In this document: positions 1-64,000 of the stretch, one piece after another
Layout of the letters: each line of letters begins with the position of its first letter
Position numbering within the stretch: the stretch's first letter is position 1
Source: Senegalia massiliensis
Lineage (GTDB): Bacteria; Bacillota; Clostridia; Tissierellales; SIT17
Length of the DNA stretch: 64,000 bases
Reading direction: 5' to 3'
Assembly: GCF_009911265.1 (NCBI RefSeq)
Contig: NZ_QXXA01000011.1
Span: 62,001 to 126,000, forward strand
Made by a program: the position numbers and the translations under genes
The notes under the pieces: generated by a model
Seen by the model: only the letters and a program-made list of their open reading frames with translations
Databases searched by the model: none
What the model was told of the DNA's origin: nothing

Positions 1-13
1 TATCTAAATATAC

Positions 14-1052
14 CTATTTTATATTTTTTATAACTCTTAAAAGATCACTAAATACTCCATATGCTGTCTGTTCTATTTCTGGATCATGTTCTACTATTGT
101 TAAGTCTCTCATTAAATCAGTAGTTATAGTTACAACTGATGAAGTTCCTTTTATATTTGAATATATATCATCTTTACCTATTTCTTTTGGCTCAACTTTT
201 CCAATAACTTTACCATTTTTTATAGAACCATGACATATAAGTTTTATTACATTTCCTTTTTTATTTACATATTCTATTTGTTCATCTGTAATATCTTCTA
301 TTCCTTTTCTTTCTATATCAACAGGTGTTATATTTGCTCCCATAAGTACATTTAAAAGTACTGCAGTCTTTGCTGCAGCATCCCAACCTTCTATATCCAT
401 AGCTGGATCTGCTTCTATAAATCCCCTTTTCTTTCCTTCTACTATTACATCATCATATGCTTTTCCTTTTGCTGTTTCTTCTAATATGAAATTTGTAGTA
501 GAGTTTAATATTCCATTTACTTCTGTTACTTTACAAAGATCTAAAGTTTCATCTACAAGATTAAATACAGGTGTTCCATCCATTACTGTTGTTTCATAAT
601 AAAATAAGCTGTTTTGTCTTTTGGCTAAATCTCTTAACTCTTCATATGCCCATGCAATTGGACCTTTGTTTGCAGTTATTGCATGTTTTTTTCTATTAAG
701 TGCTGCCTTAATATGATCTATTGCAGGTTGTCCTGTGAAAATTTTAAGAGGTGTTAAATTCCATAATCACATCATAATTTATCTTTTCTGCAATTTCTAT
801 TGAATTTAAATTAGAATATCCTTTTCTGACTTCATCAAAATGATTTAAATTACTAATATCAGATAATGCTGATTTTAAATCAATACCATTTTCATCTACC
901 ATACTACCTTTGCTATTTGTAACTATTGCAACTACTTTTACATCATATTTATATTTATCTAATATTTCCCCATGTTTATCCATTAGTAATTTTGCAAACG
1001 CTTTACCAGCACTTCCAAAACCAAGCATTGCTATTTTTAATTCTTTTGTCAT
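14..1052 (-). pseudogene. hom: homoserine dehydrogenase, frameshifted
   Basis: This encodes homoserine dehydrogenase, the NAD(P)H reduction of aspartate semialdehyde on the threonine/methionine route. The N-terminal part (744-1052) has the Rossmann motif LGFGSAGKAFAKLL and ends prematurely at MEFNTS. The remainder (14-about 743) continues one frame over with KIFTGQPAIDHIKAAL and ITANKGP, both typical of the family. Removing one A from the coding-strand run TTTAACACC (about 752-757) restores E-F-T-P-L-K-I-F and a 345-residue protein without an ACT domain, the normal length. The break is therefore a single-base insertion, either a real mutation or a sequence error. The gene lies 95 bases downstream of another broken gene on the same strand. 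Confidence 0.88.
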
Positions 1053-1147
1053 TTTACATTCCCCTTTTTATTTATAGACAGTTTGAAACTTTGTCAGATA
1101 TATTATAACATTTAATTTAATATATTCTTACTATTTTTAGATAAAAT

Positions 1148-2659
1148 TTACTTTTTCTCTTTTTTGCTTATTATTTTTAAATATTTCATTGCTGGTCCTT
1201 CTATTACTTCTCCTTTAGCATTAAAACGAGAACCATGACATTTACAATCCCATGTTTTGTCTCCATCATTCCATCCAAGGTTGCACCCTAAATGAGTACA
1301 TGATAAATCTAAATGATAAATTTCTCCATTACTATCTTTAAACACACCAATTTTTTTATCATCTTTTTCATAAGTAAGTGCCTCTTATTTTTCTAAATCA
1401 TCAATTTTTTCTTTAGAAGTAGAGCTACTTGGCTTTTCTTTAGATTTCTCTTGTTGAATCTCTTCTATTTCTGGTATTTCCCTATGAGGATTGAATAATT
1501 CTTTATATGGATTGTCTTTCTCTTCAATAGTATCTGCTAAAATTTTTCCGCTTATTGCTGAATTAGCTAATCCCCATTTACTAAGTCCTGTTACTACATA
1601 TACGTTTTTTCTATTAGGATCACTAAGTCCTACAAAAGGCATTCTGTCTTTTGTTAAGTAATCATGGGAAGAAAAATATGATATAACATCTTTAACTCCA
1701 AAAGTTTCTTTTGCAAAATCCACTATAGATTTATATCTTTCGAAATCAGAAGTTCCTGTCCCAAGAGTATGACTTTCTCCACCAACTAACATATATTTTT
1801 TACCTTCTACATCTACTGAACGAAATGTCCTTCTTGGATCATCGTGGCTAATATACATGCCACCTGGATATTCATCATCTAATTCATATATAGTAGCAAG
1901 AGACATTTCTGGATCCATATTAGTATAGTATTTATCTGGATCATCCACTGGATAATGTGATGCACATATAGCTTTTTTACAATTTATAGTTTTACCTGTT
2001 TCTGTTTTTAATGATACTGTTTGTCCATCATTTACCTCTGTAACCATTGTATTTTCATATATAGAAACTTTCATTTTTTCTAATTATTTAAGTACTCCAG
2101 ATAAAAACATAACTGGATGAAATTCATATTGTTTATGCATCACTATTCCAGCTTCTATATCTAAATCAACAGGTAATTTTTCTACCAATTCTCCATCAAT
2201 AGATAAATTTTCATAGGCTTTAGCTTCTTTTTTTATATGACTTACTTTAGATTTATCTATAGTATATACATAAGCATCTTGTTCTTTTAATTCACATTTT
2301 ATATCATGTTTTTTTGCTATATTCTTGATAATCTCAATACCTTCCATATTTGCATCATAATAATTTCTAGCTTTTTCTTTTCCATACCTTTCAATTAACT
2401 CATTGTAAATTATATTATGTTGTGCACTTAATTTTGATGTTGTAAATCCTGTAGTTCCATAGATTAATTTTCTTGCTTCTAATAATGTAACAGATTTACC
2501 AAGCTTTGCAATTTCGTAAGCAGCAAGTATACCTGCTATTCCACCACCTATAATTGCAACATCTACATATAAATCCTTATCTAACTTAGGATATTCATTT
2601 ACATGGCTAGTTTTATGCCAAAAGGATTCAGTATGCTTTGGCAATTTTTCACTATTCAT
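1148..2659 (-). pseudogene. FAD-dependent oxidoreductase with C-terminal Rieske domain, two in-frame TAA codons
   Basis: A 503-codon frame encodes a DAO-type flavoprotein: FAD-binding VAIIGGGIAGILAAYEIAKLG near residue 35, FAD/substrate domains to about residue 400, then a Rieske [2Fe-2S] domain with C-T-H-L-G-C and C-K-C-H-G-S. Two TAA codons interrupt the same frame at codons 192 (2084-2086) and 425 (1385-1387). The alignment-like continuity on both sides ([42 protein letters not shown]) shows that nothing else is lost. The simplest origin is two CAA, GAA or AAA codons changed to TAA. A start with a strong GAGGAGG site is intact. The gene is probably a young pseudogene. The substrate of such DAO-Rieske fusions is not known to me. 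Confidence 0.8.
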
Positions 2660-2799
2660 AATTAAACCTCCTCTATTAAAATAAGTTCTCTAATTAAGTT
2701 AATACTCGAGATTTAGTATTTTAACACTATTAACTAACAAAGGACACTTATTAGATTAGTCTACTTGTTAAGGGGTAAATAGTTTGTGAGGTGATAAAT

Positions 2800-4143
2800 A
2801 TGAAAATAGTTGTTATAGGTGGGATTGCTGGAGGCATGAGTGTTGCATTTAAAGCAATACGTGAAAACCCAAACTTAGAAATTACAGTATTAGAAAAAGA
2901 AGATTATATATCTTTTGGGGCCTGAGGTCTTCCCTATTATATCGGTGATATATTTGATAATATAGATGAAAAGTTATTTTCAAAAACATTAAAAGATGCA
3001 AAAGAAAATAATATTAATTTACTCGAAAAACATGAAGTAAAATCAGTAGACTTTGATGAAAAGAAAGTTTTTGTAAAGGATTTGGAAAACTCAAAAGAAA
3101 AAGTATTTGATTATAATGAATTGGTAATAACAACAGGAGCAACACCTTTTATTCCAGATATTAAAGGAATAAATTCTAAGAATGTATATACAGTTACTAA
3201 ACCTTATATAGCTAAGGATTTAAAGGAAAACATAAATAAATATAAAAATATAGCTATAGTAGGAGGCGGATTTATAGGAGTTGAAGTAGCTGAACAACTT
3301 TCTAAATATGATCATTTAAATATAAACCTCTATCATTCAAGAGATTATCTTTTAAATGGCGTATATGACAAAAAAGCCGGAGAAGCTGCAAAAAAGGAAA
3401 TAGAAAGACATGGCATAAACATTCATTTTTCTGAAAGATTAGAAAATGTAGTCTCAGAAAATGAAGTGGTAAAAGAAATTATTACTACAAATAGAAAAGA
3501 TAAAATAGATGCACTAATTTTAGCTATAGGAGTAAGACCTAATACTCAAATATTTAATAATGGAAGACTAAAGAAAATAAAAAACGGTGCTATTGTAATT
3601 GATAAATATGGTCGTACTAATATTGAAAATGTATGGAGTGTAGGAGATTGTGCAACTGTACCACATAAATTTTTAAAAGATGCATATATTCCACTTGGTA
3701 CTAGTGCTAATAAAATAGGTAGACAAATAGGTATAAATTTATCAAGGTCTAAAGACAATCTATTTGCTTCTTATGAATCATTAGGTAGCAATTCAGTTAA
3801 AGTAGGAGATTTAGAATTTGGAACAACGGGACTTACTGAATCTCAAGCTAAAGATTTAGGCTATTATTATGGTATAGCAGAATCTGAGGTTCTTAATAAA
3901 CCATCATATATGCCTGATTCTTATAAATTAAACTTTAGAATTATATACGAAAAGAATAGTTATAAAATACTTGGAGCTAGAGTTTTTGGTAAAAAAGATG
4001 CTGTCCTTCGTTTACTTCCATTTACTACAGCAATTCATTCAGGTCTTACAACAAAAGATTTATCATATTATGATTATGCTTATTCTCCACCATTTTCTCT
4101 CTCTTGGGAAGCAGTAAATATTGCATCCTCTGTTGCAAAGTAA
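2800..4143 (+). CDS. CoA-disulfide-reductase/NADH-oxidase-like flavoprotein, candidate selenoprotein (U42)
   Basis: A member of the pyridine nucleotide-disulfide oxidoreductase class that uses a single redox-active Cys (CoA disulfide reductase, NADH oxidase, persulfide reductase). The frame opens at ATG 2800 behind GTGAGGTG and runs 447 codons with one TGA at 2923-2925, codon 42. Seen in sequence: N-terminal FAD motif VVIGGIAGGMSVAFKA, then S-F-G-A-TGA-G-L-P-Y-Y-I-G-D. In Cys homologues this reads FGACGLPYY, and the CoADR catalytic residue is Cys43, so TGA sits exactly at the active site. Further on are the NAD motif VGGGFIGVEVAEQLS and the FAD motif VWSVGDC. The frame stays open for 405 codons after TGA. 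A start at a later ATG (3082) would lack FAD domain and active site. I infer selenocysteine. The substrate is unassigned; no rhodanese domain is present. Confidence 0.85.
2923..2952 (+). promoter_or_regulatory. Sec-codon TGA and bSECIS-like hairpin
   Basis: The TGA at 2923-2925 is followed after 12 bases by a perfect 6-bp stem TATATC/GATATA (2938-2943, 2947-2952) closed by a GGT loop. Bacterial SECIS elements lie just 3' of the UGA and present one or more G residues in a small apical loop to SelB. Position and loop fit that. The stem is A/T-rich, so the evidence rests mainly on the conserved active-site context. Confidence 0.65.
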
Positions 4144-4235
4144 ATTCAATTACTTTGCAACTTTTTTGACTTATTGATTAAATCAATTATTTTTTATATA
4201 ATCAAATGGAACCTTACTATCAGGAGGAGATTTTT

Positions 4236-4985
4236 ATGGATAAGAAAAAAGTCAGAAAATCTATTAATGATTTTTATGATGACATAGCAAGTAAAGAAAG
4301 AAAAGTAACAGGTGATATAGATAAATTAAATAAGTCTTTAGGTTATAGTGAAGAAGATTTAAAAAACATTCCTGAAGAAGCACAATTAGGACTAGGATGT
4401 GGAAATCCTAAGGAGAAGGGAAAGCCTAAAACAGGAGAAATAGTAGCAGATCTTGGTTCTGGAAGAGGAATGGATGTTTTTTTAGCATCAAAATCAGTAG
4501 GAGAAGAAGGATATGTAATAGGAATTGACAACAACTATAAAATGATTGAAAAAGCTAGAGATATAGTTGATAAAAAAGGCTTTAAAAATACAGAATTTAG
4601 ATTAGGTGAAATTGAGTATATACCTATAAGAGATAATTATTTAGATCTACTTATGTCAAACTGTGTAATCAATTTATCAACTGATAAAAAACAAGTTTAT
4701 AGTGACATTTATAGAGTATTAAAACCTAATGGAAGAATAAGCATTTCAGATATATTATTAAAAAAAGAATTACCAGATGAAATCAAAGAAGATCCAAATG
4801 TACATGGAACCTGAGTAGGTGGTGCAATATCTCTGGAAGAGATAAAAGAAATTTTAGTTAATACTGGTTTTAAAAATATAGATATAAAGTTAAATGAAGT
4901 TACAGATGAATATGCAAGAAAATGGGGATATGGTTTAAAAATAAAAGAATATATTGGAAATGGAGAAATTTTAGCTTATAAATAA
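4236..4985 (+). CDS. arsM: ArsM-like SAM-dependent methyltransferase, candidate selenoprotein (U193)
   Basis: The family transfers methyl groups from SAM to arsenite (ArsM), using three conserved Cys. The start is ATG 4236 behind AGGAGGA; an upstream in-frame ATG at 4206 has no such site. The 249-codon product shows G-L-G-C-G-N-P (C55), SAM-binding VADLGSGRGMDVFLAS, S-N-C-V-I-N-L (C143) and H-G-T-TGA-V-G-G-A (codon 193, TGA 4812-4814). These three positions correspond to Cys72, Cys174 and Cys224 of algal ArsM. The third is the TGA, followed by 57 more codons (SLEEIKEILVNTGFKNIDI) typical of the ArsM C-terminus. I infer selenocysteine in place of a metalloid-binding Cys. The substrate could be As(III) or another soft metalloid/chalcogen. 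No arsR or arsB is seen nearby. Confidence 0.82.
4812..4844 (+). promoter_or_regulatory. Sec-codon TGA and bSECIS-like hairpin
   Basis: The TGA at 4812-4814 is followed by a perfect 7-bp stem TATCTCT/AGAGATA (4828-4834, 4838-4844) with a GGA loop. The stem begins 13 bases after the TGA, almost the same as in the flavoprotein gene upstream (12 bases), and the loop again starts with GG. Two independent genes with the same arrangement strengthen the Sec reading. Confidence 0.68.
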
Positions 4986-5023
4986 TAGGTAGTTTCATAA
5001 CAAATTTGTTATGAAACTACCTA
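4986..5023. terminator. bidirectional rho-independent terminator
   Basis: A perfect 19+19 palindrome (arms begin TAGGTAGTTTCATAAC) lies between the converging arsM-like and dcyD genes. It has A/T-rich flanks and can end transcription from both sides. Confidence 0.85.
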
Positions 5024-5038
5024 TTTTCTAAATTAATT

Positions 5039-6022
5039 CTAATTAAATTTCATTGCCATATTTCTTTGTTCATTTGTCCATCCTAACAAACCACCAGTAT
5101 GAATAAATAGAATATTTTTATACTTATCAAAATTTCCACTTTCAATTTCACTTACCATACCTCGGAATGCCTTTCCTGTATATACAGGATCAAATATAAT
5201 CCCTTCTAATTTTGCCATCTCACAAATAAATTCTATTTCCTCTGATCTGCTTAATGCATATCCATCTCCTACGTATTCATCTTTAATAATTATACGATTC
5301 TCGTTAATTTTTTCTTTAATAATTCCATCTCTTTTATACATATCTATTAAAATATCTTTTATATCTAGAGTGAACTTTTCACTAGATTCCGATACACTAA
5401 ATCCTATTATATCTTTTGGATTTTCTATAGTTTCATTAGCATAACATAGTCCAGCATATGTACCACCTGACCCGACAGTAACTATAATAGCATCAAATTC
5501 TAAACCTAATTCTTTTTCTTGCTTTATAATTTCTTTAATATTTTCCGCATAACCTAGAGAACCTACAGCATTAGAAGCTCCAATTGGAATAATATAACCC
5601 TTTTTACCATTGTGACTTATTTCTTTATTGATTTCTTCCATTTTTTCATCTACTGCAACATCTGGAGTGGTGTAATGAATATTTGCTCCTAACATATTAG
5701 AAAGAAAAATATTTCCTTCAAAATCATCTGGCTTTTCACCTTTAATAACTAACTCACAATTTAATCCAAGCTTTGCACAAACTGCAGCTGTTGCTCTACA
5801 GTGATTTGATTGAATAGCACCAGCTGTGATAATTGTATCACACCCTTTTTCAAGTGCATCACCTAACACAAATTCTAGTTTCCTTATTTTATTTCCAGAA
5901 ACCTCTACTCCAGTAAAATCATCTCTTTTTAAATATATATTTATACCATATTTATCACTTAGATTATTTAATTTTTGTATAGGTGTTGGTAAATTTGCTA
6001 TGAAAACTCTACTATGATCCAT
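5039..6022 (-). CDS. dcyD: D-cysteine desulfhydrase / ACC-deaminase family PLP enzyme
   Basis: A fold-type II PLP enzyme of 327 residues, the normal length for D-cysteine desulfhydrase (D-cysteine to pyruvate, ammonia and sulfide) and the related ACC deaminases. The Schiff-base lysine is in SGNKIRKLEF (K45). QSNHCRATAAVCAKLG is the conserved substrate/phosphate region, and TVGSGGTYAGL is the glycine-rich PLP phosphate loop. The start at 6022 follows AAGGAGG. The gene stands alone between two terminators. Family membership is firm. The choice among D-cysteine and other small D-amino acids is inferred. Sulfide release next to two thiol/selenol enzymes may be coincidental. Confidence 0.85.
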   Translation of the reverse strand: MDHSRVFIANLPTPIQKLNNLSDKYGINIYLKRDDFTGVEVSGNKIRKLEFVLGDALEKGCDTIITAGAIQSNHCRATAAVCAKLGLNCELVIKGEKPDDFEGNIFLSNMLGANIHYTTPDVAVDEKMEEINKEISHNGKKGYIIPIGASNAVGSLGYAENIKEIIKQEKELGLEFDAIIVTVGSGGTYAGLCYANETIENPKDIIGFSVSESSEKFTLDIKDILIDMYKRDGIIKEKINENRIIIKDEYVGDGYALSRSEEIEFICEMAKLEGIIFDPVYTGKAFRGMVSEIESGNFDKYKNILFIHTGGLLGWTNEQRNMAMKFN

Positions 6023-6060
6023 GACAAAACCTCCTTATTTAAAATATATTTATAAACACA

Positions 6061-6118
6061 AAAAGAAATCTATGAATATTATACTTTTTAAAAAAGCTTT
6101 AGTCCAATAGATTTCTTT
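6061..6118 (-). terminator. terminator after the DUF2871 gene
   Basis: 12-bp complementary arms AAAAGAAATCTA and TAGATTTCTTTT flank an A/T-rich loop of about 33 bases just downstream of the leftward gene ending at 6125. The loop is long, so efficiency is uncertain. Confidence 0.5.
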
Positions 6119-6124
6119 TCATAA

Positions 6125-6556
6125 TTATTGATTATAAACTTCAAGTTTTTTAGAAGATTTATTTAATATTATTAAAATTGTAATGATTCCAGTAGCTAGA
6201 AGGATATGACCTATCCCAGCAATTCCACTAATAGATTTATCAAATGCCCTACTATAATTAGAACCTAAAACTTCTGTAACACCTCTTACAATAAATACCC
6301 CAAGAGTTATATGTAGACCTAGATTATATGTAATATTAAACAACTTAAATCCTTTAAAATTACTCATATTAAGCTTTGATTCAAATAGAGAGAGTATCAT
6401 AAAAAAGAACATTCCTAAAGTTAATATATGCACATGTAAATATGCTAAAGATGTACCTCCATCTACTCCATTGAATTTAGTAAATTCTCTATAGAAAACA
6501 CCTGAAATTAGTCCAAGTACAGCATAGTATATTGCAATTTTTATATATTTGTTCAT
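6125..6556 (-). CDS. DUF2871 family membrane protein
   Basis: A 143-residue integral membrane protein with four predicted hydrophobic helices (about residues 5-24, 41-61, 74-95 and 114-134). Conserved-looking H-V-H (HVHILTLGMFFF) and internal histidines (LGLHITLG, GIGHILLA) fit the DUF2871 family, whose function is unknown. The start at 6556 follows GGAGGTG. Monocistronic; a hairpin terminator lies downstream and another gene lies upstream behind its own terminator. Regularly placed membrane histidines invite a metal or heme role, but that is speculation. Confidence 0.75.
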   Translation of the reverse strand: MNKYIKIAIYYAVLGLISGVFYREFTKFNGVDGGTSLAYLHVHILTLGMFFFMILSLFESKLNMSNFKGFKLFNITYNLGLHITLGVFIVRGVTEVLGSNYSRAFDKSISGIAGIGHILLATGIITILIILNKSSKKLEVYNQ

Positions 6557-6630
6557 TGTTTTTCACCTCCATAAATATAGTAATATATACATACCCTGAT
6601 ATTAGATTATTAAAAAATTATTAAATAAAA

Positions 6631-6676
6631 GATGAACATAGTTTAAACTGTATCAGATGTTTAAACTATGTTCATC
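6631..6676. terminator. strong hairpin terminator
   Basis: 18-bp perfect arms (GATGAACATAGTTTAAAC and its complement) with a 10-base loop lie immediately 3' of the small leftward gene that ends at 6683. Confidence 0.8.
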
Positions 6677-6682
6677 TTACCT

Positions 6683-6862
6683 TTATTCCCATTTAGGATC
6701 ATTAAAATTTTCTGGACTTCCTATCCTACTTGCTTCTTCTTCTGAAACTATATGACTTGATATGCCTTTTCTATCATAATCTTTAACTATATTTATAGCA
6801 CTATGTCTTGACATAGGTTCTGAAAACTCTTTGTCTGTTATAACTACATATTTCTTATTCAT
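6683..6862 (-). CDS. small hypothetical protein
   Basis: A 59-residue acidic/basic soluble protein (MNKKYVVITDKEFSEPMSRHSA...) without signal peptide or membrane segment. I chose ATG 6862 because AGAGGTG lies 6 bases before it; a GTG three codons upstream overlaps that site. The first 20 residues look like a beta strand followed by a helix. I do not recognise a family. It has its own terminator and sits just outside the integrated element, so it belongs to the chromosomal backbone next to guaA. Confidence 0.6.
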   Translation of the reverse strand: MNKKYVVITDKEFSEPMSRHSAINIVKDYDRKGISSHIVSEEEASRIGSPENFNDPKWE

Positions 6863-6942
6863 ACTTTTCACCTCTACTATAAATTTATATTTTATAGTAT
6901 GTGTTAAAGTTAAGAAATAAATACTTTGTTTTTATCATCTAC

Positions 6943-6955
6943 TCCCACTCTATTG
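6943..6955. repeat. att site, left copy
   Basis: TCCCACTCTATTG, identical to 13746-13758. The flanking bases diverge directly after the repeat (ATTTA here, TTGAA in guaA), so 13 bp is the shared core. Confidence 0.82.
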
Positions 6956-7012
6956 ATTTAACAATCTATTTATATTTATTTGTTTATTTATCAATGCTTT
7001 CAGTTTATTAAA

Positions 7013-7064
7013 ATTGTTTGAAAACATTATAAATATTATCTATTGTTTGCAAAATGTTTGTAAA
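7013..7064 (+). repeat. probable integrase arm sites, left end
   Basis: Three same-orientation copies of A-T-(T)-G-T-T-T-G-A/C/T-A-A start at 7013 (ATTGTTTGAAA), 7042 (ATTGTTTGCAA) and 7053 (AATGTTTGTAA); the last two are spaced by exactly 11 bases. The same trio occurs at the other end. This arrangement is expected for the N-terminal arm-binding domain of a Tn916/lambda-type integrase. Confidence 0.6.
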
Positions 7065-7550
7065 TTATATTTTAAAGTTATCATATGAAAAATTATCATT
7101 TAATGGTTCTAAATGAGGTTCAAAAAATCTTTTAATTTCTTCTCCCTTTTCCATATAACAAGAAAAAAGATAGTCAATTTCTTCTGTACTGTATTTATAA
7201 TTTCTTCTATTAGATAATCTGCTAATAAGAATAAGATTTTGTAATATTTTGTTTAAACGTTGCTCTGCTAATTTTCTAAACTTTTGGTTCTTTTTATTTC
7301 CTCCTATATTTGAAACACTAAATTTAAAATTCAATTTTTCATTCGCAGGCTGATAAGTGTTATTTGAAAAAAAATCTTTTATCTTTTCCCCTTGTTCAAA
7401 ATATACCGAAAATAATTCATTAATTTCCTCTTTTGAATATGTGTAGTTAGTGGTGTTTGATAAATTGGCTATTAAGTTTGCTGTTTGATATATCCGCGTC
7501 ATTCTCTGCTCTGAAAGTTTAATAAATTTCAAGCTTCTATCCTCCATCAT
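7065..7550 (-). CDS. internally duplicated small protein of unknown function
   Basis: 161 residues made of two homologous halves. Each reads roughly F-x-K-L-(S/A)-E-Q-R-(M/L)-x-(R/K)-I-x-Q...L-I...L-S-N-x-x-N-Y-x-Y-S-x-E-E-I...L-F-x-x-Y-x-(E/M)-x-G-E-x-I-(K/R)-x-F-F (about residues 7-60 and 90-143), joined by a short charged linker. The repeated unit resembles a widespread short module starting F-K-x-L-A-E-x-R-V-N that I cannot assign to a function. It is the only leftward gene in the element and sits beside the left att/arm sites, a typical accessory position. Its ribosome-binding site is GGAG. It could be a regulator, antitoxin-like partner or cargo. Confidence 0.6.
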   Translation of the reverse strand: MMEDRSLKFIKLSEQRMTRIYQTANLIANLSNTTNYTYSKEEINELFSVYFEQGEKIKDFFSNNTYQPANEKLNFKFSVSNIGGNKKNQKFRKLAEQRLNKILQNLILISRLSNRRNYKYSTEEIDYLFSCYMEKGEEIKRFFEPHLEPLNDNFSYDNFKI

Positions 7551-7647
7551 TTTTTATCACTCCTTTTAATTAATATTACCATAAATCCTCTATATACTCA
7601 AAATAATATTCAAATACTTAAATAAATAAAATAAATATTAAATAATA

Positions 7648-7691
7648 TTGTATATGTATTATAAGTATGTTATACTTGTTATAAGCTTATA
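7648..7691 (+). promoter_or_regulatory. promoter with two palindromes for the element operon
   Basis: TTGTAT (7648-7653), a 17-base spacer and TATACT (7671-7676) form a plausible sigma-A promoter reading toward the gene at 7794. A 15-base palindrome AAGTAT-GTT-ATACTT (7663-7677) covers the -10, and a second perfect palindrome TATAAGCTTATA (7680-7691) covers the start region. These look like repressor operators, although no classical HTH repressor gene is recognised inside the element. Confidence 0.55.
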
Positions 7692-7793
7692 GAGTTGATT
7701 ATATAGCAATATAACTAATTATATGTATTTTGATACTCTATATTAATTAATAATCTATAATTTATAGGGATAAATTAAAAGGAGGAAAAGCAA

Positions 7794-8153
7794 ATGAGCA
7801 AAATTAAAAAATTGGAAGAAATAGAAAGAAAGGAGAGAGAAAAGAGAAATAAATTAATAGAATCAGTATATGCTATAAATTTTCCAGATGAAGTGGAAGA
7901 TTATTCAGAAGAAATAAATTATATTGAGTATTTAAAAAAACATAGACAATATATGAAAGAATTATTTAAAAATAATGATTTCTATGATTTTGAAGAAGAG
8001 AAAGTTAATAAATTACAAAATATTGAGGACATTACATTAAAACTTATGCTTTATGAAGCTAATACAGATAAACATAAGGTTTTTGGTAATAAAATGATGA
8101 AATATATTGCTCTTCTTGAAAATTATATATTTGGAGAACATGAAGCTGATTAA
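7794..8153 (+). CDS. hypothetical coiled-coil protein, first gene of the element operon
   Basis: 119 residues, strongly charged. An N-terminal helix very rich in K/E (KLEEIERKEREKRNKLIE, residues 6-23) probably forms a coiled coil, followed by acidic helical segments and a C-terminal LLENYIFGEHEAD. No signal peptide, Cys or enzyme motif. The start follows AAAAGGAGG. It heads a rightward series of small genes (to 9591) leading into the FtsK-like gene. Position and small size suggest an accessory or regulatory role in the element. I do not recognise the family. Confidence 0.6.
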   Translation: MSKIKKLEEIERKEREKRNKLIESVYAINFPDEVEDYSEEINYIEYLKKHRQYMKELFKNNDFYDFEEEKVNKLQNIEDITLKLMLYEANTDKHKVFGNKMMKYIALLENYIFGEHEAD

Positions 8154-8201
8154 TCAGCTTCTAAATCTCTTAATAAAAATTAAAATATAGGAGGTGATAC
8201 T

Positions 8202-8423
8202 ATGGAAAAGTTACCAGTAGCAAAACATTTAAATGATTTAGAGTATAAATTTCTATTAGAAACATATGCAGAACATAATTCAAGTATGGATTTTGAAGAT
8301 AGAAAAAATCACACTTTATCAGATATCACAAAAGTAGAACGTAATATCTCTGAAAATTGTTTAAACGTCTATTATAATGATGGAAATTGGTGGCACTACA
8401 CCCCTAATAAAACATGGTATTGA
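8202..8423 (+). CDS. small hypothetical protein of the element
   Basis: 73 residues with a strong AGGAGGTGAT site. The N-terminal half is helical (LNDLEYKFLLETYAEHNSS). The C-terminal half is aromatic-rich and polar, ending in D-G-N-W-W-H-Y-T-P-N-K-T-W-Y, suggesting a compact beta domain. Spacing to its neighbours is under 50 bases, so it is co-transcribed with them. Function unknown. Confidence 0.58.
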   Translation: MEKLPVAKHLNDLEYKFLLETYAEHNSSMDFEDRKNHTLSDITKVERNISENCLNVYYNDGNWWHYTPNKTWY

Positions 8424-8459
8424 TTTTAAAATTAAATTACAAGGAGGATTATTATTATT

Positions 8460-8684
8460 ATGAAAACACATGAAAGGTATGTAAAAGAATTTCATAAACA
8501 TGATTGGAAAAAAGCATTGGAAAATTCAGAAGAAGATTTCCGAAGATATGTAATTCACGCAGCTAAAAAAGATAGTGATAGTTATAAAAAATTCAATGAT
8601 TTATTTAAGAAGAAATATGGTACAAGAATTAATTATCCTACTTATTGCAGATTAGTTGCTACAGCAGTAGTAATGGGATATTAA
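8460..8684 (+). CDS. small basic hypothetical protein of the element
   Basis: 74 residues, lysine- and histidine-rich, all helical in appearance (YVKEFHKHDWKKALENSEEDFRRYVIHAAKK), with a hydrophobic C-terminal helix (YCRLVATAVVMGY). AAGGAGG lies before an A/T spacer and ATG 8460. The basic character would fit nucleic-acid contact, but no motif proves it. Part of the same operon. Confidence 0.58.
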   Translation: MKTHERYVKEFHKHDWKKALENSEEDFRRYVIHAAKKDSDSYKKFNDLFKKKYGTRINYPTYCRLVATAVVMGY

Positions 8685-8697
8685 GGAGGTGTAACTA

Positions 8698-9237
8698 ATG
8701 AATAAAAAACATTTATTAAGTATCATAGGATTAGATTTTTTTATGATTATATTCATTTCACATTATTTAACAGATAATTTAATTTTAAAAAATATATCTT
8801 ATTCGATCTATACTATGATGCAAAATAATAAGTTAACAACTGTTTCCTTAGGATTTCCACAAATATTTATATCTACCCTATTAAGTTTAATAACTATTTA
8901 TTTACTTAATTTTTTGTACTTCAAATTTGCAAAAAAAGATATACGTATTATTGGAAATAAAAACAAACGTTTCTTAATGATAATTGACTTTTTCTTAGTT
9001 GTAATAACATTTATTTTCATTCATTTTACAACTTTTGAAAAATTAAATGCTTTATGGAACTTTTATTATTACTCTAATAACATGATACATGTTCCATATT
9101 CATCAATTATTAATTTAGTAATATCTCTTATATTAGCTATGATTGTAACACCTAGTATAATAACAGTAATAAATATTTACATAAATAAATTACTTTACAA
9201 AATTAGAAAATCTAAAAAAATGAAAGGATTGATTTAA
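8698..9237 (+). CDS. four-helix membrane protein of the element
   Basis: 179 residues with four hydrophobic segments (about 4-22, 57-78, 96-117 and 141-168) and a lysine-rich C-terminal tail (NKLLYKIRKSKKMKGLI), so the C-terminus is probably cytoplasmic. No signal peptidase site, no catalytic motif. AAGGAGGTG precedes ATG 8698. The next gene starts directly after its stop codon, which points to coupled translation with the FtsK-side genes. Possible roles are a mating-pair or entry-exclusion accessory, or a small toxin/immunity membrane protein. None can be supported further. Confidence 0.55.
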   Translation: MNKKHLLSIIGLDFFMIIFISHYLTDNLILKNISYSIYTMMQNNKLTTVSLGFPQIFISTLLSLITIYLLNFLYFKFAKKDIRIIGNKNKRFLMIIDFFLVVITFIFIHFTTFEKLNALWNFYYYSNNMIHVPYSSIINLVISLILAMIVTPSIITVINIYINKLLYKIRKSKKMKGLI

Positions 9238-9591
9238 ATGGCTTTAAGAATTACCGACTTAAGGATTGATACGAAAGATTTAGGAGAGTTTATTCTAGCA
9301 AATATTTCTCCCTTCTATGAATATATTGACGGGAAAAAAAGTGATAAGCTCCTTGGCTATAGATATGACGTAGCTCTCCCTAGTAAGAAATTAGAAAAAT
9401 TAGGAGTAAAAGTTGAGAATCTTACTCCCCTAATAGATATAGAAAATGAAGAGATCCCCATAGGGATGAAAATTGACTTTCACGGCTTGGAAGTAGGTTC
9501 ATATTATATGAATGGCAATGTGCATGTGAAAGCAAAAGCAAAAAGTGTTCACATCAAAGAGGATAAAACTAATGCTTCTAAAAAAGCTTAA
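9238..9591 (+). CDS. beta-rich small protein upstream of the FtsK-like ATPase
   Basis: 117 residues. The centre reads as alternating short strands (GYRYDVALPSKKLEKLGVKVENLTPLID, then IGMKIDFHGLEVGSYYMNGNVHVKAKAKSVHI). The tail is lysine-rich. In Tn916 and ICEBs1, compact DUF961-type proteins occupy the same place directly before the TcpA/FtsK gene. This protein matches them in size, location and beta-rich look, but I cannot confirm sequence homology. It begins one base after the preceding stop and overlaps the next start by 20 bases. Confidence 0.55.
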   Translation: MALRITDLRIDTKDLGEFILANISPFYEYIDGKKSDKLLGYRYDVALPSKKLEKLGVKVENLTPLIDIENEEIPIGMKIDFHGLEVGSYYMNGNVHVKAKAKSVHIKEDKTNASKKA

Positions 9592-10927
9592 AAAATTAAA
9601 GAAAAATGATGAGGCTACCTTCAGGGTAGTCTCACTATTAAATAAAAATTTCCCTTGGGAAATCCTAAGAACATTTATATATATAATTCTTACTATTTTA
9701 GTTACATATATATTTAATAAAATTTTTAATGTACTTCCATTATCTATAATAGGATTAGGAGATATAATACTATTTCCTTTATGGCTCTATACTATTTATA
9801 AAATATGGAAAAGATATTTTAAATTTAGAAATAAAACTTCTTATGAAAAACAATTAAGGTACTTCCTAAAAGCTAATAATTTTTTCGAGAATGAAATAAT
9901 AGAATATGAAACTTTTGAAAATGGACGCATAAAAAAGCAAAATGAAAAAATTATTGTATCTTCTGCCAGATTGGGAGTTTTAGAAGAAGATGAGAAAATA
10001 AGAATAAGAGCATATAAGGATGCTAATATCTTCACGGAGAAGATGTCAGATTTAGACAGTGGATTAAGTGCCTTATTAGGCTTAGAAATAGATAATAAGT
10101 TAGATACTATTACCCATACAGATTATATATTTAAAAAAGTAAAAGATAAAAGAATAATTGTCTCTAGTGAAAATCAAAAAGAGAATAATTCTGTAGATTT
10201 ACCATTAAATAACAATTTAAACTGGAATATACTCAAGCAACCCCATTTATTATTAGCAGGAGTTACTGGAAGTGGAAAAACAACATTTTTGAATTACCTT
10301 ATAATCGAAATCAAGAAAATGAACGCAGAGTTATTCATATGCGACCCAAAAAGGTCTGATTTATCAAGTTTAAAGCATTATTTAGGTGATGATTATGTAG
10401 CAAGTGAAGTCAATAATATAGCTAAATTATCTCGTATAGTAAAAGAAGTTATGACAAATAGATTTATAGAGTATAAAGAAAATCCTGACAAATTTTCCTA
10501 TGGTTATTCATACGTGGACTACGGTTTAAAACCAGTATTTTTAATATTTGATGAATTAGGAGCCTTTAGAGCAGGAGCAGATAAGAAAGTATTTCAAGAA
10601 ACAATGAAAAATCTTACAGAAGTGATATTAAAAGGTCGTGAAATGGGAGTGTTTGTAGTCTTATCGACACAGCAACCAAATTCTTCCAATATACCAACAG
10701 AGCTACGAGATAACCTTTCTGTACGTCTTGCAATGGGTAATATGAGTTCTGAAGCCTATCGTATGGTCTTTGGTGATAGTTTAGCTGATTTACAGACTAT
10801 TAATGCCATGGGGGCTGGTTATATCTTCTTAGACGGTCAAGGTTGGCAGTTACCAAAATATTTTGAAGCACCATACTTAGATTATGAAAATTTTGATTTT
10901 ATAGAAGAATTAAAAAAGTATAAATAA
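9572..10927 (+). CDS. FtsK/SpoIIIE-type DNA translocase (TcpA-like coupling protein)
   Basis: A 451-residue membrane-anchored P-loop ATPase that moves DNA, close in length to Tn916 Orf21/TcpA. Two hydrophobic helices (about 28-51 and 53-75) precede the motor domain. Walker A is GVTGSGKTT, Walker B FLIFDELGAF, and the following STQQPNSSNIPTELRDN is the typical FtsK sensor/arm region. ATG 9572 with AAAGAGG is preferred to an in-frame GTG at 9545. It overlaps the preceding gene, so translation is coupled. With the HUH protein downstream it probably handles transfer of the excised element, either through a co-resident conjugation machine or on its own as in AICEs. Confidence 0.87.
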   Translation: MLLKKLKKLKKNDEATFRVVSLLNKNFPWEILRTFIYIILTILVTYIFNKIFNVLPLSIIGLGDIILFPLWLYTIYKIWKRYFKFRNKTSYEKQLRYFLKANNFFENEIIEYETFENGRIKKQNEKIIVSSARLGVLEEDEKIRIRAYKDANIFTEKMSDLDSGLSALLGLEIDNKLDTITHTDYIFKKVKDKRIIVSSENQKENNSVDLPLNNNLNWNILKQPHLLLAGVTGSGKTTFLNYLIIEIKKMNAELFICDPKRSDLSSLKHYLGDDYVASEVNNIAKLSRIVKEVMTNRFIEYKENPDKFSYGYSYVDYGLKPVFLIFDELGAFRAGADKKVFQETMKNLTEVILKGREMGVFVVLSTQQPNSSNIPTELRDNLSVRLAMGNMSSEAYRMVFGDSLADLQTINAMGAGYIFLDGQGWQLPKYFEAPYLDYENFDFIEELKKYK

Positions 10928-10947
10928 AAACAAATCTTTAAAAACAA

Positions 10948-11057
10948 ACTTTATTTTTTTAATGGGTTTCTAGCGGGGGTGTGCCCCCGGAGCGGAGCGT
11001 TAGAATACCTGTTAAAAAAATAAAGTCCGAAGAGCAAAAGGCTTTTCTTTGCTCTTC
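10948..11057 (+). other. nested inverted repeats, candidate replication/transfer origin
   Basis: This gap between the ATPase and rep genes holds three hairpins. Outer arms of 15 bp (10948-10962 and 11012-11026, ACTTTATTTTTTTAA) enclose a G/C-rich perfect 6-bp stem CGGGGG/CCCCCG with a TGTG loop (10974-10989). A second hairpin follows with 10-bp arms GAAGAGCAAA/TTTGCTCTTC (11029-11057). GC content jumps sharply against the surrounding A/T. HUH Rep/relaxase nick sites are commonly exposed in such hairpins directly upstream of the rep gene. Confidence 0.6.
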
Positions 11058-11133
11058 TATCTTAACTAGATATATAGGACAACAAGTGGCGAAAAACTTT
11101 GATTTCCACTAATGGTAAAAAGTAGGTGATAAA

Positions 11134-11985
11134 CTGAAAAAAGTTTTCCAATCTTATAATGTAAAGACTATTGAAACTCCTACTACTATTGAGATATATG
11201 AATATCTTGATGACCCAGTTATTTATTCTCTAGGTTCACATGACGAAGAACTATTATCAGATTATATCCATAGTGAAGAAAATGATGATGAACAACAGAA
11301 AAAAGAAGATGATAAAAAAGCACTTAAACACTATGACGCCTTAAGAAGAAAACAAAAGCATTATGAAGCTATGAGATGGGAAATAGCTAGGATAATAGAT
11401 TGTAATTTTGATAATGATACTAAATTCATGACACTAACTTTTAGAGATAATATAAAAGATGTAAGTTATACAAATAAAGAACTTAAAAAATTTATTAAGA
11501 GATTGAATTATAATTTATACAAGACCAAGAAACATCATTTAAAATATCTAGCTGTTTGGGAAAAGCAAAAAAGAGGAGCAATACACTATCATATTATATT
11601 CTTTGATTTTCCATATATAGAAGCAATAAAGCTTGAGCAGATCTGGTCACAAGGGTTTATAAAAATAAATAAAATAGATGTAGATTCAAAGGATAATAGA
11701 GGTCGATATGTAAGTAAGTATTTTTCAAAAGATATAGATGAAAAAGATTATAAACAAAAAGCATTTTTCAAATCTCAAAATTTGATTTTACCTGAAATAA
11801 AACATTTCAATACATATGGTGAAAAGCCTTTTGATTTAGAAGAAAAAAATATTGTTTATACAAAAACATATACACGTAAAGTACCAAAATTTGAATATGG
11901 AGGAATTGATATTTCTTTTAAAGAGAGTACAGTAAAATATACTAAAATTAGAAAGGAAGATATAAAAAATGATAATGATAACTAA
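11134..11985 (+). CDS. HUH-family replication/relaxase-like initiator
   Basis: 283 residues if started at CTG 11134, which has TAGGTGAT five bases upstream. A later ATG at 11371 has no good site and would drop about 79 codons of open frame. Seen motifs: F-M-T-L-T-F (motif 1), A-I-H-Y-H-I-I-F-F-D (the HUH metal-binding pair, motif 2) and R-Y-V-S-K-Y-F-S-K (catalytic Tyr region, motif 3). This resembles the ORF2/G2P-like rolling-circle Rep class. It should nick the excised circular element at the adjacent palindromic region and start rolling-circle replication or transfer. Overlaps the next gene. Confidence 0.8.
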   Translation: MKKVFQSYNVKTIETPTTIEIYEYLDDPVIYSLGSHDEELLSDYIHSEENDDEQQKKEDDKKALKHYDALRRKQKHYEAMRWEIARIIDCNFDNDTKFMTLTFRDNIKDVSYTNKELKKFIKRLNYNLYKTKKHHLKYLAVWEKQKRGAIHYHIIFFDFPYIEAIKLEQIWSQGFIKINKIDVDSKDNRGRYVSKYFSKDIDEKDYKQKAFFKSQNLILPEIKHFNTYGEKPFDLEEKNIVYTKTYTRKVPKFEYGGIDISFKESTVKYTKIRKEDIKNDNDN

Positions 11986-12190
11986 AAATGATTTAATAGA
12001 AAAATTAGGTTTTGGACCGAGTCAATCTTCTGACATTATAAGAAAAGCTAAATATTTAATGGTAAATAAAGGATATGGCTATTATGAAAATCGTAGATTA
12101 GGCAGAGTCCCAATTGAAGCAGTTGAAGAGATACTCGGGATTGAATTATTAGATAATAAAGGAGTATTTACTAATGCCGAAAATATCTAA
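11969..12190 (+). CDS. DUF3173 family protein, probable excision/DNA-binding factor
   Basis: 73 residues with the DUF3173 hallmark K-x-D-L-I-E-K-L-G-F...Q-S-x-D-I-I-R-x-A-K...M-V-N-K-G-Y...Y-x-N-R-R-L-G-R-V-P-x-E-A-V-E-E-I-L-G-I. The family is found next to tyrosine integrases of integrative elements and looks like a small winged/HTH protein, so an excisionase or directionality role is the usual guess. It overlaps rep by 17 bases and int by 17 bases, forming a rep-DUF3173-int translational unit. Confidence 0.8.
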   Translation: MIMITKNDLIEKLGFGPSQSSDIIRKAKYLMVNKGYGYYENRRLGRVPIEAVEEILGIELLDNKGVFTNAENI

Positions 12191-13337
12191 TGTTTATCAA
12201 GATAAGAGAAACGGGAAATGGTATTTTGTCGCTAACCTAGGCTATGATAAAAATGGTAAACGTCTACAACATTGGAAAAGAGGTTTTTCAACACAAAAAG
12301 AAGCAAAATCAGCTTATGACGAATATATGAGTAATCATTCAAAATCATCTGTTAAAATTAACTCTACTATGTATTATGAAGAATTTTATAAAACATATTT
12401 TGAACCCGATTATAAGCGTTCAGTAGCCCAAAGTACTTTTGAAAATAGAATTTCATCAATGAGATTACATTTTTCTTATTTTTACAAGAAAAAATTAAAA
12501 GATATAAATGCTCCTATGCTTAAAAAATGGCAAAATCATTTATCAGAAAAATATTCAAATGGTTACATAAGAGCAACATATGGATTATTCCAAAAAAGTT
12601 TAGATTTAGCCGTAATACTTGGATTATTACAGAAAAATGTAGCAAAGCAAGTCGGAAATGTGAGAAAAGAAAAGAAAAAAGTCCAATTCTGGACACTTGA
12701 AGAATTCGAAAAGGTCATTTCTACCTTTGATACCTCTGATTATTATGAACATTGCATATTTACTATAATATGGCTCTTGTTTATGACCGGATTAAGAATG
12801 GGTGAAGCACAAGCATTAGAATGGAATGATATAGATTTCAAAGAAAAAACATTAAAAGTGTCTAAGTCTATGTATTACAAAAATTCTGATGAATATTATA
12901 TAAACGAGCCTAAAACAAAAGCAGGAAATCGAGTAATTGCATTAGATGATGATACAATTTATTATTTGCAAAAATGGAAAGAGATACAAAGTAAAAATAT
13001 AATTACTAAATATGCACTCTCATACAATGGATTACCAATATATAGGCATGCTCCTCGGAAGTTTATAAGGACTCATAGCAAGTTGGCAGGTGTTCATTTT
13101 ATAAAAACTCATGCTTTAAGGCATTCCCACGCTTCACTATTAATATCATTAGGAGAAAATGCTCTAGTAATAAGAGACCGATTAGGACATGAAGATATTG
13201 AAACAACTCTAGGAACTTATGGACACCTATACCCTAACATTAACAAACAAGTAGCAAAAAAATTAAATAGTATCGTAACAGTTAGTAAAAATGAATTTAA
13301 ACGTAAATTAACATCAAATCAATATGTAAAACGTTAA
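12174..13337 (+). CDS. int: tyrosine site-specific integrase
   Basis: 387 residues, the usual length of Tn916-type integrases. The N-terminal arm-binding domain (residues 1-45, RNGKWYFVANLGYDKNGKRLQHWKRGF) is followed by a SAM-like core-binding domain (about 60-165). The catalytic domain has Arg in TGLRMGEAQAL, His-x-x-Arg in HALRHSHASLL, and LGHEDIETTLGTYGHLY carrying the late His and the nucleophilic Tyr. It should recombine the 13-bp guaA core. AAAGGAGT precedes ATG 12174. No damage is seen, so the element may still be excisable. Confidence 0.92.
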   Translation: MPKISNVYQDKRNGKWYFVANLGYDKNGKRLQHWKRGFSTQKEAKSAYDEYMSNHSKSSVKINSTMYYEEFYKTYFEPDYKRSVAQSTFENRISSMRLHFSYFYKKKLKDINAPMLKKWQNHLSEKYSNGYIRATYGLFQKSLDLAVILGLLQKNVAKQVGNVRKEKKKVQFWTLEEFEKVISTFDTSDYYEHCIFTIIWLLFMTGLRMGEAQALEWNDIDFKEKTLKVSKSMYYKNSDEYYINEPKTKAGNRVIALDDDTIYYLQKWKEIQSKNIITKYALSYNGLPIYRHAPRKFIRTHSKLAGVHFIKTHALRHSHASLLISLGENALVIRDRLGHEDIETTLGTYGHLYPNINKQVAKKLNSIVTVSKNEFKRKLTSNQYVKR

Positions 13338-13406
13338 GCAGAAAACAAAAGCTTTGGGCAATAATGTAAAGAGTAAAGTTAGTTATCAAAAAGGAGTGTT
13401 GAGAAA

Positions 13407-13634
13407 ATGAGTCAATTACCAATCATAGTAAGACAATTAACTGATGACCTCAATAAGATAGTAGAAAATATGGAGAATAAAAAAGATGAAGACGACGATA
13501 TTTCCATGCTTCTTAGTGCAGGCATTATTTTAGAAGATATTAAAAAGCTTCTTAATAAAAATCCAGTAGTACGATATGATTCAGAAAAAAACATACTTTA
13601 TTTATTTTTTCCAGATGGGAGAAAAGAATATTAA
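13407..13634 (+). CDS. small acidic protein next to the integrase
   Basis: 75 residues: an acidic helical N-terminal part (LTDDLNKIVENMENKKDEDDDISMLLSAGIILEDIKKLL) and a short strand-like tail (VRYDSEKNILYLFFPDGRKEY). AAAAGGAGTG lies before ATG 13407. It lies between int and the right-end arm sites. No family recognised. Size and location would fit an excision factor or an accessory regulator. Confidence 0.5.
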   Translation: MSQLPIIVRQLTDDLNKIVENMENKKDEDDDISMLLSAGIILEDIKKLLNKNPVVRYDSEKNILYLFFPDGRKEY

Positions 13635-13644
13635 TAATAGTTTT

Positions 13645-13686
13645 ATTGTTTGAATAATCTAGGATTGTTTGCAATATGTTTGCAAT
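13645..13686 (+). repeat. probable integrase arm sites, right end
   Basis: Three copies mirror the left end: ATTGTTTGAAT (13645), ATTGTTTGCAA (13664) and TATGTTTGCAA (13675). The last two are again 11 bases apart and in the same orientation. Confidence 0.6.
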
Positions 13687-13695
13687 ATCATAAAA

Positions 13696-13736
13696 AAAAG
13701 CATGAAAACCTTGATATACAAAGGCTTCATGCTTTT
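13696..13736 (-). terminator. guaA terminator supplied by the element
   Basis: 11-bp arms (AAAAGCATGAA and TTCATGCTTTT) with an inner CCTT/AAGG pair form a hairpin followed on the minus strand by a run of eight T. It lies 5 bases past the guaA stop codon but inside the element, left of the att core, so the integrated element ends guaA transcription. It may also act on int-side transcripts. Confidence 0.8.
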
Positions 13737-13741
13737 AATTA

Positions 13742-15286
13742 TTATTCCCACTCTATTGTTGAAGGTGGTTTACTTGTTATATCATATACTATTCTATTTA
13801 CTCCATCTACATTGTTAACTATCTTATTTGATGCTCTTTCTAATACTTCATATGGTATTCTTGCCCAATCACTTGTCATTCCATCTGAACTGTTAACTGC
13901 ACGAAGTCCAACTGTATGAGCATAAGTTCTACCATCTCCCATTACTCCAACACTTTTTATATTAGGTAATACTGCAAAGTATTGCCATATACTATTTTCA
14001 AGTCCAGCTTTTTTTATTTCTTCTCTAAATATATAATCTGCTTCTCTTACTATATGAAGCTTTTCTTCTGTTATTTCACCTAAAACTCTTATTGCAAGTC
14101 CTGGTCCTGGGAATGGTTGCCTCATTATTATATCATCAGGCATATTAAGTGCTTTTCCAAGTACTCTTACTTCATCTTTAAATAATTCTCTTAAAGGTTC
14201 TACAAGTTCAAAATCTACATCTTCTGGAAGTCCTCCTACATTATGATGTGATTTTATAACTTCTGCTTTATCTGTTCCACTTTCAATTACATCAGGATAA
14301 ATTGTACCTTGAACAAGATAATCAATATCCTTAAATTCTTTTTTTAACTTTTCTTTTTCTCTTTCAAATACTCTTATAAATTCTTCACCAATAATTTTTC
14401 TTTTAGTTTCAGGGTCTGTTACGCCTTCTAATTTTGATAAGAATATATCCTGTGCATTTACTCTTATAAGGTTCATGTCAAATCTTTCTTTAAATACTTT
14501 TTCTACTTGATCCCCTTCATCTTTTCTAAGTAGTCCATGATCTACAAATATACATGTAAGATTTTTGCCTATTGCTTTATGAACAAGTACTGCTGCAACT
14601 GATGAATCTACTCCACCAGATAATGCACATATTGCTCTTTTATCTCCTATTTGATTTTTAATTCTTTGGATTTCTTCTTCAGCAAAATCTCCCATATTCC
14701 AATCTTCTTTTAAATCACATACATTATATAGGAAGTTTCTTATCATATCTGTTCCTTTTTCTGTGTGATTAACTTCTGGATGAAATTGAATTGCATATAT
14801 TTTCTTTTCACTATTTTTCATAGCTGCTACTGGACAAGAATCTGTATTCGCTGTTACTTCAAATCCTTCTGGTAATTCACTTATAAAATCTGTATGACTC
14901 ATCCAACAATTTAAATTGTCACCTAAATCTTTGAATATTCCTTCATCATCTAATATATTTAGTTCTGTTTTTCCATATTCTCTTTTTTCAGCTCTCATAA
15001 CTTTTCCACCAAATTGTTCTGCTATTAATTGGCCACCATAACATATTCCAAGTATTGGAGCATTCAATGAAAATATTTCTGAACTTACTTTAGGAGAACT
15101 CTCCCCGTACACGCTATTTGGTCCTCCTGAGAATATTATTCCATCAGGATTTAGAGATTTTATTTTTTCTACATCTGTGTCATATGGTAATATTTCGCAG
15201 AATATTCCTGCTTCTCTTACTCTTCTTGCTATTAATTGACTATATTGTCCACCAAAATCTAGTATTAATATATAATTATTTTTCAT
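13742..15286 (-). CDS. guaA: GMP synthase (glutamine-hydrolysing)
   Basis: 514 residues. The N-terminal class I amidotransferase has the catalytic Cys in [15 protein letters not shown] and His/Glu in QFHPEVNH. The ATP-pyrophosphatase domain has the P-loop [17 protein letters not shown]. The C-terminal dimerisation domain ends in KPPSTIEWE. It converts XMP to GMP with glutamine. It starts 11 bases after the guaB stop, forming a guaBA operon under the guanine riboswitch. The last codons coincide with the attachment core of the mobile element, and the reading frame is preserved. Confidence 0.97.
13746..13758. repeat. att site, right copy, within guaA
   Basis: TCCCACTCTATTG, the plus-strand view of the guaA codons for the end of S-T-I-E-W-E. 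Identical to 6943-6955. Confidence 0.85.
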
Positions 15287-15297
15287 TTAATCACCCT

Positions 15298-16812
<1,515 letters not shown>

Positions 16813-16843
16813 TCATATAATCATATTATATCCTAAGTTTTCC

Positions 16844-16912
16844 ACTCATAGTCAGACAATTTATGGTTGTCCGGTAGAGACTTTCTGGCCATATTCCAGA
16901 GTATATATGAGT
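16844..16912 (-). ncRNA. purine riboswitch, guanine class
   Basis: The minus strand shows a perfect 7-bp P1 (ACTCATA...TATGAGT) and the purine-aptamer signature: AATATGGCC, then GTCTCTACC, then GACTATG. The specificity base in G-A-C-T-A-T-G is C, as in guanine-binding xpt-type aptamers; adenine aptamers have T there. Ligand binding stabilises P1, which removes the antiterminator strand and lets the downstream terminator form, switching guaBA off when guanine is plentiful. Confidence 0.95.
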
Positions 16913-17025
16913 AATCGTTTATTAAGTTTTAATAATGGTAACAAATTTTTAAATTGGTGTCAAGAAAAGTTTTATTTTGTTACAATAATGTATTATTACA
17001 ACTGTGTTAATATTTAAATTTCCTA

Positions 17026-17054
17026 TTGTGGTTTACATTATATAGATATATAAT
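17026..17054 (+). promoter_or_regulatory. sigma-A-type promoter for the LCP gene
   Basis: TTGTGG (17026-17031), a 17-base spacer and a perfect TATAAT (17049-17054), 35 bases before the start codon. The remaining part of this 336-base divergent gap holds the guaB leader with its riboswitch. Confidence 0.7.
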
Positions 17055-17088
17055 GTTGAGTAGGTATTTTATAAAAAGGAATGATAAT

Positions 17089-18015
17089 ATGTCGAAAAAG
17101 AAGATATTTTTAATAGGATTTTTAGCTTTATTTATAGGATTAGTTTTAGGTGGAGGAGCTTATTTTCTTTCTACAATAAATAAACTAGACAGGTCTGATA
17201 TCTCTACTGATGATGAAGATCTAGGAATTGATAAAGAAGTAGCAAAAGAATTAGAAGAAAAAAATAGTAATATAAAAAACATAGCACTTTTTGGTATTGA
17301 TGCAGAAGAAGGACTTAAAGGAAGATCTGATGCTATTATGGTTCTTACTATAGATGATAAGCATAATAAATTGAAACTTACTTCTATAATGAGAGATTCT
17401 TATGTAAAGATGGAAGGTAGAGGTCAGGACAAATTAAACCATGCTTATGCTTTTGGAGGTCCTGAACTTGCTATAAAAACTATAAACCAAAACTTCAATC
17501 TTAATATAAAAGACTTCGCTACAGTTAACTTTTCAACATTGCCAAAAATTATAGATGCAGTAGGTGGTATTGAAATAAATATAAAAGATTATGAAGTTTC
17601 AAGGGCTGGTGTATCTAGTGCAGGTCTTCAAACGCTAAACGGTGAACAAGCTTTAAAATATAGTAGAATCAGATATGCAGGAAATGGAGATTTTGAAAGA
17701 ACACAAAGACAAAGAGAAGTGTTAATGTCACTTTTTAACAAAGTGAAAAATAGAAGTATAACTTCAAATATTTCTCTTGCAAATGAAATACTTCCACTTA
17801 TAAAAACTAGTCTTACAAATTCAGAGATTATAAAAATGGGAACATCTGTTATGAAAAATGGTTCAATGACTCCTGAAATGTCACGTTTCCCAAGAGATGA
17901 GCATGCTCATGGAGAAAAAATTAATGGTGTATATTATTTAGTATATGATGAAGAAGAAACTATTCAAACAATGCATGATTATATATTTGAAGATAAAAAT
18001 TTAGATTCTAAATAG
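17089..18015 (+). CDS. LytR-CpsA-Psr family cell-wall glycopolymer ligase
   Basis: LCP enzymes attach teichoic-acid-like or capsular polymers from lipid carriers to peptidoglycan. 308 residues from ATG 17089 (AAAAAGGA). One N-terminal membrane helix (residues 6-26, FLIGFLALFIGLVLGGGAYFL) anchors an extracellular catalytic domain. Hallmarks are R-S-D-A-I-M-V-L-T, S-I-M-R-D-S-Y-V, D-K-L-N-H-A-Y-A-F-G-G, F-A-T-V-N-F and R-I-R-Y-A-G-N-G-D-F-E-R-T-Q-R-Q. These include the conserved Arg/Asp residues that bind the pyrophosphate. Monocistronic with its own promoter and a shared terminator. The polymer cannot be inferred. Confidence 0.92.
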   Translation: MSKKKIFLIGFLALFIGLVLGGGAYFLSTINKLDRSDISTDDEDLGIDKEVAKELEEKNSNIKNIALFGIDAEEGLKGRSDAIMVLTIDDKHNKLKLTSIMRDSYVKMEGRGQDKLNHAYAFGGPELAIKTINQNFNLNIKDFATVNFSTLPKIIDAVGGIEINIKDYEVSRAGVSSAGLQTLNGEQALKYSRIRYAGNGDFERTQRQREVLMSLFNKVKNRSITSNISLANEILPLIKTSLTNSEIIKMGTSVMKNGSMTPEMSRFPRDEHAHGEKINGVYYLVYDEEETIQTMHDYIFEDKNLDSK

Positions 18016-18036
18016 AATTCAAATGGATTAAAAAAA

Positions 18037-18056
18037 GTGAATGCCTAGGCATTCAC
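18037..18056. terminator. bidirectional terminator
   Basis: A 20-base perfect palindrome (arm GTGAATGCCT) flanked by A-run and T-run sits between the converging LCP and larC genes. Confidence 0.88.
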
Positions 18057-18060
18057 TTTT

Positions 18061-19235
18061 TTAATATACTATATTTTTATTAACTTCATCATATATCCTT
18101 TTTATAGATATATTATTTCTTTCTGCTACTGATTTTATATCTTCATATTCAGGTGAAATTTGAATTATTTCCCCATCTTTTGACCCAATTTTCACTTTAA
18201 TTTTCCCATATTTTGTATCTATATAGTTAAATCTTCTTTCAAGAATTTCTCTATTAATCTCAATAATTCTTACTCCAAATGTAGTAGTTTGCTTGAAAAT
18301 TTCATTTATAATATCTTCTTTTTTATCTTCATTTAATATGACAGAAAGTTCTATTCCTGGTCTATTTTTTTTCATAATTATATTTTTAAGATATACATCT
18401 AATGCACCTTTTTCAAATAGTCTAGGAAATATATAAGAATATATTTCTGAATTCATATCATCTATATTTGTTTGAATTAATACTAATTTTTCTTCACTTT
18501 TTTTTTACCTATGATTACTCTAAGTACATTTGTAATATCTAAGTCCTTTGTCCCTATCCCATAACCTATCTTCTCTATTTCCATTTGAGGGGTATCTATT
18601 ATATCATCAGCTAAAGCTTTTATTATAGCAGCTCCTGTTGGAGTTACAAGTTCTGATTTTATACCTGTAGAATATACCTCTACTCCTTTTAAAATTTCAA
18701 GAGTAGCTGGTGCTGGAACTGGTATTACTCCATGAGCACATTTCACATGACCTGTACCTATGTGAATAGGTGAAGAATATATTTTATCTATATCTAGTAA
18801 ATCTATACATATGGCAGTTCCTACAATGTCAACTATAGAGTCTACTGCTCCTACTTCATGAAAATGTACTTCATCTATACTTTTCCCATGAATTTTTGCC
18901 TCTGCTTCAGCAACATTTTTGAATATTTTTTTACTCATTTTTTTTACATTATTATTTAAATTACTATTATCAATTATATTTTCTATTTTAGTTAAATTTC
19001 TATGCTCATGATGATGCTCATGGTCATGACTATGTTTTATTATTACATCAAAACCTATTCCTGTTATACCATTTTTTTCGTTCTTTTTTATTTCTAAATC
19101 AAATTCATCTATATTTAATTTTGCTATTTCTTTTAAAAATTCATCCTTGTCTACACCTAGATCAAGTAATGCCCCTATTGTCATATCTCCACTTATTCCA
19201 GATAGACAATCAAAATATAATATTTTCTCTTCCAT
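18061..19235 (-). CDS. larC: nickel-pincer cofactor cyclometallase LarC, made by -1 ribosomal frameshift
   Basis: LarC inserts nickel into the pyridinium bis-thiocarboxylate precursor made by LarB and LarE. Two frames encode it. The first (18483-19235, ATG behind GGAGGT) has GTGHVKCAHGVIPVPAPAT and a His-rich loop HSHDHEHHHEH likely to bind Ni, and ends IIGKKKVKKN. The second (18061-about 18500) continues SEEKLVLIQTNIDDMNSEIY...MKKNRPGIELSV, the conserved LarC C-terminus, with no usable start before N-I-D-D-M. A run of nine A joins them. A -1 slip there gives a continuous 391-residue protein. Lactobacillus plantarum LarC is likewise a frameshift product. Third gene of larEBC. Confidence 0.9.
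18498..18506 (-). promoter_or_regulatory. A9 slippery site for LarC frameshifting
   Basis: On the coding strand GGT is followed by nine A and then GTGAAG. Reading AAA-AAA-AAA and slipping back one base changes GTG AAG to AGT GAA and opens the frame to the conserved NIDDM segment, 246 codons after the start. The zero frame stops five codons later at TAG. No obvious 3' pseudoknot was recognised. Confidence 0.75.
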
Positions 19236-19270
19236 TGTTATTACCTCCAAATTTCAAATAATCTACTACA

Positions 19271-20044
19271 CTATAAATTAATCTGTCTATTTATTGTACT
19301 AGCCAAATATCCTGCTCCAAACCCATTATCAATGTTCACTACCCCTATACCACTTGCACAGCTGTTAAGCATAGCTAGAAGGGCTGCAAGCCCATTAAAA
19401 TTAGCACCATATCCTACACTTGTAGGAACGGCTATAACAGGTTTATCTACAAGACCACCTACAACTGAAGCAAGTGCTCCTTCCATCCCAGCAACAGCTA
19501 TTATAACATTTGCTGAATTTAATTTATTTTTATTTGATAATAACCTATGAATTCCAGCAACTCCTACATCATATAATCTTTCCACATTGTTTCCAAATAT
19601 CTCAAGTGTTATTGCTGCTTCTTCTGCAACTTTTATATCAGATGTTCCGCCAGTTACTACAAGTACAGTCCCATTTGTGTTTTTTAATTGTTCCTTTTTT
19701 ATAACTATAAGACTAGGTAGCTCATAATATTCAATATTATCATCTAAATCTTTTATAGCTTCATAAACTTCTCTTGTAGCTCTTGTTGCCAATATATTTT
19801 TGCCTGTATAAAGCATCTGTTTTACAATACCTCTTATATGTTCATTAGTTTTGCCTTCACAATAAATTACTTCAGGATACCCATTTCTAATTTCTCTATG
19901 ATTATCTATTTTTGCATAGCCTAAGTCATCATATTCTAAATTCTTTATAGTTTCTATGCCTTCATCTATTGATATTTCTTCACTTTTTATCTTTTCTAAA
20001 AATAATTTTAATTGATCTTTATTCATTTTGATCAAGTCCATCAT
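19271..20044 (-). CDS. larB: nickel-pincer cofactor biosynthesis protein LarB
   Basis: LarB carboxylates nicotinic acid adenine dinucleotide and hydrolyses its phosphoanhydride, giving the dicarboxylate used by LarE. 257 residues. The C-terminal half is the PurE-like domain: VLVVTGGTSDIKVAEEAAITLEIFG, VAGMEGALASVVGGLVDKPVIAVPTSVGYGANFNGLAALLAML. The N-terminal half contains D-D-L-G-Y-A-K-I-D and G-Y-P-E-V-I-Y-C-E-G-K. The start at 20044 overlaps larE by 26 bases; an in-frame ATG at 20026 is an alternative that I cannot exclude. Translationally coupled to larE. Confidence 0.93.
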   Translation of the reverse strand: MMDLIKMNKDQLKLFLEKIKSEEISIDEGIETIKNLEYDDLGYAKIDNHREIRNGYPEVIYCEGKTNEHIRGIVKQMLYTGKNILATRATREVYEAIKDLDDNIEYYELPSLIVIKKEQLKNTNGTVLVVTGGTSDIKVAEEAAITLEIFGNNVERLYDVGVAGIHRLLSNKNKLNSANVIIAVAGMEGALASVVGGLVDKPVIAVPTSVGYGANFNGLAALLAMLNSCASGIGVVNIDNGFGAGYLASTINRQINL

Positions 20045-20831
20045 TCATTTTACCCATTCTATAGCCTTCCAAATCTAATGTAACATATTTAAATCCTATA
20101 CTCTTTAATTTGTCTGAGATTTTTTTCATCATATCTACATCAAAAAATTTAGATAAGTCTTCTGGTAATACTTCTATTCTAGCAATACCATTATGATATC
20201 TTACTCTATATTGATTAAATCCTAAGCTTTTTATATACTCTTCTGCCTCTTCTAATAATCTTAATTTTTCATTTGTAAGTTCTTCTCCATAAGGAATCCT
20301 AGTTATAAGACATGCAAAAGCAGGCTTATTCCAAGTTAGCAAATTTAACTCTTTAGATATTTGTCTAATATCAGCCTTAGTAAGTCCTACTTCTTTTAAA
20401 GGACTTATTACATTTAATTCTTTAAGTGCTTTTAATCCAGGTCTATAATCTCCTAAATCATCTACATTTGTACCATCTACTATATTAGTTATTCCATATT
20501 TTTTGGCTTCTTCTCTTATTACAGAAAACACATCTTTTTTACATATATAACATCTATCTTCTGTATTATATATTAATTTTTCGTTTTCTATTTTTTCTAT
20601 TTCTATAATTCTATGATTTATTCCTAATTTTTTTGCAAATTCTTTTGCTTCTTCTATTTCTGATTTTGAATGTTGTGGTCCACTAATAGTTATAGCTATT
20701 GCATCTTGTCCCAATTCATCAGCTGCAATCTTAGCTAAAAGTGTACTATCTACTCCACCAGAAAAAGCAACTGCTAGATTATCTAAATTTTTTATATACT
20801 TTCTTAATTTTTCTGATTTTGAACTTGTCAC
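20019..20831 (-). CDS. larE: LarE, sulfur insertase of nickel-pincer cofactor synthesis
   Basis: A PP-loop ATPase (AFSGGVDSTLLAKIA) of 270 residues that adenylates the LarB product and inserts sulfur. Three cysteines are visible: R-C-Y-I-C-K-K (about residues 90-93) and F-A-C-L-I-T-R-I-P-Y-G (about 174). The Lactobacillus enzyme sacrifices one Cys. LarE proteins with three clustered cysteines are reported to carry a [4Fe-4S] cluster and act without self-sacrifice, and this sequence fits that type. First gene of larEBC. The lactate racemase structural gene larA is not in the window. Confidence 0.92.
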   Translation of the reverse strand: MTSSKSEKLRKYIKNLDNLAVAFSGGVDSTLLAKIAADELGQDAIAITISGPQHSKSEIEEAKEFAKKLGINHRIIEIEKIENEKLIYNTEDRCYICKKDVFSVIREEAKKYGITNIVDGTNVDDLGDYRPGLKALKELNVISPLKEVGLTKADIRQISKELNLLTWNKPAFACLITRIPYGEELTNEKLRLLEEAEEYIKSLGFNQYRVRYHNGIARIEVLPEDLSKFFDVDMMKKISDKLKSIGFKYVTLDLEGYRMGKMNDGLDQNE

Positions 20832-20973
20832 ATAATCAACTCCTGTGAATTACTTAATTTTTAGTCTAAGATAATTATATCATAGAGACCCATAAGATAT
20901 ATGCTATAAAAAATTTACTATTATGAATATTTTAAAAAGCTTGTCTGATATTCAAATATTTGTTATGATATTA

Positions 20974-21015
20974 TCAATGAAATCGTTTTATTTGCATTAA
21001 ATTGTATTTCATTGA
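20974..21015 (+). promoter_or_regulatory. inverted repeat in the leader of the NhaC gene
   Basis: Perfect 10-bp arms TCAATGAAAT (20974-20983) and ATTTCATTGA (21006-21015) around a 22-base loop are followed within 6 bases by TTTTTTATTT. This could be an operator or a weak attenuator. The rest of the gap of about 300 bases between larE and the antiporter is plain A/T-rich DNA in which I recognise no known riboswitch. Confidence 0.4.
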
Positions 21016-21133
21016 AGCTATTTTTTATTTCCTATATGTTCTATAATGTATTACAATAGCTTAGCTATACGTTTTATTTTTTTGTAGTTTTATTTTTTGT
21101 TTTATAAAATATATTATAATGGGGAGATTATTA

Positions 21134-22675
21134 ATGAAATTAAAAGTGTTGTTTATGAATTTTTTTGTAGGGTTCCTTAAGTTTTCACCAGTTTTTTTAA
21201 TGGCTGGACTAATGATAGCAAAATTTGATGCATTAATAGCAGCACCAATAGCTACAATCTATGCTGCTATTGTAGCTTATGCAACAGAAAAATTTTCTTT
21301 CAATGACTTATTAGATAGTGCTGTTGAAAATGTGAAAGAAATGCAATTAGTATTTTTTATTCTTATGGCAGCTTATGCAATGGCAGAAGCATTTATGGCT
21401 ACAGGAGTTGGCGCTGCTATAATTAATTCCGCTTTAACTCTTGGACTCAATGGAAAAACTGTAGCAGTTACAGGATTAATTGTAACTGGTATTTTATCAG
21501 TAGCTACAGGTACATCTTGGGGAACTTTTGCTGCATCTGCTCCAATATTCCTATGGTTAAATCATATCGTAGGTGGAGACCTTATGCTTACTACCGCAGC
21601 AGTAGCTGGGGGAGCTTGTTTCGGTGATAACATAGGTCTTATATCTGATACTACTGTTGTAAGTTCTGGTATACACAAAGTTGAAGTTATACACAGAATC
21701 AGACATCAAGGTGTTTGGTCTGTAAGTTGTTTACTTTTAGCAGCTATTGTTATTTTTATAGTTGGCGCAGGAATGGGATTACCTGATGTAGTCGGTAATG
21801 CAGGAGATGCTATTAATCAGATTCCAGAAGAAGTATGGTCTAACCTTAATGCAGAAAGACCTTCTGCTGTTACATTATTAAACCAAGTACAAGATGGAGT
21901 TCCTTTTTACATGGTTATTCCACTTATATTAGTTATAGGCGTAGCTATTAAAGGACTACCTACTCTAGCATGTCTTGGTATTGGTATAATTTCATCATTA
22001 ATTTTAGGATTATTTGCAGGTACTGTAACATCTATAACTGGTGATGATGGATTCTTAAAGTTAATGATGACAGGATTTGCTGATGCAGGAAGTTGGGTTA
22101 TAGTAATGATGATGTGGGTAGGTGCATTTGGTGGTATAATGGCAAAAATGAATGCTTTTGCACCTCTATCTAATTTTATATCTAGAAATATTACTAAAGT
22201 TAGACAACTTATGTTTGCTAATGGTTTACTTTCTATAGCAGGTAATGCTGCATTATCTGATGAGATGGCTCAAATAGTAACTATTGGCCCTATTATGAAA
22301 AATCTTACTGATGAAAATGTAGAAGCTAGTGAAGAAGATATGTATAAATTAAGACTCAGAAATGCAACTTTTAATGATGCATTAGGAGTGTTCGGTTCTC
22401 AGTTAATTCCATGGCATGTTTATATGAGTTTTTATGTAGGAATTGCTACTGCAGTATATCCATTAGCCAAATTCTCAGCAATTGATATTATTAAATATAA
22501 TTTTATGGCAATGATTGCTGTTTCTTCAATCTTAATTCTTACATTAACTGGGTTAGATAGATTTGTTCCTTTATTTGGAATACCTTCTGAACCAGATGTT
22601 AAAATTAAAAAGCAATCTGAAAAAGGATCTAAAGAAGAATTTACGTCAACCAATAAAGCTGCAGCTGGAAAATAG
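21134..22675 (+). CDS. NhaC-family Na+/H+ antiporter
   Basis: 513 residues with roughly a dozen membrane helices. The family includes Na+/H+ and malate-Na+/lactate-H+ exchangers. Characteristic stretches are TGILSVATGTSWGTFAASAPIFLW, AVAGGACFGDNIGLISDTTVVSSGIHKVE (the acidic residues likely bind cation) and GNAALSDEMAQIV. I start it at ATG 21134 because GGGGAG lies 7 bases before it; an ATG five codons earlier overlaps that site. It is divergent from the lar operon. Because lar genes serve lactate racemase, an organic-acid exchange role is possible but unproved. Confidence 0.85.
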   Translation: MKLKVLFMNFFVGFLKFSPVFLMAGLMIAKFDALIAAPIATIYAAIVAYATEKFSFNDLLDSAVENVKEMQLVFFILMAAYAMAEAFMATGVGAAIINSALTLGLNGKTVAVTGLIVTGILSVATGTSWGTFAASAPIFLWLNHIVGGDLMLTTAAVAGGACFGDNIGLISDTTVVSSGIHKVEVIHRIRHQGVWSVSCLLLAAIVIFIVGAGMGLPDVVGNAGDAINQIPEEVWSNLNAERPSAVTLLNQVQDGVPFYMVIPLILVIGVAIKGLPTLACLGIGIISSLILGLFAGTVTSITGDDGFLKLMMTGFADAGSWVIVMMMWVGAFGGIMAKMNAFAPLSNFISRNITKVRQLMFANGLLSIAGNAALSDEMAQIVTIGPIMKNLTDENVEASEEDMYKLRLRNATFNDALGVFGSQLIPWHVYMSFYVGIATAVYPLAKFSAIDIIKYNFMAMIAVSSILILTLTGLDRFVPLFGIPSEPDVKIKKQSEKGSKEEFTSTNKAAAGK

Positions 22676-22733
22676 ATTTTGTTAAAAACATATAGGAAAA
22701 ACTTTAACTAAACATATTAAATTAAGCAATTAA

Positions 22734-22766
22734 GGAATGTTTTCAAAAATTACTTGAAAACATTCC
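22734..22766 (+). terminator. rho-independent terminator
   Basis: 13-bp arms GGAATGTTTTCAA/TTGAAAACATTCC with a 7-base loop, then TTTTATTTTT, after the antiporter gene. Confidence 0.85.
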
Positions 22767-22815
22767 TTTTATTTTTCCATTTATAGGGTATATACTGACT
22801 AAAGGAGGTGCACCC

Positions 22816-23001
22816 ATGGCACATGAAGAAAAATCAAAATGGGAAAAAATAAAACAAAATATCAAAGAAAAATGGCATGAACTTACAGATGAAGACATTG
22901 AATATATTAATGGTGACACAGAAAGATTAAATGAAAAATTTAGAGAAAGATATGGAAAATCTTATGATGAAATAGAAAGAGATAATATGTACCACAATTA
23001 G
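22816..23001 (+). CDS. CsbD-like general stress protein
   Basis: 61 residues: W-E-K-I-K-Q-N-I-K-E-K-W-H-E-L-T-D-E-D-I-E-Y-I-N-G-D...L-N-E-K-F-R-E-R-Y-G-K-S matches the CsbD pattern (K-I-K-E-x-W-x-x-L-T-D-D-D-...G-x-x-x-x-L-...-Y-G). These small highly charged helical proteins accumulate under stress, but their biochemical role is unknown. AAAGGAGGTG precedes ATG 22816. It is a single gene between two terminators, 79 bases before the converging groEL. Confidence 0.8.
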   Translation: MAHEEKSKWEKIKQNIKEKWHELTDEDIEYINGDTERLNEKFRERYGKSYDEIERDNMYHN

Positions 23002-23050
23002 TTCCATATTAACAATAGATAAAAAGGAAGATAATAAAAAAACATAATAA

Positions 23051-23076
23051 AAAAATCTGGGTTAACCCAGATTTTT
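23051..23076. terminator. terminator between csbD-like gene and groEL
   Basis: A 26-base perfect palindrome (arm AAAAATCTGGGTT) bounded by A and T runs, useful in both directions. It lies 4 bases from the groEL stop. Confidence 0.85.
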
Positions 23077-23079
23077 TTA

Positions 23080-24732
<1,653 letters not shown>

Positions 24733-24748
24733 TTATATTTTTTAAGCT

Positions 24749-25030
24749 TTATTCAACAATTGCTAATACATCATTCAATTTAATAATTGTATATTCTTCA
24801 CCATCAAGTTTAACTTCTGTACCTGAAAATTTAGAAGCTATAACTTTATCGCCTACCTTTATTGTGTCTTTCTTTTTATCATCTGATGTTATTCCATCGC
24901 CTAATGCTAAAATTTCTGAAATTTGTGGTTGTTCCTGCGCTGAGTTTGGTAATACTATACCACTTTTAGTTTTCTCTTGAGCTTCTATCTTTTTAATAAC
25001 TAACCTATCTCCTAATGGCTTTAAATTCAT
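24749..25030 (-). CDS. groES: co-chaperonin GroES
   Basis: The heptameric lid of GroEL. 93 residues from ATG 25030 (MNLKPLGDRLVIKKIEAQEKTKSGIVLP...), with AAGGAGGG seven bases before. The frame is open upstream but without a ribosome-binding site. The mobile loop includes K-T-K-S-G-I-V-L-P, and the C-terminus is IIKLNDVLAIVE. First gene of groESL, with CIRCE in the leader. Confidence 0.98.
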   Translation of the reverse strand: MNLKPLGDRLVIKKIEAQEKTKSGIVLPNSAQEQPQISEILALGDGITSDDKKKDTIKVGDKVIASKFSGTEVKLDGEEYTIIKLNDVLAIVE

Positions 25031-25064
25031 AATTACCCTCCTTGAATATATCCTGTTTTTATTA

Positions 25065-25091
25065 TTAGCACTCATTAGGTGTGAGTGCTAA
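25065..25091 (-). promoter_or_regulatory. CIRCE operator (HrcA binding site)
   Basis: A perfect match to the consensus: TTAGCACTC, nine bases, GAGTGCTAA, 35 bases before the groES start. HrcA bound here represses groESL until heat shock. hrcA itself is not in the window. Confidence 0.98.
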
Positions 25092-25100
25092 TCCTTACAA

Positions 25101-25130
25101 ATATAATAGTACAATTTTGTACTATTATAT
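25101..25130. promoter_or_regulatory. palindrome overlapping the groESL promoter
   Basis: Perfect 14-bp arms ATATAATAGTACAA/TTGTACTATTATAT with a 2-base centre. On the minus strand TTGCAT, 17 bases and TACTAT form a plausible promoter that this palindrome covers. It is separate from CIRCE, 9 bases further upstream, and may be a second operator. Confidence 0.55.
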
Positions 25131-25226
25131 GCAAATCTAAATATAGCAAATAATTGTAGATTATTTTGATTTATTTAGTATTAACTCATAAAATCTATCT
25201 TTTTCTTGGTTTTTCTCTTGTTTTGT

Positions 25227-26324
25227 TTAAATATTAATATTATTATTTTTTAACCTCTTATCTACAAATCTCATTACTAAAAGTCTAAGTACTGCAACAA
25301 CAGGTACCCCTAAAAGCATACCCATAAATCCAAATAAAGCACCACCAATAGTAATTGCAGAGATTATCCAAAAAGGTTTGACTCCTACATGATCTCCTAA
25401 AATTTTAGGCCCTAAATATAAACCATCAAATTGTTGGATAACAAGTATAGTTATTGCAACCCACAATGCTTTTATTGGAGAGCTGAAAAGTGTGATAATA
25501 ATAGCAGGTACTGCTCCAATAAATGGACCAAAATAAGGTATCATATTAGTGATTCCTACAATAACACTTAGTAACATAGCAAATGGAGCTTTTACTACTA
25601 AAAATAATACTAAAAAACATATTATTGATACTATTAATGAATCTATAAGTTTTCCTACTAAATATCTAGAAAATACTCTATTTACATCTCTACCTAATTC
25701 TATTATCTTAGTAGCATTGGTATAACTTAGGATGGAATAAAGTAATCTTTTAATTTGTCTTTTGAAATTTTCTTTATCTTTAAGCATGTATATTGATATA
25801 ACTATAGATAAAACTATTTTAAGTAAGAAAGCTGTTACATTTATAGCTTGAAATACAACCTGATTAACTGCTAAATTAGCTAATTCTGTTATTTTAGCCA
25901 GTGAATCTAATAGTATTTTTTCTAAATTTTCAGTTGCAATACTATTACTTAATATTTCAAATTTAGTTATATTATATTCAATAAATTCCTGAATATTTTT
26001 TACATAAGTTGGTGTATTATCTATAAGTGTAGTTATACTCTTAATTATATTTGGAGTTACTATAGCAATTAAAAACACTAGTATCCCAAGTACTATAATA
26101 TAAGAAAAGAATATACTTCCTAACCTATTAATCTTAAATGATTTTTCAATATATATAACTAAAGGATTTAAAAGGTAGGCTATACTAAATGCAATTAAAA
26201 ATGGACTTAAAACATTAATAAAATCAAGAAGTGAATATGGATTATCTATAAATTTAAACAAAAGTATAGATAATATAATTAGTGGTAGAAAATTTAAATA
26301 TGAAACAACTTTCTTTTTGTTCAT
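25227..26324 (-). CDS. AI-2E family (PerM/YdbI-like) membrane transporter
   Basis: 365 residues with eight predicted helices: an N-terminal group (about 8-85), a long extracytoplasmic amphipathic segment (about 90-150) and a C-terminal group from about 165. The family motif P-Y-F-G-P-F-I-G-A-V-P-A-I and the conserved C-terminal LGVPVVAVLRLLVMR are present. Members have been linked to AI-2 export or Na+/H+ exchange, so the substrate is open. GGAG precedes the start. Leftward, alone, followed by groES promoter DNA. Confidence 0.88.
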   Translation of the reverse strand: MNKKKVVSYLNFLPLIILSILLFKFIDNPYSLLDFINVLSPFLIAFSIAYLLNPLVIYIEKSFKINRLGSIFFSYIIVLGILVFLIAIVTPNIIKSITTLIDNTPTYVKNIQEFIEYNITKFEILSNSIATENLEKILLDSLAKITELANLAVNQVVFQAINVTAFLLKIVLSIVISIYMLKDKENFKRQIKRLLYSILSYTNATKIIELGRDVNRVFSRYLVGKLIDSLIVSIICFLVLFLVVKAPFAMLLSVIVGITNMIPYFGPFIGAVPAIIITLFSSPIKALWVAITILVIQQFDGLYLGPKILGDHVGVKPFWIISAITIGGALFGFMGMLLGVPVVAVLRLLVMRFVDKRLKNNNINI

Positions 26325-26391
26325 CGCTACTCCCCTTCAAATATTTATTCTTCCTTCTATTATATATTATATATATTAAAAATGATATAAC

Positions 26392-27084
26392 TTAAATGCT
26401 AAGATATATTAATTTAACAATATAAAATACTAAAGGTAAAAAAATTGCTGGAAGCATATTACTTACCTTTATCTCTTTTAATCCTAATATATTTATTCCA
26501 ATAGCTGATATAAGAATTCCACCTACAGCTGACATTTCTAAAACTACTGAATCTATTAAAAAATCAGTTAAAAATGATGCTAATATTGTTATAGTACCTT
26601 GATACAAAAATACAGCAAAACTAGAAAATGCTACTCCTATTCCAAGTGTAGATGCAAATACTATAGATGTTATACCATCTATTACTGATTTTGCATAGAG
26701 TGTATTGTGATTTCCTGTTAATCCACTTTCAAGTGAACCAACTATAGCCATAGCACCTACACAAAATATCAAGGAAGTCGTTACAAACCCTTTGGAAAAA
26801 TTTGAATCACTTCTCCCAAACTTTCTTTCTAAGAATTCTCCTATTTTATTTAACTTTTTATCTATTTTTAAACTTTCACCTATAATTACTCCTATTATCA
26901 GACTAAATATCATAGTAAGAATACTTTCACTTTTAAGAGCAGATGTAAGGCCTATTACTATTACAATAAGTGCAAGTGAATCCATTATTATTTCTTTATA
27001 ATTTTCTTTTAATCCTTCTTTAATACTTACACCTATTATTCCTCCTAACAATATAGCAAGGAAATTAACTATAGTACCTATCAA
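26392..27084 (-). CDS. DUF554 family membrane protein
   Basis: 230 residues with about seven hydrophobic helices, beginning MIGTIVNFLAILLGGIIGVSIKEGLKE and ending LPLVFYIVKLIYLSI, typical of the YdfK/DUF554 family. Conserved stretches are CVGAMAIVGSLESGLTGNHNTLYAKSVIDGITSIVFASTLGIGVAFS and QGTITILASFL. Proposed to be a small-molecule or ion transporter, but not characterised. The gene lies 14 bases downstream of the glycosylase stop codon, so the two are probably co-transcribed. Confidence 0.85.
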   Translation of the reverse strand: MIGTIVNFLAILLGGIIGVSIKEGLKENYKEIIMDSLALIVIVIGLTSALKSESILTMIFSLIIGVIIGESLKIDKKLNKIGEFLERKFGRSDSNFSKGFVTTSLIFCVGAMAIVGSLESGLTGNHNTLYAKSVIDGITSIVFASTLGIGVAFSSFAVFLYQGTITILASFLTDFLIDSVVLEMSAVGGILISAIGINILGLKEIKVSNMLPAIFLPLVFYIVKLIYLSI

Positions 27085-27098
27085 TCTACATCAACTCC

Positions 27099-27983
27099 TT
27101 ATTTTTTCTTACCTATACCTAATTCTCGTGCATAATAAAATAGATATTGTTGTGCAAATCCTGCTAACTCTCCAAATTTTTCTTGGCCATACTCTTGTAT
27201 AAGTTTAAGTTTTGTATCTTCCTCTAAATAAAAATACTCCATAACCCTTTTAACCCATACATCTATTGGAAATGCATCTGATTTCTCCATAGAAAATAAC
27301 ATTATACAATCTGCTACTTTAGGTCCCACTCCTGGAAATATTAAAAGATTTTTTCTTGCATCATCTGTAGGCATATTCTTTATAGCATAAATATCCATCT
27401 CTCTTCTATCAACTATATTAGCAGCTGATAATATATATTTAGCCCTAAATCCTAAGCCACATTCTTTTATATCTTCTACTGATAATTTATTTAAACTATT
27501 TGCTGTAGGAAAACTATAATATTTATTTCCTCTATATTCTCCTATAAATTCTCCATATTTTTCACTTAATAAATTTAATGATTTCTTTATTCTAGAAATC
27601 ATATTATTTGCTGATGTAATAAAAGAAATGAGTATTTCCCATTCATCTTGATTTAATATTCTCATTCCTTCTCCAAATTTAATAGCTTTTTCCAGTATAG
27701 GATCTTTTGATAATTCTTTTTTAATTTCATCATAATCCCTATGTAAATCAAAATAATAATACCAAATACTTTTAAAATCTTCTTTATTAGTATTGGAAAA
27801 TACTGCATCATTACCTTCTTTTTTTATATTAAGTATCTTTCCATAAGCAACTATAGTATAACTTCCATCATCTTCTACATGCCATCTAAATGCTTGGCCA
27901 CACTCAAATATATGTTTAGGCTCAAAATTCTTTATATCTTTTATTATGATTTTATCATTTTGTTCTATTAATTCATAGCTCAT
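27099..27983 (-). CDS. ogg: 8-oxoguanine DNA glycosylase, OGG1-type
   Basis: Removes 8-oxoguanine and nicks the abasic site. 294 residues. The N-terminal OGG domain contains F-E-C-G-Q-A-F-R-W-H. The helix-hairpin-helix is FPGVGPKVADCIMLFSMEK with the catalytic Lys in G-P-K-V-A-D-C (as in GTKVADC of human OGG1), followed by the catalytic Asp in F-P-I-D-V-W-V-K-R-V. No iron-sulfur cluster motif, as expected for this branch. Start behind GGAGG. It precedes the DUF554 gene. Confidence 0.93.
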   Translation of the reverse strand: MSYELIEQNDKIIIKDIKNFEPKHIFECGQAFRWHVEDDGSYTIVAYGKILNIKKEGNDAVFSNTNKEDFKSIWYYYFDLHRDYDEIKKELSKDPILEKAIKFGEGMRILNQDEWEILISFITSANNMISRIKKSLNLLSEKYGEFIGEYRGNKYYSFPTANSLNKLSVEDIKECGLGFRAKYILSAANIVDRREMDIYAIKNMPTDDARKNLLIFPGVGPKVADCIMLFSMEKSDAFPIDVWVKRVMEYFYLEEDTKLKLIQEYGQEKFGELAGFAQQYLFYYARELGIGKKK

Positions 27984-28056
27984 TTTACAATTACCTCCTA
28001 TTTCTTTACCTAAGATAATTACCCTAATAGGATATTTTTAAACCTATACAATAGTA

Positions 28057-28081
28057 AAAGGTCCCTTTTAAAGGGACCTTT
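28057..28081. terminator. terminator after gdhA
   Basis: A palindromic hairpin with arms AAAGGTCCCTTT/AAAGGGACCTTT lies 6 bases past the gdhA stop, between gdhA and the next leftward gene. Confidence 0.82.
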
Positions 28082-28086
28082 ATATA

Positions 28087-29430
28087 TTAATATATTCCTT
28101 GTGCCATCATTGCTTCTGCTACTTTTAAGAATCCTGCAATATTTGCACCAGCAACTAGATTATATCCAAATCCATTTTGTTCTGCTGCAAAACGAGCATT
28201 TTCATGTATATCTTTCATTATCTTTTTTAAATTTTGGTCTACTTCTTCTTCTGTCCATGATAATCTTAAGCTATTTTGTGCCATTTCAAGTCCAGAACAT
28301 GCAACTCCACCAGCATTTGCTGCTTTTGAAGGACCTACTATTAATCCTTGTTCTTGTAAATATTTAAGTGCATCATTTGTTGTAGGCATATTTGACACTT
28401 CACAGTAGTATTTTAATCCATTTTCTACCATTTTCTTAGCATCTTCCATATGCACTTCATTTTGAGTTGCACAAGGCATTGCTATATCAACTTTAACACC
28501 CCATGGTTTTTCTCCTTCAAAATACTCTACTCCAAATTTATCAGCATAATCTTTTACTTTATCTCTACCTGACATTCTCATTTCAACCATGTAGTTTATT
28601 TTTTCTTCTCCAGTTACTCCATCTGGATCATAAATATACCCATCTGGTCCTGAAAGTGTAACTACTTTTCCACCTAGTTCATTTATTTTTTGAACTATAC
28701 CCCAAGACACATTACCAAATCCAGAAATAGATACTGTTTTGCCTTCAAATGTATCTCCATGATAATTTAATATTTCATTCATAAAGTATGCAGCACCAAA
28801 ACCTGTTGCTTCTGGTCTTATTAAACTTCCACCATATGATAATCCTTTACCTGTTATAACCCCGTTTTCAAATGCGCCTCTTATTCTTCTATATTGTCCA
28901 TATAAATATCCTATTTCTCTAGCACTTACACCTATGTCCCCTGCTGGAATATCTACATCTGGTCCAATATGTCTATATAATTCAGTCATATAAGCTTCAC
29001 AGAAATTTCTTATTTCACGATCAGATTTACCTCTTGGGTCAAAATCAGAACCACCTTTACCTCCACCCATTGGAAGACCTGTAAGTGAATTTTTAAATGT
29101 TTGTTCAAATCCTAAAAACTTTATAATACCTGAATATACTGATGGATGGAATCTTAATCCACCTTTATATGGTCCTATTGCTCCGTTAAATTGAACTCTC
29201 ATACCACGATTAACTTGAATTTTACCTTCATCATCTTGCCAAGCTACTTTAAAAGATATTTGTCTTTCAGGTTCAGCCATTCTTTCTAATATATTTGCTT
29301 CAACATATTCTGGATGATTTTCTAATACTGGTTCTAATGTACTATAAACCTCTTCTATTGTTTGAATAAATTCTGGTTCATCTGCATTCCTCTGCTTTAC
29401 TTTCTCAATTACCTCTTCTACATAAGACAT
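28087..29430 (-). CDS. gdhA: glutamate dehydrogenase
   Basis: Reversible oxidative deamination of glutamate to 2-oxoglutarate and ammonia. 447 residues, hexameric small-subunit class. Substrate/catalytic region LPMGGGKGGSDFDPRGKSDREI (catalytic Lys in G-G-K-G-G-S), D-V-D-I-P-A-G-D-I-G-V, and the Rossmann loop SISGFGNVSWG. NAD versus NADP use was not decided from sequence alone. In amino-acid fermenters it feeds Stickland oxidation through glutamate. Monocistronic with a good AGGGAGGAG site and its own terminator. Confidence 0.97.
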   Translation of the reverse strand: MSYVEEVIEKVKQRNADEPEFIQTIEEVYSTLEPVLENHPEYVEANILERMAEPERQISFKVAWQDDEGKIQVNRGMRVQFNGAIGPYKGGLRFHPSVYSGIIKFLGFEQTFKNSLTGLPMGGGKGGSDFDPRGKSDREIRNFCEAYMTELYRHIGPDVDIPAGDIGVSAREIGYLYGQYRRIRGAFENGVITGKGLSYGGSLIRPEATGFGAAYFMNEILNYHGDTFEGKTVSISGFGNVSWGIVQKINELGGKVVTLSGPDGYIYDPDGVTGEEKINYMVEMRMSGRDKVKDYADKFGVEYFEGEKPWGVKVDIAMPCATQNEVHMEDAKKMVENGLKYYCEVSNMPTTNDALKYLQEQGLIVGPSKAANAGGVACSGLEMAQNSLRLSWTEEEVDQNLKKIMKDIHENARFAAEQNGFGYNLVAGANIAGFLKVAEAMMAQGIY

Positions 29431-29572
29431 TAAAAAACTCCTCCCTTTTTTTGAACTATTAATATATTATGTAACTATATTAACCAAACTCAAATTATGA
29501 AAACCTTTTCACGAATATTGCCTTTCAATACAATCTTATGATAACATAAGAAATTTTTTTTGTAAATAAATA

Positions 29573-30388
29573 TTAAGGATTCATAACTTTTTTTATATTA
29601 ACATTAACACTTAATACATTTAAAGAAGTAGTATACTCTATTTCTTCAATTATATATCTTTGTAACTTCTCTATAAATGAAGGTAAGACTTCTAATTTAT
29701 TAATATTTATATCTACATTTATTTCTATACCATGAATGTTATTTTTTATATAAATATTATTTATTCTTTCTACATTAGATAATTTGTATCCTGCAATTTT
29801 TATTAAATCTTTAAGTACTCCATTGGATATAGTATATTTACCAAAATAACTAAATGTAGGTCGTACTACAGTTTTTTCATAAACATCTTCTTTATTTTTT
29901 TCATCTTTTCTTCTAAATATTTTAAGTGTATCAATAAAATATCCTGAAAAATCTTTTTTAACTTCAAATGTAGGTACTGGGATTATATGCTTTCCTTCTT
30001 TTTGTCTAGATTTTTTTGCAATTAGTATTTCTTCTTTTTTAGATATTTGATCTATATAAATTCTTTCAGATATTTTAGGAAGTTCTAATGTATTTGCAAT
30101 TCTTTCTACCATTTTATCTGAAGTACCAAGTATTAAAATTTTATCTAGAGCACCTGCTTTTAATACCTCCATTACTTCTTTTTTATGATCATCGTCCATA
30201 AATAATGCTCTTTTCACTGCACTAATAGTTGAACTTTCTCTTTTAGCAGATTTACCTGCCATTACTTTTGCTCCTTTTATAAGTAATCCATCATCCAATA
30301 TATATTTAATTTTTTTATCTTTTGCAACATTTATAGCTTTATAGCTCTTTCCTGTTCCACTTTCTCCTACTAAGGCATAAACCTTCAA
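29573..30388 (-). CDS. P-loop ATPase with Asp23/Gls24-like C-terminal domain
   Basis: 271 residues. The likely start is TTG 30388, seven bases after GAGGTG; a GTG three codons upstream is part of that site. The N-terminal half is a nucleotide-binding domain ([50 protein letters not shown]). The C-terminal ~80 residues read like an Asp23/Gls24 module (TISNGVLKDLIKIAGYKLSNVERINNIYI...LQRYIIEEIEYTTSLNVLSVNVNIKKV). Asp23 proteins are envelope-stress factors near the membrane. The fusion suggests an ATP-dependent stress protein. The activity is unknown. Confidence 0.7.
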   Translation of the reverse strand: MKVYALVGESGTGKSYKAINVAKDKKIKYILDDGLLIKGAKVMAGKSAKRESSTISAVKRALFMDDDHKKEVMEVLKAGALDKILILGTSDKMVERIANTLELPKISERIYIDQISKKEEILIAKKSRQKEGKHIIPVPTFEVKKDFSGYFIDTLKIFRRKDEKNKEDVYEKTVVRPTFSYFGKYTISNGVLKDLIKIAGYKLSNVERINNIYIKNNIHGIEINVDININKLEVLPSFIEKLQRYIIEEIEYTTSLNVLSVNVNIKKVMNP

Positions 30389-30427
30389 ATAAATCACCTC
30401 AAATTTTTAGATATAGAATATTATAAC

Positions 30428-30457
30428 AAAAGGAATCAGCATATGCTAATTCCTTTT
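30428..30457 (-). terminator. terminator after the chemoreceptor gene
   Basis: Near-perfect hairpin with arms AAAAGGAATCAGCAT and ATGCTAATTCCTTTT (one mismatch), just past the stop codon at 30462. Confidence 0.75.
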
Positions 30458-30461
30458 AAAT

Positions 30462-32543
30462 TTATATTTTAAATCTATCAATTTCACTATTTAGCTTATC
30501 TGCTAAACTATTTAAATTATTAGCAAGTACTGCTACTTGTTCCACTGCAGATGTTTGTTGTTGCATTGAAGCACTAACTTCTTCTGAAGCTGCAGCTGTC
30601 TCTTCTGATACAGATGATATATTTTGTATAGAATCTATTAATTTATCTTTTCCACTTTCTATAGATTTTATAGCATCATTCATTCCTTCAATTCTGCTTG
30701 ATATATCGTCAATTTTGTATGATATTTTTCCAAAACTATCATTTACTTTACCTACTGCATTACCTTGTTTAACTGAACTTTCTTTTACATCATTCATAAC
30801 ATTTACTGTGTTTTTACTTTGAGTTTGAATTCCAACTATTATTTCTCTTATTTCATCTGCTGCTTTTCCAGACCCTTCTGCAAGTTGTCTTATTTCATTT
30901 GCAACAACTGCAAATCCTTTTCCATGCTCTCCTGCTCTTGCAGCTTCTATAGATGCATTTAATGCAAGTAAATTTGTCTGTTCTGCTATTGATGTAATAG
31001 TTTCTAATATATTTCCTATGTTTTTAGATTTATCATTTAATTCAAGTACTGCTTTTTCTATGTTTTCTGTAGTAGTCTTATTTTCTATATTTTCATTCTT
31101 TAATGTTTCTACTGCTTCTACACCACTTATATTTAAATCCATTACATCATTAGTAGAATTCATTATCTGTTCACTACTTGTCACAAGCTCGTTTATTTTA
31201 TCTCCAAATCCTGAAACCATCTGTGCTCCCGTTTCTGCATCTCCTGCTTGCTCAGATGCTCCCTTCGCTATCTCTTCTACTGTACGAGCTACTTCTTCAG
31301 CAGATGCACTAGTTTGCTCCGATGTAGCTGCTAATTCTTGAGAAGAACTGATTACTTCCATAGATACATTTTTTGAACCTTTTATAAGGTTTTTAACTTC
31401 TTCTATCATCAAATTAAATGTATCAGATAATATTCCAATTTCATCATTAGATTTTACATCTGATCGCACAGTAAAATCACCTTTTTTCACTTTTTCCATA
31501 TCAGTTACTAACTTATTTATAGGTTTTGTTATTCTTCTAGAAAAGATTATTGCTATTATACTTCCTATTAATAATACAACTAGAGCTATTTCTATTGTAT
31601 AAATAAGTATTTTATTAACTTCATCTTTTATTTCATTCATATATGTAGCATTTAAAACTTTCCAATCTAATCTATCTATTGTATCAAATGTTGTAAATTT
31701 ATCTAGTTCTTTTCCTTCTTCTTCCATTGAATATTCTACTAAACCTGACTTATCTTTCTCTACAGCTTTTTTTAGTTTTTCAACAGGGATTTCCTTACCA
31801 ATCAATTCACTATTTGGATGTGTCATTATATTATTATTTTTATCTAATAAGACTAGTTGAGTATTTTCACCAAAATCTATCTCAGCTAACCTTTCATTTA
31901 TAACATTTAAAGACAGGTCAATAGCTATTACTCCAACGAGTTTATCTCCATTGTATACAGGGTTAGAAAGAGTTATTATTGTATCTTTTGTATCTGCGTC
32001 TACATAAGGTTCATTCCAGACTAAACCATTAGACTCTTTTGCCAAGTTATACCATGGTCTTGTAGTTGGATCATAAGAAGATTCTCCTAAGTCAGTTATA
32101 GGAAAATCATAAAAACCACCATTTGTGTCTCCAAAATATATACTTATTATTTCATTATATGTATTATAATATCTTTCTAATGAATTTGAAATTTTAGATA
32201 TTTGCTCTTCACTTAATTCACTATTTTCTTCTGCCAAATCTATATTTGTAAGACTTGGATCATTTGATATAATATTTAAACTCTTTTCATAACTTGAAAA
32301 ATACTTATCCATAGTGCTTTTTACTTCTTTTGTGAATATTTTTGATGTATCTTGTAACTCACCTTTTAATGAGTTAACAGTCACTAAAAAAGAAGAACTC
32401 CCAATAAACACTACTGTTAAAAGTATTATTACTATTATTAATGTTACCAGTTTTTTAGTTAAGCTCTTTTTTCCTATTCTTTTTTTCTTTTCACCTTTAC
32501 CCCCTTGTTTAAATTTTGATAATATTTTTTTGAATTGTTTCAA
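30462..32543 (-). CDS. methyl-accepting chemotaxis protein
   Basis: A transmembrane chemoreceptor that controls CheA. 693 residues from TTG 32543, which has GGAGGTG eight bases upstream. It has a basic cytoplasmic N-terminus, TM1 (about 32-53), an extracellular dCache sensor (about 60-310, with W-Y-N-L-A-K and N-E-P-Y-V-D characteristic of the ligand-facing half), TM2 (about 315-337), HAMP (about 337-390) and a long signalling coiled coil. The tip is [36 protein letters not shown]. The Y-V-D-A-D-T-K-D pattern resembles amino-acid-binding dCache receptors. No CheR-binding pentapeptide at the C-terminus. Confidence 0.92.
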
Positions 32544-32638
32544 TTTTTCCCCACCTCCATTATATATATCGACATATTTCGTACTTTTTTTAATGTTATT
32601 AAAATATTTTAATAAATACATATCACTTTTTACATAAA

Positions 32639-32670
32639 AAATAGTCTAGTTAAAATTAACTAGACTATTT
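32639..32670 (-). terminator. terminator of the bcd-etf operon
   Basis: 15-bp perfect arms AAATAGTCTAGTTAA/TTAACTAGACTATTT with a 2-base loop, about 50 bases past the etfA stop codon. Confidence 0.85.
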
Positions 32671-32719
32671 AAAAATTATTTTTGGTCAGCTGTAACTTTT
32701 AGAAATCAACTGCCTTAAT

Positions 32720-33943
32720 TTAAGATTCTACTGCCTTTAAAGCTGTAACTATATCATCTACATTGTCAAGAGCTTCTAATAATTCTGGAATTACTTCAAA
32801 TAAGTCTCCTACAATACCATAGTCTGCAACTTTAAATATTGGTGCATCAGGATTTTTATTTATTGCTACAATACAATCAGAAGATTGCATACCAGCTAAA
32901 TGCTGTATAGCACCTGATATTCCTGCTGCAATATATAATTTTGGTCTTACTGTAGTTCCAGTTTGACCTACTTGATGAGAATGCTCAATCCATCCTTCAT
33001 CTACTGCTGCACGAGATGCTCCTACTACTCCACCTAATTTTTCTGATAATTTTTCAAGTAATTCAAATCCTTCAATTGTTTGAACTCCTCTACCACCAGC
33101 AACAATTATTGGAGCTTCATCAAGAGCTACTGTTTCTTTTTCAGATTTTACTATTTCTAATACTTCTGTTTTAAGATCTCCATCTTTAAATGCTACTTCA
33201 ATATTTTCTATAGTTCCTACTGCATTTTCATTGTACTTAGCTTTTTCCATAACTCCAGGTCTAACTGTAGACATTTGTGGTCTGTTATTTGGACAAACTA
33301 TTGTAGCCATTAAATTTCCACCAAACGCTGGACGTGTTTGAAGTAATTTTCCATCTTCTTCATCTATTTCTAAGCGAGTACAATCTGCTGTAAGTCCTGT
33401 AGCTACTTTAGCTGATACTCTTGGTCCTAAATCTCTACCAATTGTTGTAGCACCTATCAACATTATTTCAGGCTTTTTATCTTCTATAAGATCAGATATT
33501 ACCTTAGCATAAGCATCAGTAGTATAATTTTCTAATTTTTCATGATCTACTTTTAGAACTTTATCTGCACCATATTTAACTAGCTTTTCAGCGTTTTCAT
33601 CTAAATCTTTACCTAATAATACAGCACTTAATTCTACTCCACGTTTATCTGCTATTTTTCTTCCTTCACCAAGGAGCTCTATAGAAACATTTAATACTTC
33701 ACCAGATCTTTGCTCTGCAAATACCCATACTCCTTTATAGTCATCTATATTAATTTTACTTTGTACCTCTTCTTCATCTTTAACTATTGCATCCACTGGA
33801 CAAGCTTCAACACATTGTCCACAAAGTGTACAATTATCCTTTATAGTTGCTTTTTTATCAATCATATCTATAGCATCAAATGGACATACTTTTACGCATA
33901 TTCCACAACCAATACATTTGTCTGTTATTACTCTTATAGCCAT
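32720..33943 (-). CDS. etfA: electron transfer flavoprotein alpha subunit with N-terminal ferredoxin domain
   Basis: 407 residues, about 70 longer than a plain EtfA. The extra N-terminus is a 2x[4Fe-4S] ferredoxin: C-I-G-C-G-I-C-V-K-V-C-P and C-T-L-C-G-Q-C-V-E-A-C-P. The FAD-binding C-terminal domain has GGRGVQTIEGFELLEKLSEKLGG, VGQTGTTVRPKLYIAAGISGAIQHLAGM and the terminal NKNPDAPIFKVADYGIVGDLFEVIPEL. A ferredoxin extension on EtfA is known from the caffeyl-CoA reductase complex and some other bifurcating Etf systems, so low-potential ferredoxin reduction is plausible. Last gene of bcd-etfB-etfA. Confidence 0.94.
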   Translation of the reverse strand: MAIRVITDKCIGCGICVKVCPFDAIDMIDKKATIKDNCTLCGQCVEACPVDAIVKDEEEVQSKINIDDYKGVWVFAEQRSGEVLNVSIELLGEGRKIADKRGVELSAVLLGKDLDENAEKLVKYGADKVLKVDHEKLENYTTDAYAKVISDLIEDKKPEIMLIGATTIGRDLGPRVSAKVATGLTADCTRLEIDEEDGKLLQTRPAFGGNLMATIVCPNNRPQMSTVRPGVMEKAKYNENAVGTIENIEVAFKDGDLKTEVLEIVKSEKETVALDEAPIIVAGGRGVQTIEGFELLEKLSEKLGGVVGASRAAVDEGWIEHSHQVGQTGTTVRPKLYIAAGISGAIQHLAGMQSSDCIVAINKNPDAPIFKVADYGIVGDLFEVIPELLEALDNVDDIVTALKAVES

Positions 33944-33962
33944 TATTGTCCCTCCTTTGGTT

Positions 33963-34748
33963 TTATATTATTTGTCTTTCTTTAAGTCTAACTATTAAAT
34001 TTCTTACTTTTTCTTCAGTTGTTCCTTCTAATTTTTCTCCAGCACCTTTTGTAGCAGGTGTAAATGACTTTTTAACCTGTGTTGGAGATCCTTTAAGTCC
34101 TATTTGTGTATTATCAACTATTATGTCATCTAATGACCATACTTTTATTTCCTTTTCTCTAAATGCATCATATATTCCTCTAATTGAAGGATATCTAGGT
34201 TCATTTAATTCACCTATTGCAGTAAGAAGTACTGGCATATTTGTCTTTACTTTATAATATCCATCTTCTATTGCTCTATGAGCTATTACTGCATCTCCTT
34301 CCACGTCTAATTTTTCAACATAAGTTATTTGTGGCAAATCAAGATGCTCTGCAATTTGTGGTCCAACTTGTGCTGTATCACCATCTATTGCTTGTCTTCC
34401 ACAGAATATGATATCAAAATTACCTAATCTCTTTATTGCTCCAGCAAGGGTAGTAGATGTTGCCCAAGTGTCTGCTCCAGCAAACGCTCTATCACTTAAT
34501 AATATAGCATCATCTGCACCCATAGCTAAAGCTTCTTTTAGAGCTAATTTTGCTTGAGGTGGTCCCATAGTTAGTACAGTTACATTTGCATTATATTTAT
34601 CTTTTAATCTTAAAGCTTCTTCCAAAGCATTTCTATCATCAGGATTTATTATACTTGGAACGCCTTCTCTTATAAGAGTTCCTGTTTTTTTGTCTATTCT
34701 TACTTCATTTGTATCAGGAACTTGCTTTATACATACAATAATATTCAT
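33963..34748 (-). CDS. etfB: electron transfer flavoprotein beta subunit
   Basis: 261 residues from ATG 34748 (GGAGGAAAGAG upstream). MNIIVCIKQVPDTNEVRIDKKTGTLIREGV and LKEALAMGADDAILLSDRAFAGADTWATS are typical of the bifurcating EtfB group. The region DIIFCGRQAIDGDTAQVGPQIAEHL lies in the conserved flavin/AMP-binding area. It lies 20 bases after the bcd stop. It pairs with EtfA and the dehydrogenase encoded in the same operon. Confidence 0.95.
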   Translation of the reverse strand: MNIIVCIKQVPDTNEVRIDKKTGTLIREGVPSIINPDDRNALEEALRLKDKYNANVTVLTMGPPQAKLALKEALAMGADDAILLSDRAFAGADTWATSTTLAGAIKRLGNFDIIFCGRQAIDGDTAQVGPQIAEHLDLPQITYVEKLDVEGDAVIAHRAIEDGYYKVKTNMPVLLTAIGELNEPRYPSIRGIYDAFREKEIKVWSLDDIIVDNTQIGLKGSPTQVKKSFTPATKGAGEKLEGTTEEKVRNLIVRLKERQII

Positions 34749-34768
34749 CCTCTTTCCTCCTATCATTT

Positions 34769-35908
34769 TTAAGCTAACACATTTCCAGCTATAACCATTT
34801 TTTGAACTTCTGAAGTTCCTTCATATATCTCTGTAATCTTAGCATCTCTCATCATTCTTTCTACTGGATAATCTTTTGTATATCCATATCCACCATGTAA
34901 TTGAACTGCTTTTGTAGTAACTTCCATTGCAACTTCTGATGCATAAAGTTTTGCCATAGCAGCTTCTTTTCCATAAGAAAGACCTTTTGCCTTTTTATCT
35001 GCTGCATTATATACAAGTAATCTTGCTGCATTAATTTTAGTTTCCATTTCTGCTATCATCCATTGTAATCCTTGGAATTTTGCTATCGGTCTACCAAACT
35101 GTTCTCTTTCTTTTACATATTTCACTGCTTCATCCATAGCACCTTGAGCAATTCCTAGTGCTTGAGCAGCAATACCAATTCTTCCTCCATCAAGAGTAGA
35201 CATAGCTATTTTAAATCCTTTTCCTTCAGAACCTAATAAGTTTTCTTTAGGAACTTTTACATTTTGGAATATTAATTCTGTTGTAGCTGATGCTCTTATA
35301 CCTAATTTATCTTCTTTTTTACCAATTTTAAATCCTTCATAGTCTGCTTCAACTATAAATGCACTTATACCGCGAGTACCCTTTAATTTATCAGTCATAG
35401 CCATTATGATGTAAACATCTGCTTGGCCACCATTTGTAATAAATACTTTTGAACCATTTAATATATAATGGTCTCCTTCTAATTTTGCAACTGTTTGTTG
35501 ACCAGCTGCATCAGTACCAGCATTAGGCTCTGTTAAACCAAATGCTCCTATTGATTTTCCTTCTGCAAGAGGTTTTAAATATTTTTGCTTTTGTTCTTCT
35601 GTACCATATTTATATATTGGCCATGCACCAAGTGATGTATGTGCTGATAATATAACACCTGTAGTACCGCATTTCTTAGATAGCTCTTCAACTGCTATAG
35701 CATAAGCAACTTCGTCTCCACCTGCTCCACCATACTCTTTAGGAAATGGTATTCCCATCATTTTGGCTTTCACCATTTTTTCAACTGTTTCTTTTGGATA
35801 TCTTTCAGTTTCATCTATTTCTGCTGCAATAGGTTTAACTTCTTTTTCAGAAAACTCTTCCATGACTTTTCTAATCATTTTTTGCTCGTCATTTAGACTG
35901 AAATTCAT
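34769..35908 (-). CDS. bcd: acyl-CoA dehydrogenase, butyryl-CoA dehydrogenase type
   Basis: A FAD enzyme interconverting short-chain acyl-CoA and enoyl-CoA. 379 residues from ATG 35908 (AAGGAGGG upstream). Visible are [15 protein letters not shown], the FAD loop [34 protein letters not shown] with the catalytic Glu in I-Y-E-G-T-S, and [16 protein letters not shown]. With EtfBA it likely forms an electron-bifurcating complex. No crt, hbd or thl gene accompanies it, so the acyl substrate (butyryl-CoA or an amino-acid-derived acyl-CoA) is open. Under a sigma-54 promoter and a Rex-like site. Confidence 0.94.
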
Positions 35909-35969
35909 TTTTTTACCCTCCTTAAATATACAAAACAATTATTTACTTTTTCGTTTCGTCTATTTATAA

Positions 35970-35985
35970 TGCATAATACGTGCCA
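35970..35985 (-). promoter_or_regulatory. sigma-54 promoter of bcd-etfBA
   Basis: On the minus strand TGGCACGTATTATGCA matches the -24/-12 consensus TGGCACG-N4-TTGCA with one change, keeping GG and GC at the required spacing. The expected transcript start is near 35958, 50 bases before bcd. Confidence 0.88.
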
Positions 35986-36072
35986 ATAGATAAAAAATTA
36001 TCATTTTTTATATTTAAATGCTTAAATTACTATGTTATATAATTTTTCTTGAAAAATAATAACTATATTTTA

Positions 36073-36090
36073 TTGTTAATTATATAACTA
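36073..36090. promoter_or_regulatory. Rex-like operator upstream of bcd
   Basis: TTGTTAATTATATAACTA resembles the clostridial Rex site TTGTTAA-N4-TTAACAA. Its core GTTAATTATATAAC is repeated exactly in front of rex itself (38685-38698). It lies between the sigma-54 promoter and the enhancer-like sites, so NADH/NAD control of the operon is likely. Confidence 0.62.
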
Positions 36091-36095
36091 ATTCT

Positions 36096-36182
36096 GTGTT
36101 GTTTCTTATACACTCAAAATAAAAACCCCTAATACTATTGTTAATTACAAGACAAAGATGATGTGTGTTAAATTTTATACAC
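36096..36182. promoter_or_regulatory. paired enhancer-like sites for the sigma-54 activator
   Basis: Two 18-base related palindromes, GTGTTGTTTCTTATACAC (36096-36113) and GTGTTAAATTTTATACAC (36165-36182), share GTGTT...TTATACAC and are 69 bases apart. They lie about 140-220 bases upstream of the predicted start, the usual distance for sigma-54 enhancers, and next to the activator gene. The whole 320-base gap (35909-36228) is thus regulatory DNA. Confidence 0.68.
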
Positions 36183-36203
36183 TGTATGGAAATCAAGACA
36201 TAA

Positions 36204-36227
36204 TAAAAACTTAGGTTTCCCTAAGCT
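36204..36227 (-). terminator. terminator after the sigma-54 activator
   Basis: The minus strand has CTTAGG-GAAA-CCTAAG followed by TTTTTATT, starting at the stop codon of the regulator gene. Confidence 0.72.
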
Positions 36228-36228
36228 T

Positions 36229-37977
36229 TTATTCTATCTTATATTTATCCATTTTTTCATATAATGAAGACCTACTAATATTTAGTATCTTTGCTGCATG
36301 TACCCTATTTCCACTTGTAAGTTCAAGGGCATTTATTATTGTATTTCTCTCAGTAATTTCTACTGCTTTTTTTAATGAAAAACTACTTTCTTCATTATTA
36401 TTATTTTTACCTCTTATATATTCAGGTAAATGAGGAATATCTATCTCACATCCTGACTCAACAATATTTATAGCTCTTTCAAGTACATTTTCAAGTTGTC
36501 TTACATTACCAGGCCAATGATATGTCTTTAAAACATTCCTAGCCCCATCAGATATTCCCTTAATATATTTACCTACATCACCTTTATGTTTTTCTAACAA
36601 TATATCTATTAAAATATCTAAATCTTCTTTTCTTTCTCTTAAAGGAGGAATATTAAGTTTTATAACATTTAATCTATAATATAAATCTTCTCTAAATTCG
36701 CCTTTTCTAATCATACTGCTTAAATCTTTATTCGTAGCAGATATAACCCTTACATCAATTGGATGTGTCTTATTAGAACCAATTGGTTCCAATTCTTTTT
36801 CTTGTAAAACTCTAAGTATCTTAGCTTGCATATTTAATGGCATATCTCCTATTTCATCTAAGAAAATAGTACCTCCATCAGCTAATTTAAATTTTCCTAT
36901 TTTACCACCTTTTTTTGAACCAGTGAAAGCTCCTTCTTCATATCCAAATAACTCTGATTCTAATAAATCCTCTGGTATTGCAGCACAATTCATTTTTACA
37001 AATGGTTTTAATTTTCTTGGACTTGCATTATGAATAGAATGGGCAAATAACTCTTTACCTGTTCCACTCTCACCTACTACAAGTATTGTAGAGTTACTTT
37101 TTGAAGATTTTTGTGCAAGTAACTTTACTTTATTCATAATATCACTATTTGATGGAATATTTTCAAATGAATATTTAGCTCTTCTTTCTTTTATAAGTTC
37201 TTTTTTATAATATTTAAGTTCATTTTTAATAACATTTAACTTGTTAGCAAGTGAATTTACCTGTTGTATGTCTCTAAACATGATTTTTCCTATAGCACCA
37301 ACCACTTTACCATCTTCAACAATTGGTATTCTCATAGCTACAATATTTCTTGAACCTATTTTTTGTATTTCTCCAATTTCTGATTCGCCTGTATCAAGTA
37401 TTACATGAAGTCTTGTATTTTCTATTACATTTGTAACATCTTTTCCTATTACATCATCTTTATCCACATTCAAAAATTTTGCATAAGACTGATTTATCAT
37501 AGTTATTTTTCTACTTTTATCAATTACAACTATTCCATCATATGCATTGTTTAATATGGTCTTTAATGTTCCAGTTAAGTTTTTTTCTGTATCTAACTTC
37601 CTATTAATTACATTGTTTGTATTATAATATGCTTTTAATAAATCAGTATTTGTCAAAACTCCTACTAAATTATTTTCTTTATCTAATACTAAATTCCTAC
37701 CCATATTCATATCTAATATTTTATCTGTGTCCTGATCTGGATAAATCCATTTGATGTCCTTATTCATTATATCTTTAATTTCACTATTTAAATCTATATT
37801 ATTCGATATAGCATAATACAAGTTTTCTTTTTGAAAAATCCCTATAAGTTCTCCTTTAGAATCTAATACAGGTAAAGAGTCTATCTTATTATCATACATT
37901 AATTTTGTAGCATATATTATTTGTTTATCTTGATTTATAGTTATAGGATTTCTAGTCATTACATCATTTACTCTCAT
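36229..37977 (-). CDS. sigma-54-dependent activator with CBS pair and PAS domain
   Basis: 582 residues from ATG 37977 (GGAGG upstream; an earlier in-frame ATG lacks a site). Order: CBS pair (1-120, [14 protein letters not shown] and [13 protein letters not shown]), PAS (about 140-240, [23 protein letters not shown]), AAA+ motor (about 275-510) with Walker [15 protein letters not shown] (last residue S where the classical loop has A), Walker [13 protein letters not shown] and the arginine-finger region, and a Fis-type HTH (about 540-580, [20 protein letters not shown]). CBS domains sense adenine nucleotides, PAS a small ligand or redox state. It probably drives the neighbouring bcd-etfBA promoter. 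Confidence 0.92.
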
Positions 37978-38018
37978 AATTTCCTCCATATTAGAAAAGG
38001 CCATCTATAAGACGGCCT

Positions 38019-38648
38019 TTATTTTTTCTCTTTTAAAAGATAAGATAATGTAAATAAACTCTCATTTAAATGTACATCTTCAACTGTTATGTTTTCTGGT
38101 ACTTTTAGATCTGCTGGAGCAAAGTTCCAAATACCTGTAACTCCACTTTCTACTAAAGTATCAGCTATTTCTTGACTACCTTCTTTAGGTGTACATATAA
38201 TACCTATTTCAATATCATTCTCTTTTATAAAATCACCCATATCTTCCATAGCCTTAACTTCTACATCTCTTAATTTTTTTCCTGTTACTTTAGGATTTTT
38301 ATCAAATATACCTAAAATTTCAAATCCTGAATCTGAAAACCCTCTGTAATTTGCAATTGCTTGACCTAAATTACCTGCTCCTATTAGTACAGCACGATAT
38401 GTTTTATCTAATCCTAAAATTTTCCCTAATTCTCTTTGTAGATCTTCTACATTATAACCATAACCTTGTTGTCCAAACCCACCAAAATTATTTAAATCTT
38501 GTCTTATCTGAGAAGCAGTAAAATCTGTAAGTTTACTTAGCTCCTTTGATGAAATCCTTTTAATATCATTTTCTAGAAGTTCAGACAAATATCTATAATA
38601 TTTCGGCAGTCTTCTTATTACAGCCATAGAAACATTTTTATTTTTCAT
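38019..38648 (-). CDS. rex: redox-sensing transcriptional repressor Rex
   Basis: 209 residues: an N-terminal winged helix (AVIRRLPKYYRYLSELLENDIKRISSKELSKLTDFTASQIRQDLNNFG) and a Rossmann domain with IGAGNLGQAIANYRGF that binds NADH/NAD. NADH release-and-bind controls DNA binding at fermentation genes. A Rex-type palindrome lies in its own promoter region, suggesting autoregulation. It is just upstream of the sigma-54 activator, separated by a short GGCC hairpin (about 37990-38014). Confidence 0.96.
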   Translation of the reverse strand: MKNKNVSMAVIRRLPKYYRYLSELLENDIKRISSKELSKLTDFTASQIRQDLNNFGGFGQQGYGYNVEDLQRELGKILGLDKTYRAVLIGAGNLGQAIANYRGFSDSGFEILGIFDKNPKVTGKKLRDVEVKAMEDMGDFIKENDIEIGIICTPKEGSQEIADTLVESGVTGIWNFAPADLKVPENITVEDVHLNESLFTLSYLLKEKK

Positions 38649-38682
38649 TTCTAATCCCTCTCATTCATTCAAATTTATAAAT

Positions 38683-38700
38683 ATGTTAATTATATAACAT
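38683..38700. promoter_or_regulatory. Rex operator upstream of rex
   Basis: ATGTTAATTATATAACAT is near-palindromic and fits the Rex pattern. 14 central bases are identical to those of the site at 36073-36090. It is 35 bases before the rex start. Confidence 0.68.
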
Positions 38701-38870
38701 AATATCAGCATGTGTCAAATTTTGCACTAAGATTATTATACTAGATTTTTATATAATTATCAAAGGTTATCTACCATTCTTAATACTATACCCAATTATA
38801 TCTATTTTTAAAAACTGTACTAAAAAAAAAATATCATATATAATAGGATAAGAAATAAGGAGTGAAAAAA

Positions 38871-40781
38871 ATGATAATTTTATCATGCAATAATATAAAT
38901 AAATCTTATATTGGAGAGCCAATTTTAGAAAGTATATCTTTTGCAATAAATGAAAAAGAAAAAGTAGGATTAGTAGGATTAAATGGTGCTGGAAAATCTA
39001 CACTTTTTAAAATACTAATAGATGAAATTTCTATGGATAGTGGAGAAATATATATTGCAAATGAAACTAAATTAGGTTATTTAAAACAAAATACATTGTT
39101 TGAAAGTGAAAAAACAGTATATGATGAAGCTTTAGAAGAATTTAAAAATATTATTGATTTAGAAAAAAGTATAAGAAAATTAGAAATAGAAATAAGTGAA
39201 AAAAGTAAATGTGATAACTTAGAACAAATGGATAAACTTATGAATAAATATTCTAGATTATCAGAAGAATTTAATGAAAAAAATGGATATGCATATAGTA
39301 GTGAAATTAAAGGTGTATTAAAGGGACTTGGTTTTTCAGAAGAAGAATTCTACAAACCCATAAATAACTTAAGTGGTGGTCAAAAATCAAGAGTTCTACT
39401 TGCAAAGCTATTACTTAAAAAACCAAATTTATTATTATTAGATGAGCCTACTAATCACCTAGATATTGATGCAATAAATTGGTTAGAAAAATATATAAAA
39501 GAATATAATGGAGCTGCAATTATAATCTCTCATGACAGATATTTTCTAGATTCTACTGTTACTAAAATATTTGAATTAGAAAATAGAAAACTTCAAATAT
39601 ATAATGGTAATTATAGTACATTCATGAAAAAGAGAAAAAAAATAATAGAACTAAAAACTAAAGATTATGAAAATCAAAGAAAAGAAATAAAAGATGAAAA
39701 AGAAAAAATAAGAAAACTTGCATTAGGTGGTAAAAGAGCCATTAGACAATCTAAAAGCAGACAAAAAATGCTTGATAAAATAAATGTTTTAGATAAGCCT
39801 AAATCTATTGATGGTCGTTCCAAAATAAAATTTGATCCTAAAATAAAAAGTGGCGATGATGTTTTAAAAGTAGAAGAAATATCAAAATCCTTTGGAGAAA
39901 ATAAATTATTTGGAAATGTTTCATTTAATATATATAGAGAAGAAAAAGTAGGATTAATAGGACCAAATGGTGTTGGTAAAACAACACTTTTCAATATAAT
40001 ATTAAAAACCATAGAAGCAGATAGTGGCAAAGTAAATATTGGTCACAAAGTAAATGCAGCATATTATGACCAAGAACAAACAAACTTAAATAATAATAAA
40101 ACAATAGTAGATGAAATTTGGGATGAAAATCCATCCTTTGATCATTATACTATTAGAAGTATTTTAGCTAGATTTTTATTTACTGGTGATGATATATTCA
40201 AAGAAATATCTACACTTAGTGGTGGAGAAAAAAGCAGATTATCTCTTATGAAACTAATGCTTTCTAAAGCTAATTTCCTACTTATGGACGAGCCAACAAA
40301 TCATTTAGATATTGATTCAAAGGAATCATTAGAAGATGCTTTAATAGATTATACAGGCACTTTATTTGTAATATCTCATGATAGATATTTTCTAAATAAA
40401 GTAACAGACAAAATACTTGAATTAACTAATGAAGGTTTAGAAGAATACCTAGGAAATTATGATTACTATATTGAAAAAAAGAATGAAATAATAGATGTTG
40501 AAGAAAATAAACCTACTAAAACAAAAACTCAATTAAAAAATGAACAAAAAAAGCAAAAAGAAAAAATACGTAATGAAAAAAAGAAAAAAAAGAAAGTTAA
40601 AGAAATAGAAAAACAAATTTCTGATTATGAAAAACAATTAATTCAATTAGAATATGATATGTGTTTACCTGAAATATATTCAGATCCTGAAAAAAGTACT
40701 GAAAATATAAAACAAAGTAAAATAATAAATGAAAAATTAGAACATTTATATAATGAATGGGAAATGCTACTTTCAGATTAA
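38871..40781 (+). CDS. ABC-F family ATPase (Uup/YdiF-like)
   Basis: 636 residues, soluble, two ABC domains and no membrane domain: GLNGAGKST...LSGGQKSRVLLAKLL...LLDEPTNHLDIDA and GPNGVGKTT...LSGGEKSRLSLMKLM...LMDEPTNHLDIDS, joined by a charged linker (about 240-320). The C-terminal coiled coil is extremely lysine-rich (KKQKEKIRNEKKKKKKVKEIEKQISDYEKQLIQLEYDM). ABC-F proteins bind the ribosomal E site and act in translation or antibiotic protection. The long C-terminal coil favours the Uup/YdiF housekeeping kind. ATG 38871 follows AAGGAG; a GTG three codons earlier is less well placed. Confidence 0.92.
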   Translation: MIILSCNNINKSYIGEPILESISFAINEKEKVGLVGLNGAGKSTLFKILIDEISMDSGEIYIANETKLGYLKQNTLFESEKTVYDEALEEFKNIIDLEKSIRKLEIEISEKSKCDNLEQMDKLMNKYSRLSEEFNEKNGYAYSSEIKGVLKGLGFSEEEFYKPINNLSGGQKSRVLLAKLLLKKPNLLLLDEPTNHLDIDAINWLEKYIKEYNGAAIIISHDRYFLDSTVTKIFELENRKLQIYNGNYSTFMKKRKKIIELKTKDYENQRKEIKDEKEKIRKLALGGKRAIRQSKSRQKMLDKINVLDKPKSIDGRSKIKFDPKIKSGDDVLKVEEISKSFGENKLFGNVSFNIYREEKVGLIGPNGVGKTTLFNIILKTIEADSGKVNIGHKVNAAYYDQEQTNLNNNKTIVDEIWDENPSFDHYTIRSILARFLFTGDDIFKEISTLSGGEKSRLSLMKLMLSKANFLLMDEPTNHLDIDSKESLEDALIDYTGTLFVISHDRYFLNKVTDKILELTNEGLEEYLGNYDYYIEKKNEIIDVEENKPTKTKTQLKNEQKKQKEKIRNEKKKKKKVKEIEKQISDYEKQLIQLEYDMCLPEIYSDPEKSTENIKQSKIINEKLEHLYNEWEMLLSD

Positions 40782-40793
40782 TAGAAAGTAGCA
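40765..40793 (+). terminator. terminator overlapping the ABC-F stop codon
   Basis: 10-bp arms TGCTACTTTC/GAAAGTAGCA with a 9-base loop that contains the TAA, followed by TTTTG. Confidence 0.72.
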
Positions 40794-40887
40794 TTTTGTC
40801 TTAATTTATCATTAAAAAAAGATTATTGTTTACCAAACATGCGTACTAATTATATATGTTTATATATAATTAGGTATAAATTAAAAA

Positions 40888-41024
40888 TTATATACAAATA
40901 GTCCACATTTTATACACATAATCCCCAAACTTATCAACATTTTTTTTTAGAACATATCTATTTCAGAGTTCTTTTCCACATTATCCACAGAATTTGTAGA
41001 TAAAACTGTAAACATTGTGGAAAA
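40888..41024. promoter_or_regulatory. cluster of DnaA boxes
   Basis: Within 137 A/T-rich bases lie two perfect boxes, TTATACACA (40910) and TTATCCACA (40981), and five one-mismatch versions: TTATATACA (40888), TTATCAACA (40931), TTTTCCACA (40972, abutting the next box), and TTTTCCACA on the minus strand (41016-41024), with a weaker TAGTCCACA at 40899 counted as marginal. No replication gene is adjacent. This resembles the extra DnaA-box clusters that titrate DnaA in Bacillus. The whole gap between the ABC-F gene and tsaD is occupied by it. Confidence 0.6.
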
Positions 41025-41076
41025 GTCATGTTATTATATTTTTCGTCAAAATTCAATTTTTAAGTTAACATAATAC

Positions 41077-42093
41077 CTAATCTCCAAGTTTTAAATTTGG
41101 AACTGCATTTAAACTAAGGTCAGAATACTTATTATTTATATAATTGTAATATCCAGCTGATGCAATCATAGCTGCATTATCAGTACATAATAGTCTTGAT
41201 GGATATTTAACCTCTATATTATATTCTCCAGCTTTTTTCTTCATTAATTCACGAAGTCCACTATTTGATGCTACTCCTCCAGCTATAGCTATTATTTTAG
41301 AGTTTTTCATATTAGCTAATTTAACTGTTTTATCAACTAATACCTCTATTACAGCATTTTGAAAGCTTGCACAAACATCTTCTACAACTATATCTTCACC
41401 TTTTTGCTTCATGCTATTAAGATAATTTAATACTGCTGACTTAAGACCACTGAAACTAAAATCAAAGCTGTCTTCCTCTAAATAACTTCTTGGAAAATCT
41501 ATTGCATCTTCATTTCCTTTTTTTGCTAAATCATCAATGATTGGACCACCTGGATAACCTAAATTCATAGCTCTTGCTATTTTATCAAATGCTTCACCTG
41601 CAGCATCATCTCGAGTTCGACCTAATATTTCATATTTCCCATAATCTTTTATATAAACTAAATGTGAATGTCCACCTGATACTATAAGACATACAAAAGG
41701 TGGTTTAAGATCTGGATATTCTATATAATTTGCACTAATATGACCTTCTATATGATTAACTCCTATTAAAGGTTTATCTAATGCAAAACTAAGTGCTTTA
41801 GCATATGATAGCCCAACTAAGAGAGCTCCTACAAGACCAGGTCCATATGTTACTGCTATATTATCTATATCATTTAATGATAACTTTGCTTCATTTAAAG
41901 CATCATCTAATATATAATCTATTGTTTCAATATGTTTTCTGGAAGCAACTTCTGGAACTACTCCTCCAAATTTTTTATGAAGATCTATTTGTGAAGATAT
42001 TCTATTAGTTAAAACTTCTCGTCCATTTTTAACTATAGCTATTGAAGTTTCATCACAAGACGTTTCTACTCCCAATGTAATTACATTTTTCAA
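41077..42093 (-). CDS. tsaD: tRNA N6-threonylcarbamoyladenosine transferase TsaD
   Basis: 338 residues. The ASKHA-fold enzyme transfers threonylcarbamoyl to A37 of ANN-reading tRNAs with TsaB and Tsa[15 protein letters not shown] opens the fold. The metal-binding [13 protein letters not shown] and the nucleotide loops [14 protein letters not shown] and [16 protein letters not shown] are intact. AGGGATAA precedes the start. It is encoded 2.5 kb from tsaE-tsaB-rimI rather than in one operon with them, a common clostridial situation. Confidence 0.97.
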
Positions 42094-42198
42094 AATTATC
42101 CCTCCAAAATTATTTAATTTAATTATATACCATGTTGAATATTATAAACAAGTTCTACAAAAACTAATTTTAATCACTTTAAAAAGGAGTGTGATCTT

Positions 42199-42375
42199 AT
42201 GCCAAAAAATAGACATATAGGATATGATGGTGTAGATAAAAATAATAGTTTTTTCAAAGAAGTATATAAAGCAACTGCCTTTGGTGATTTATCTCTTTAT
42301 AACAATATGAATGAATTTACAAATCCAAAAAGAGATAAAATTCATTTTGATAAAAGAAAAAATGAATTTAGATAA
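42199..42375 (+). CDS. small hypothetical protein
   Basis: 58 residues, MPKNRHIGYDGVDKNNSFFK...YNNMNEFTNPKRDK...KNEFR, very hydrophilic and basic, no Cys, no membrane segment. AAAAAGGAGTG lies eight bases before ATG 42199, and a bidirectional terminator follows the stop, so it looks like a genuine single gene although short. It is the only rightward gene in a 10-kb leftward region. No family recognised. Confidence 0.6.
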   Translation: MPKNRHIGYDGVDKNNSFFKEVYKATAFGDLSLYNNMNEFTNPKRDKIHFDKRKNEFR

Positions 42376-42387
42376 GTAATAAAAAAT

Positions 42388-42415
42388 ATTAGGACACCTA
42401 ATTAGGTGTCCTAAT
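42388..42415. terminator. bidirectional terminator
   Basis: A perfect palindrome (arm ATTAGGACACCTAA) between two converging small genes, preceded by an A run. Confidence 0.85.
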
Positions 42416-42632
42416 CTAACTTTACATCCATACTTGATAAAATTTGATCTATAAGATTTAAACTACATTTATGATTTGCATTAAAATGTTTGCAATTTTC
42501 ACAACTAATAGTCTCTTCCCCCATAGACTTTACTTCTGACCTTAGATTTTCATTTTCTTCAAAATTATATTCACTACATCTCTCAGCTATATTTTTTAAT
42601 TGATCTTTATTTGCCATATTTATATCGCTCAA
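42411..42632 (-). CDS. small protein with C-terminal Cys motif
   Basis: 73 residues from TTG 42632, eight bases after GGGAG; an upstream in-frame TTG (42647) overlaps that site. Helical and acidic N-terminal part, then S-C-E-N-C-K-H-F-N-A-N-H-K-C-S-L: Cys-x2-Cys-x8-Cys with two His, the look of a small zinc- or cluster-binding knuckle. Unknown function. Its 3' end overlaps the shared terminator. Confidence 0.6.
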   Translation of the reverse strand: MSDINMANKDQLKNIAERCSEYNFEENENLRSEVKSMGEETISCENCKHFNANHKCSLNLIDQILSSMDVKLD

Positions 42633-42681
42633 TTTATCATCTCCCAAATAGTTATATCCTTAGTATAACTATTTTAGAAAA

Positions 42682-43404
42682 TTATATTCCAATATTTAAA
42701 CCACCACTTGTTAGAATATAAACTCCTGCATAAAATATAACCCAAAAAATCCACGGAATAAGTACTGGTAATATTGCCTTTTTATATGAAATTTCAAATA
42801 TATATTTTGTTCCAATAAATGATAGTACAAGATACCATATTATAAAAATATCTATACTCAAAGCTATTCCAAAAAATAGCGTCCCTTCTAATGATGAAGG
42901 TAATATCTGAGCTAAATTAAATTTAAAAACATCAAAATTTGTGAAATATATTATTGTTCTAGAAATTAATGTTCCAAGCACTATAGGTATATATGAATAA
43001 CTTGTTACAAGCATGCCTTCTTTTGTATCTCCATCTCCTCCAACAAGTACAGAAAGACCTGTTATCATAAAGGCTTTAAAACCAATTACAATTAAAGGCA
43101 TTATTCCAGCTAAAGCAATTGTCATGTATTTATATACTTCTAATTGAGAATCACTTGGAATAGGTTGGCCACTTTGTTTTGCACTATCTATCATACTATT
43201 TATAAAATCAGTAGAACTTATTTCAATAAATGCTGCTAAAAATGAAATTACCAATATAATTATTATAGCCAATTTTAAATTCGGATAAAATTTTATGCTT
43301 TTAAACAATTCTTTTGGATTTGTAAATACATCTTTTATCTTTTCTTTCATTGTAAGTTCACGTGCATCACTATAATCTATAAATTCATTAAAATTATCAC
43401 TCAT
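42682..43404 (-). CDS. YIP1 family membrane protein
   Basis: 240 residues from ATG 43404 (AAAGGAGTG upstream). A cytoplasmic N-terminus containing KIKDVFTNPKELFKSIKFYPN, the usual YIP1 entry sequence, then five hydrophobic helices (about 46-68, 96-120, 128-150, 168-195 and 208-232). No catalytic signature; bacterial members are uncharacterised. It follows rimI by 13 bases, so it is the last gene of a tsaE-tsaB-rimI-yip1 operon. Confidence 0.82.
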   Translation of the reverse strand: MSDNFNEFIDYSDARELTMKEKIKDVFTNPKELFKSIKFYPNLKLAIIIILVISFLAAFIEISSTDFINSMIDSAKQSGQPIPSDSQLEVYKYMTIALAGIMPLIVIGFKAFMITGLSVLVGGDGDTKEGMLVTSYSYIPIVLGTLISRTIIYFTNFDVFKFNLAQILPSSLEGTLFFGIALSIDIFIIWYLVLSFIGTKYIFEISYKKAILPVLIPWIFWVIFYAGVYILTSGGLNIGI

Positions 43405-43417
43405 AAAAACACTCCTT

Positions 43418-43870
43418 TTAAAATAAAACTTCTTTCCACATAATAATTGCATCTTCATTTGTATCAGAATAATATCCAGGTCTGATTCCCACTTCTACAA
43501 AATCATTATTTTTATATAATTTTATAGCAGGATCATTAGACTTTCTTACTTCAAGTGTCATCCTTTTTATCATCATTTCTTTAGATATTTCTACAAGTCC
43601 ATTTAATAGTTTAGTCCCTACCCCTTCTCCTCTATATTCAGGATGAACTGCAATATTTGTAATATGAGCTTCATCAAGTATAAGCCACATTCCCCCATAA
43701 CCAACTATTTTAGTATCATTTTTGGCCACTATGTATCTTGCAAGCTTATTTTCTTTTATCTCTTTTATAAATGATTCTTTTGACCATGGAGTTGAAAATG
43801 ACATATTTTCTAATTCTAATATATTATCAATATCTTCAGATTCCATATTTCTAATCACTATACTATTCAT
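43418..43870 (-). CDS. rimI: ribosomal protein S18 alanine N-acetyltransferase
   Basis: A GNAT-fold acetyltransferase of 150 residues. The acetyl-CoA loop is V-H-P-E-Y-R-G-E-G-V-G-T-K-L-L, and the downstream E-V-R-K-S-N-D-P-A-I-K-L-Y-K-N-N-D-F-V-E-V-G-I-R-P-G-Y-Y pattern is typical of RimI. It overlaps the tsaB end by 8 bases. The tsaE-tsaB-rimI order is widespread in Firmicutes and supports the assignment. Confidence 0.93.
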   Translation of the reverse strand: MNSIVIRNMESEDIDNILELENMSFSTPWSKESFIKEIKENKLARYIVAKNDTKIVGYGGMWLILDEAHITNIAVHPEYRGEGVGTKLLNGLVEISKEMMIKRMTLEVRKSNDPAIKLYKNNDFVEVGIRPGYYSDTNEDAIIMWKEVLF

Positions 43871-44576
43871 CTTTTTTCTTCATCTTCTCATCATATTGTC
43901 TCTCTGCTTGAGATTTTCTTAAATAGTCAGGGACCAATAATTTATAATCTATATATTCACCATTTTTCACTTTTCTAAATGCAAGTTCTGCTATTGATGA
44001 TGCCCTTGGCATTCTTGTAGAAACAGTTGAAAATATTATTCTATCACCTAATCTGTTTTTTAATATGCTTCCATATTTAGATTCTACATCCCCATTTATA
44101 ATTATATCTTCATCTCTTTTTTCAAGTATTTCTATTATATTGTCTAATTCTAAAACATCCTGTTCCATACATATATTAAATTTTCCATCTACCCATTTAT
44201 ATATTCCAGTATATACTCTATCACGTCTAGCATCCATCATTGGAACTATAATTCCATCTCCAAATGGTATATTAAATGCTAAAGCATCCATTGTTGGTAT
44301 TCCTACTGTCTTTTTATTGTGAGCATGTGCCATTGCCTTAATACTTGCTAATCCTATTCTAAGACCTGTAAAAGAGCCTGGACCTACTCCTGCTGCATAT
44401 ATATCAATATCTTCCGGTTTTAAATCTAAACTATCCATAAGTGTCTTTATGCTAGGCATTAATTTCACTGAATGAGTCATATTGTCATTTATTATATATT
44501 CACCTAATAAAGTTTCATCCTCCATTACTGCACATGTTGCTACTCTAGAGGAACTTTCTATTGCTAGTATCTTCAT
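43863..44576 (-). CDS. tsaB: TsaB, subunit of the threonylcarbamoyl transfer complex
   Basis: 237 residues. ASKHA-like scaffold protein that binds TsaD. It begins MKILAIESSSRVATCAVMED and has AAGVGPGSFTGLRIGLASIKAMAH, the TsaB hallmark. The metal-binding His motifs of TsaD are absent, as expected. It overlaps tsaE by 32 bases and rimI by 8. Confidence 0.95.
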   Translation of the reverse strand: MKILAIESSSRVATCAVMEDETLLGEYIINDNMTHSVKLMPSIKTLMDSLDLKPEDIDIYAAGVGPGSFTGLRIGLASIKAMAHAHNKKTVGIPTMDALAFNIPFGDGIIVPMMDARRDRVYTGIYKWVDGKFNICMEQDVLELDNIIEILEKRDEDIIINGDVESKYGSILKNRLGDRIIFSTVSTRMPRASSIAELAFRKVKNGEYIDYKLLVPDYLRKSQAERQYDEKMKKKDE

Positions 44577-45033
44577 ATTTTTTCAACTCCTCAACTAAAT
44601 CTTTATATCTTTCACCTATCGAGTTTATATTAAACTTTCTTTTATTATCTTTTTCTAATCTTTCTATATTTATTTCTATCCTATCTTCTGGAAGTATCTC
44701 CTTTATAATAGATGACCATTCAATTATATTTACACTTTCTGAATCCATATATTCATCATAACCTATATCATACATCTCATCTACATCTGATATTCTGTAA
44801 ACATCAAAATGATTTACATGTACTTTTCCCTCATACTCATTTACTATAGTGAATGTAGGGCTTGTTACATATTCATCTACGCCTAAACCCTTTACAATAG
44901 ATTTAGTAAGTGTAGTTTTTCCTGCACCTAAATCACCATCTAAACAAATTATATCTCCTGAGTTTAATAAACTACCTATTAATTTTCCTAATCTTTCTGT
45001 TTGTTCTGTACTTTCTGTAATTATTCTTATCAT
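44545..45033 (-). CDS. tsaE: TsaE, ATPase of tRNA threonylcarbamoylation
   Basis: 162 residues, P-loop CLDGDLGAGKTTLTKSIVKGLG, then VTSPTFTIVNEYEG and HFDVYRISD, all family signatures. TsaE resets the TsaBD complex through ATP hydrolysis. First gene of tsaE-tsaB-rimI. The C-terminus is about 10-15 residues longer than usual because of the overlap with tsaB. Confidence 0.95.
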   Translation of the reverse strand: MIRIITESTEQTERLGKLIGSLLNSGDIICLDGDLGAGKTTLTKSIVKGLGVDEYVTSPTFTIVNEYEGKVHVNHFDVYRISDVDEMYDIGYDEYMDSESVNIIEWSSIIKEILPEDRIEINIERLEKDNKRKFNINSIGERYKDLVEELKKYEDTSNRKFL

Positions 45034-45100
45034 ATTTAATCTTTTCCTTTCCTAATCCTAATATGTATTATATAATTATTGCCCATTATATACAAGAAAA

Positions 45101-45123
45101 AACCAAAGCAATTAGCTTTGGTT
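45101..45123. terminator. terminator after ribU
   Basis: 9-bp arms AACCAAAGC/GCTTTGGTT with a 5-base loop, touching the ribU stop codon, with an A run on the other side. Confidence 0.75.
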
Positions 45124-45724
45124 ATTTATGAAGTAACGGTGATATTCTCTTATATAATGGTATAGTTATAGCGGAAATTAGTATACCTTTTACAATATTA
45201 AAAGGTGTTATTGCAAATATAACAAGTGTTTCTACATCTTTTACAAAACCATTAAGGGCAGATCCCATTTCCACAAAACTACTTATTGGTAATCCATATA
45301 GCTTTGAATAAAAAGGTAATAAGAAAAAGTAATTTGCAATACCTGCTACAATGGTCATAACAATAGTTCCTGCTAATAACCCAACTACAGCTGATTTAAA
45401 ACTTTTTCCCTTTTCATAAATTATTCCTGCAGTAAATACGAATAAACTACCTACTATAAAATTGGCAAGCTCTCCTACACCTGCTGTAGCTGTACCTTCA
45501 AGTGCAAGATTTAAAATATTTTTAAGTAGTTCAATAACAACTCCTGTCATTGGTCCTAAAGCAAATGCACCTATCAAAGCTGGTATATCACTAAAATCGA
45601 TCTTTAAAAATGGTGGAGCAAACCATAATGGTACCTCTATAAACATAATTAAAAATGCTAATACTGATAACACTGCTGTTTTTGTAAGATATTTTGTATT
45701 TACTTTCTTTTTAGTTGCCAACAT
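45122..45724 (-). CDS. ribU: riboflavin ECF transporter S component RibU
   Basis: 200 residues, six hydrophobic helices. It binds riboflavin and works with a shared EcfAA'T module encoded elsewhere. The segment FLIMFIEVPLWFAPPFLKIDFSDIPALIGAFALGPMTGVVIELLKNIL is typical of RibU, and an FMN riboswitch in the leader supports flavin specificity. AGGAGGT precedes the start. Single-gene transcript. Confidence 0.94.
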   Translation of the reverse strand: MLATKKKVNTKYLTKTAVLSVLAFLIMFIEVPLWFAPPFLKIDFSDIPALIGAFALGPMTGVVIELLKNILNLALEGTATAGVGELANFIVGSLFVFTAGIIYEKGKSFKSAVVGLLAGTIVMTIVAGIANYFFLLPFYSKLYGLPISSFVEMGSALNGFVKDVETLVIFAITPFNIVKGILISAITIPLYKRISPLLHK

Positions 45725-45765
45725 TTAACTTACCTCCTGTGTTAGTTTCTTCAGGTAGATAATAT

Positions 45766-45792
45766 AAGCCCTTGGAAAACTCCAAGGGCTTT
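45766..45792 (-). terminator. hairpin between FMN riboswitch and ribU
   Basis: 11-bp arms AAGCCCTTGGA/TCCAAGGGCTT with a short loop, about 45 bases before ribU. The T tract after it on the minus strand is weak (TATATT), so it could be the expression platform terminator or only part of it. A smaller hairpin TTAAGTAT/ATACTTAA (about 45804-45825) lies between it and the aptamer. Confidence 0.6.
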
Positions 45793-45824
45793 AAATTCTA
45801 CATAATTAAGTATGTATCATACTT

Positions 45825-45940
45825 AATCCTCTTCCATCCAGACTTTACTGTCGGTCTTGGAGTTTCACCAAGTCAACCATATTTTCATATGGGTCGCGGA
45901 CTTTACCGCCGGTCGGGAATTTCACCCTGCCCTGAAGATT
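45825..45940 (-). ncRNA. FMN riboswitch (RFN element)
   Basis: The minus strand carries the RFN consensus: TCAGGGCAGGGTGAAATTCCC, GACCGGCGGTAAAGTCCGCGA, a variable hairpin, GGTGAAACTCCAAGACCGACAGT, AAAGTCTGGATG. The helix P1 closes with AATCT/GGATT. It lies about 100 bases before ribU and should reduce riboflavin import when FMN is abundant. This riboswitch, the hairpin above and the adhesin terminator fill the 311-base gap. Confidence 0.97.
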
Positions 45941-46002
45941 AACTATTATTTTTTATTTTTGTTAACTTAATTATAATATATAGTTATTAGTTTGTCAATA
46001 AA

Positions 46003-46032
46003 AAAACTAGAAGGAAACTTCCTTCTAGTTTT
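46003..46032 (-). terminator. terminator of the adhesin gene
   Basis: 14-bp arms AAAACTAGAAGGAA/TTCCTTCTAGTTTT with a 2-base loop, 4 bases past the adhesin stop codon. Confidence 0.88.
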
Positions 46033-46035
46033 TAT

Positions 46036-49000
46036 TTAAAGAGATAGTTTATGCTTTCTTGCCATAAAGAAACCAATTAATATAAGTGTTAATCCTGTTA
46101 TATAAAATGATAAACTACTCTTTTCACCTGTTTGTGGTAATGAGCCATCTTTATTTGAATCATCCGCTCCTGCAACTTTAGAATCTTCTAGTTCATTTTC
46201 AATCTCTAATTCTAAGTTTAAATTATCAGAAGTGATTTCCACTTTATGCTTAGTTTTATCTAATACATATCCTTCTGGTGATTCAATTTCTTGTATTGTA
46301 TATTCTCCTCTTATTAAATCGTTAACACTTACCTTTCCTTCTTTATCTGTTACTAAAGTTTCTACTAAGTTTCCTTCACTGTCTCTTAATTCAAATTTAG
46401 CTCCAGATAGTACTTTATCTGTGTCTTTTTCTACTTTAAGAATATTAATAGATCCTCTCATGAAGTTTTCAACTGTCTTTTGGATATCTAATTCATCTGC
46501 AGTTAACTCTACTTCATATTTTGTTTCATCTAACTCATATCCTTCTGGTGCTTTTATTTCTTGAATAGTATACTTACCTCTTGGTAAGCTACCAATACCT
46601 GCTTGACCATTTTCATCTGATACTAGAGTTTCTACTAAGTTTCCTTCACTATCTCTTAGTTCAAACTCTGCTCCAGATAGAGGCTCCTCTGTATCTCCAT
46701 CTATCTTGTTTATAATTATTGAACCATGTTTAAAGTTTTTAATAGTCATTTCTGGATTTAAGTTCTCAGAATTTAATTCTATTTTATGTTTTGTTTCATT
46801 TAGTACATATCCTTCTTTTGTTTCTATTTCTTCTATAATGTACTCGCCTCTTCTTAAATCACCAAGACTTGCATAACCATTTTCGTCTGTTACTAGCTCT
46901 TCATCTACTGTTCCAGCTTCATTTGTTACCTTAAACTTCACACCTGATAGAGGTTCTTCAGTATCTCCATCTATCTTATTAATTGATATTGATGCTTTCA
47001 TAAAGTTTGATACTTCATACTCATAATTTAAGTTTTCAGCATTTAATTCTACTTCATGTTTTGTTTCATCTATAATATATCCTTCTGGTGCTTTTGTTTC
47101 TTCTATAGTATACTTACCTCTTCTTAAGTTATCAAGGCTTGCTTCACCATTTTCGTCTGTTGTTAGAATTTCGTTTACTGTTCCTGTTTCATTTGTTACC
47201 TTAAATTCTGCTCCAGATAATGGTGCTTCTGTATAGCCATCTTTTTTAACTATTGATATTGATGCTTTCATGAAATTTGAAACTTTATGAGTATAATTTA
47301 GATTTTCATCATTTAATTCTATTTGATGCTTCGTATCATCTAATTCATAACCTTCTGGTGCTTTTGTTTCTTCTATAGTATAATTACCTCTTCTTAAATT
47401 ATCTACACTTGCTTTACCTTCATCATCTGTTTTTAAAGTCTTTTCAAATGTACCATCTTCACTTGTTATCTTAAACTCTGCACCTGATAATGGTGATTCG
47501 GTATAACCATCATCTTTAACTATTAATATAGAAGCATTTTTATAGTTTTGAATAGTTTTTTCTATATTTAATGTTTCAGAGTTTATATTTATTTCATGAA
47601 TAGTTTCATCTAGCACATAACCTTCTGGTGCTTTTGTTTCTTTAAGAGTATACTTACCTCTTGGTAAATTGCTTATATTTGCCTTACCGTCATTATCTGT
47701 TTTTAAAGTCTTTTCAAATGTCCCATCTTCACTTGTTATCTTAAACTCTGCTCCAGATAATGGTGATTCCGTATAACCATCTTTCTTTACTATTGATAAA
47801 GATCCTTTTTTAAGATTCTCTATTGTTTGTTTTATTTGATTAGTTGAATCTACTTTTATTTCTATTGCCTCTTCATCAATTATTTCATATCCATCTGGTG
47901 CTGCTTTTTCTCTTAAATAATATGTTCTATATGATAAGCCTTCAAAAACTAACTTTCCGTTTTTATCAGTAGCTTTTGTTTCAACTATCTTTTCATCACC
48001 ATTTAACAGATAATACAACTCAAACTCTGCTCCAGGTAATAAATCTCCAGATTCTCCATCTTTCTTTTCTACTAATATAGAACCTCTATTAACTCCACTT
48101 CCTGATCCACCTGAAGTTTGTTTAGCTGTATACTCTACAGAATCATTTTGGTCTATATTTTGTTCTGATCCTGAGAAACTTGCATTATTTTTAACTGTAC
48201 CTGTTTCAGATATTACAACTGTATCATATTTAACTTCATAGACTGAATTTATGCTATTTAAAAATTCTATTTTTAATTCAGTTTCATCATTAGCTAAATC
48301 ATTAGTTTTTAATGTATAATCTTCACCTTTTACTAATTCACTATTATCTGATTTATCATATATTTTCAAACTATCTTGAATATATACAAGGCCTGAACTT
48401 ATTGTATCTATAAATACTGAGCCTGGCTTAATTTCTGATAAGGATTCATTTATAGTAATTTTCCAGTTTATTTCATCATCAGTATAAACAGTATTACCTT
48501 CTATACCTTCGCCTTCCTTTACTACAAAACTGTTGGATTTTGGATACTTTACCTCTGCAGTATAAGTTTTATCCTTATTAACAGTTGCAGAATTAGAATA
48601 ATTAGGTTTTGATATGCCCTCTATATTAGTAGTATACTCTACTAAATAAGGTTTATCTATACCACCATGGAATGTTAGGTTGAAGCCTGTATATTTTCCT
48701 TCTTCTCCTACTCCTTTTATAGTATATGAATCAGTAGTTAAGACTTGTCCTGTTTCATCTATAGTCCCATCAGGATTTACACTATATTCTTTTATTACAA
48801 TACTATCTAAATCTATTATATATTGACCCTCACTTAATGTATCTTCAACTACAAATTCACTACCTGTATAGTCTTTAGATAAATAGTTTAAATGTAATTT
48901 CCAATCAACTTTTCTTTCTGGTTTATTAAGTTTACCTGACTTCTTACCATTGTTCGTTGCTGTGTCATTTATTTTATGACTTGCTTTTCTTGGTTCTTTG

Positions 49001-51393
49001 AAATCTACAGTTTTTCCGTTATACTCAGTTTTTCCTATAAACTCTGCCTTATTTTTATATATACTTTTATCTGAGCCAGTATTTTCTGTAAGATGCTTAT
49101 CATCTGGATCAAATGATGTTTTATATGATATAGAATACTCTTTTCCTTCAAGTGGTAACACTGTATTTTTAAATTCCAATATAAAACCTTCACCATAATT
49201 ACTACCATTAGGTATTATAGTATAGTCAGTACCTTTTTCTAATTCTTTATCAAATCCTTTAAACACTAAACTATCTTCTAAAAACACTAACCCATTATTG
49301 GGGAATGTATCTACTATTTTAAGATCTGTTATCTTACCTTTTTTAGGATCGATCTTTAATTCCCAACTCATTGTTTTATCTTTATAATTAATGTCTTTTG
49401 CACTTTTATTAAAGTTATTTGATATTTCAGGTTCTTCATTTGCTTCCTCGGTAATATCACCTACACCAATTCCATCACCAGTAAGTTTTGCTTTATTTTC
49501 AAAACTTACTTGATCATAATTAGTTATTTCTGTTTTATATACAATTTTATATGATGAATCTATATTTCCAAAATCTATTGTAAATCCATCAGTAGTTACT
49601 TGTGGTTTAGGATTTGTAATTTCCTTTCCACTAGAATCAGTTATTATGAAACTATCTTCTATTAATTCTAATCCTTCACCAATTGTATCAGTTATTTTTA
49701 CATTTTTGATATTAGCATTAGCTTTATTTACATGTATAGTCCATTCAATTGTTTTATTATTATAATCTATATCAGCGTCACCATTTTTTTTCAATAGACT
49801 ATCTCTTTTAATTGTAACTTCACCAGTATCTTCTTTTTGTTCTATATTACTTGCTGTTAAAGTAGCTTTATTTATGAATTTATTAGATTGTTGGTATTCA
49901 CCACTATTTACTTTGCTATAGTCTATATCAGTAGTATACTTAATTTGATAAGCTTCATTTATATCTCCTAATGCTATTTCAAAGTTATCTCCATTATTAG
50001 TTATAATTTTATCTTTTATTTCATTACCTATTACTTCATTACCAGCATTATCAAAAGTCAATTCATATATTTTTATAGTACCCTCTTGGACAGTTAATCC
50101 ATCCGGTAATTGATCTATAATCTTAGCATTATTAATTGTGTCTTCAGATTCGTTTACATTTATAACCCAATTAATCTCAGTTGCATCTAAGTCTTTATTA
50201 GCTATTCCATCTTTCTTTTCTATATAGTTTCCTCTAGTAATTTCTACTGTGGCATTATCTGTATGAGGTCCATCATTACTATTTATAGTAGCTTCATTTG
50301 TAAATGATAATTTACTATTATCAGTTATTTTTGTAGTATATCTTATACTATATGCACTATTTATATCTCCAAAATCTATTGGAAATTTAGTTGCACTTTT
50401 ATCAGTACTAGGTTTTTCACCAGTTATACTTCCATCATAACCAATAGTAAGATCATATATTTCTATATTTTCAAGTTCTACTCCTTCTGGAAGAACATCT
50501 TCTACTGTTACTCCTTTTAACTCTTCTAGACCTTTATTTATATCTAATGTCCAAGTAATATTAGTTGGGTTCATTTTTTTATCAGCTAAACCACTTTTAT
50601 CAATTATAGGATTATTACCTTTAGGTTTAAGTGTAATAGTAAAAGATTTATCTGTTTTATCATTAAACTTAACCTCTTGAGAAGTATCATCTTCAAATTC
50701 TTCTAAATCGAATTCAAAATTAAACCATACATTTCCACTTCTCTGTTGTTTTCCTACTAATTCATCATTAAATTCTACTCTTAGTGTTTTACTATTTTTA
50801 TTTAAATAGTATGTACCTATTTTTATATTTTCACCACTTAATAAATCACCATCTGTATCTGAAAATGGTATAAATTCATCTGGTATTGAAATTTCAGCCC
50901 AATCACCTGATTGAAGATTTACACTATCTTCTAATTCCCAATTATAATCTATTCTTATTGTAGTATCCTCTGTTACTTCAATTGTAGTATCTGTAGATAT
51001 TTGATTTCCATTAACTTTGAGAATTACAGAGCTGAAAATATTACCTAAATCCTTAGACTCTGAACTTTGAGAAGCTTTTATTAATGAATTGTCTGTTTCT
51101 CCTTCATTATTTTGTTCAGGCTCTGTTTTATTTGAATTAGTTTCTTCTAAATTTTCTTCAGTTTCTATAGGTTCTGTACCCTTAGAATTATCTAATTCAA
51201 TTGATTTTTGCTGTTCATCAACAAGCTTTTGTTGACTACTTACATTTGTAATCTCTTCGTCAAGCTGTTGAGTATTAACATTTTCATCTGCAGATACAGT
51301 ATTTAAAGTGAAAGTACTTCCCATTTGCAGAACTAATGTTAATACTAAAAGCACAGCTAAAAATTTCTTGCTATTTGTCCATGACATTTTCAT
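46036..51393 (-). CDS. LPXTG-anchored multidomain adhesin
   Basis: 1785 residues. A signal peptide (1-35, cleavage after V-S-A) is followed by an E/Q/N/S-rich spacer (36-110). An N-terminal adhesive Ig-like domain (about 110-260) precedes six collagen-binding-type modules of about 130 residues, each opening with an I-x-W-x-(L/I) strand, for example IEWTIHVNKA or INWKITINES. Seven SpaA/Cna-B modules of about 90 residues follow (LSGAEFKI...LPRGKYTLKETKAPEGY), with the Lys and Glu expected for isopeptide bonds. The C-terminus is L-P-Q-T-G-E (from residue 1752), a hydrophobic helix and a basic tail, the sortase A signal. The ligand is unknown; no sortase is encoded here. AAGGAG precedes ATG 51393. 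Confidence 0.93.
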   Translation of the reverse strand: MKMSWTNSKKFLAVLLVLTLVLQMGSTFTLNTVSADENVNTQQLDEEITNVSSQQKLVDEQQKSIELDNSKGTEPIETEENLEETNSNKTEPEQNNEGETDNSLIKASQSSESKDLGNIFSSVILKVNGNQISTDTTIEVTEDTTIRIDYNWELEDSVNLQSGDWAEISIPDEFIPFSDTDGDLLSGENIKIGTYYLNKNSKTLRVEFNDELVGKQQRSGNVWFNFEFDLEEFEDDTSQEVKFNDKTDKSFTITLKPKGNNPIIDKSGLADKKMNPTNITWTLDINKGLEELKGVTVEDVLPEGVELENIEIYDLTIGYDGSITGEKPSTDKSATKFPIDFGDINSAYSIRYTTKITDNSKLSFTNEATINSNDGPHTDNATVEITRGNYIEKKDGIANKDLDATEINWVINVNESEDTINNAKIIDQLPDGLTVQEGTIKIYELTFDNAGNEVIGNEIKDKIITNNGDNFEIALGDINEAYQIKYTTDIDYSKVNSGEYQQSNKFINKATLTASNIEQKEDTGEVTIKRDSLLKKNGDADIDYNNKTIEWTIHVNKANANIKNVKITDTIGEGLELIEDSFIITDSSGKEITNPKPQVTTDGFTIDFGNIDSSYKIVYKTEITNYDQVSFENKAKLTGDGIGVGDITEEANEEPEISNNFNKSAKDINYKDKTMSWELKIDPKKGKITDLKIVDTFPNNGLVFLEDSLVFKGFDKELEKGTDYTIIPNGSNYGEGFILEFKNTVLPLEGKEYSISYKTSFDPDDKHLTENTGSDKSIYKNKAEFIGKTEYNGKTVDFKEPRKASHKINDTATNNGKKSGKLNKPERKVDWKLHLNYLSKDYTGSEFVVEDTLSEGQYIIDLDSIVIKEYSVNPDGTIDETGQVLTTDSYTIKGVGEEGKYTGFNLTFHGGIDKPYLVEYTTNIEGISKPNYSNSATVNKDKTYTAEVKYPKSNSFVVKEGEGIEGNTVYTDDEINWKITINESLSEIKPGSVFIDTISSGLVYIQDSLKIYDKSDNSELVKGEDYTLKTNDLANDETELKIEFLNSINSVYEVKYDTVVISETGTVKNNASFSGSEQNIDQNDSVEYTAKQTSGGSGSGVNRGSILVEKKDGESGDLLPGAEFELYYLLNGDEKIVETKATDKNGKLVFEGLSYRTYYLREKAAPDGYEIIDEEAIEIKVDSTNQIKQTIENLKKGSLSIVKKDGYTESPLSGAEFKITSEDGTFEKTLKTDNDGKANISNLPRGKYTLKETKAPEGYVLDETIHEININSETLNIEKTIQNYKNASILIVKDDGYTESPLSGAEFKITSEDGTFEKTLKTDDEGKASVDNLRRGNYTIEETKAPEGYELDDTKHQIELNDENLNYTHKVSNFMKASISIVKKDGYTEAPLSGAEFKVTNETGTVNEILTTDENGEASLDNLRRGKYTIEETKAPEGYIIDETKHEVELNAENLNYEYEVSNFMKASISINKIDGDTEEPLSGVKFKVTNEAGTVDEELVTDENGYASLGDLRRGEYIIEEIETKEGYVLNETKHKIELNSENLNPEMTIKNFKHGSIIINKIDGDTEEPLSGAEFELRDSEGNLVETLVSDENGQAGIGSLPRGKYTIQEIKAPEGYELDETKYEVELTADELDIQKTVENFMRGSINILKVEKDTDKVLSGAKFELRDSEGNLVETLVTDKEGKVSVNDLIRGEYTIQEIESPEGYVLDKTKHKVEITSDNLNLELEIENELEDSKVAGADDSNKDGSLPQTGEKSSLSFYITGLTLILIGFFMARKHKLSL
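46195..48100 (-). repeat. seven tandem Cna-B coding repeats
   Basis: About 270-base units coding for the stalk modules of the adhesin. Neighbouring units are nearly identical in places; for example the stretch K-K/D-D-G-Y-T-E-S-P-L-S-G-A-E-F-K-I-T-S-E occurs in units 2 and 3, so unit number may vary by recombination. Confidence 0.85.
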
Positions 51394-51416
51394 ATTACAT
51401 TCTCCTTACTTTTTTA

Positions 51417-51532
51417 TATTACATAACGTTATAGTTCTATCCTCCTTTTAAACTTGGTTCTAATTTCCTATTTACAATAGGATATTAGAACTATACCCGT
51501 TTTAATTAAGATATAACATTTATTATGTAATA
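51417..51532. promoter_or_regulatory. nested inverted repeats upstream of the adhesin
   Basis: Outer arms TATTACATAA/TTATGTAATA (51417-51426, 51523-51532) enclose an inner hairpin of 16-bp arms with one mismatch (51457-51472, 51476-51491; GTTCTAATTTCCTATT). A related ATAGTTCTATCC lies at 51431. It falls in the leader or promoter of the adhesin and could be an operator, an RNA structure or an invertible segment. Confidence 0.5.
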
Positions 51533-51570
51533 TATTACTAAAATAATTAAAATGTAATTCTTTTCTCAAA

Positions 51571-52806
51571 TTAATAAATATTTTTACAGTTAGTTTCCTT
51601 TATAAATAATATTGATACCATAGACATTATTATAAATATTAAACAAACATATAAGATTAAAGTATAATCATAGTTACTTAATTCTAAAACATACCCTATA
51701 AGTGGTTGAATAATTGCTGCAAACAAAAATCCTCCCATATTAGCTATAGATGTAGATACTCCTGGATATTTCTCAGGATTCACTTCTTTTGCTATTGCCC
51801 ATGAAAGTATAAATCCAGAAGAAAATAATCCCATAAGAAAAAATAATATATACAAATAATTTATATCAAGATCTACAAATATAAATATTAACCATATGAA
51901 TAAATAAATTATAGTTGAAATTATAAATGGCAATTTTCTTTTCTTTAATTTATCTGAAATATTCCCAATAACTAAGCTTCCTATCATAAGTCCAATTGTT
52001 ATCATCATGGTGAATATGGAAGCTTCACTTTTAGAAATATTATATGTATAAATCATATAAGGAACTCCCCATGTACCCATAAAAGCTATGACTGTACCAA
52101 AAATTCCTCCCATGGCAAAGAAACTTGGCCATGTATGTGGATTTTTAAATACTGTTTTGATACCACTTCTAATATTTAAATCGTCTTTTTCATTAATAAT
52201 CACAATAGGCTCAAGCCCTACATCCTCAGGATTATTTCTTACTATAATATAGGCAAGTATTGCTATACCAATACTTATAAATCCAATTACAGAAAAAGAA
52301 TTTCTCCATCCAATAGTTGCTACTAGTAATACCAAAGGATATTGGGCAAGTAAAGCTCCACCATTTCCGATAAAAGATGTAAGGCCTGACATTTTTCCGA
52401 ATTCGGAAGGCTTAAACCACTGTGATAATACTTTAAGTATTGAAATAAAAATTACAGAAACTCCAAAACCTACTATAAGCCTGCCAATATAAGCCATAGT
52501 AATATTTTGAGAAAATCCAAATATAATAGAGCCTATTCCTGCAAATACGGCTCCTAATGTAACCGTTTTCCTAGCGCCTAAAGTATCCGCAAGTATTCCA
52601 CTTGGTATTTGCATTAACATATATGGATAAAAATACATGGAACCAAAATTTCCAAATTCTACATCTGTTATACTAAATGAATTTATAAGTTCTTCTCTTA
52701 CAACACCTGCTGCTACCCTATGAAAAAATACTATAACATAAGAAAGAGCAAGTACTCCCCATATAATCCATCGCCTATTATATTCCTTCTCATTTATGCT
52801 TTCCAA
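51571..52806 (-). CDS. MFS transporter
   Basis: 411 residues with twelve predicted helices. Start TTG 52806, seven bases after AAAGGAGG; an upstream in-frame ATG lacks a site. The opening W-I-I-W-G-V-L-A-L-S-Y-V-I-V-F-F-H-R-V-A-A-G-V-V and the loop L-A-D-T-L-G-A-R-K-T-V (MFS motif A between helices 2 and 3) resemble the organic-anion/glycerol-phosphate branch. A second motif A-like loop is ISDKLKKRKLPF. Substrate not inferable. Separate transcript between the adhesin and the metal transporter. Confidence 0.82.
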   Translation of the reverse strand: MESINEKEYNRRWIIWGVLALSYVIVFFHRVAAGVVREELINSFSITDVEFGNFGSMYFYPYMLMQIPSGILADTLGARKTVTLGAVFAGIGSIIFGFSQNITMAYIGRLIVGFGVSVIFISILKVLSQWFKPSEFGKMSGLTSFIGNGGALLAQYPLVLLVATIGWRNSFSVIGFISIGIAILAYIIVRNNPEDVGLEPIVIINEKDDLNIRSGIKTVFKNPHTWPSFFAMGGIFGTVIAFMGTWGVPYMIYTYNISKSEASIFTMMITIGLMIGSLVIGNISDKLKKRKLPFIISTIIYLFIWLIFIFVDLDINYLYILFFLMGLFSSGFILSWAIAKEVNPEKYPGVSTSIANMGGFLFAAIIQPLIGYVLELSNYDYTLILYVCLIFIIMSMVSILFIKETNCKNIY

Positions 52807-52875
52807 ATAAATTCCTCCTTTAAAATATATATCTAATTTTAAGTATATCATACATAATAATACAATTAATAAAAA

Positions 52876-52901
52876 AATCTTGAAGAGTATTCTCCAAGAT
52901 T
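52876..52901 (-). terminator. terminator after the metal ABC transporter genes
   Basis: 7-bp arms AATCTTG/CAAGATT with an inner GAG/CTC pairing, followed on the minus strand by TTTTTT, 7 bases from the permease stop. Confidence 0.72.
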
Positions 52902-52908
52902 AATAAGT

Positions 52909-53721
52909 TTATTTCTTTAAAATTTTTCCCTTAATAATAGTTAATATGAAATATGTTGATGCTGATAAAAGTATTATTGTAGCCCCTGAAGCTATATCAA
53001 ATGTATATGATATAAATAATCCTGTAACTGTAAATACAATTCCTATTATACTGGAAATTATCATCATATTTTTCAAATCATAAGTAAATAATTTAGCAAT
53101 AGCAGGTGGTATAGTAAGAAGAGCTATAACAAGTATTATCCCTACTACTTTAAGTAATACTACAATAGTTAAAGCTATCATTACAAATAAAAAGTTCTCT
53201 AAAAATCTAGTTTTTATTCCCAATACTCTTGAAAATTCTTCATCAAATAAATAAGATTTCCAATAATTAAATAATAATACAATAGAAGTAACTACCACAA
53301 TATTTGCTACAATCATTATGTTCATAGAAAAATCTGATACTGTAAGAATATCTCCAAAAAGATAGGATGTCATATCTGGTGGATATCCTTCCATTAGGGA
53401 TATAAAAAATATTCCAAGAGACATTCCTACTGACCAAAATATCCCTATTATGGCATCTGAATTAGTTTTTGCACGTCTATTTATTGTAGATATAGAAAGT
53501 GCAGCAATAATTGAAAATAAAAATGCACCTATTATAGGTTCAAACCCCAATAGATAACCAAGGCCTATACCTCCAAAGGAAGTATGAGCTATACCTCCAC
53601 TCATCATTACAAGTCTTTTCTCTACAATTATAGTACCTATTATCCCACAAACAATACTTGCGAGTATTGCTGCAATAAAAGCATTTGTAAAAAAATCATA
53701 TTTAAATGCTTCTAATATCAT
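52909..53721 (-). CDS. metal ABC transporter permease (ZnuB/TroC-like)
   Basis: 270 residues, about eight helices, family ABC-3. It opens with F-M-T-N-A-F-like F-F-T-N-A-F-I-A-A-I-L-A-S-I-V-C-G-I-I-G and has MMSGGIAHTSFGGIGLGYLLG (coupling region) and VGIILVIALLTIPPAIAKLFT. The start overlaps the ATPase gene stop by four bases (ATGA type). Imports Zn or Mn with a solute-binding lipoprotein, which is not encoded in this window. Confidence 0.9.
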   Translation of the reverse strand: MILEAFKYDFFTNAFIAAILASIVCGIIGTIIVEKRLVMMSGGIAHTSFGGIGLGYLLGFEPIIGAFLFSIIAALSISTINRRAKTNSDAIIGIFWSVGMSLGIFFISLMEGYPPDMTSYLFGDILTVSDFSMNIMIVANIVVVTSIVLLFNYWKSYLFDEEFSRVLGIKTRFLENFLFVMIALTIVVLLKVVGIILVIALLTIPPAIAKLFTYDLKNMMIISSIIGIVFTVTGLFISYTFDIASGATIILLSASTYFILTIIKGKILKK

Positions 53722-54476
53722 ATTTCTTCACCTTCCTCATCATGAACATGAAGCACTCTATGAGGAGTATTTCCATGTGCTATTAATTCTACTGGACATC
53801 CATAAACATTTTCTAATGTCCTTTTACTCAATTTTGTATCATCACCATGATAATGCATTTTTTTATTTAAACAAGCAACCGTATCTATATAAGAATTAAT
53901 GACCCCTACATCATGACTTACTACTATTATAGTTTTATCTTCATTTAACCTTTTAAGTAAATTATATATTTCTGTTTTAGAATTAGCATCTAAACTTGCT
54001 GTAGGTTCATCTAATATCATAATTTCAGGTTCCATTATAAGTGCACGAGCAATAAGTACCTTTTGAAGTTGTCCACCTGATAATTGTGATATTTGTCTAT
54101 TTCTAAATTTATATATGCCAAGGCTATGCATTATTTCCTCAGCCTTGTTAATATCTGTGTTTTTGAATCTATGAAGAAATTTAATTTTACCTTCAAGTTT
54201 GCCTAGAAGTATAACATCTAATACTTTTATAGGAAATGTTCTATCAAAATTACTAAACTGCGGTACATAACCAATAGGTCTATGGTCATTTATTTTTACT
54301 TCACCAATATTTGGTTTTATAAGGCCTAAAAGAGATTTCAAAAGAGTAGTTTTTCCTCCACCATTTGGTCCTATTACTCCTAAAAATTCACCTTTTTTAA
54401 TTTTTATATTTATATCATCTAAAGCAGTTACATTATCATATTTTACAGTGAGATTATTTACCTCTATGATATTCAT
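53718..54476 (-). CDS. metal ABC transporter ATP-binding protein (ZnuC-like)
   Basis: 252 residues from ATG 54476 (AAGGAAGGTG upstream). Walker A GPNGGGKTT, signature LSGGQLQKVLIARAL, Walker B IMILDEPTASLD, switch His in VVSHD. The C-terminal H-G-N-T-P-H-R-V-L-H-V-H-D-E is His-rich, as in zinc/manganese importers. It pairs with the overlapping permease gene. No Zur/Fur box was recognised in the 160 bases upstream. Confidence 0.9.
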   Translation of the reverse strand: MNIIEVNNLTVKYDNVTALDDINIKIKKGEFLGVIGPNGGGKTTLLKSLLGLIKPNIGEVKINDHRPIGYVPQFSNFDRTFPIKVLDVILLGKLEGKIKFLHRFKNTDINKAEEIMHSLGIYKFRNRQISQLSGGQLQKVLIARALIMEPEIMILDEPTASLDANSKTEIYNLLKRLNEDKTIIVVSHDVGVINSYIDTVACLNKKMHYHGDDTKLSKRTLENVYGCPVELIAHGNTPHRVLHVHDEEGEEI

Positions 54477-54591
54477 CAATTCACCTTCCTTATTCCTTAC
54501 AATATACCTATTTTATCAGATTGAAAAATGCTGTCAATATGAATATACCCTAATATTATATTCTAGACAATATGATATAATTTAAACAATT

Positions 54592-54634
54592 AAAAAAGAA
54601 CTAATTCAATAATAAAATGAACCAGCTCTTTTTT
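54592..54634 (-). terminator. terminator of the D-aminoacylase operon
   Basis: Imperfect 17-bp arms, A6-GA-C-TAATTCA against TGAA-CCAG-TCT6, close to the stop codon at 54641. Minus-strand T run present. Confidence 0.7.
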
Positions 54635-54640
54635 ATATTA

Positions 54641-55996
54641 TTATTTTATAATTTTACCTAGTCGTGATTTCAGTATTTTTTTATCTTTTGCTACAATTTC
54701 ACCATTTATTATAACATATTCAATACCTTCTGGAGGCAATGTAGGATTTAAATAATCTGCTTTATCTTGAATGTTTTTAGGGTCAAATATAACTAAATCT
54801 GCATCATAATTTAATTTTATTTGTCCTTTAGATTTTAATCCTAACCTTTTAGCTGGTATTAATGTCATTTTCTTTAAAGCTTCTAACATAGATATTTTCT
54901 CTTCTTCTCTTACATATTTTGATAATGCTTTTGGAAATGTACCTGCTCCTCTAGGATGTCCTTGAGAGGTATTGTATAGTCCATCACTTGCTATGCTCAT
55001 AAAAGGTGATTTTAATGCTCTTACAACTTCATCTTCATTCATTACAAAAGCTACTACTAACATATTAGGATGTTCTTTTCTAGCTTTTATAAATAATTCT
55101 TTATTGCATCTAACCCCCTTATAAGGTTCTTCAGTAAGTAAAATACTGTCATAAGACTTGTTCCAGAGGTCAAAACACCCTTCATCAAATACAGCTGAAC
55201 CAATATAAGTGCTAAATGCATCATATGGATAACAATCTGCTTCAATATCAATACCATCATCTATAGCCTTTTGTATTACTTCTAAAGTTTCATTCATCAT
55301 ACCGTAAGCCGCACAACTTCCTAAATGAGATATTTGCATTGGTATTCCAGTTTTTTTAGAAATCTCTATAAGTTCTTTAACAGATTCTATAGCATATTTA
55401 GCATCTTTTCTATAATGGGCTGAAAGTAGTACTTCTTTTCCTCTTAAAGGTTCACATAATTTAACAATTTCATCTAATGTTATTCCAGGTGAATACTCAA
55501 TTCCAAATGATAATCCTATTGCACCATAATCTATAGCCTCATTTAATAAAACTTTCATTTGCTCTATTTCTTTATCAGTTGCTTTTCTATACCTATCTTC
55601 TATTCCTACTTGTTCTCTTAAATAATTATGTCCTATAAATAAAAGATAGTTTATAGGAGAACCATTTTTATCTACAAAATCATAAAACTCTTTAATTGAT
55701 TGCTTATTTATTCCACAATTTCCTCCAACACCAGTAGTAACACCCATAAGTAACATTTTATTAGCTATGTCGTAATCATCATTATCAATAGTATTTCCTA
55801 TTGTTTCTTCATGCATATGAATGTCAATAAATCCAGGAGATACTATCTTTTTTTCTGCATCAATTATAATTTTAGCTTCTCCTATATTTTTACCTATTTT
55901 TACTATTTTTCCACTACTTATTCCAATATCTAATATATCTTTAGAACTATTATCAAAATCATATATTTCACCATTAGTTATTTTCAAATCAAACAT
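54641..55996 (-). CDS. N-acyl-D-amino-acid deacylase (D-aminoacylase family)
   Basis: Amidohydrolase-superfamily zinc enzyme releasing free D-amino acids from N-acyl derivatives. 451 residues. Metal ligands are in G-F-I-D-I-H-M-H-E-E, and the conserved Cys is in G-V-T-T-G-V-G-G-N-C-G-I (the D-aminoacylase bridging Cys). Further on are I-E-A-D-C-Y-P-Y-D-A, the catalytic Asp region M-S-I-A-S-D-G-L-Y and H-P-R-G-A-G-T-F-P-K-A-L-S-K-Y-V-R-E-E, all strongly family-specific. Last gene of a three-gene operon with a YfcC transporter and an M20 hydrolase, controlled by a probable IclR operator. Confidence 0.9.
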   Translation of the reverse strand: MFDLKITNGEIYDFDNSSKDILDIGISSGKIVKIGKNIGEAKIIIDAEKKIVSPGFIDIHMHEETIGNTIDNDDYDIANKMLLMGVTTGVGGNCGINKQSIKEFYDFVDKNGSPINYLLFIGHNYLREQVGIEDRYRKATDKEIEQMKVLLNEAIDYGAIGLSFGIEYSPGITLDEIVKLCEPLRGKEVLLSAHYRKDAKYAIESVKELIEISKKTGIPMQISHLGSCAAYGMMNETLEVIQKAIDDGIDIEADCYPYDAFSTYIGSAVFDEGCFDLWNKSYDSILLTEEPYKGVRCNKELFIKARKEHPNMLVVAFVMNEDEVVRALKSPFMSIASDGLYNTSQGHPRGAGTFPKALSKYVREEEKISMLEALKKMTLIPAKRLGLKSKGQIKLNYDADLVIFDPKNIQDKADYLNPTLPPEGIEYVIINGEIVAKDKKILKSRLGKIIK

Positions 55997-56019
55997 ATTT
56001 TCATCTCCAATTATAATTT

Positions 56020-57432
56020 TTAAAATGGACCAAAATTAATGAGATTAGCTATTACAACTAATACTCCTGCAACTATATATTCTACTAAAATCAAAGGTAG
56101 TATCCATTTTGCCCATTTGTCCCAAGGTACTTTTGCTAAAGCAAGACCTGCCATAAAATATCCTGAAGTTGGTGTGAAAATATTAGAAATTCCATCTCCA
56201 AATTGATAAGCAAGTACAGCAGTTTGTCTTGTTACTCCTACTAAATCTGAAAGTGGAGCTAAAATTGGTATAGAAACTGCTGCCTGACCACTGCCTGATG
56301 GTACTATAAAATTAAGGAAACATTGGAAAATATACATTCCTAATGCTGCAAGATATGATGGTAGTCCTGATACTAAACTAGCTGTAGAATGTAATATTGT
56401 GTCAAGTATTTGCCCTTCTGTAAGTACGACAAGTATAGCCCTTGCAAATCCAACAACTAGAGCTCCTCCCGCTAGATTAGACATACCTTCTATGAGACTT
56501 TCTGCAAAGCCATTAAATCCAAGTCCTCCTACAATAGCAACTACTATAGCCATCCCTAAGAAGAGTGCAGAAATTTGTTCTATATACCAACCATAATTTA
56601 CAACACCAAATACTAATAATCCTATTGTTACTGCTACTACTAATAAAACTATTTTATGCCTTACTGTAAAATCCATTAAATTATCTAAATCTAGAGTATC
56701 TTCTCTTTTTTGATCTGCTTCATACATTAATGATTTTTTAGGATTTTTCTTAACCCTTCCTGCATACCAGAAAATAAATGAGGTAGCTAATAGATACATC
56801 ACAATATATGCGAATATTCTATATCCCATACCAGAAAATAAAGGAATTCCAGCTATACCTTGTGCTACTCCTATAGTAAAAGGATTCATAAATGCCCCTG
56901 CAAATCCAGCCCCAGCTCCTACAAGCACCATTCCTACTCCTGTAAGAGAGTCAAATCCAAGTGCTATTGCAAGTGTTACCATTATAGGTATAAAGGGAAG
57001 TGTTTCTTCTGCCATACCAAAAACAGCACCACCAAGTGAAAATACAAACATAATTATAGGTATTATTAGTTTTTCTTTGCCTGCCATCATTATAGTTACT
57101 TTACCTAATCCTGCTTCTGTAGCTCCTGTTGCTTCTACAACAGCAAATGATCCACCAACTATGAAAATGAAAAATATTATTAATGCCGTTTCAACCATAC
57201 CTTTTGGTACAGATTTTAACAATCCAAATGGAGTTACTGGTGTTTTTTCAACATTTTCAAATGATTCAGGATCTAATACTTCTCTTCCCTCTTCGTTTTC
57301 CACCATATTATATTCGCCAGCTGGTACAATGTATGTGAGAACTCCACAAATTAAAATTATTGTTAATAGTATTACATATACATGTGGTACCTTAAACTTT
57401 TTCTTTTTATTATCTAATTTAACATCACTCAT
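56020..57432 (-). CDS. YfcC family transporter
   Basis: 470 residues, about 12 helices. The family (related to short-chain fatty acid and basic amino acid/peptide carriers) begins as here with V-P-H-V-Y-V-I-L-L-T-I-I-L-I-C-G-V-L-T-Y-I-V-P-A-G-E-Y. Further signatures are GMAEETLPFIPIMVTLA, GAGAGFAGAFMNPFTIGVAQGIAG, FIVPSGSGQAAVSIPIL and QFGDGISNIFTPTSGYFMAGLA. It lies between an M20 hydrolase and a D-aminoacylase, so import of N-acyl amino acids or small peptides is likely. Start after GGGGGT. Confidence 0.88.
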   Translation of the reverse strand: MSDVKLDNKKKKFKVPHVYVILLTIILICGVLTYIVPAGEYNMVENEEGREVLDPESFENVEKTPVTPFGLLKSVPKGMVETALIIFFIFIVGGSFAVVEATGATEAGLGKVTIMMAGKEKLIIPIIMFVFSLGGAVFGMAEETLPFIPIMVTLAIALGFDSLTGVGMVLVGAGAGFAGAFMNPFTIGVAQGIAGIPLFSGMGYRIFAYIVMYLLATSFIFWYAGRVKKNPKKSLMYEADQKREDTLDLDNLMDFTVRHKIVLLVVAVTIGLLVFGVVNYGWYIEQISALFLGMAIVVAIVGGLGFNGFAESLIEGMSNLAGGALVVGFARAILVVLTEGQILDTILHSTASLVSGLPSYLAALGMYIFQCFLNFIVPSGSGQAAVSIPILAPLSDLVGVTRQTAVLAYQFGDGISNIFTPTSGYFMAGLALAKVPWDKWAKWILPLILVEYIVAGVLVVIANLINFGPF

Positions 57433-57451
57433 TTATATACCCCCTATTTTT

Positions 57452-58654
57452 TTAACTACAATATTCCATGGCTATCAATGTATATATAACTGTAGCAGGA
57501 TAAACTTGCTTTTTGTCTATAAACTCCTTAGATGAATGAGCTGATTCCAAATCTCCTGGCGCAAATACAATCGTCTCTATATTTGCATATGATGAAAGTA
57601 ATCCTCCATCAGTCCATGCTGGGAAATAAGTTAATTTTGTATCTTTATCCATTATTTTATCTGTTATACCTTTAGATATCTTCACTATATCACTATTTGT
57701 ATCTGTTTCCATAGCTTCATGAACATAACCATCTCTCATAACACTTTCTTTCATTATTTTCATTTCACATTTAAATTTATCATCTTTTTTAGACATATCA
57801 TCTAAAATATCTTGATATTCTTTTAACATATCTTGATAGTTTTCTTTTGGTACCCATCTTCTATCTATTTTGAGTTTGCAATTTCCTGCTACTGTACTTG
57901 GCTGAGTTCCACCATTTATAGTTCCATAATTCATAGAAGATGTACCTATTATAGGATGAGTATTTGAGTATATTTTTGGTATAACTTCATCTTCTATCCT
58001 CTGTATAAAATTTGTTGCTTTTACTATTGCATTTATACCTTCTTCTTGTTTTCCACCATGAACAGTTTTTCCTACAAAATCAAACTCAATCCATTCTAAT
58101 CCTCTATGAGCCACACATATTTCTAGCCTTGTAGGCTCTCCAACTATGGCAGCATCTATATCTAAATTTCTTTTAAGTAAATCTATGGTTCCTTCACTAC
58201 CTTCTTCTTCATCAATTACTCCTGCAAATATTAAATCACCTTTTAATTCAACTTTTGACCTTTTAATTGCTATCATAGAAGCTATCATGCATGCTAAAGG
58301 TCCTTTCATATCTACAGTCCCTCTTCCATATAGTTTATTGTCTTTTTCTATTAATTTACATGCATTTTCCATATCATATGGAGGTACAGTATCAGTATGT
58401 CCTGTTAATAATAAATTCTTTCCGATACCATTTCCTTTGATTCTTGCAATAACATTACACCTTCCATCTACTACTTCTTGAACTTCCACTTTAATATTTT
58501 CAGATTCAAAAATATGTTTAATTTTTTCTGCAACTTTTGTTTCTTGCGATTGAATTCCTGGATAACTTGGTATTTCTACTAATTCTTTGATAATCTTAAT
58601 AACTTCTTTTTCTGAAATTAATTCCTTAATTTCATCGACTTTTTTATTATACAT
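57452..58654 (-). CDS. M20 family peptidase/deacetylase (ArgE/DapE-like)
   Basis: Di-zinc hydrolase of 400 residues. L-T-G-H-T-D-T-V-P (first zinc His and Asp), Y-G-R-G-T-V-D-M-K-G (bridging Asp), D-E-E-E-G-S-E-G-T (catalytic Glu pair), and a lid domain beginning about residue 190. The family removes acyl groups from amino acids or cleaves small peptides. First gene of the operon with yfcC and the D-aminoacylase gene. Its promoter carries the ATAGTTCAT operator. Confidence 0.9.
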   Translation of the reverse strand: MYNKKVDEIKELISEKEVIKIIKELVEIPSYPGIQSQETKVAEKIKHIFESENIKVEVQEVVDGRCNVIARIKGNGIGKNLLLTGHTDTVPPYDMENACKLIEKDNKLYGRGTVDMKGPLACMIASMIAIKRSKVELKGDLIFAGVIDEEEGSEGTIDLLKRNLDIDAAIVGEPTRLEICVAHRGLEWIEFDFVGKTVHGGKQEEGINAIVKATNFIQRIEDEVIPKIYSNTHPIIGTSSMNYGTINGGTQPSTVAGNCKLKIDRRWVPKENYQDMLKEYQDILDDMSKKDDKFKCEMKIMKESVMRDGYVHEAMETDTNSDIVKISKGITDKIMDKDTKLTYFPAWTDGGLLSSYANIETIVFAPGDLESAHSSKEFIDKKQVYPATVIYTLIAMEYCS

Positions 58655-58670
58655 TAAACTCCCCTTTCTT

Positions 58671-58711
58671 ATAGTTCATTATATGAACTATAGATTTGGT
58701 ATATGAACTAT
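58671..58711. promoter_or_regulatory. probable IclR operator
   Basis: A perfect 9-bp inverted repeat ATAGTTCAT/ATGAACTAT with a 3-base centre (58671-58691) and a third identical half-site ATGAACTAT (58703-58711), 20 bases apart on the same strand. It lies 17 bases before the M20 gene start and next to the iclR gene, so the regulator most likely acts here. Confidence 0.75.
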
Positions 58712-58751
58712 TTGTAATAATTATAACATAATCTTCTGAATATTACTACAA

Positions 58752-58787
58752 AAAAATATATTCCATAAATTTATGGAATATATTTTT
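58752..58787. terminator. terminator overlapping the iclR stop codon
   Basis: A 36-base perfect palindrome (arm AAAAATATATTCCATAAA) that includes the last iclR codons. The minus strand runs into T. It separates iclR from the operator-controlled operon downstream. Confidence 0.8.
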
Positions 58788-59526
58788 CTACCTTTGGTCT
58801 ATATTTAAATAATATTTCTTTTAATTTTTCTATTTTTTTCATATAGTCATCCGTTTTTAAAAAAGATACAGCTAAGCAGGCTACAACTTCTCTTTTAGAG
58901 TTAAATATAGGAATACCTACCCCTATTGCATATTTAAAACTTTCTTCTATACTAGTTACATAACCATCTTTTTTTATTTTTTCATACTCTTGTAAAATTT
59001 TTTGAGTAGTTGTAAGTGTATTTTTAGCTACTTTCTCATATGTTTCTTTCTGTAATATTTTTATTACTTTTTCTCTATCGTAATAAGCCATAAGACATTT
59101 TCCATAACAGCCTCGATTTATAGGATAAAAAATTCCTGGCCTGTAATTCATTTTCATAGGTTGATATAATTCAATTTCATAAAGTGATATTATTTTTTCT
59201 CTATCTCTTATAGCTAAACCTACAGATTCTTTTGCTTCAGCAGATATTTCATTTAATATCTCTTCTACTTTATTTTCAAAGTTAAAATTATTCAAATATA
59301 CACTTCCTAATCTATAGACTTGAGGACCTAATCTATACATCTTAGTTAAATTATCTTTTATTACTAAATCATTTTCTAAAAAAACATTTAAAATTCTGTG
59401 TATGGTTGTTTTATTTATTTCTAATATATCTGCTAATTCTTGTGCTTTATACTCATATGGTGTATCGCTTAATTTATTAAGTATTAATATAGATTTTTCA
59501 ATGCTTGATAAATTTTTACTACTCAT
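58771..59526 (-). CDS. IclR family transcriptional regulator
   Basis: 251 residues from ATG 59526 (GAGGT upstream). N-terminal winged HTH (SSIEKSILILNKLSD...KAQELADILEINKTTIHRILNVFLENDLVI) and C-terminal IclR ligand domain (GSVYLNNFNFENKVEEILNEISAEAKESVGLAIRD...MKMNYRPGIFYPINRGCYGKCLMAYY...SFKYAIGVGIPIFNSKREVVACLAVSF). The effector is probably an amino-acid derivative handled by the neighbours. Overlaps the upstream hydrolase gene by 8 bases. Confidence 0.93.
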   Translation of the reverse strand: MSSKNLSSIEKSILILNKLSDTPYEYKAQELADILEINKTTIHRILNVFLENDLVIKDNLTKMYRLGPQVYRLGSVYLNNFNFENKVEEILNEISAEAKESVGLAIRDREKIISLYEIELYQPMKMNYRPGIFYPINRGCYGKCLMAYYDREKVIKILQKETYEKVAKNTLTTTQKILQEYEKIKKDGYVTSIEESFKYAIGVGIPIFNSKREVVACLAVSFLKTDDYMKKIEKLKEILFKYRPKVEKYIP

Positions 59527-60763
59527 TATCATACCTCATTGCTAACTCTACTATAGTATTTAACATCAGTTCAATACCCTTTTCAAAATCTTTAGGCTTA
59601 GTAAATTCATCTGGATGATGACTTAACCCATTTTCACTAGGTACGAATATTAAAGATGTAGGAGTTATATGAGCCATATTCATTGCATCATGTCCTGCAC
59701 CACTATTCATTTTTAAATATTTGTATCCCAATTTTTCTGATATATTTTCCATTAGCTTTATATTTTCTTCTGATAAGTCTACTGGAGGCGTATAAAGTGT
59801 CTTTATAACTTCAATATCTACATCTAATTCTTTTTTTATTTTTTCAATTTCATTTTTAAAACTATTATATACACTATTAATATTTTGTTCTTTAGTAGAT
59901 CTAATATCTACTGAAATTTCTACAAAGCCAGGTATAACATTAGAAGCATTTGGGGATAACTTTAGTTCACCAACAGTTGCTACTGTACCTTCACCTATAT
60001 TTTTTGCTATTTTTTCTATAGAAATTATAAATTTTGATGCTGCAACTAATGCATCTTTTCTATTGTCCATAGGAGTAGTACCTGCATGTCCTGCTTTTCC
60101 TTTGAATTTTATATCATATCTATCTAATCCTACTATTGTTTCTACAAGTCCTATATCTTTATTATTATTTTGTAAAACAGGTCCTTGTTCAATATGAAGT
60201 TCTATAAAAGCTTTTATGGAATTCTCATCCCTTTTTGCATCTTCTAAATTAGGGGTTAAGCCAAATTCTATCATTGCTTCTCTTAAGCTAACTCCTTTTT
60301 TGTCTTTAGCCCTATCTAATTCTTCTTCTTTAATTAATCCTGCCATAGATCTAGAATTTGATACTCCAGTACCAAAACGTACTCCTTCTTCATCATTCAT
60401 TGCAACCATTTCTATTGGATAGAAATTTTCTATATTATTTTCATCCAATACTCTCATGATTTCAATAGCTGCTACTACTCCTAATACTCCATCTAATTTT
60501 CCACCATTTATTACACTGTCATAATGAGAACCAAACATAATAACTAGTGCATTAGAATTTTTCCCTTCTCTTCTACCAAATAGATTAGAATAACCGTCTT
60601 CATATATCTCTAAGCCTATTTTCTTCATTTCCTTTTTTATATATTCTCTAGCTTCTTTATCTTCTTTTGTAAAAGAGAGTCTTGTTACTCCATTTCCTGG
60701 TGTCTCATTAAATCTAGCTAATTGTTCAATATCATTAACTACTCTACCTAAATTTATTCTCAT
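59519..60763 (-). CDS. Zn-dependent N-carbamoyl-amino acid / allantoate amidohydrolase-type enzyme
   Basis: M20-fold amidase of 414 residues, hydantoinase/carbamoylase family. M-F-G-S-H-Y-D-S-V-I-N-G-G-K-L-D-G-V-L-G (zinc ligands), M-N-D-E-E-G-V-R-F-G-T-G (catalytic Glu), F-I-E-L-H-I-E-Q-G-P-V-L and M-N-S-G-A-G-H-D-A-M-N-M match L-N-carbamoylase and allantoate/ureidoglycolate hydrolases. No hydantoinase, allantoinase or other purine catabolic gene is near, so a carbamoyl- or acyl-amino acid substrate is preferred. Cotranscribed with iclR. Confidence 0.88.
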   Translation of the reverse strand: MRINLGRVVNDIEQLARFNETPGNGVTRLSFTKEDKEAREYIKKEMKKIGLEIYEDGYSNLFGRREGKNSNALVIMFGSHYDSVINGGKLDGVLGVVAAIEIMRVLDENNIENFYPIEMVAMNDEEGVRFGTGVSNSRSMAGLIKEEELDRAKDKKGVSLREAMIEFGLTPNLEDAKRDENSIKAFIELHIEQGPVLQNNNKDIGLVETIVGLDRYDIKFKGKAGHAGTTPMDNRKDALVAASKFIISIEKIAKNIGEGTVATVGELKLSPNASNVIPGFVEISVDIRSTKEQNINSVYNSFKNEIEKIKKELDVDIEVIKTLYTPPVDLSEENIKLMENISEKLGYKYLKMNSGAGHDAMNMAHITPTSLIFVPSENGLSHHPDEFTKPKDFEKGIELMLNTIVELAMRYDNE

Positions 60764-60795
60764 ATTATCATCTCCAATACCATTATATCATTTAA

Positions 60796-61956
60796 TTATT
60801 TGTTAGTATTGTTAAATTCTTCTTTTATCTTTTCTAATATATCTTTATTTTCAATTATTTCTTTTCCAGTTGTAGCTAAAGCTTTTATTGTTTTCTTCAT
60901 ATTTTCATGTGCATAATCTGTAAGTGTAGCATCCCTAAATTCTCTTGTATGACCTGGAACTTCTCGTCCTGTAATATCAAATGTTGGATGAATTGCAGGG
61001 CATACTTGACTTACATTTCCTGCATCTATAGAACCAAAGCTTTCTCTAGGCTCATGTATTTCTTCTACACCAGTATCTTTTAAATTTTTTGTATATAAAT
61101 CAGACAACACATTATTTGTAACCATATTATCATAAGATGCTTCATAATTTGATATTTCTATTTCTGTTCCTGCTGCAAGTGATGCTCCCTTAGCACAGTT
61201 CTTAACTTTTTCTACTAATTCAGTTAAATATGTTTTAGTAGTAGCTCTTACATAAAATTGTGCTATAGCTAAATCAGGTACAATATTAGCAGCTTGTCCA
61301 CCTTCTTTTATTATTCCATGAATTCTTGCAGAAGGTAAAATATGTTCTCTGAACGCATTTATATTATTAAAAGTATTTATTGCTGCATCTAACGCATTTA
61401 TACCTTCATGAGGAGAAGCTGCAGCATGAGCTGTTCTTCCTGTATATTTAAATTGTATAGCTTCCATTGCCAGACTTTTTCCACTTTTTTCATATTTATC
61501 CCCTGGGTGAGCTATCATTGCTACATCTATATCATCAAAGGAACCCTTTTCTACCATTATTACTTTAGCACCGCTAGTTTCTTCTGCTGGTGTCCCAAAT
61601 ACTACTACTTTTCCACCAATATCATCTATGATTTTACTTAATGTAATTCCAGCTCCAGTACTTGTAGTTCCAAGTATATTATGACCACACCCATGACCTA
61701 TGCCTGGAAGTGCATCATATTCAGCTAAATAACTAATAGTCGACCCTTCTTTACCACTATCATAAGTAGCTTTAAATGCTGTATCTATATCTAAATAGTT
61801 TTCTTCTACATCAAATCCATGCTTTTTTAATATATCTATATGAGCCTTACTAGATTTATATTCTTCATATCCTAGCTCAGGATTATCATATATGTATTTA
61901 CTTAAATCTTTAAGTTCCTTTTCTAAATCTTTTACTATTTTATCAATACTATTCAT
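60796..61956 (-). CDS. M20D amidohydrolase (AbgB/HipO-like)
   Basis: 386 residues. Metal residues are in P-G-I-G-H-G-C-G-H-N-I-L-G (the bridging Cys of the M20D branch) and G-T-P-A-E-E-T-S-G-A-K (catalytic Glu); further ligands are in the A-M-I-A-H-P-G-D region and P-T-F-D-I-T-G-R-E-V-P-G-H-T-R-E-F near the C-terminus. The family hydrolyses N-acyl or aminobenzoyl amino acids and small dipeptides. It begins 115 bases after the orr stop and ends 33 bases before the carbamoylase-type gene, so these form a leftward series. Confidence 0.9.
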   Translation of the reverse strand: MNSIDKIVKDLEKELKDLSKYIYDNPELGYEEYKSSKAHIDILKKHGFDVEENYLDIDTAFKATYDSGKEGSTISYLAEYDALPGIGHGCGHNILGTTSTGAGITLSKIIDDIGGKVVVFGTPAEETSGAKVIMVEKGSFDDIDVAMIAHPGDKYEKSGKSLAMEAIQFKYTGRTAHAAASPHEGINALDAAINTFNNINAFREHILPSARIHGIIKEGGQAANIVPDLAIAQFYVRATTKTYLTELVEKVKNCAKGASLAAGTEIEISNYEASYDNMVTNNVLSDLYTKNLKDTGVEEIHEPRESFGSIDAGNVSQVCPAIHPTFDITGREVPGHTREFRDATLTDYAHENMKKTIKALATTGKEIIENKDILEKIKEEFNNTNK

Positions 61957-62027
61957 TTATAAATTCTCCTTTCAATTTTAAAATTGTCATATTATTTATT
62001 TTACCCTATTTAATATTTTTTAAATTA

Positions 62028-62058
62028 AAAGAACCTTGAATTAAACTCAAAGTTCTTT
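62028..62058 (-). terminator. terminator after orr
   Basis: Imperfect stem AAAGAACTTTGA/TTCAAGGTTCTTT with a short loop, then TTAATTT on the minus strand, 14 bases past the orr stop. Confidence 0.7.
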
Positions 62059-62071
62059 CTATAATTATTAT

Positions 62072-63145
62072 TTATTTCAAATAATCTTTATATATAAATT
62101 GTGATGTCATGGACCTTAATATTGCTACATAATTCAGTTCAAATTCTAATACGTCGCCTATATCATAATTATTATTTGTATGAGTTAAATCTAATATAAT
62201 ATGATCACTACTTCCTCCTAATATCTCTATATTTTCATCTATAGGCTTCATCCAATCTAAGTCAATATCTTGTCTTCCTATTGCACATATTGCTCTTATC
62301 ATATCTCCTTTATCTTCAAATACAGGTACACTACCAAAGGCATCTACAGATGCAGTACCTATAGGTTTTGAAGGTTTCTTTTTAAGTTCTATTATTTCTG
62401 TTTTAAGTTTATATGCATCTATAAATGTATCATCTATTCTAGTATCATTTACTTCTACTGTACCTAGCATTAAAATTGTTCCAAATCTTAATTGATTAAC
62501 AAAATTAGGCAATTTTCCTTTTTGAATTAAATGTGTACTACTTGAGTTTCCTCCTGATATAGTATTAACTTTTATATCAAACTTTTCCTCTATTTTTGTT
62601 TTTAGTCTATTTAATTTTTCTAAATTTTCTTCTGTAGGCATTATCCCACCAAAACAAGATAGATTAGTACCAAGTCCTTCAAACTCTACACCCTTTAGTT
62701 CTATTATTTTTTCCACTGTTTTTAATGCATCTTCTTCATCAAAAACTCCTTCTCTTAAATCACCAACATCTATCATAAGTATTATTTTATGTTTTTTACC
62801 TATTTTAAGAGATTCTTCAGATAACTTTGTTATAGTTTTAATTTCTGAATTTAAGGATATATCTGAGAATTTTACTACATCAGCTGCATTAGATATCATA
62901 GGAAGACGAAGTAACATTTTTTCTGCTTTTATATCCTTTAATCCTTTTAATGCTTCTATTCTGGATTCACCTATTATTTTTATTCCACCTTCTATTAATG
63001 CATTTGCAACTTCAACTGATCCACAAGTAACCTTATTCACTCCTACTATTTCCACTCCTATGGATTTACAAATATCAACCATCTTCTTAGTGTTATGAGT
63101 GATTTTTCCTAAATCCACTTCAACTCTTGGATACCTTTTTGTCAT
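62072..63145 (-). CDS. orr: ornithine racemase-type PLP enzyme (alanine racemase N-terminal fold)
   Basis: 357 residues from ATG 63145 (GGGGGAG upstream). PLP barrel with the Schiff-base lysine in V-G-V-N-K-V-T-C-G, then I-M-I-D-V-G-D-L-R-E-G-V, S-G-G-N-S-S-S-T and R-F-G-T-I-L-M-L-G. The arrangement matches Orr of Clostridium sticklandii, which makes D-ornithine for oxidative ornithine fermentation. The D-ornithine aminomutase genes ora/ord are not in the window, so the amino acid acted on is inferred. Head of the amino-acid derivative region. Confidence 0.85.
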   Translation of the reverse strand: MTKRYPRVEVDLGKITHNTKKMVDICKSIGVEIVGVNKVTCGSVEVANALIEGGIKIIGESRIEALKGLKDIKAEKMLLRLPMISNAADVVKFSDISLNSEIKTITKLSEESLKIGKKHKIILMIDVGDLREGVFDEEDALKTVEKIIELKGVEFEGLGTNLSCFGGIMPTEENLEKLNRLKTKIEEKFDIKVNTISGGNSSSTHLIQKGKLPNFVNQLRFGTILMLGTVEVNDTRIDDTFIDAYKLKTEIIELKKKPSKPIGTASVDAFGSVPVFEDKGDMIRAICAIGRQDIDLDWMKPIDENIEILGGSSDHIILDLTHTNNNYDIGDVLEFELNYVAILRSMTSQFIYKDYLK

Positions 63146-63189
63146 TTTATACTCCCCCAATATTTTAATTTGTTTATATTTAAATTTCT

Positions 63190-64000
63190 TTAAATACCTT
63201 TCATTGTAAGTGATACTCTACCTTTTTCTAAATCCACATCAATAACTTTTACTTTTACACTATCTCCTACTGAAACTATATCCATTGGATTTTTTACATA
63301 TTTATCACTTAACTGAGATATATGAACTAAACCATCTTGTTTTACTCCAATATCTATAAATGCACCAAAATCTACTACATTTCTTACTGTTCCACTTAAT
63401 ATCATTTCAGGTTTTAAGTCTTCCATCTTAAGTACATCTGATCTAAATACTGGCTTAGGCATATCTTCCCTTGGATCACGTCCTGGCTTTTCTATTTCTT
63501 TTGCTATATCTTTTAGTGTTGGAACTCCTACCTCTAATTCTTCTGCCAATTCTTCTATTGAACCATTTTCTATTATCTTAGATTTTATATCTTTAAGTTT
63601 TCCACTTTTTATATCTTGTTTTGAATAACCTAATCTATTTATTAATTTCATAGTTATATCATAACTTTCAGGATGAACTGAAGTATTATCAAGGGGATTA
63701 TCTCCTTCTGATATTCTAAGGAATCCTGCACATTGTTCAAAAGTTTTTCCACCAAGTCTTTTAACTTTTTTAATTTCTTTTCTATTTTTGAATTTTCCTA
63801 TCTCTTCTCTATATTTTACTATGTTTTTAGATACTGAAGGTGATAAGCCAGCAACATAGTTGAGAAGTGAAGGTGATGCTGTATTTAAATCTACTCCAAC
63901 TGTATTAACACAATCTTCTACTACTGATTTAAGAGAATGTGAAAGTTTAGATTGATTTAAATCATGTTGATATTGACCTACTCCTATACTTTTTGGATCA
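63190..64000 (-). CDS. tex: Tex-like S1 RNA-binding protein, partial (C-terminal part)
   Basis: The C-terminal 269 residues of Tex (family length about 720), a transcription accessory protein. The reading frame runs off the right edge of the window. Visible are the YqgF/HhH region D-P-K-S-I-G-V-G-Q-Y-Q-H-D, VVEDCVNTVGVDLNTASPSLLNYVAGLS, the helix-hairpin-helix around FKNRKEIKKVKRLGGKTFEQCAGFLRI, and the S1 domain GTVRNVVDFGAFIDIGVKQDGLVHISQLS near the C-terminus. The true start is outside. Leftward, ending 44 bases before orr. Confidence 0.95.
   Translation of the reverse strand, partial: DPKSIGVGQYQHDLNQSKLSHSLKSVVEDCVNTVGVDLNTASPSLLNYVAGLSPSVSKNIVKYREEIGKFKNRKEIKKVKRLGGKTFEQCAGFLRISEGDNPLDNTSVHPESYDITMKLINRLGYSKQDIKSGKLKDIKSKIIENGSIEELAEELEVGVPTLKDIAKEIEKPGRDPREDMPKPVFRSDVLKMEDLKPEMILSGTVRNVVDFGAFIDIGVKQDGLVHISQLSDKYVKNPMDIVSVGDSVKVKVIDVDLEKGRVSLTMKGI

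Follow-up and report, generated by a model that had tools for sequence, protein, structure and literature searches.

A probable rolling-circle replication origin upstream of an HUH Rep gene in a small integrative element of Senegalia massiliensis

A nested palindrome of unusual base composition lies upstream of an HUH Rep gene in Senegalia massiliensis, which raises the question of whether it is an origin at which the encoded protein acts and, if so, of what kind and where the cut would fall. We addressed this question in a 64,000-nt stretch of contig NZ_QXXA01000011.1 (positions 62,001 to 126,000), the whole of which we call the window. The locus belongs to a 6.8-kb mobile element (6943–13758) at the 3' end of guaA, with limits proposed from a 13-bp direct repeat. 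From left to right, the element carries small genes, an FtsK/TcpA-like ATPase gene, two hairpins, the HUH Rep gene, a DUF3173 gene and a tyrosine integrase gene (Table 1); the small gene listed there has no match in Pfam, NCBIfam or PHROGs. In a genome of the same genus (G001), the sequences flanking the element match separately, about 13.2 kb apart (contig C1, 825343–838856), so that a different insertion seems to occupy the same guaA site there, and in two further genomes (G002 and G003) a good match was obtained for the guaA-side flank only.

Table 1. Positions in the window of the element's proposed ends, genes and origin features.
Feature	Position	Strand	Remarks
Left copy of 13-bp direct repeat, TCCCACTCTATTG	6943–6955	none	Proposed left end of element; use of the site supported by G001 flanks
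Small gene, DUF961-like by eye only	9238–9591	plus	A relative precedes Rep in 16 of 45 loci
FtsK/TcpA-like ATPase, possible coupling protein	9545–10927	plus	PF01580, 30.2 bits (cut-off 24)
Hairpin 1: outer A/T stem, inner GC hairpin (10974–10989), 3' part partly unpaired, GGAGCGGAG	10948–11026	plus	
Hairpin 2, 10 bp	11029–11057	plus	Ends 12 nt 5' of candidate cut
Conserved origin motif, candidate cut CTAG^ATATA at 11069/11070	11061–11093	plus	Cut placed by analogy with phiX174 and pC194
HUH Rep (REP_ORF2-G2P), probable CTG start	11134–11985	plus	HYH 151–153, Y192, Y196
DUF3173 gene, presumably excisionase-like from its position	11969–12190	plus	PF11372, E 4.6e-26
Tyrosine integrase	12174–13337	plus	PF00589, E 1e-21
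guaA frame	13742–15286	minus	Named by eye
Right copy of 13-bp direct repeat	13746–13758	none	Within guaA 3' end

The layout has precedents. Class 3 of the streptococcal integrative and mobilizable elements (IMEs) consists of Rel_PHA00330, TcpA, an excisionase and a tyrosine integrase (PMC5357655), and our element shares its compact order of TcpA-like protein, RCR-type Rep, small gene and tyrosine integrase, with DUF3173 placed in the excisionase role by position only. Both also sit at the 3' end of a housekeeping gene between direct repeats, here the 13-bp repeat at guaA, a site that the G001 flanks also indicate; some streptococcal IMEs likewise use guaA. The two differ in that the host of our element is not a streptococcus. 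The class relaxase carries domain PHA00330; the window Rep matches PF23343, the sole family above its cut-off, and phrog_3419. The actinomycete AICEs of the pSAM2 type likewise combine a Rep, an FtsK/TraB-like protein and an integrase, and profiles for RepSA (E 1.1e-5) and TraB (E 7e-10) match the element weakly, both below their curated cut-offs.

The nested palindrome and the second hairpin are real features of this DNA. The arms of the first (10948–10967 and 11007–11026) form a 20-nt inverted repeat that is 90% complementary, whose outer 15 nt are seen by inspection to be fully paired, as the original prediction of 15-bp A/T arms around a GC-rich hairpin had it; the inner core, CGGGGGTGTGCCCCCG (10974–10989), occurs once in the 3.1-Mb genome. 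The 10-bp hairpin said to follow is likewise perfect (arms 11029–11038 and 11048–11057), and a base composition unlike the surroundings is borne out by a G+C content of 62% in 10966–11007 against 27% across the element. Folded as single-stranded DNA, 10940–11075 reaches -33.3 kcal/mol, compared with -12.5 (sd 2.7) for 200 dinucleotide shuffles, none of which folds as well (z -7.78); the opposite strand gives z -7.04 and an RNA fold z -6.41. The HUH gene does lie 3' of the structure, but not directly, as the Rep frame opens 77 nt beyond hairpin 2. This start is 65 nt 3' of the candidate cut described below, in line with the 62–90 nt seen in relatives. Its codon appears to be CTG (11134–11136), preceded by a ribosome-binding-like AGGTGAT stretch; the window frame offers no ATG, GTG or TTG at the position where the relatives begin.

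The HYH motif and both tyrosines of Rep, spaced YxxKY, are invariant in 27 sequences (alignment A5, 26 of 72 genome loci plus the window Rep). The predicted structure (mean pLDDT 84.1) has an HUH fold, its best matches being HUH nucleases: SIRV1 ORF119 (Z 9.3), a Rep, a Helitron protein (Z 7.2) and AAV Rep (Z 6.7). Only the first of these stands out, since Z scores under 8 may reflect a common arrangement and a Foldseek search with the model returned no match at E 0.001 or better; a sequence search of the PDB gave just two chance-level matches. Relatives of Rep were found in 65 plasmid records, 4 phage records and 72 genome-contig loci. The genome loci came from an alignment query, which found none in viral contigs, and the single Rep sequence as query found none in genome or viral contigs. 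Among 249 genomes of the order, 6 have a match, the best beyond the element's own genome being 34% identical over partial length. Enterococcus accounts for 48 of the 65 plasmid records.

When the sequence upstream of Rep was read in 45 closer loci together with three plasmid or phage records (L004, L005 and L121) and the Fusobacterium nucleatum plasmid pKH9, a strong motif emerged beyond the 3' side of the hairpins; in most loci it reads ACTTGATWTATARRACAACATC and continues with CGAAAA or GAGAA. The window reads TTAACTAG^ATATATAGGACAACA 12 nt beyond hairpin 2, where the caret marks the candidate cut (11069^11070), and the core in relatives is mostly ACTTG^ATWTATARRACAACA. A position model built from 24 distinct sites, with the window left out, scores 11061–11093 at 37.9 bits, and the runner-up on either strand of the 64 kb reaches 7.7 bits. 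The motif is present in 42 of the 45 closer loci (missing in L151, L158 and L161), most of which helped to train the model, although the window and L167 did not. A strict upstream pattern had missed 13 sequences (L004, L135, L145, L151, L157, L158, L160, L161 and L163–L167), and these were read directly or scored with the model. By model scoring the motif is absent from plasmid pHT926 and from all 27 distant Rep loci (L168–L194), a group with members in metagenome-assembled genomes named Falkowbacteria, Dojkabacteria and Actinobacteria. In the plasmid regions L004 and L121, Rep, motif and integrase occur together, and no annotated FtsK gene adjoins Rep. L005 (MT839696), a 4.1-kb faecal record labelled 'Bacteriophage sp.', has Rep, the motif and an integrase-like frame, and looks more like a mobile element than a phage.

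The exact motif pattern keeps close company with this Rep. It matched one of 398 genomes of the window's phylum, the element's own; it gave 21 matches among 105 genomes (15 with a match) from the family to which an Enterococcus locus belongs, and 12 matches in 9 of 10 genomes with known loci. Seven matches are common to the last two sets, which leaves 27 distinct ones, and every one sits 62–90 bp 5' of a Rep gene, counting one locus (L220) in which Rep aligns over residues 2–83 only. No exact match occurs in the viral contigs. The motif-bearing loci come from enterococci, including E. faecium plasmid records, from gut Lachnospiraceae and from bacilli, and a literature search for the printed motif strings returned nothing on this subject among the matches listed. 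The motif can serve as a specific sequence tag for finding such elements. The hairpin core, which the original prediction had put forward as the search string, proved to be no family signature: its 14-nt form occurs in 113 viral-contig stretches, in which no motif score exceeds 12.9 (L006) and about 800 nt separate the core from the motif-like site. Searches with more extended core or arm patterns gave no matches, and a DNA similarity search of plasmids with 10900–11140 found nothing.

The motif resembles known cut sites. The phiX174 record places the origin of viral strand synthesis at the A following AACTTG in AACTTGATATTAATAACAC, that is, AACTTG^ATAT, and AACTTGATAT is common to this origin and to the motif of the relatives. 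Gene A of phiX174 has the same two-tyrosine spacing as the window Rep. The comparison with phiX174 covers the letters of the origin; the Rep families differ, and the window reads CTAG. On the minus strand of pC194, a Rep_1 plasmid, a hairpin is followed by TTATCTTGATAATA, or TTATCTTG^ATAATA, with a CTTGATA core; the cut printed for pC194 in PMC5037232 agrees with this reading, and CTTGATA is described as the conserved Rep_1 nick site in PMC10378824. Here the likeness lies in the hairpin and the cut; the window Rep is REP_ORF2-G2P and not Rep_1, and the window has CTAGATA in place of the CTTGATA core. Profile searches place Rep in neither Rep_1 nor Phage_GPA, so the cut position rests on analogy. 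The hairpin 5' of the cut reads TTGAGCGAAGCGAAA in L163 (4900–4945) and TTGAGCGTAGCGAAAA in pC194 (L213, minus strand), a likeness between otherwise different origins. Plasmid pKH9, with a Rep 41% identical to the window Rep over the matched part, also has an FtsK gene, a nested hairpin, a second hairpin and TATACTTGATATATAGG. Unlike the window element, it is a free plasmid, and its weaker motif (18.4) lies 3' of the FtsK gene and is separated from Rep by about 1.4 kb that includes two genes, one of them a toxin gene.

We consider it likely that the motif region (11061–11093) and the two hairpins together make up a double-strand origin (dso) for rolling-circle replication of this small integrative element, at which the HUH Rep encoded downstream acts. 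Copying of the element very probably starts here, as the conserved site closely resembles the cutting site of rolling-circle phages and plasmids. After excision, Rep would cut the plus strand at CTAG^ATATA and remain attached to the 5' end, leaving a free 3' end to prime leading-strand synthesis. After one round, the displaced plus strand would end in hairpin 1, hairpin 2 and the motif, and the folded hairpins could help Rep to find the restored origin, make a second cut and close the circle. The original prediction was right in kind and is partly supported: origin function and the link to the adjacent HUH Rep are well supported, whereas the nick-like motif falls outside both hairpins and beyond the interval first put forward. 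The comparison with known origins that it called for holds for AACTTGATAT and CTTGATA but not for the CTAG core of the window. Weighing against a dso are this CTAG, the 3 of 45 closer loci, the 27 of 27 distant loci and pHT926 that lack the motif, the weak folds of 6 of 36 sequences (below) and the motif placement in pKH9.

The original prediction had left the choice between an oriT and a double-strand origin, and the latter half is the better supported. An oriT is typically built of a hairpin, then about 10 nt, then the cut, and the hairpin, gap and cut of this site are spaced in the same way; together with the TcpA-like gene that precedes the site in the window, this would fit a locus that is primarily an oriT, in which Rep is a relaxase, the hairpins are the inverted repeats that precede nic on its 5' side, and vegetative copying comes second. 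Coluzzi et al. indeed treat the RCR-type Reps of IMEs as putative relaxases, and the parts of that paper covered here name no origin for class 3 (PMC5357655). Still, the motif is found in 42 of 45 loci, compared with an FtsK relative upstream of Rep in just 8 of 45 and an integrase relative downstream in 28 of 45 (counts in which some contigs end early and remote relatives may be missed). As the motif is far more constant than the FtsK gene and small plasmids hold related Reps, Rep-driven replication of the circle is most likely the basic role, and we regard a primary oriT as quite unlikely. A dual role is plausible for the members bearing an FtsK/TcpA-like gene, in keeping with what Coluzzi et al. 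propose for the class, and the same Rep-bound strand may there feed transfer through the pore of a helper. With a precise candidate cut site and its flanking structure defined, both replication and transfer can be tested directly in such elements.

To see how far the structure extends beyond the window, we compared folds in a hand-picked set of 36 sequences: the window, L004, L121, pKH9 and, once 10 near-duplicates had been set aside from the 42 motif-bearing loci, the remaining 32. L005 is not in this set. In 20 of the 36, many of them enterococcal and alike, the single best fold has a 79–101-nt domain followed by a 16–29-nt domain ending 10–12 nt 5' of the cut. The gap from hairpin to cut is 10–12 nt in 24 sequences and 5–17 nt in the remainder, and a single hairpin only was seen in L005, L132 and L162. 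Thirty of the 36 fold with z below -3 relative to shuffles, the others being L123, L124, L157 and L164–L166. By eye, the stem sequences are unrelated among the window, the enterococci, Lachnospiraceae and pKH9, and an arrangement of outer stem, 5' inner hairpin and 3' unpaired stretch recurs in L124, L160, L163, L166 and pKH9. Covariation was examined in alignments A2, A3 and A4 (14, 5 and 8 loci; A2 also holds L004 and L121). Among the enterococcal sequences, compensatory changes on both sides occur in 11 of 44 pairs, a number reached in none of 500 shuffles. For the remaining two groups, all shuffles are exceeded in the share of paired cells, the cells changed on both sides and the covariation score, whereas the pairs changed on both sides (matched by 81 and 20 of 500 shuffles) and the pair types (matched by 141 and 343) do not separate from them.

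The plus strand gives the more stable fold in 34 of the 36 (exceptions L131 and L145), with 112 G-T pairs compared with 47 on the other strand, although the loci are related, so that these tests are not independent, and base composition may contribute to the bias. Both features suit a single folded strand, of displaced DNA or of RNA, better than a cruciform, and the idea of a cruciform holding the nick is disfavoured by the strand preference and by the position of the motif outside the palindrome. RNA enters here because covariation fits it as well as DNA: a structured leader controlling Rep expression, with the motif as part of it, would also agree with the location 5' of rep and the many G-T pairs of the plus strand fold. 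We nevertheless judge such a leader very unlikely, as it leaves the match of the motif to the phiX174 cut region unexplained and no Rfam family is reached at its gathering score. Four Rfam matches at E up to 1 were obtained (best 28.4 bits against a threshold of 55); we attribute them, including the best two (E 0.00036 and 0.0073), to chance, as they fall far under the gathering scores and the families make no sense here.

Hairpin 1 might instead be a single-strand origin (sso), with the dso confined to hairpin 2 and the motif. It is a long imperfect hairpin of the plus strand, and its position fits the usual place of an sso, just upstream of the dso (Khan 2005 as quoted in PMC5037232). However, the ssoA signature CS-6 (TAGCGA/T) is not enriched in the set, being present in 2 of 36 loci compared with 2.7 in shuffles, and it is absent from the 150 nt 5' of the motif in the window. 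We therefore hold this division of the site to be possible but doubtful; hairpin 1 may act in termination or as RNA, or may belong to an sso type other than ssoA. Far less credible, and in our view extremely improbable, is the simple terminator that the original prediction named as its own refutation, here one ending transcription of the FtsK gene. Two weak terminator-like matches do fall at hairpin 2 (one on the minus strand, one with a partial stem on the plus strand) against 0.3 in shuffles, but no plus-strand T tract after the stem is kept in relatives: 0 of 5 scanned have a plus-strand site, and L127 has one minus-strand match. A terminator would also not account for the motif.

The window departs from its relatives at the core itself, reading CTAG (11066–11070) where 41 of the 42 motif-bearing close loci read CTTG, and the change lets a weak 5-bp stem form across the cut site. 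As the apparent CTG start of Rep also differs from the relatives, the origin or Rep could be losing function in a decaying copy, which would be compatible with a dso. Against this, the FtsK, Rep, DUF3173 and integrase frames are all open, both hairpins are intact, and L167, with TTTA, has a core that is likewise off consensus; we think decay unlikely.

For the dso itself, a broader proposal can be made, which we offer as speculation and consider rather more doubtful than not. In a widespread but little-studied class of Rep-driven elements, a single site would double as dso and oriT. Hairpin 1, kept in shape but not in sequence, would be a signal on the displaced plus strand by which Rep, the host primase or the coupling ATPase registers that synthesis of the full strand is complete, and termination, second-strand synthesis and transfer would thereby be sorted by one folded strand. 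Separately, the unpaired stretch 3' of the inner hairpin contains [GA]GTGGAAC in 5 of the 36 sequences (L160, L163, L164, L166 and L122; 0.16 expected from shuffles), a possible protein or primase signal.
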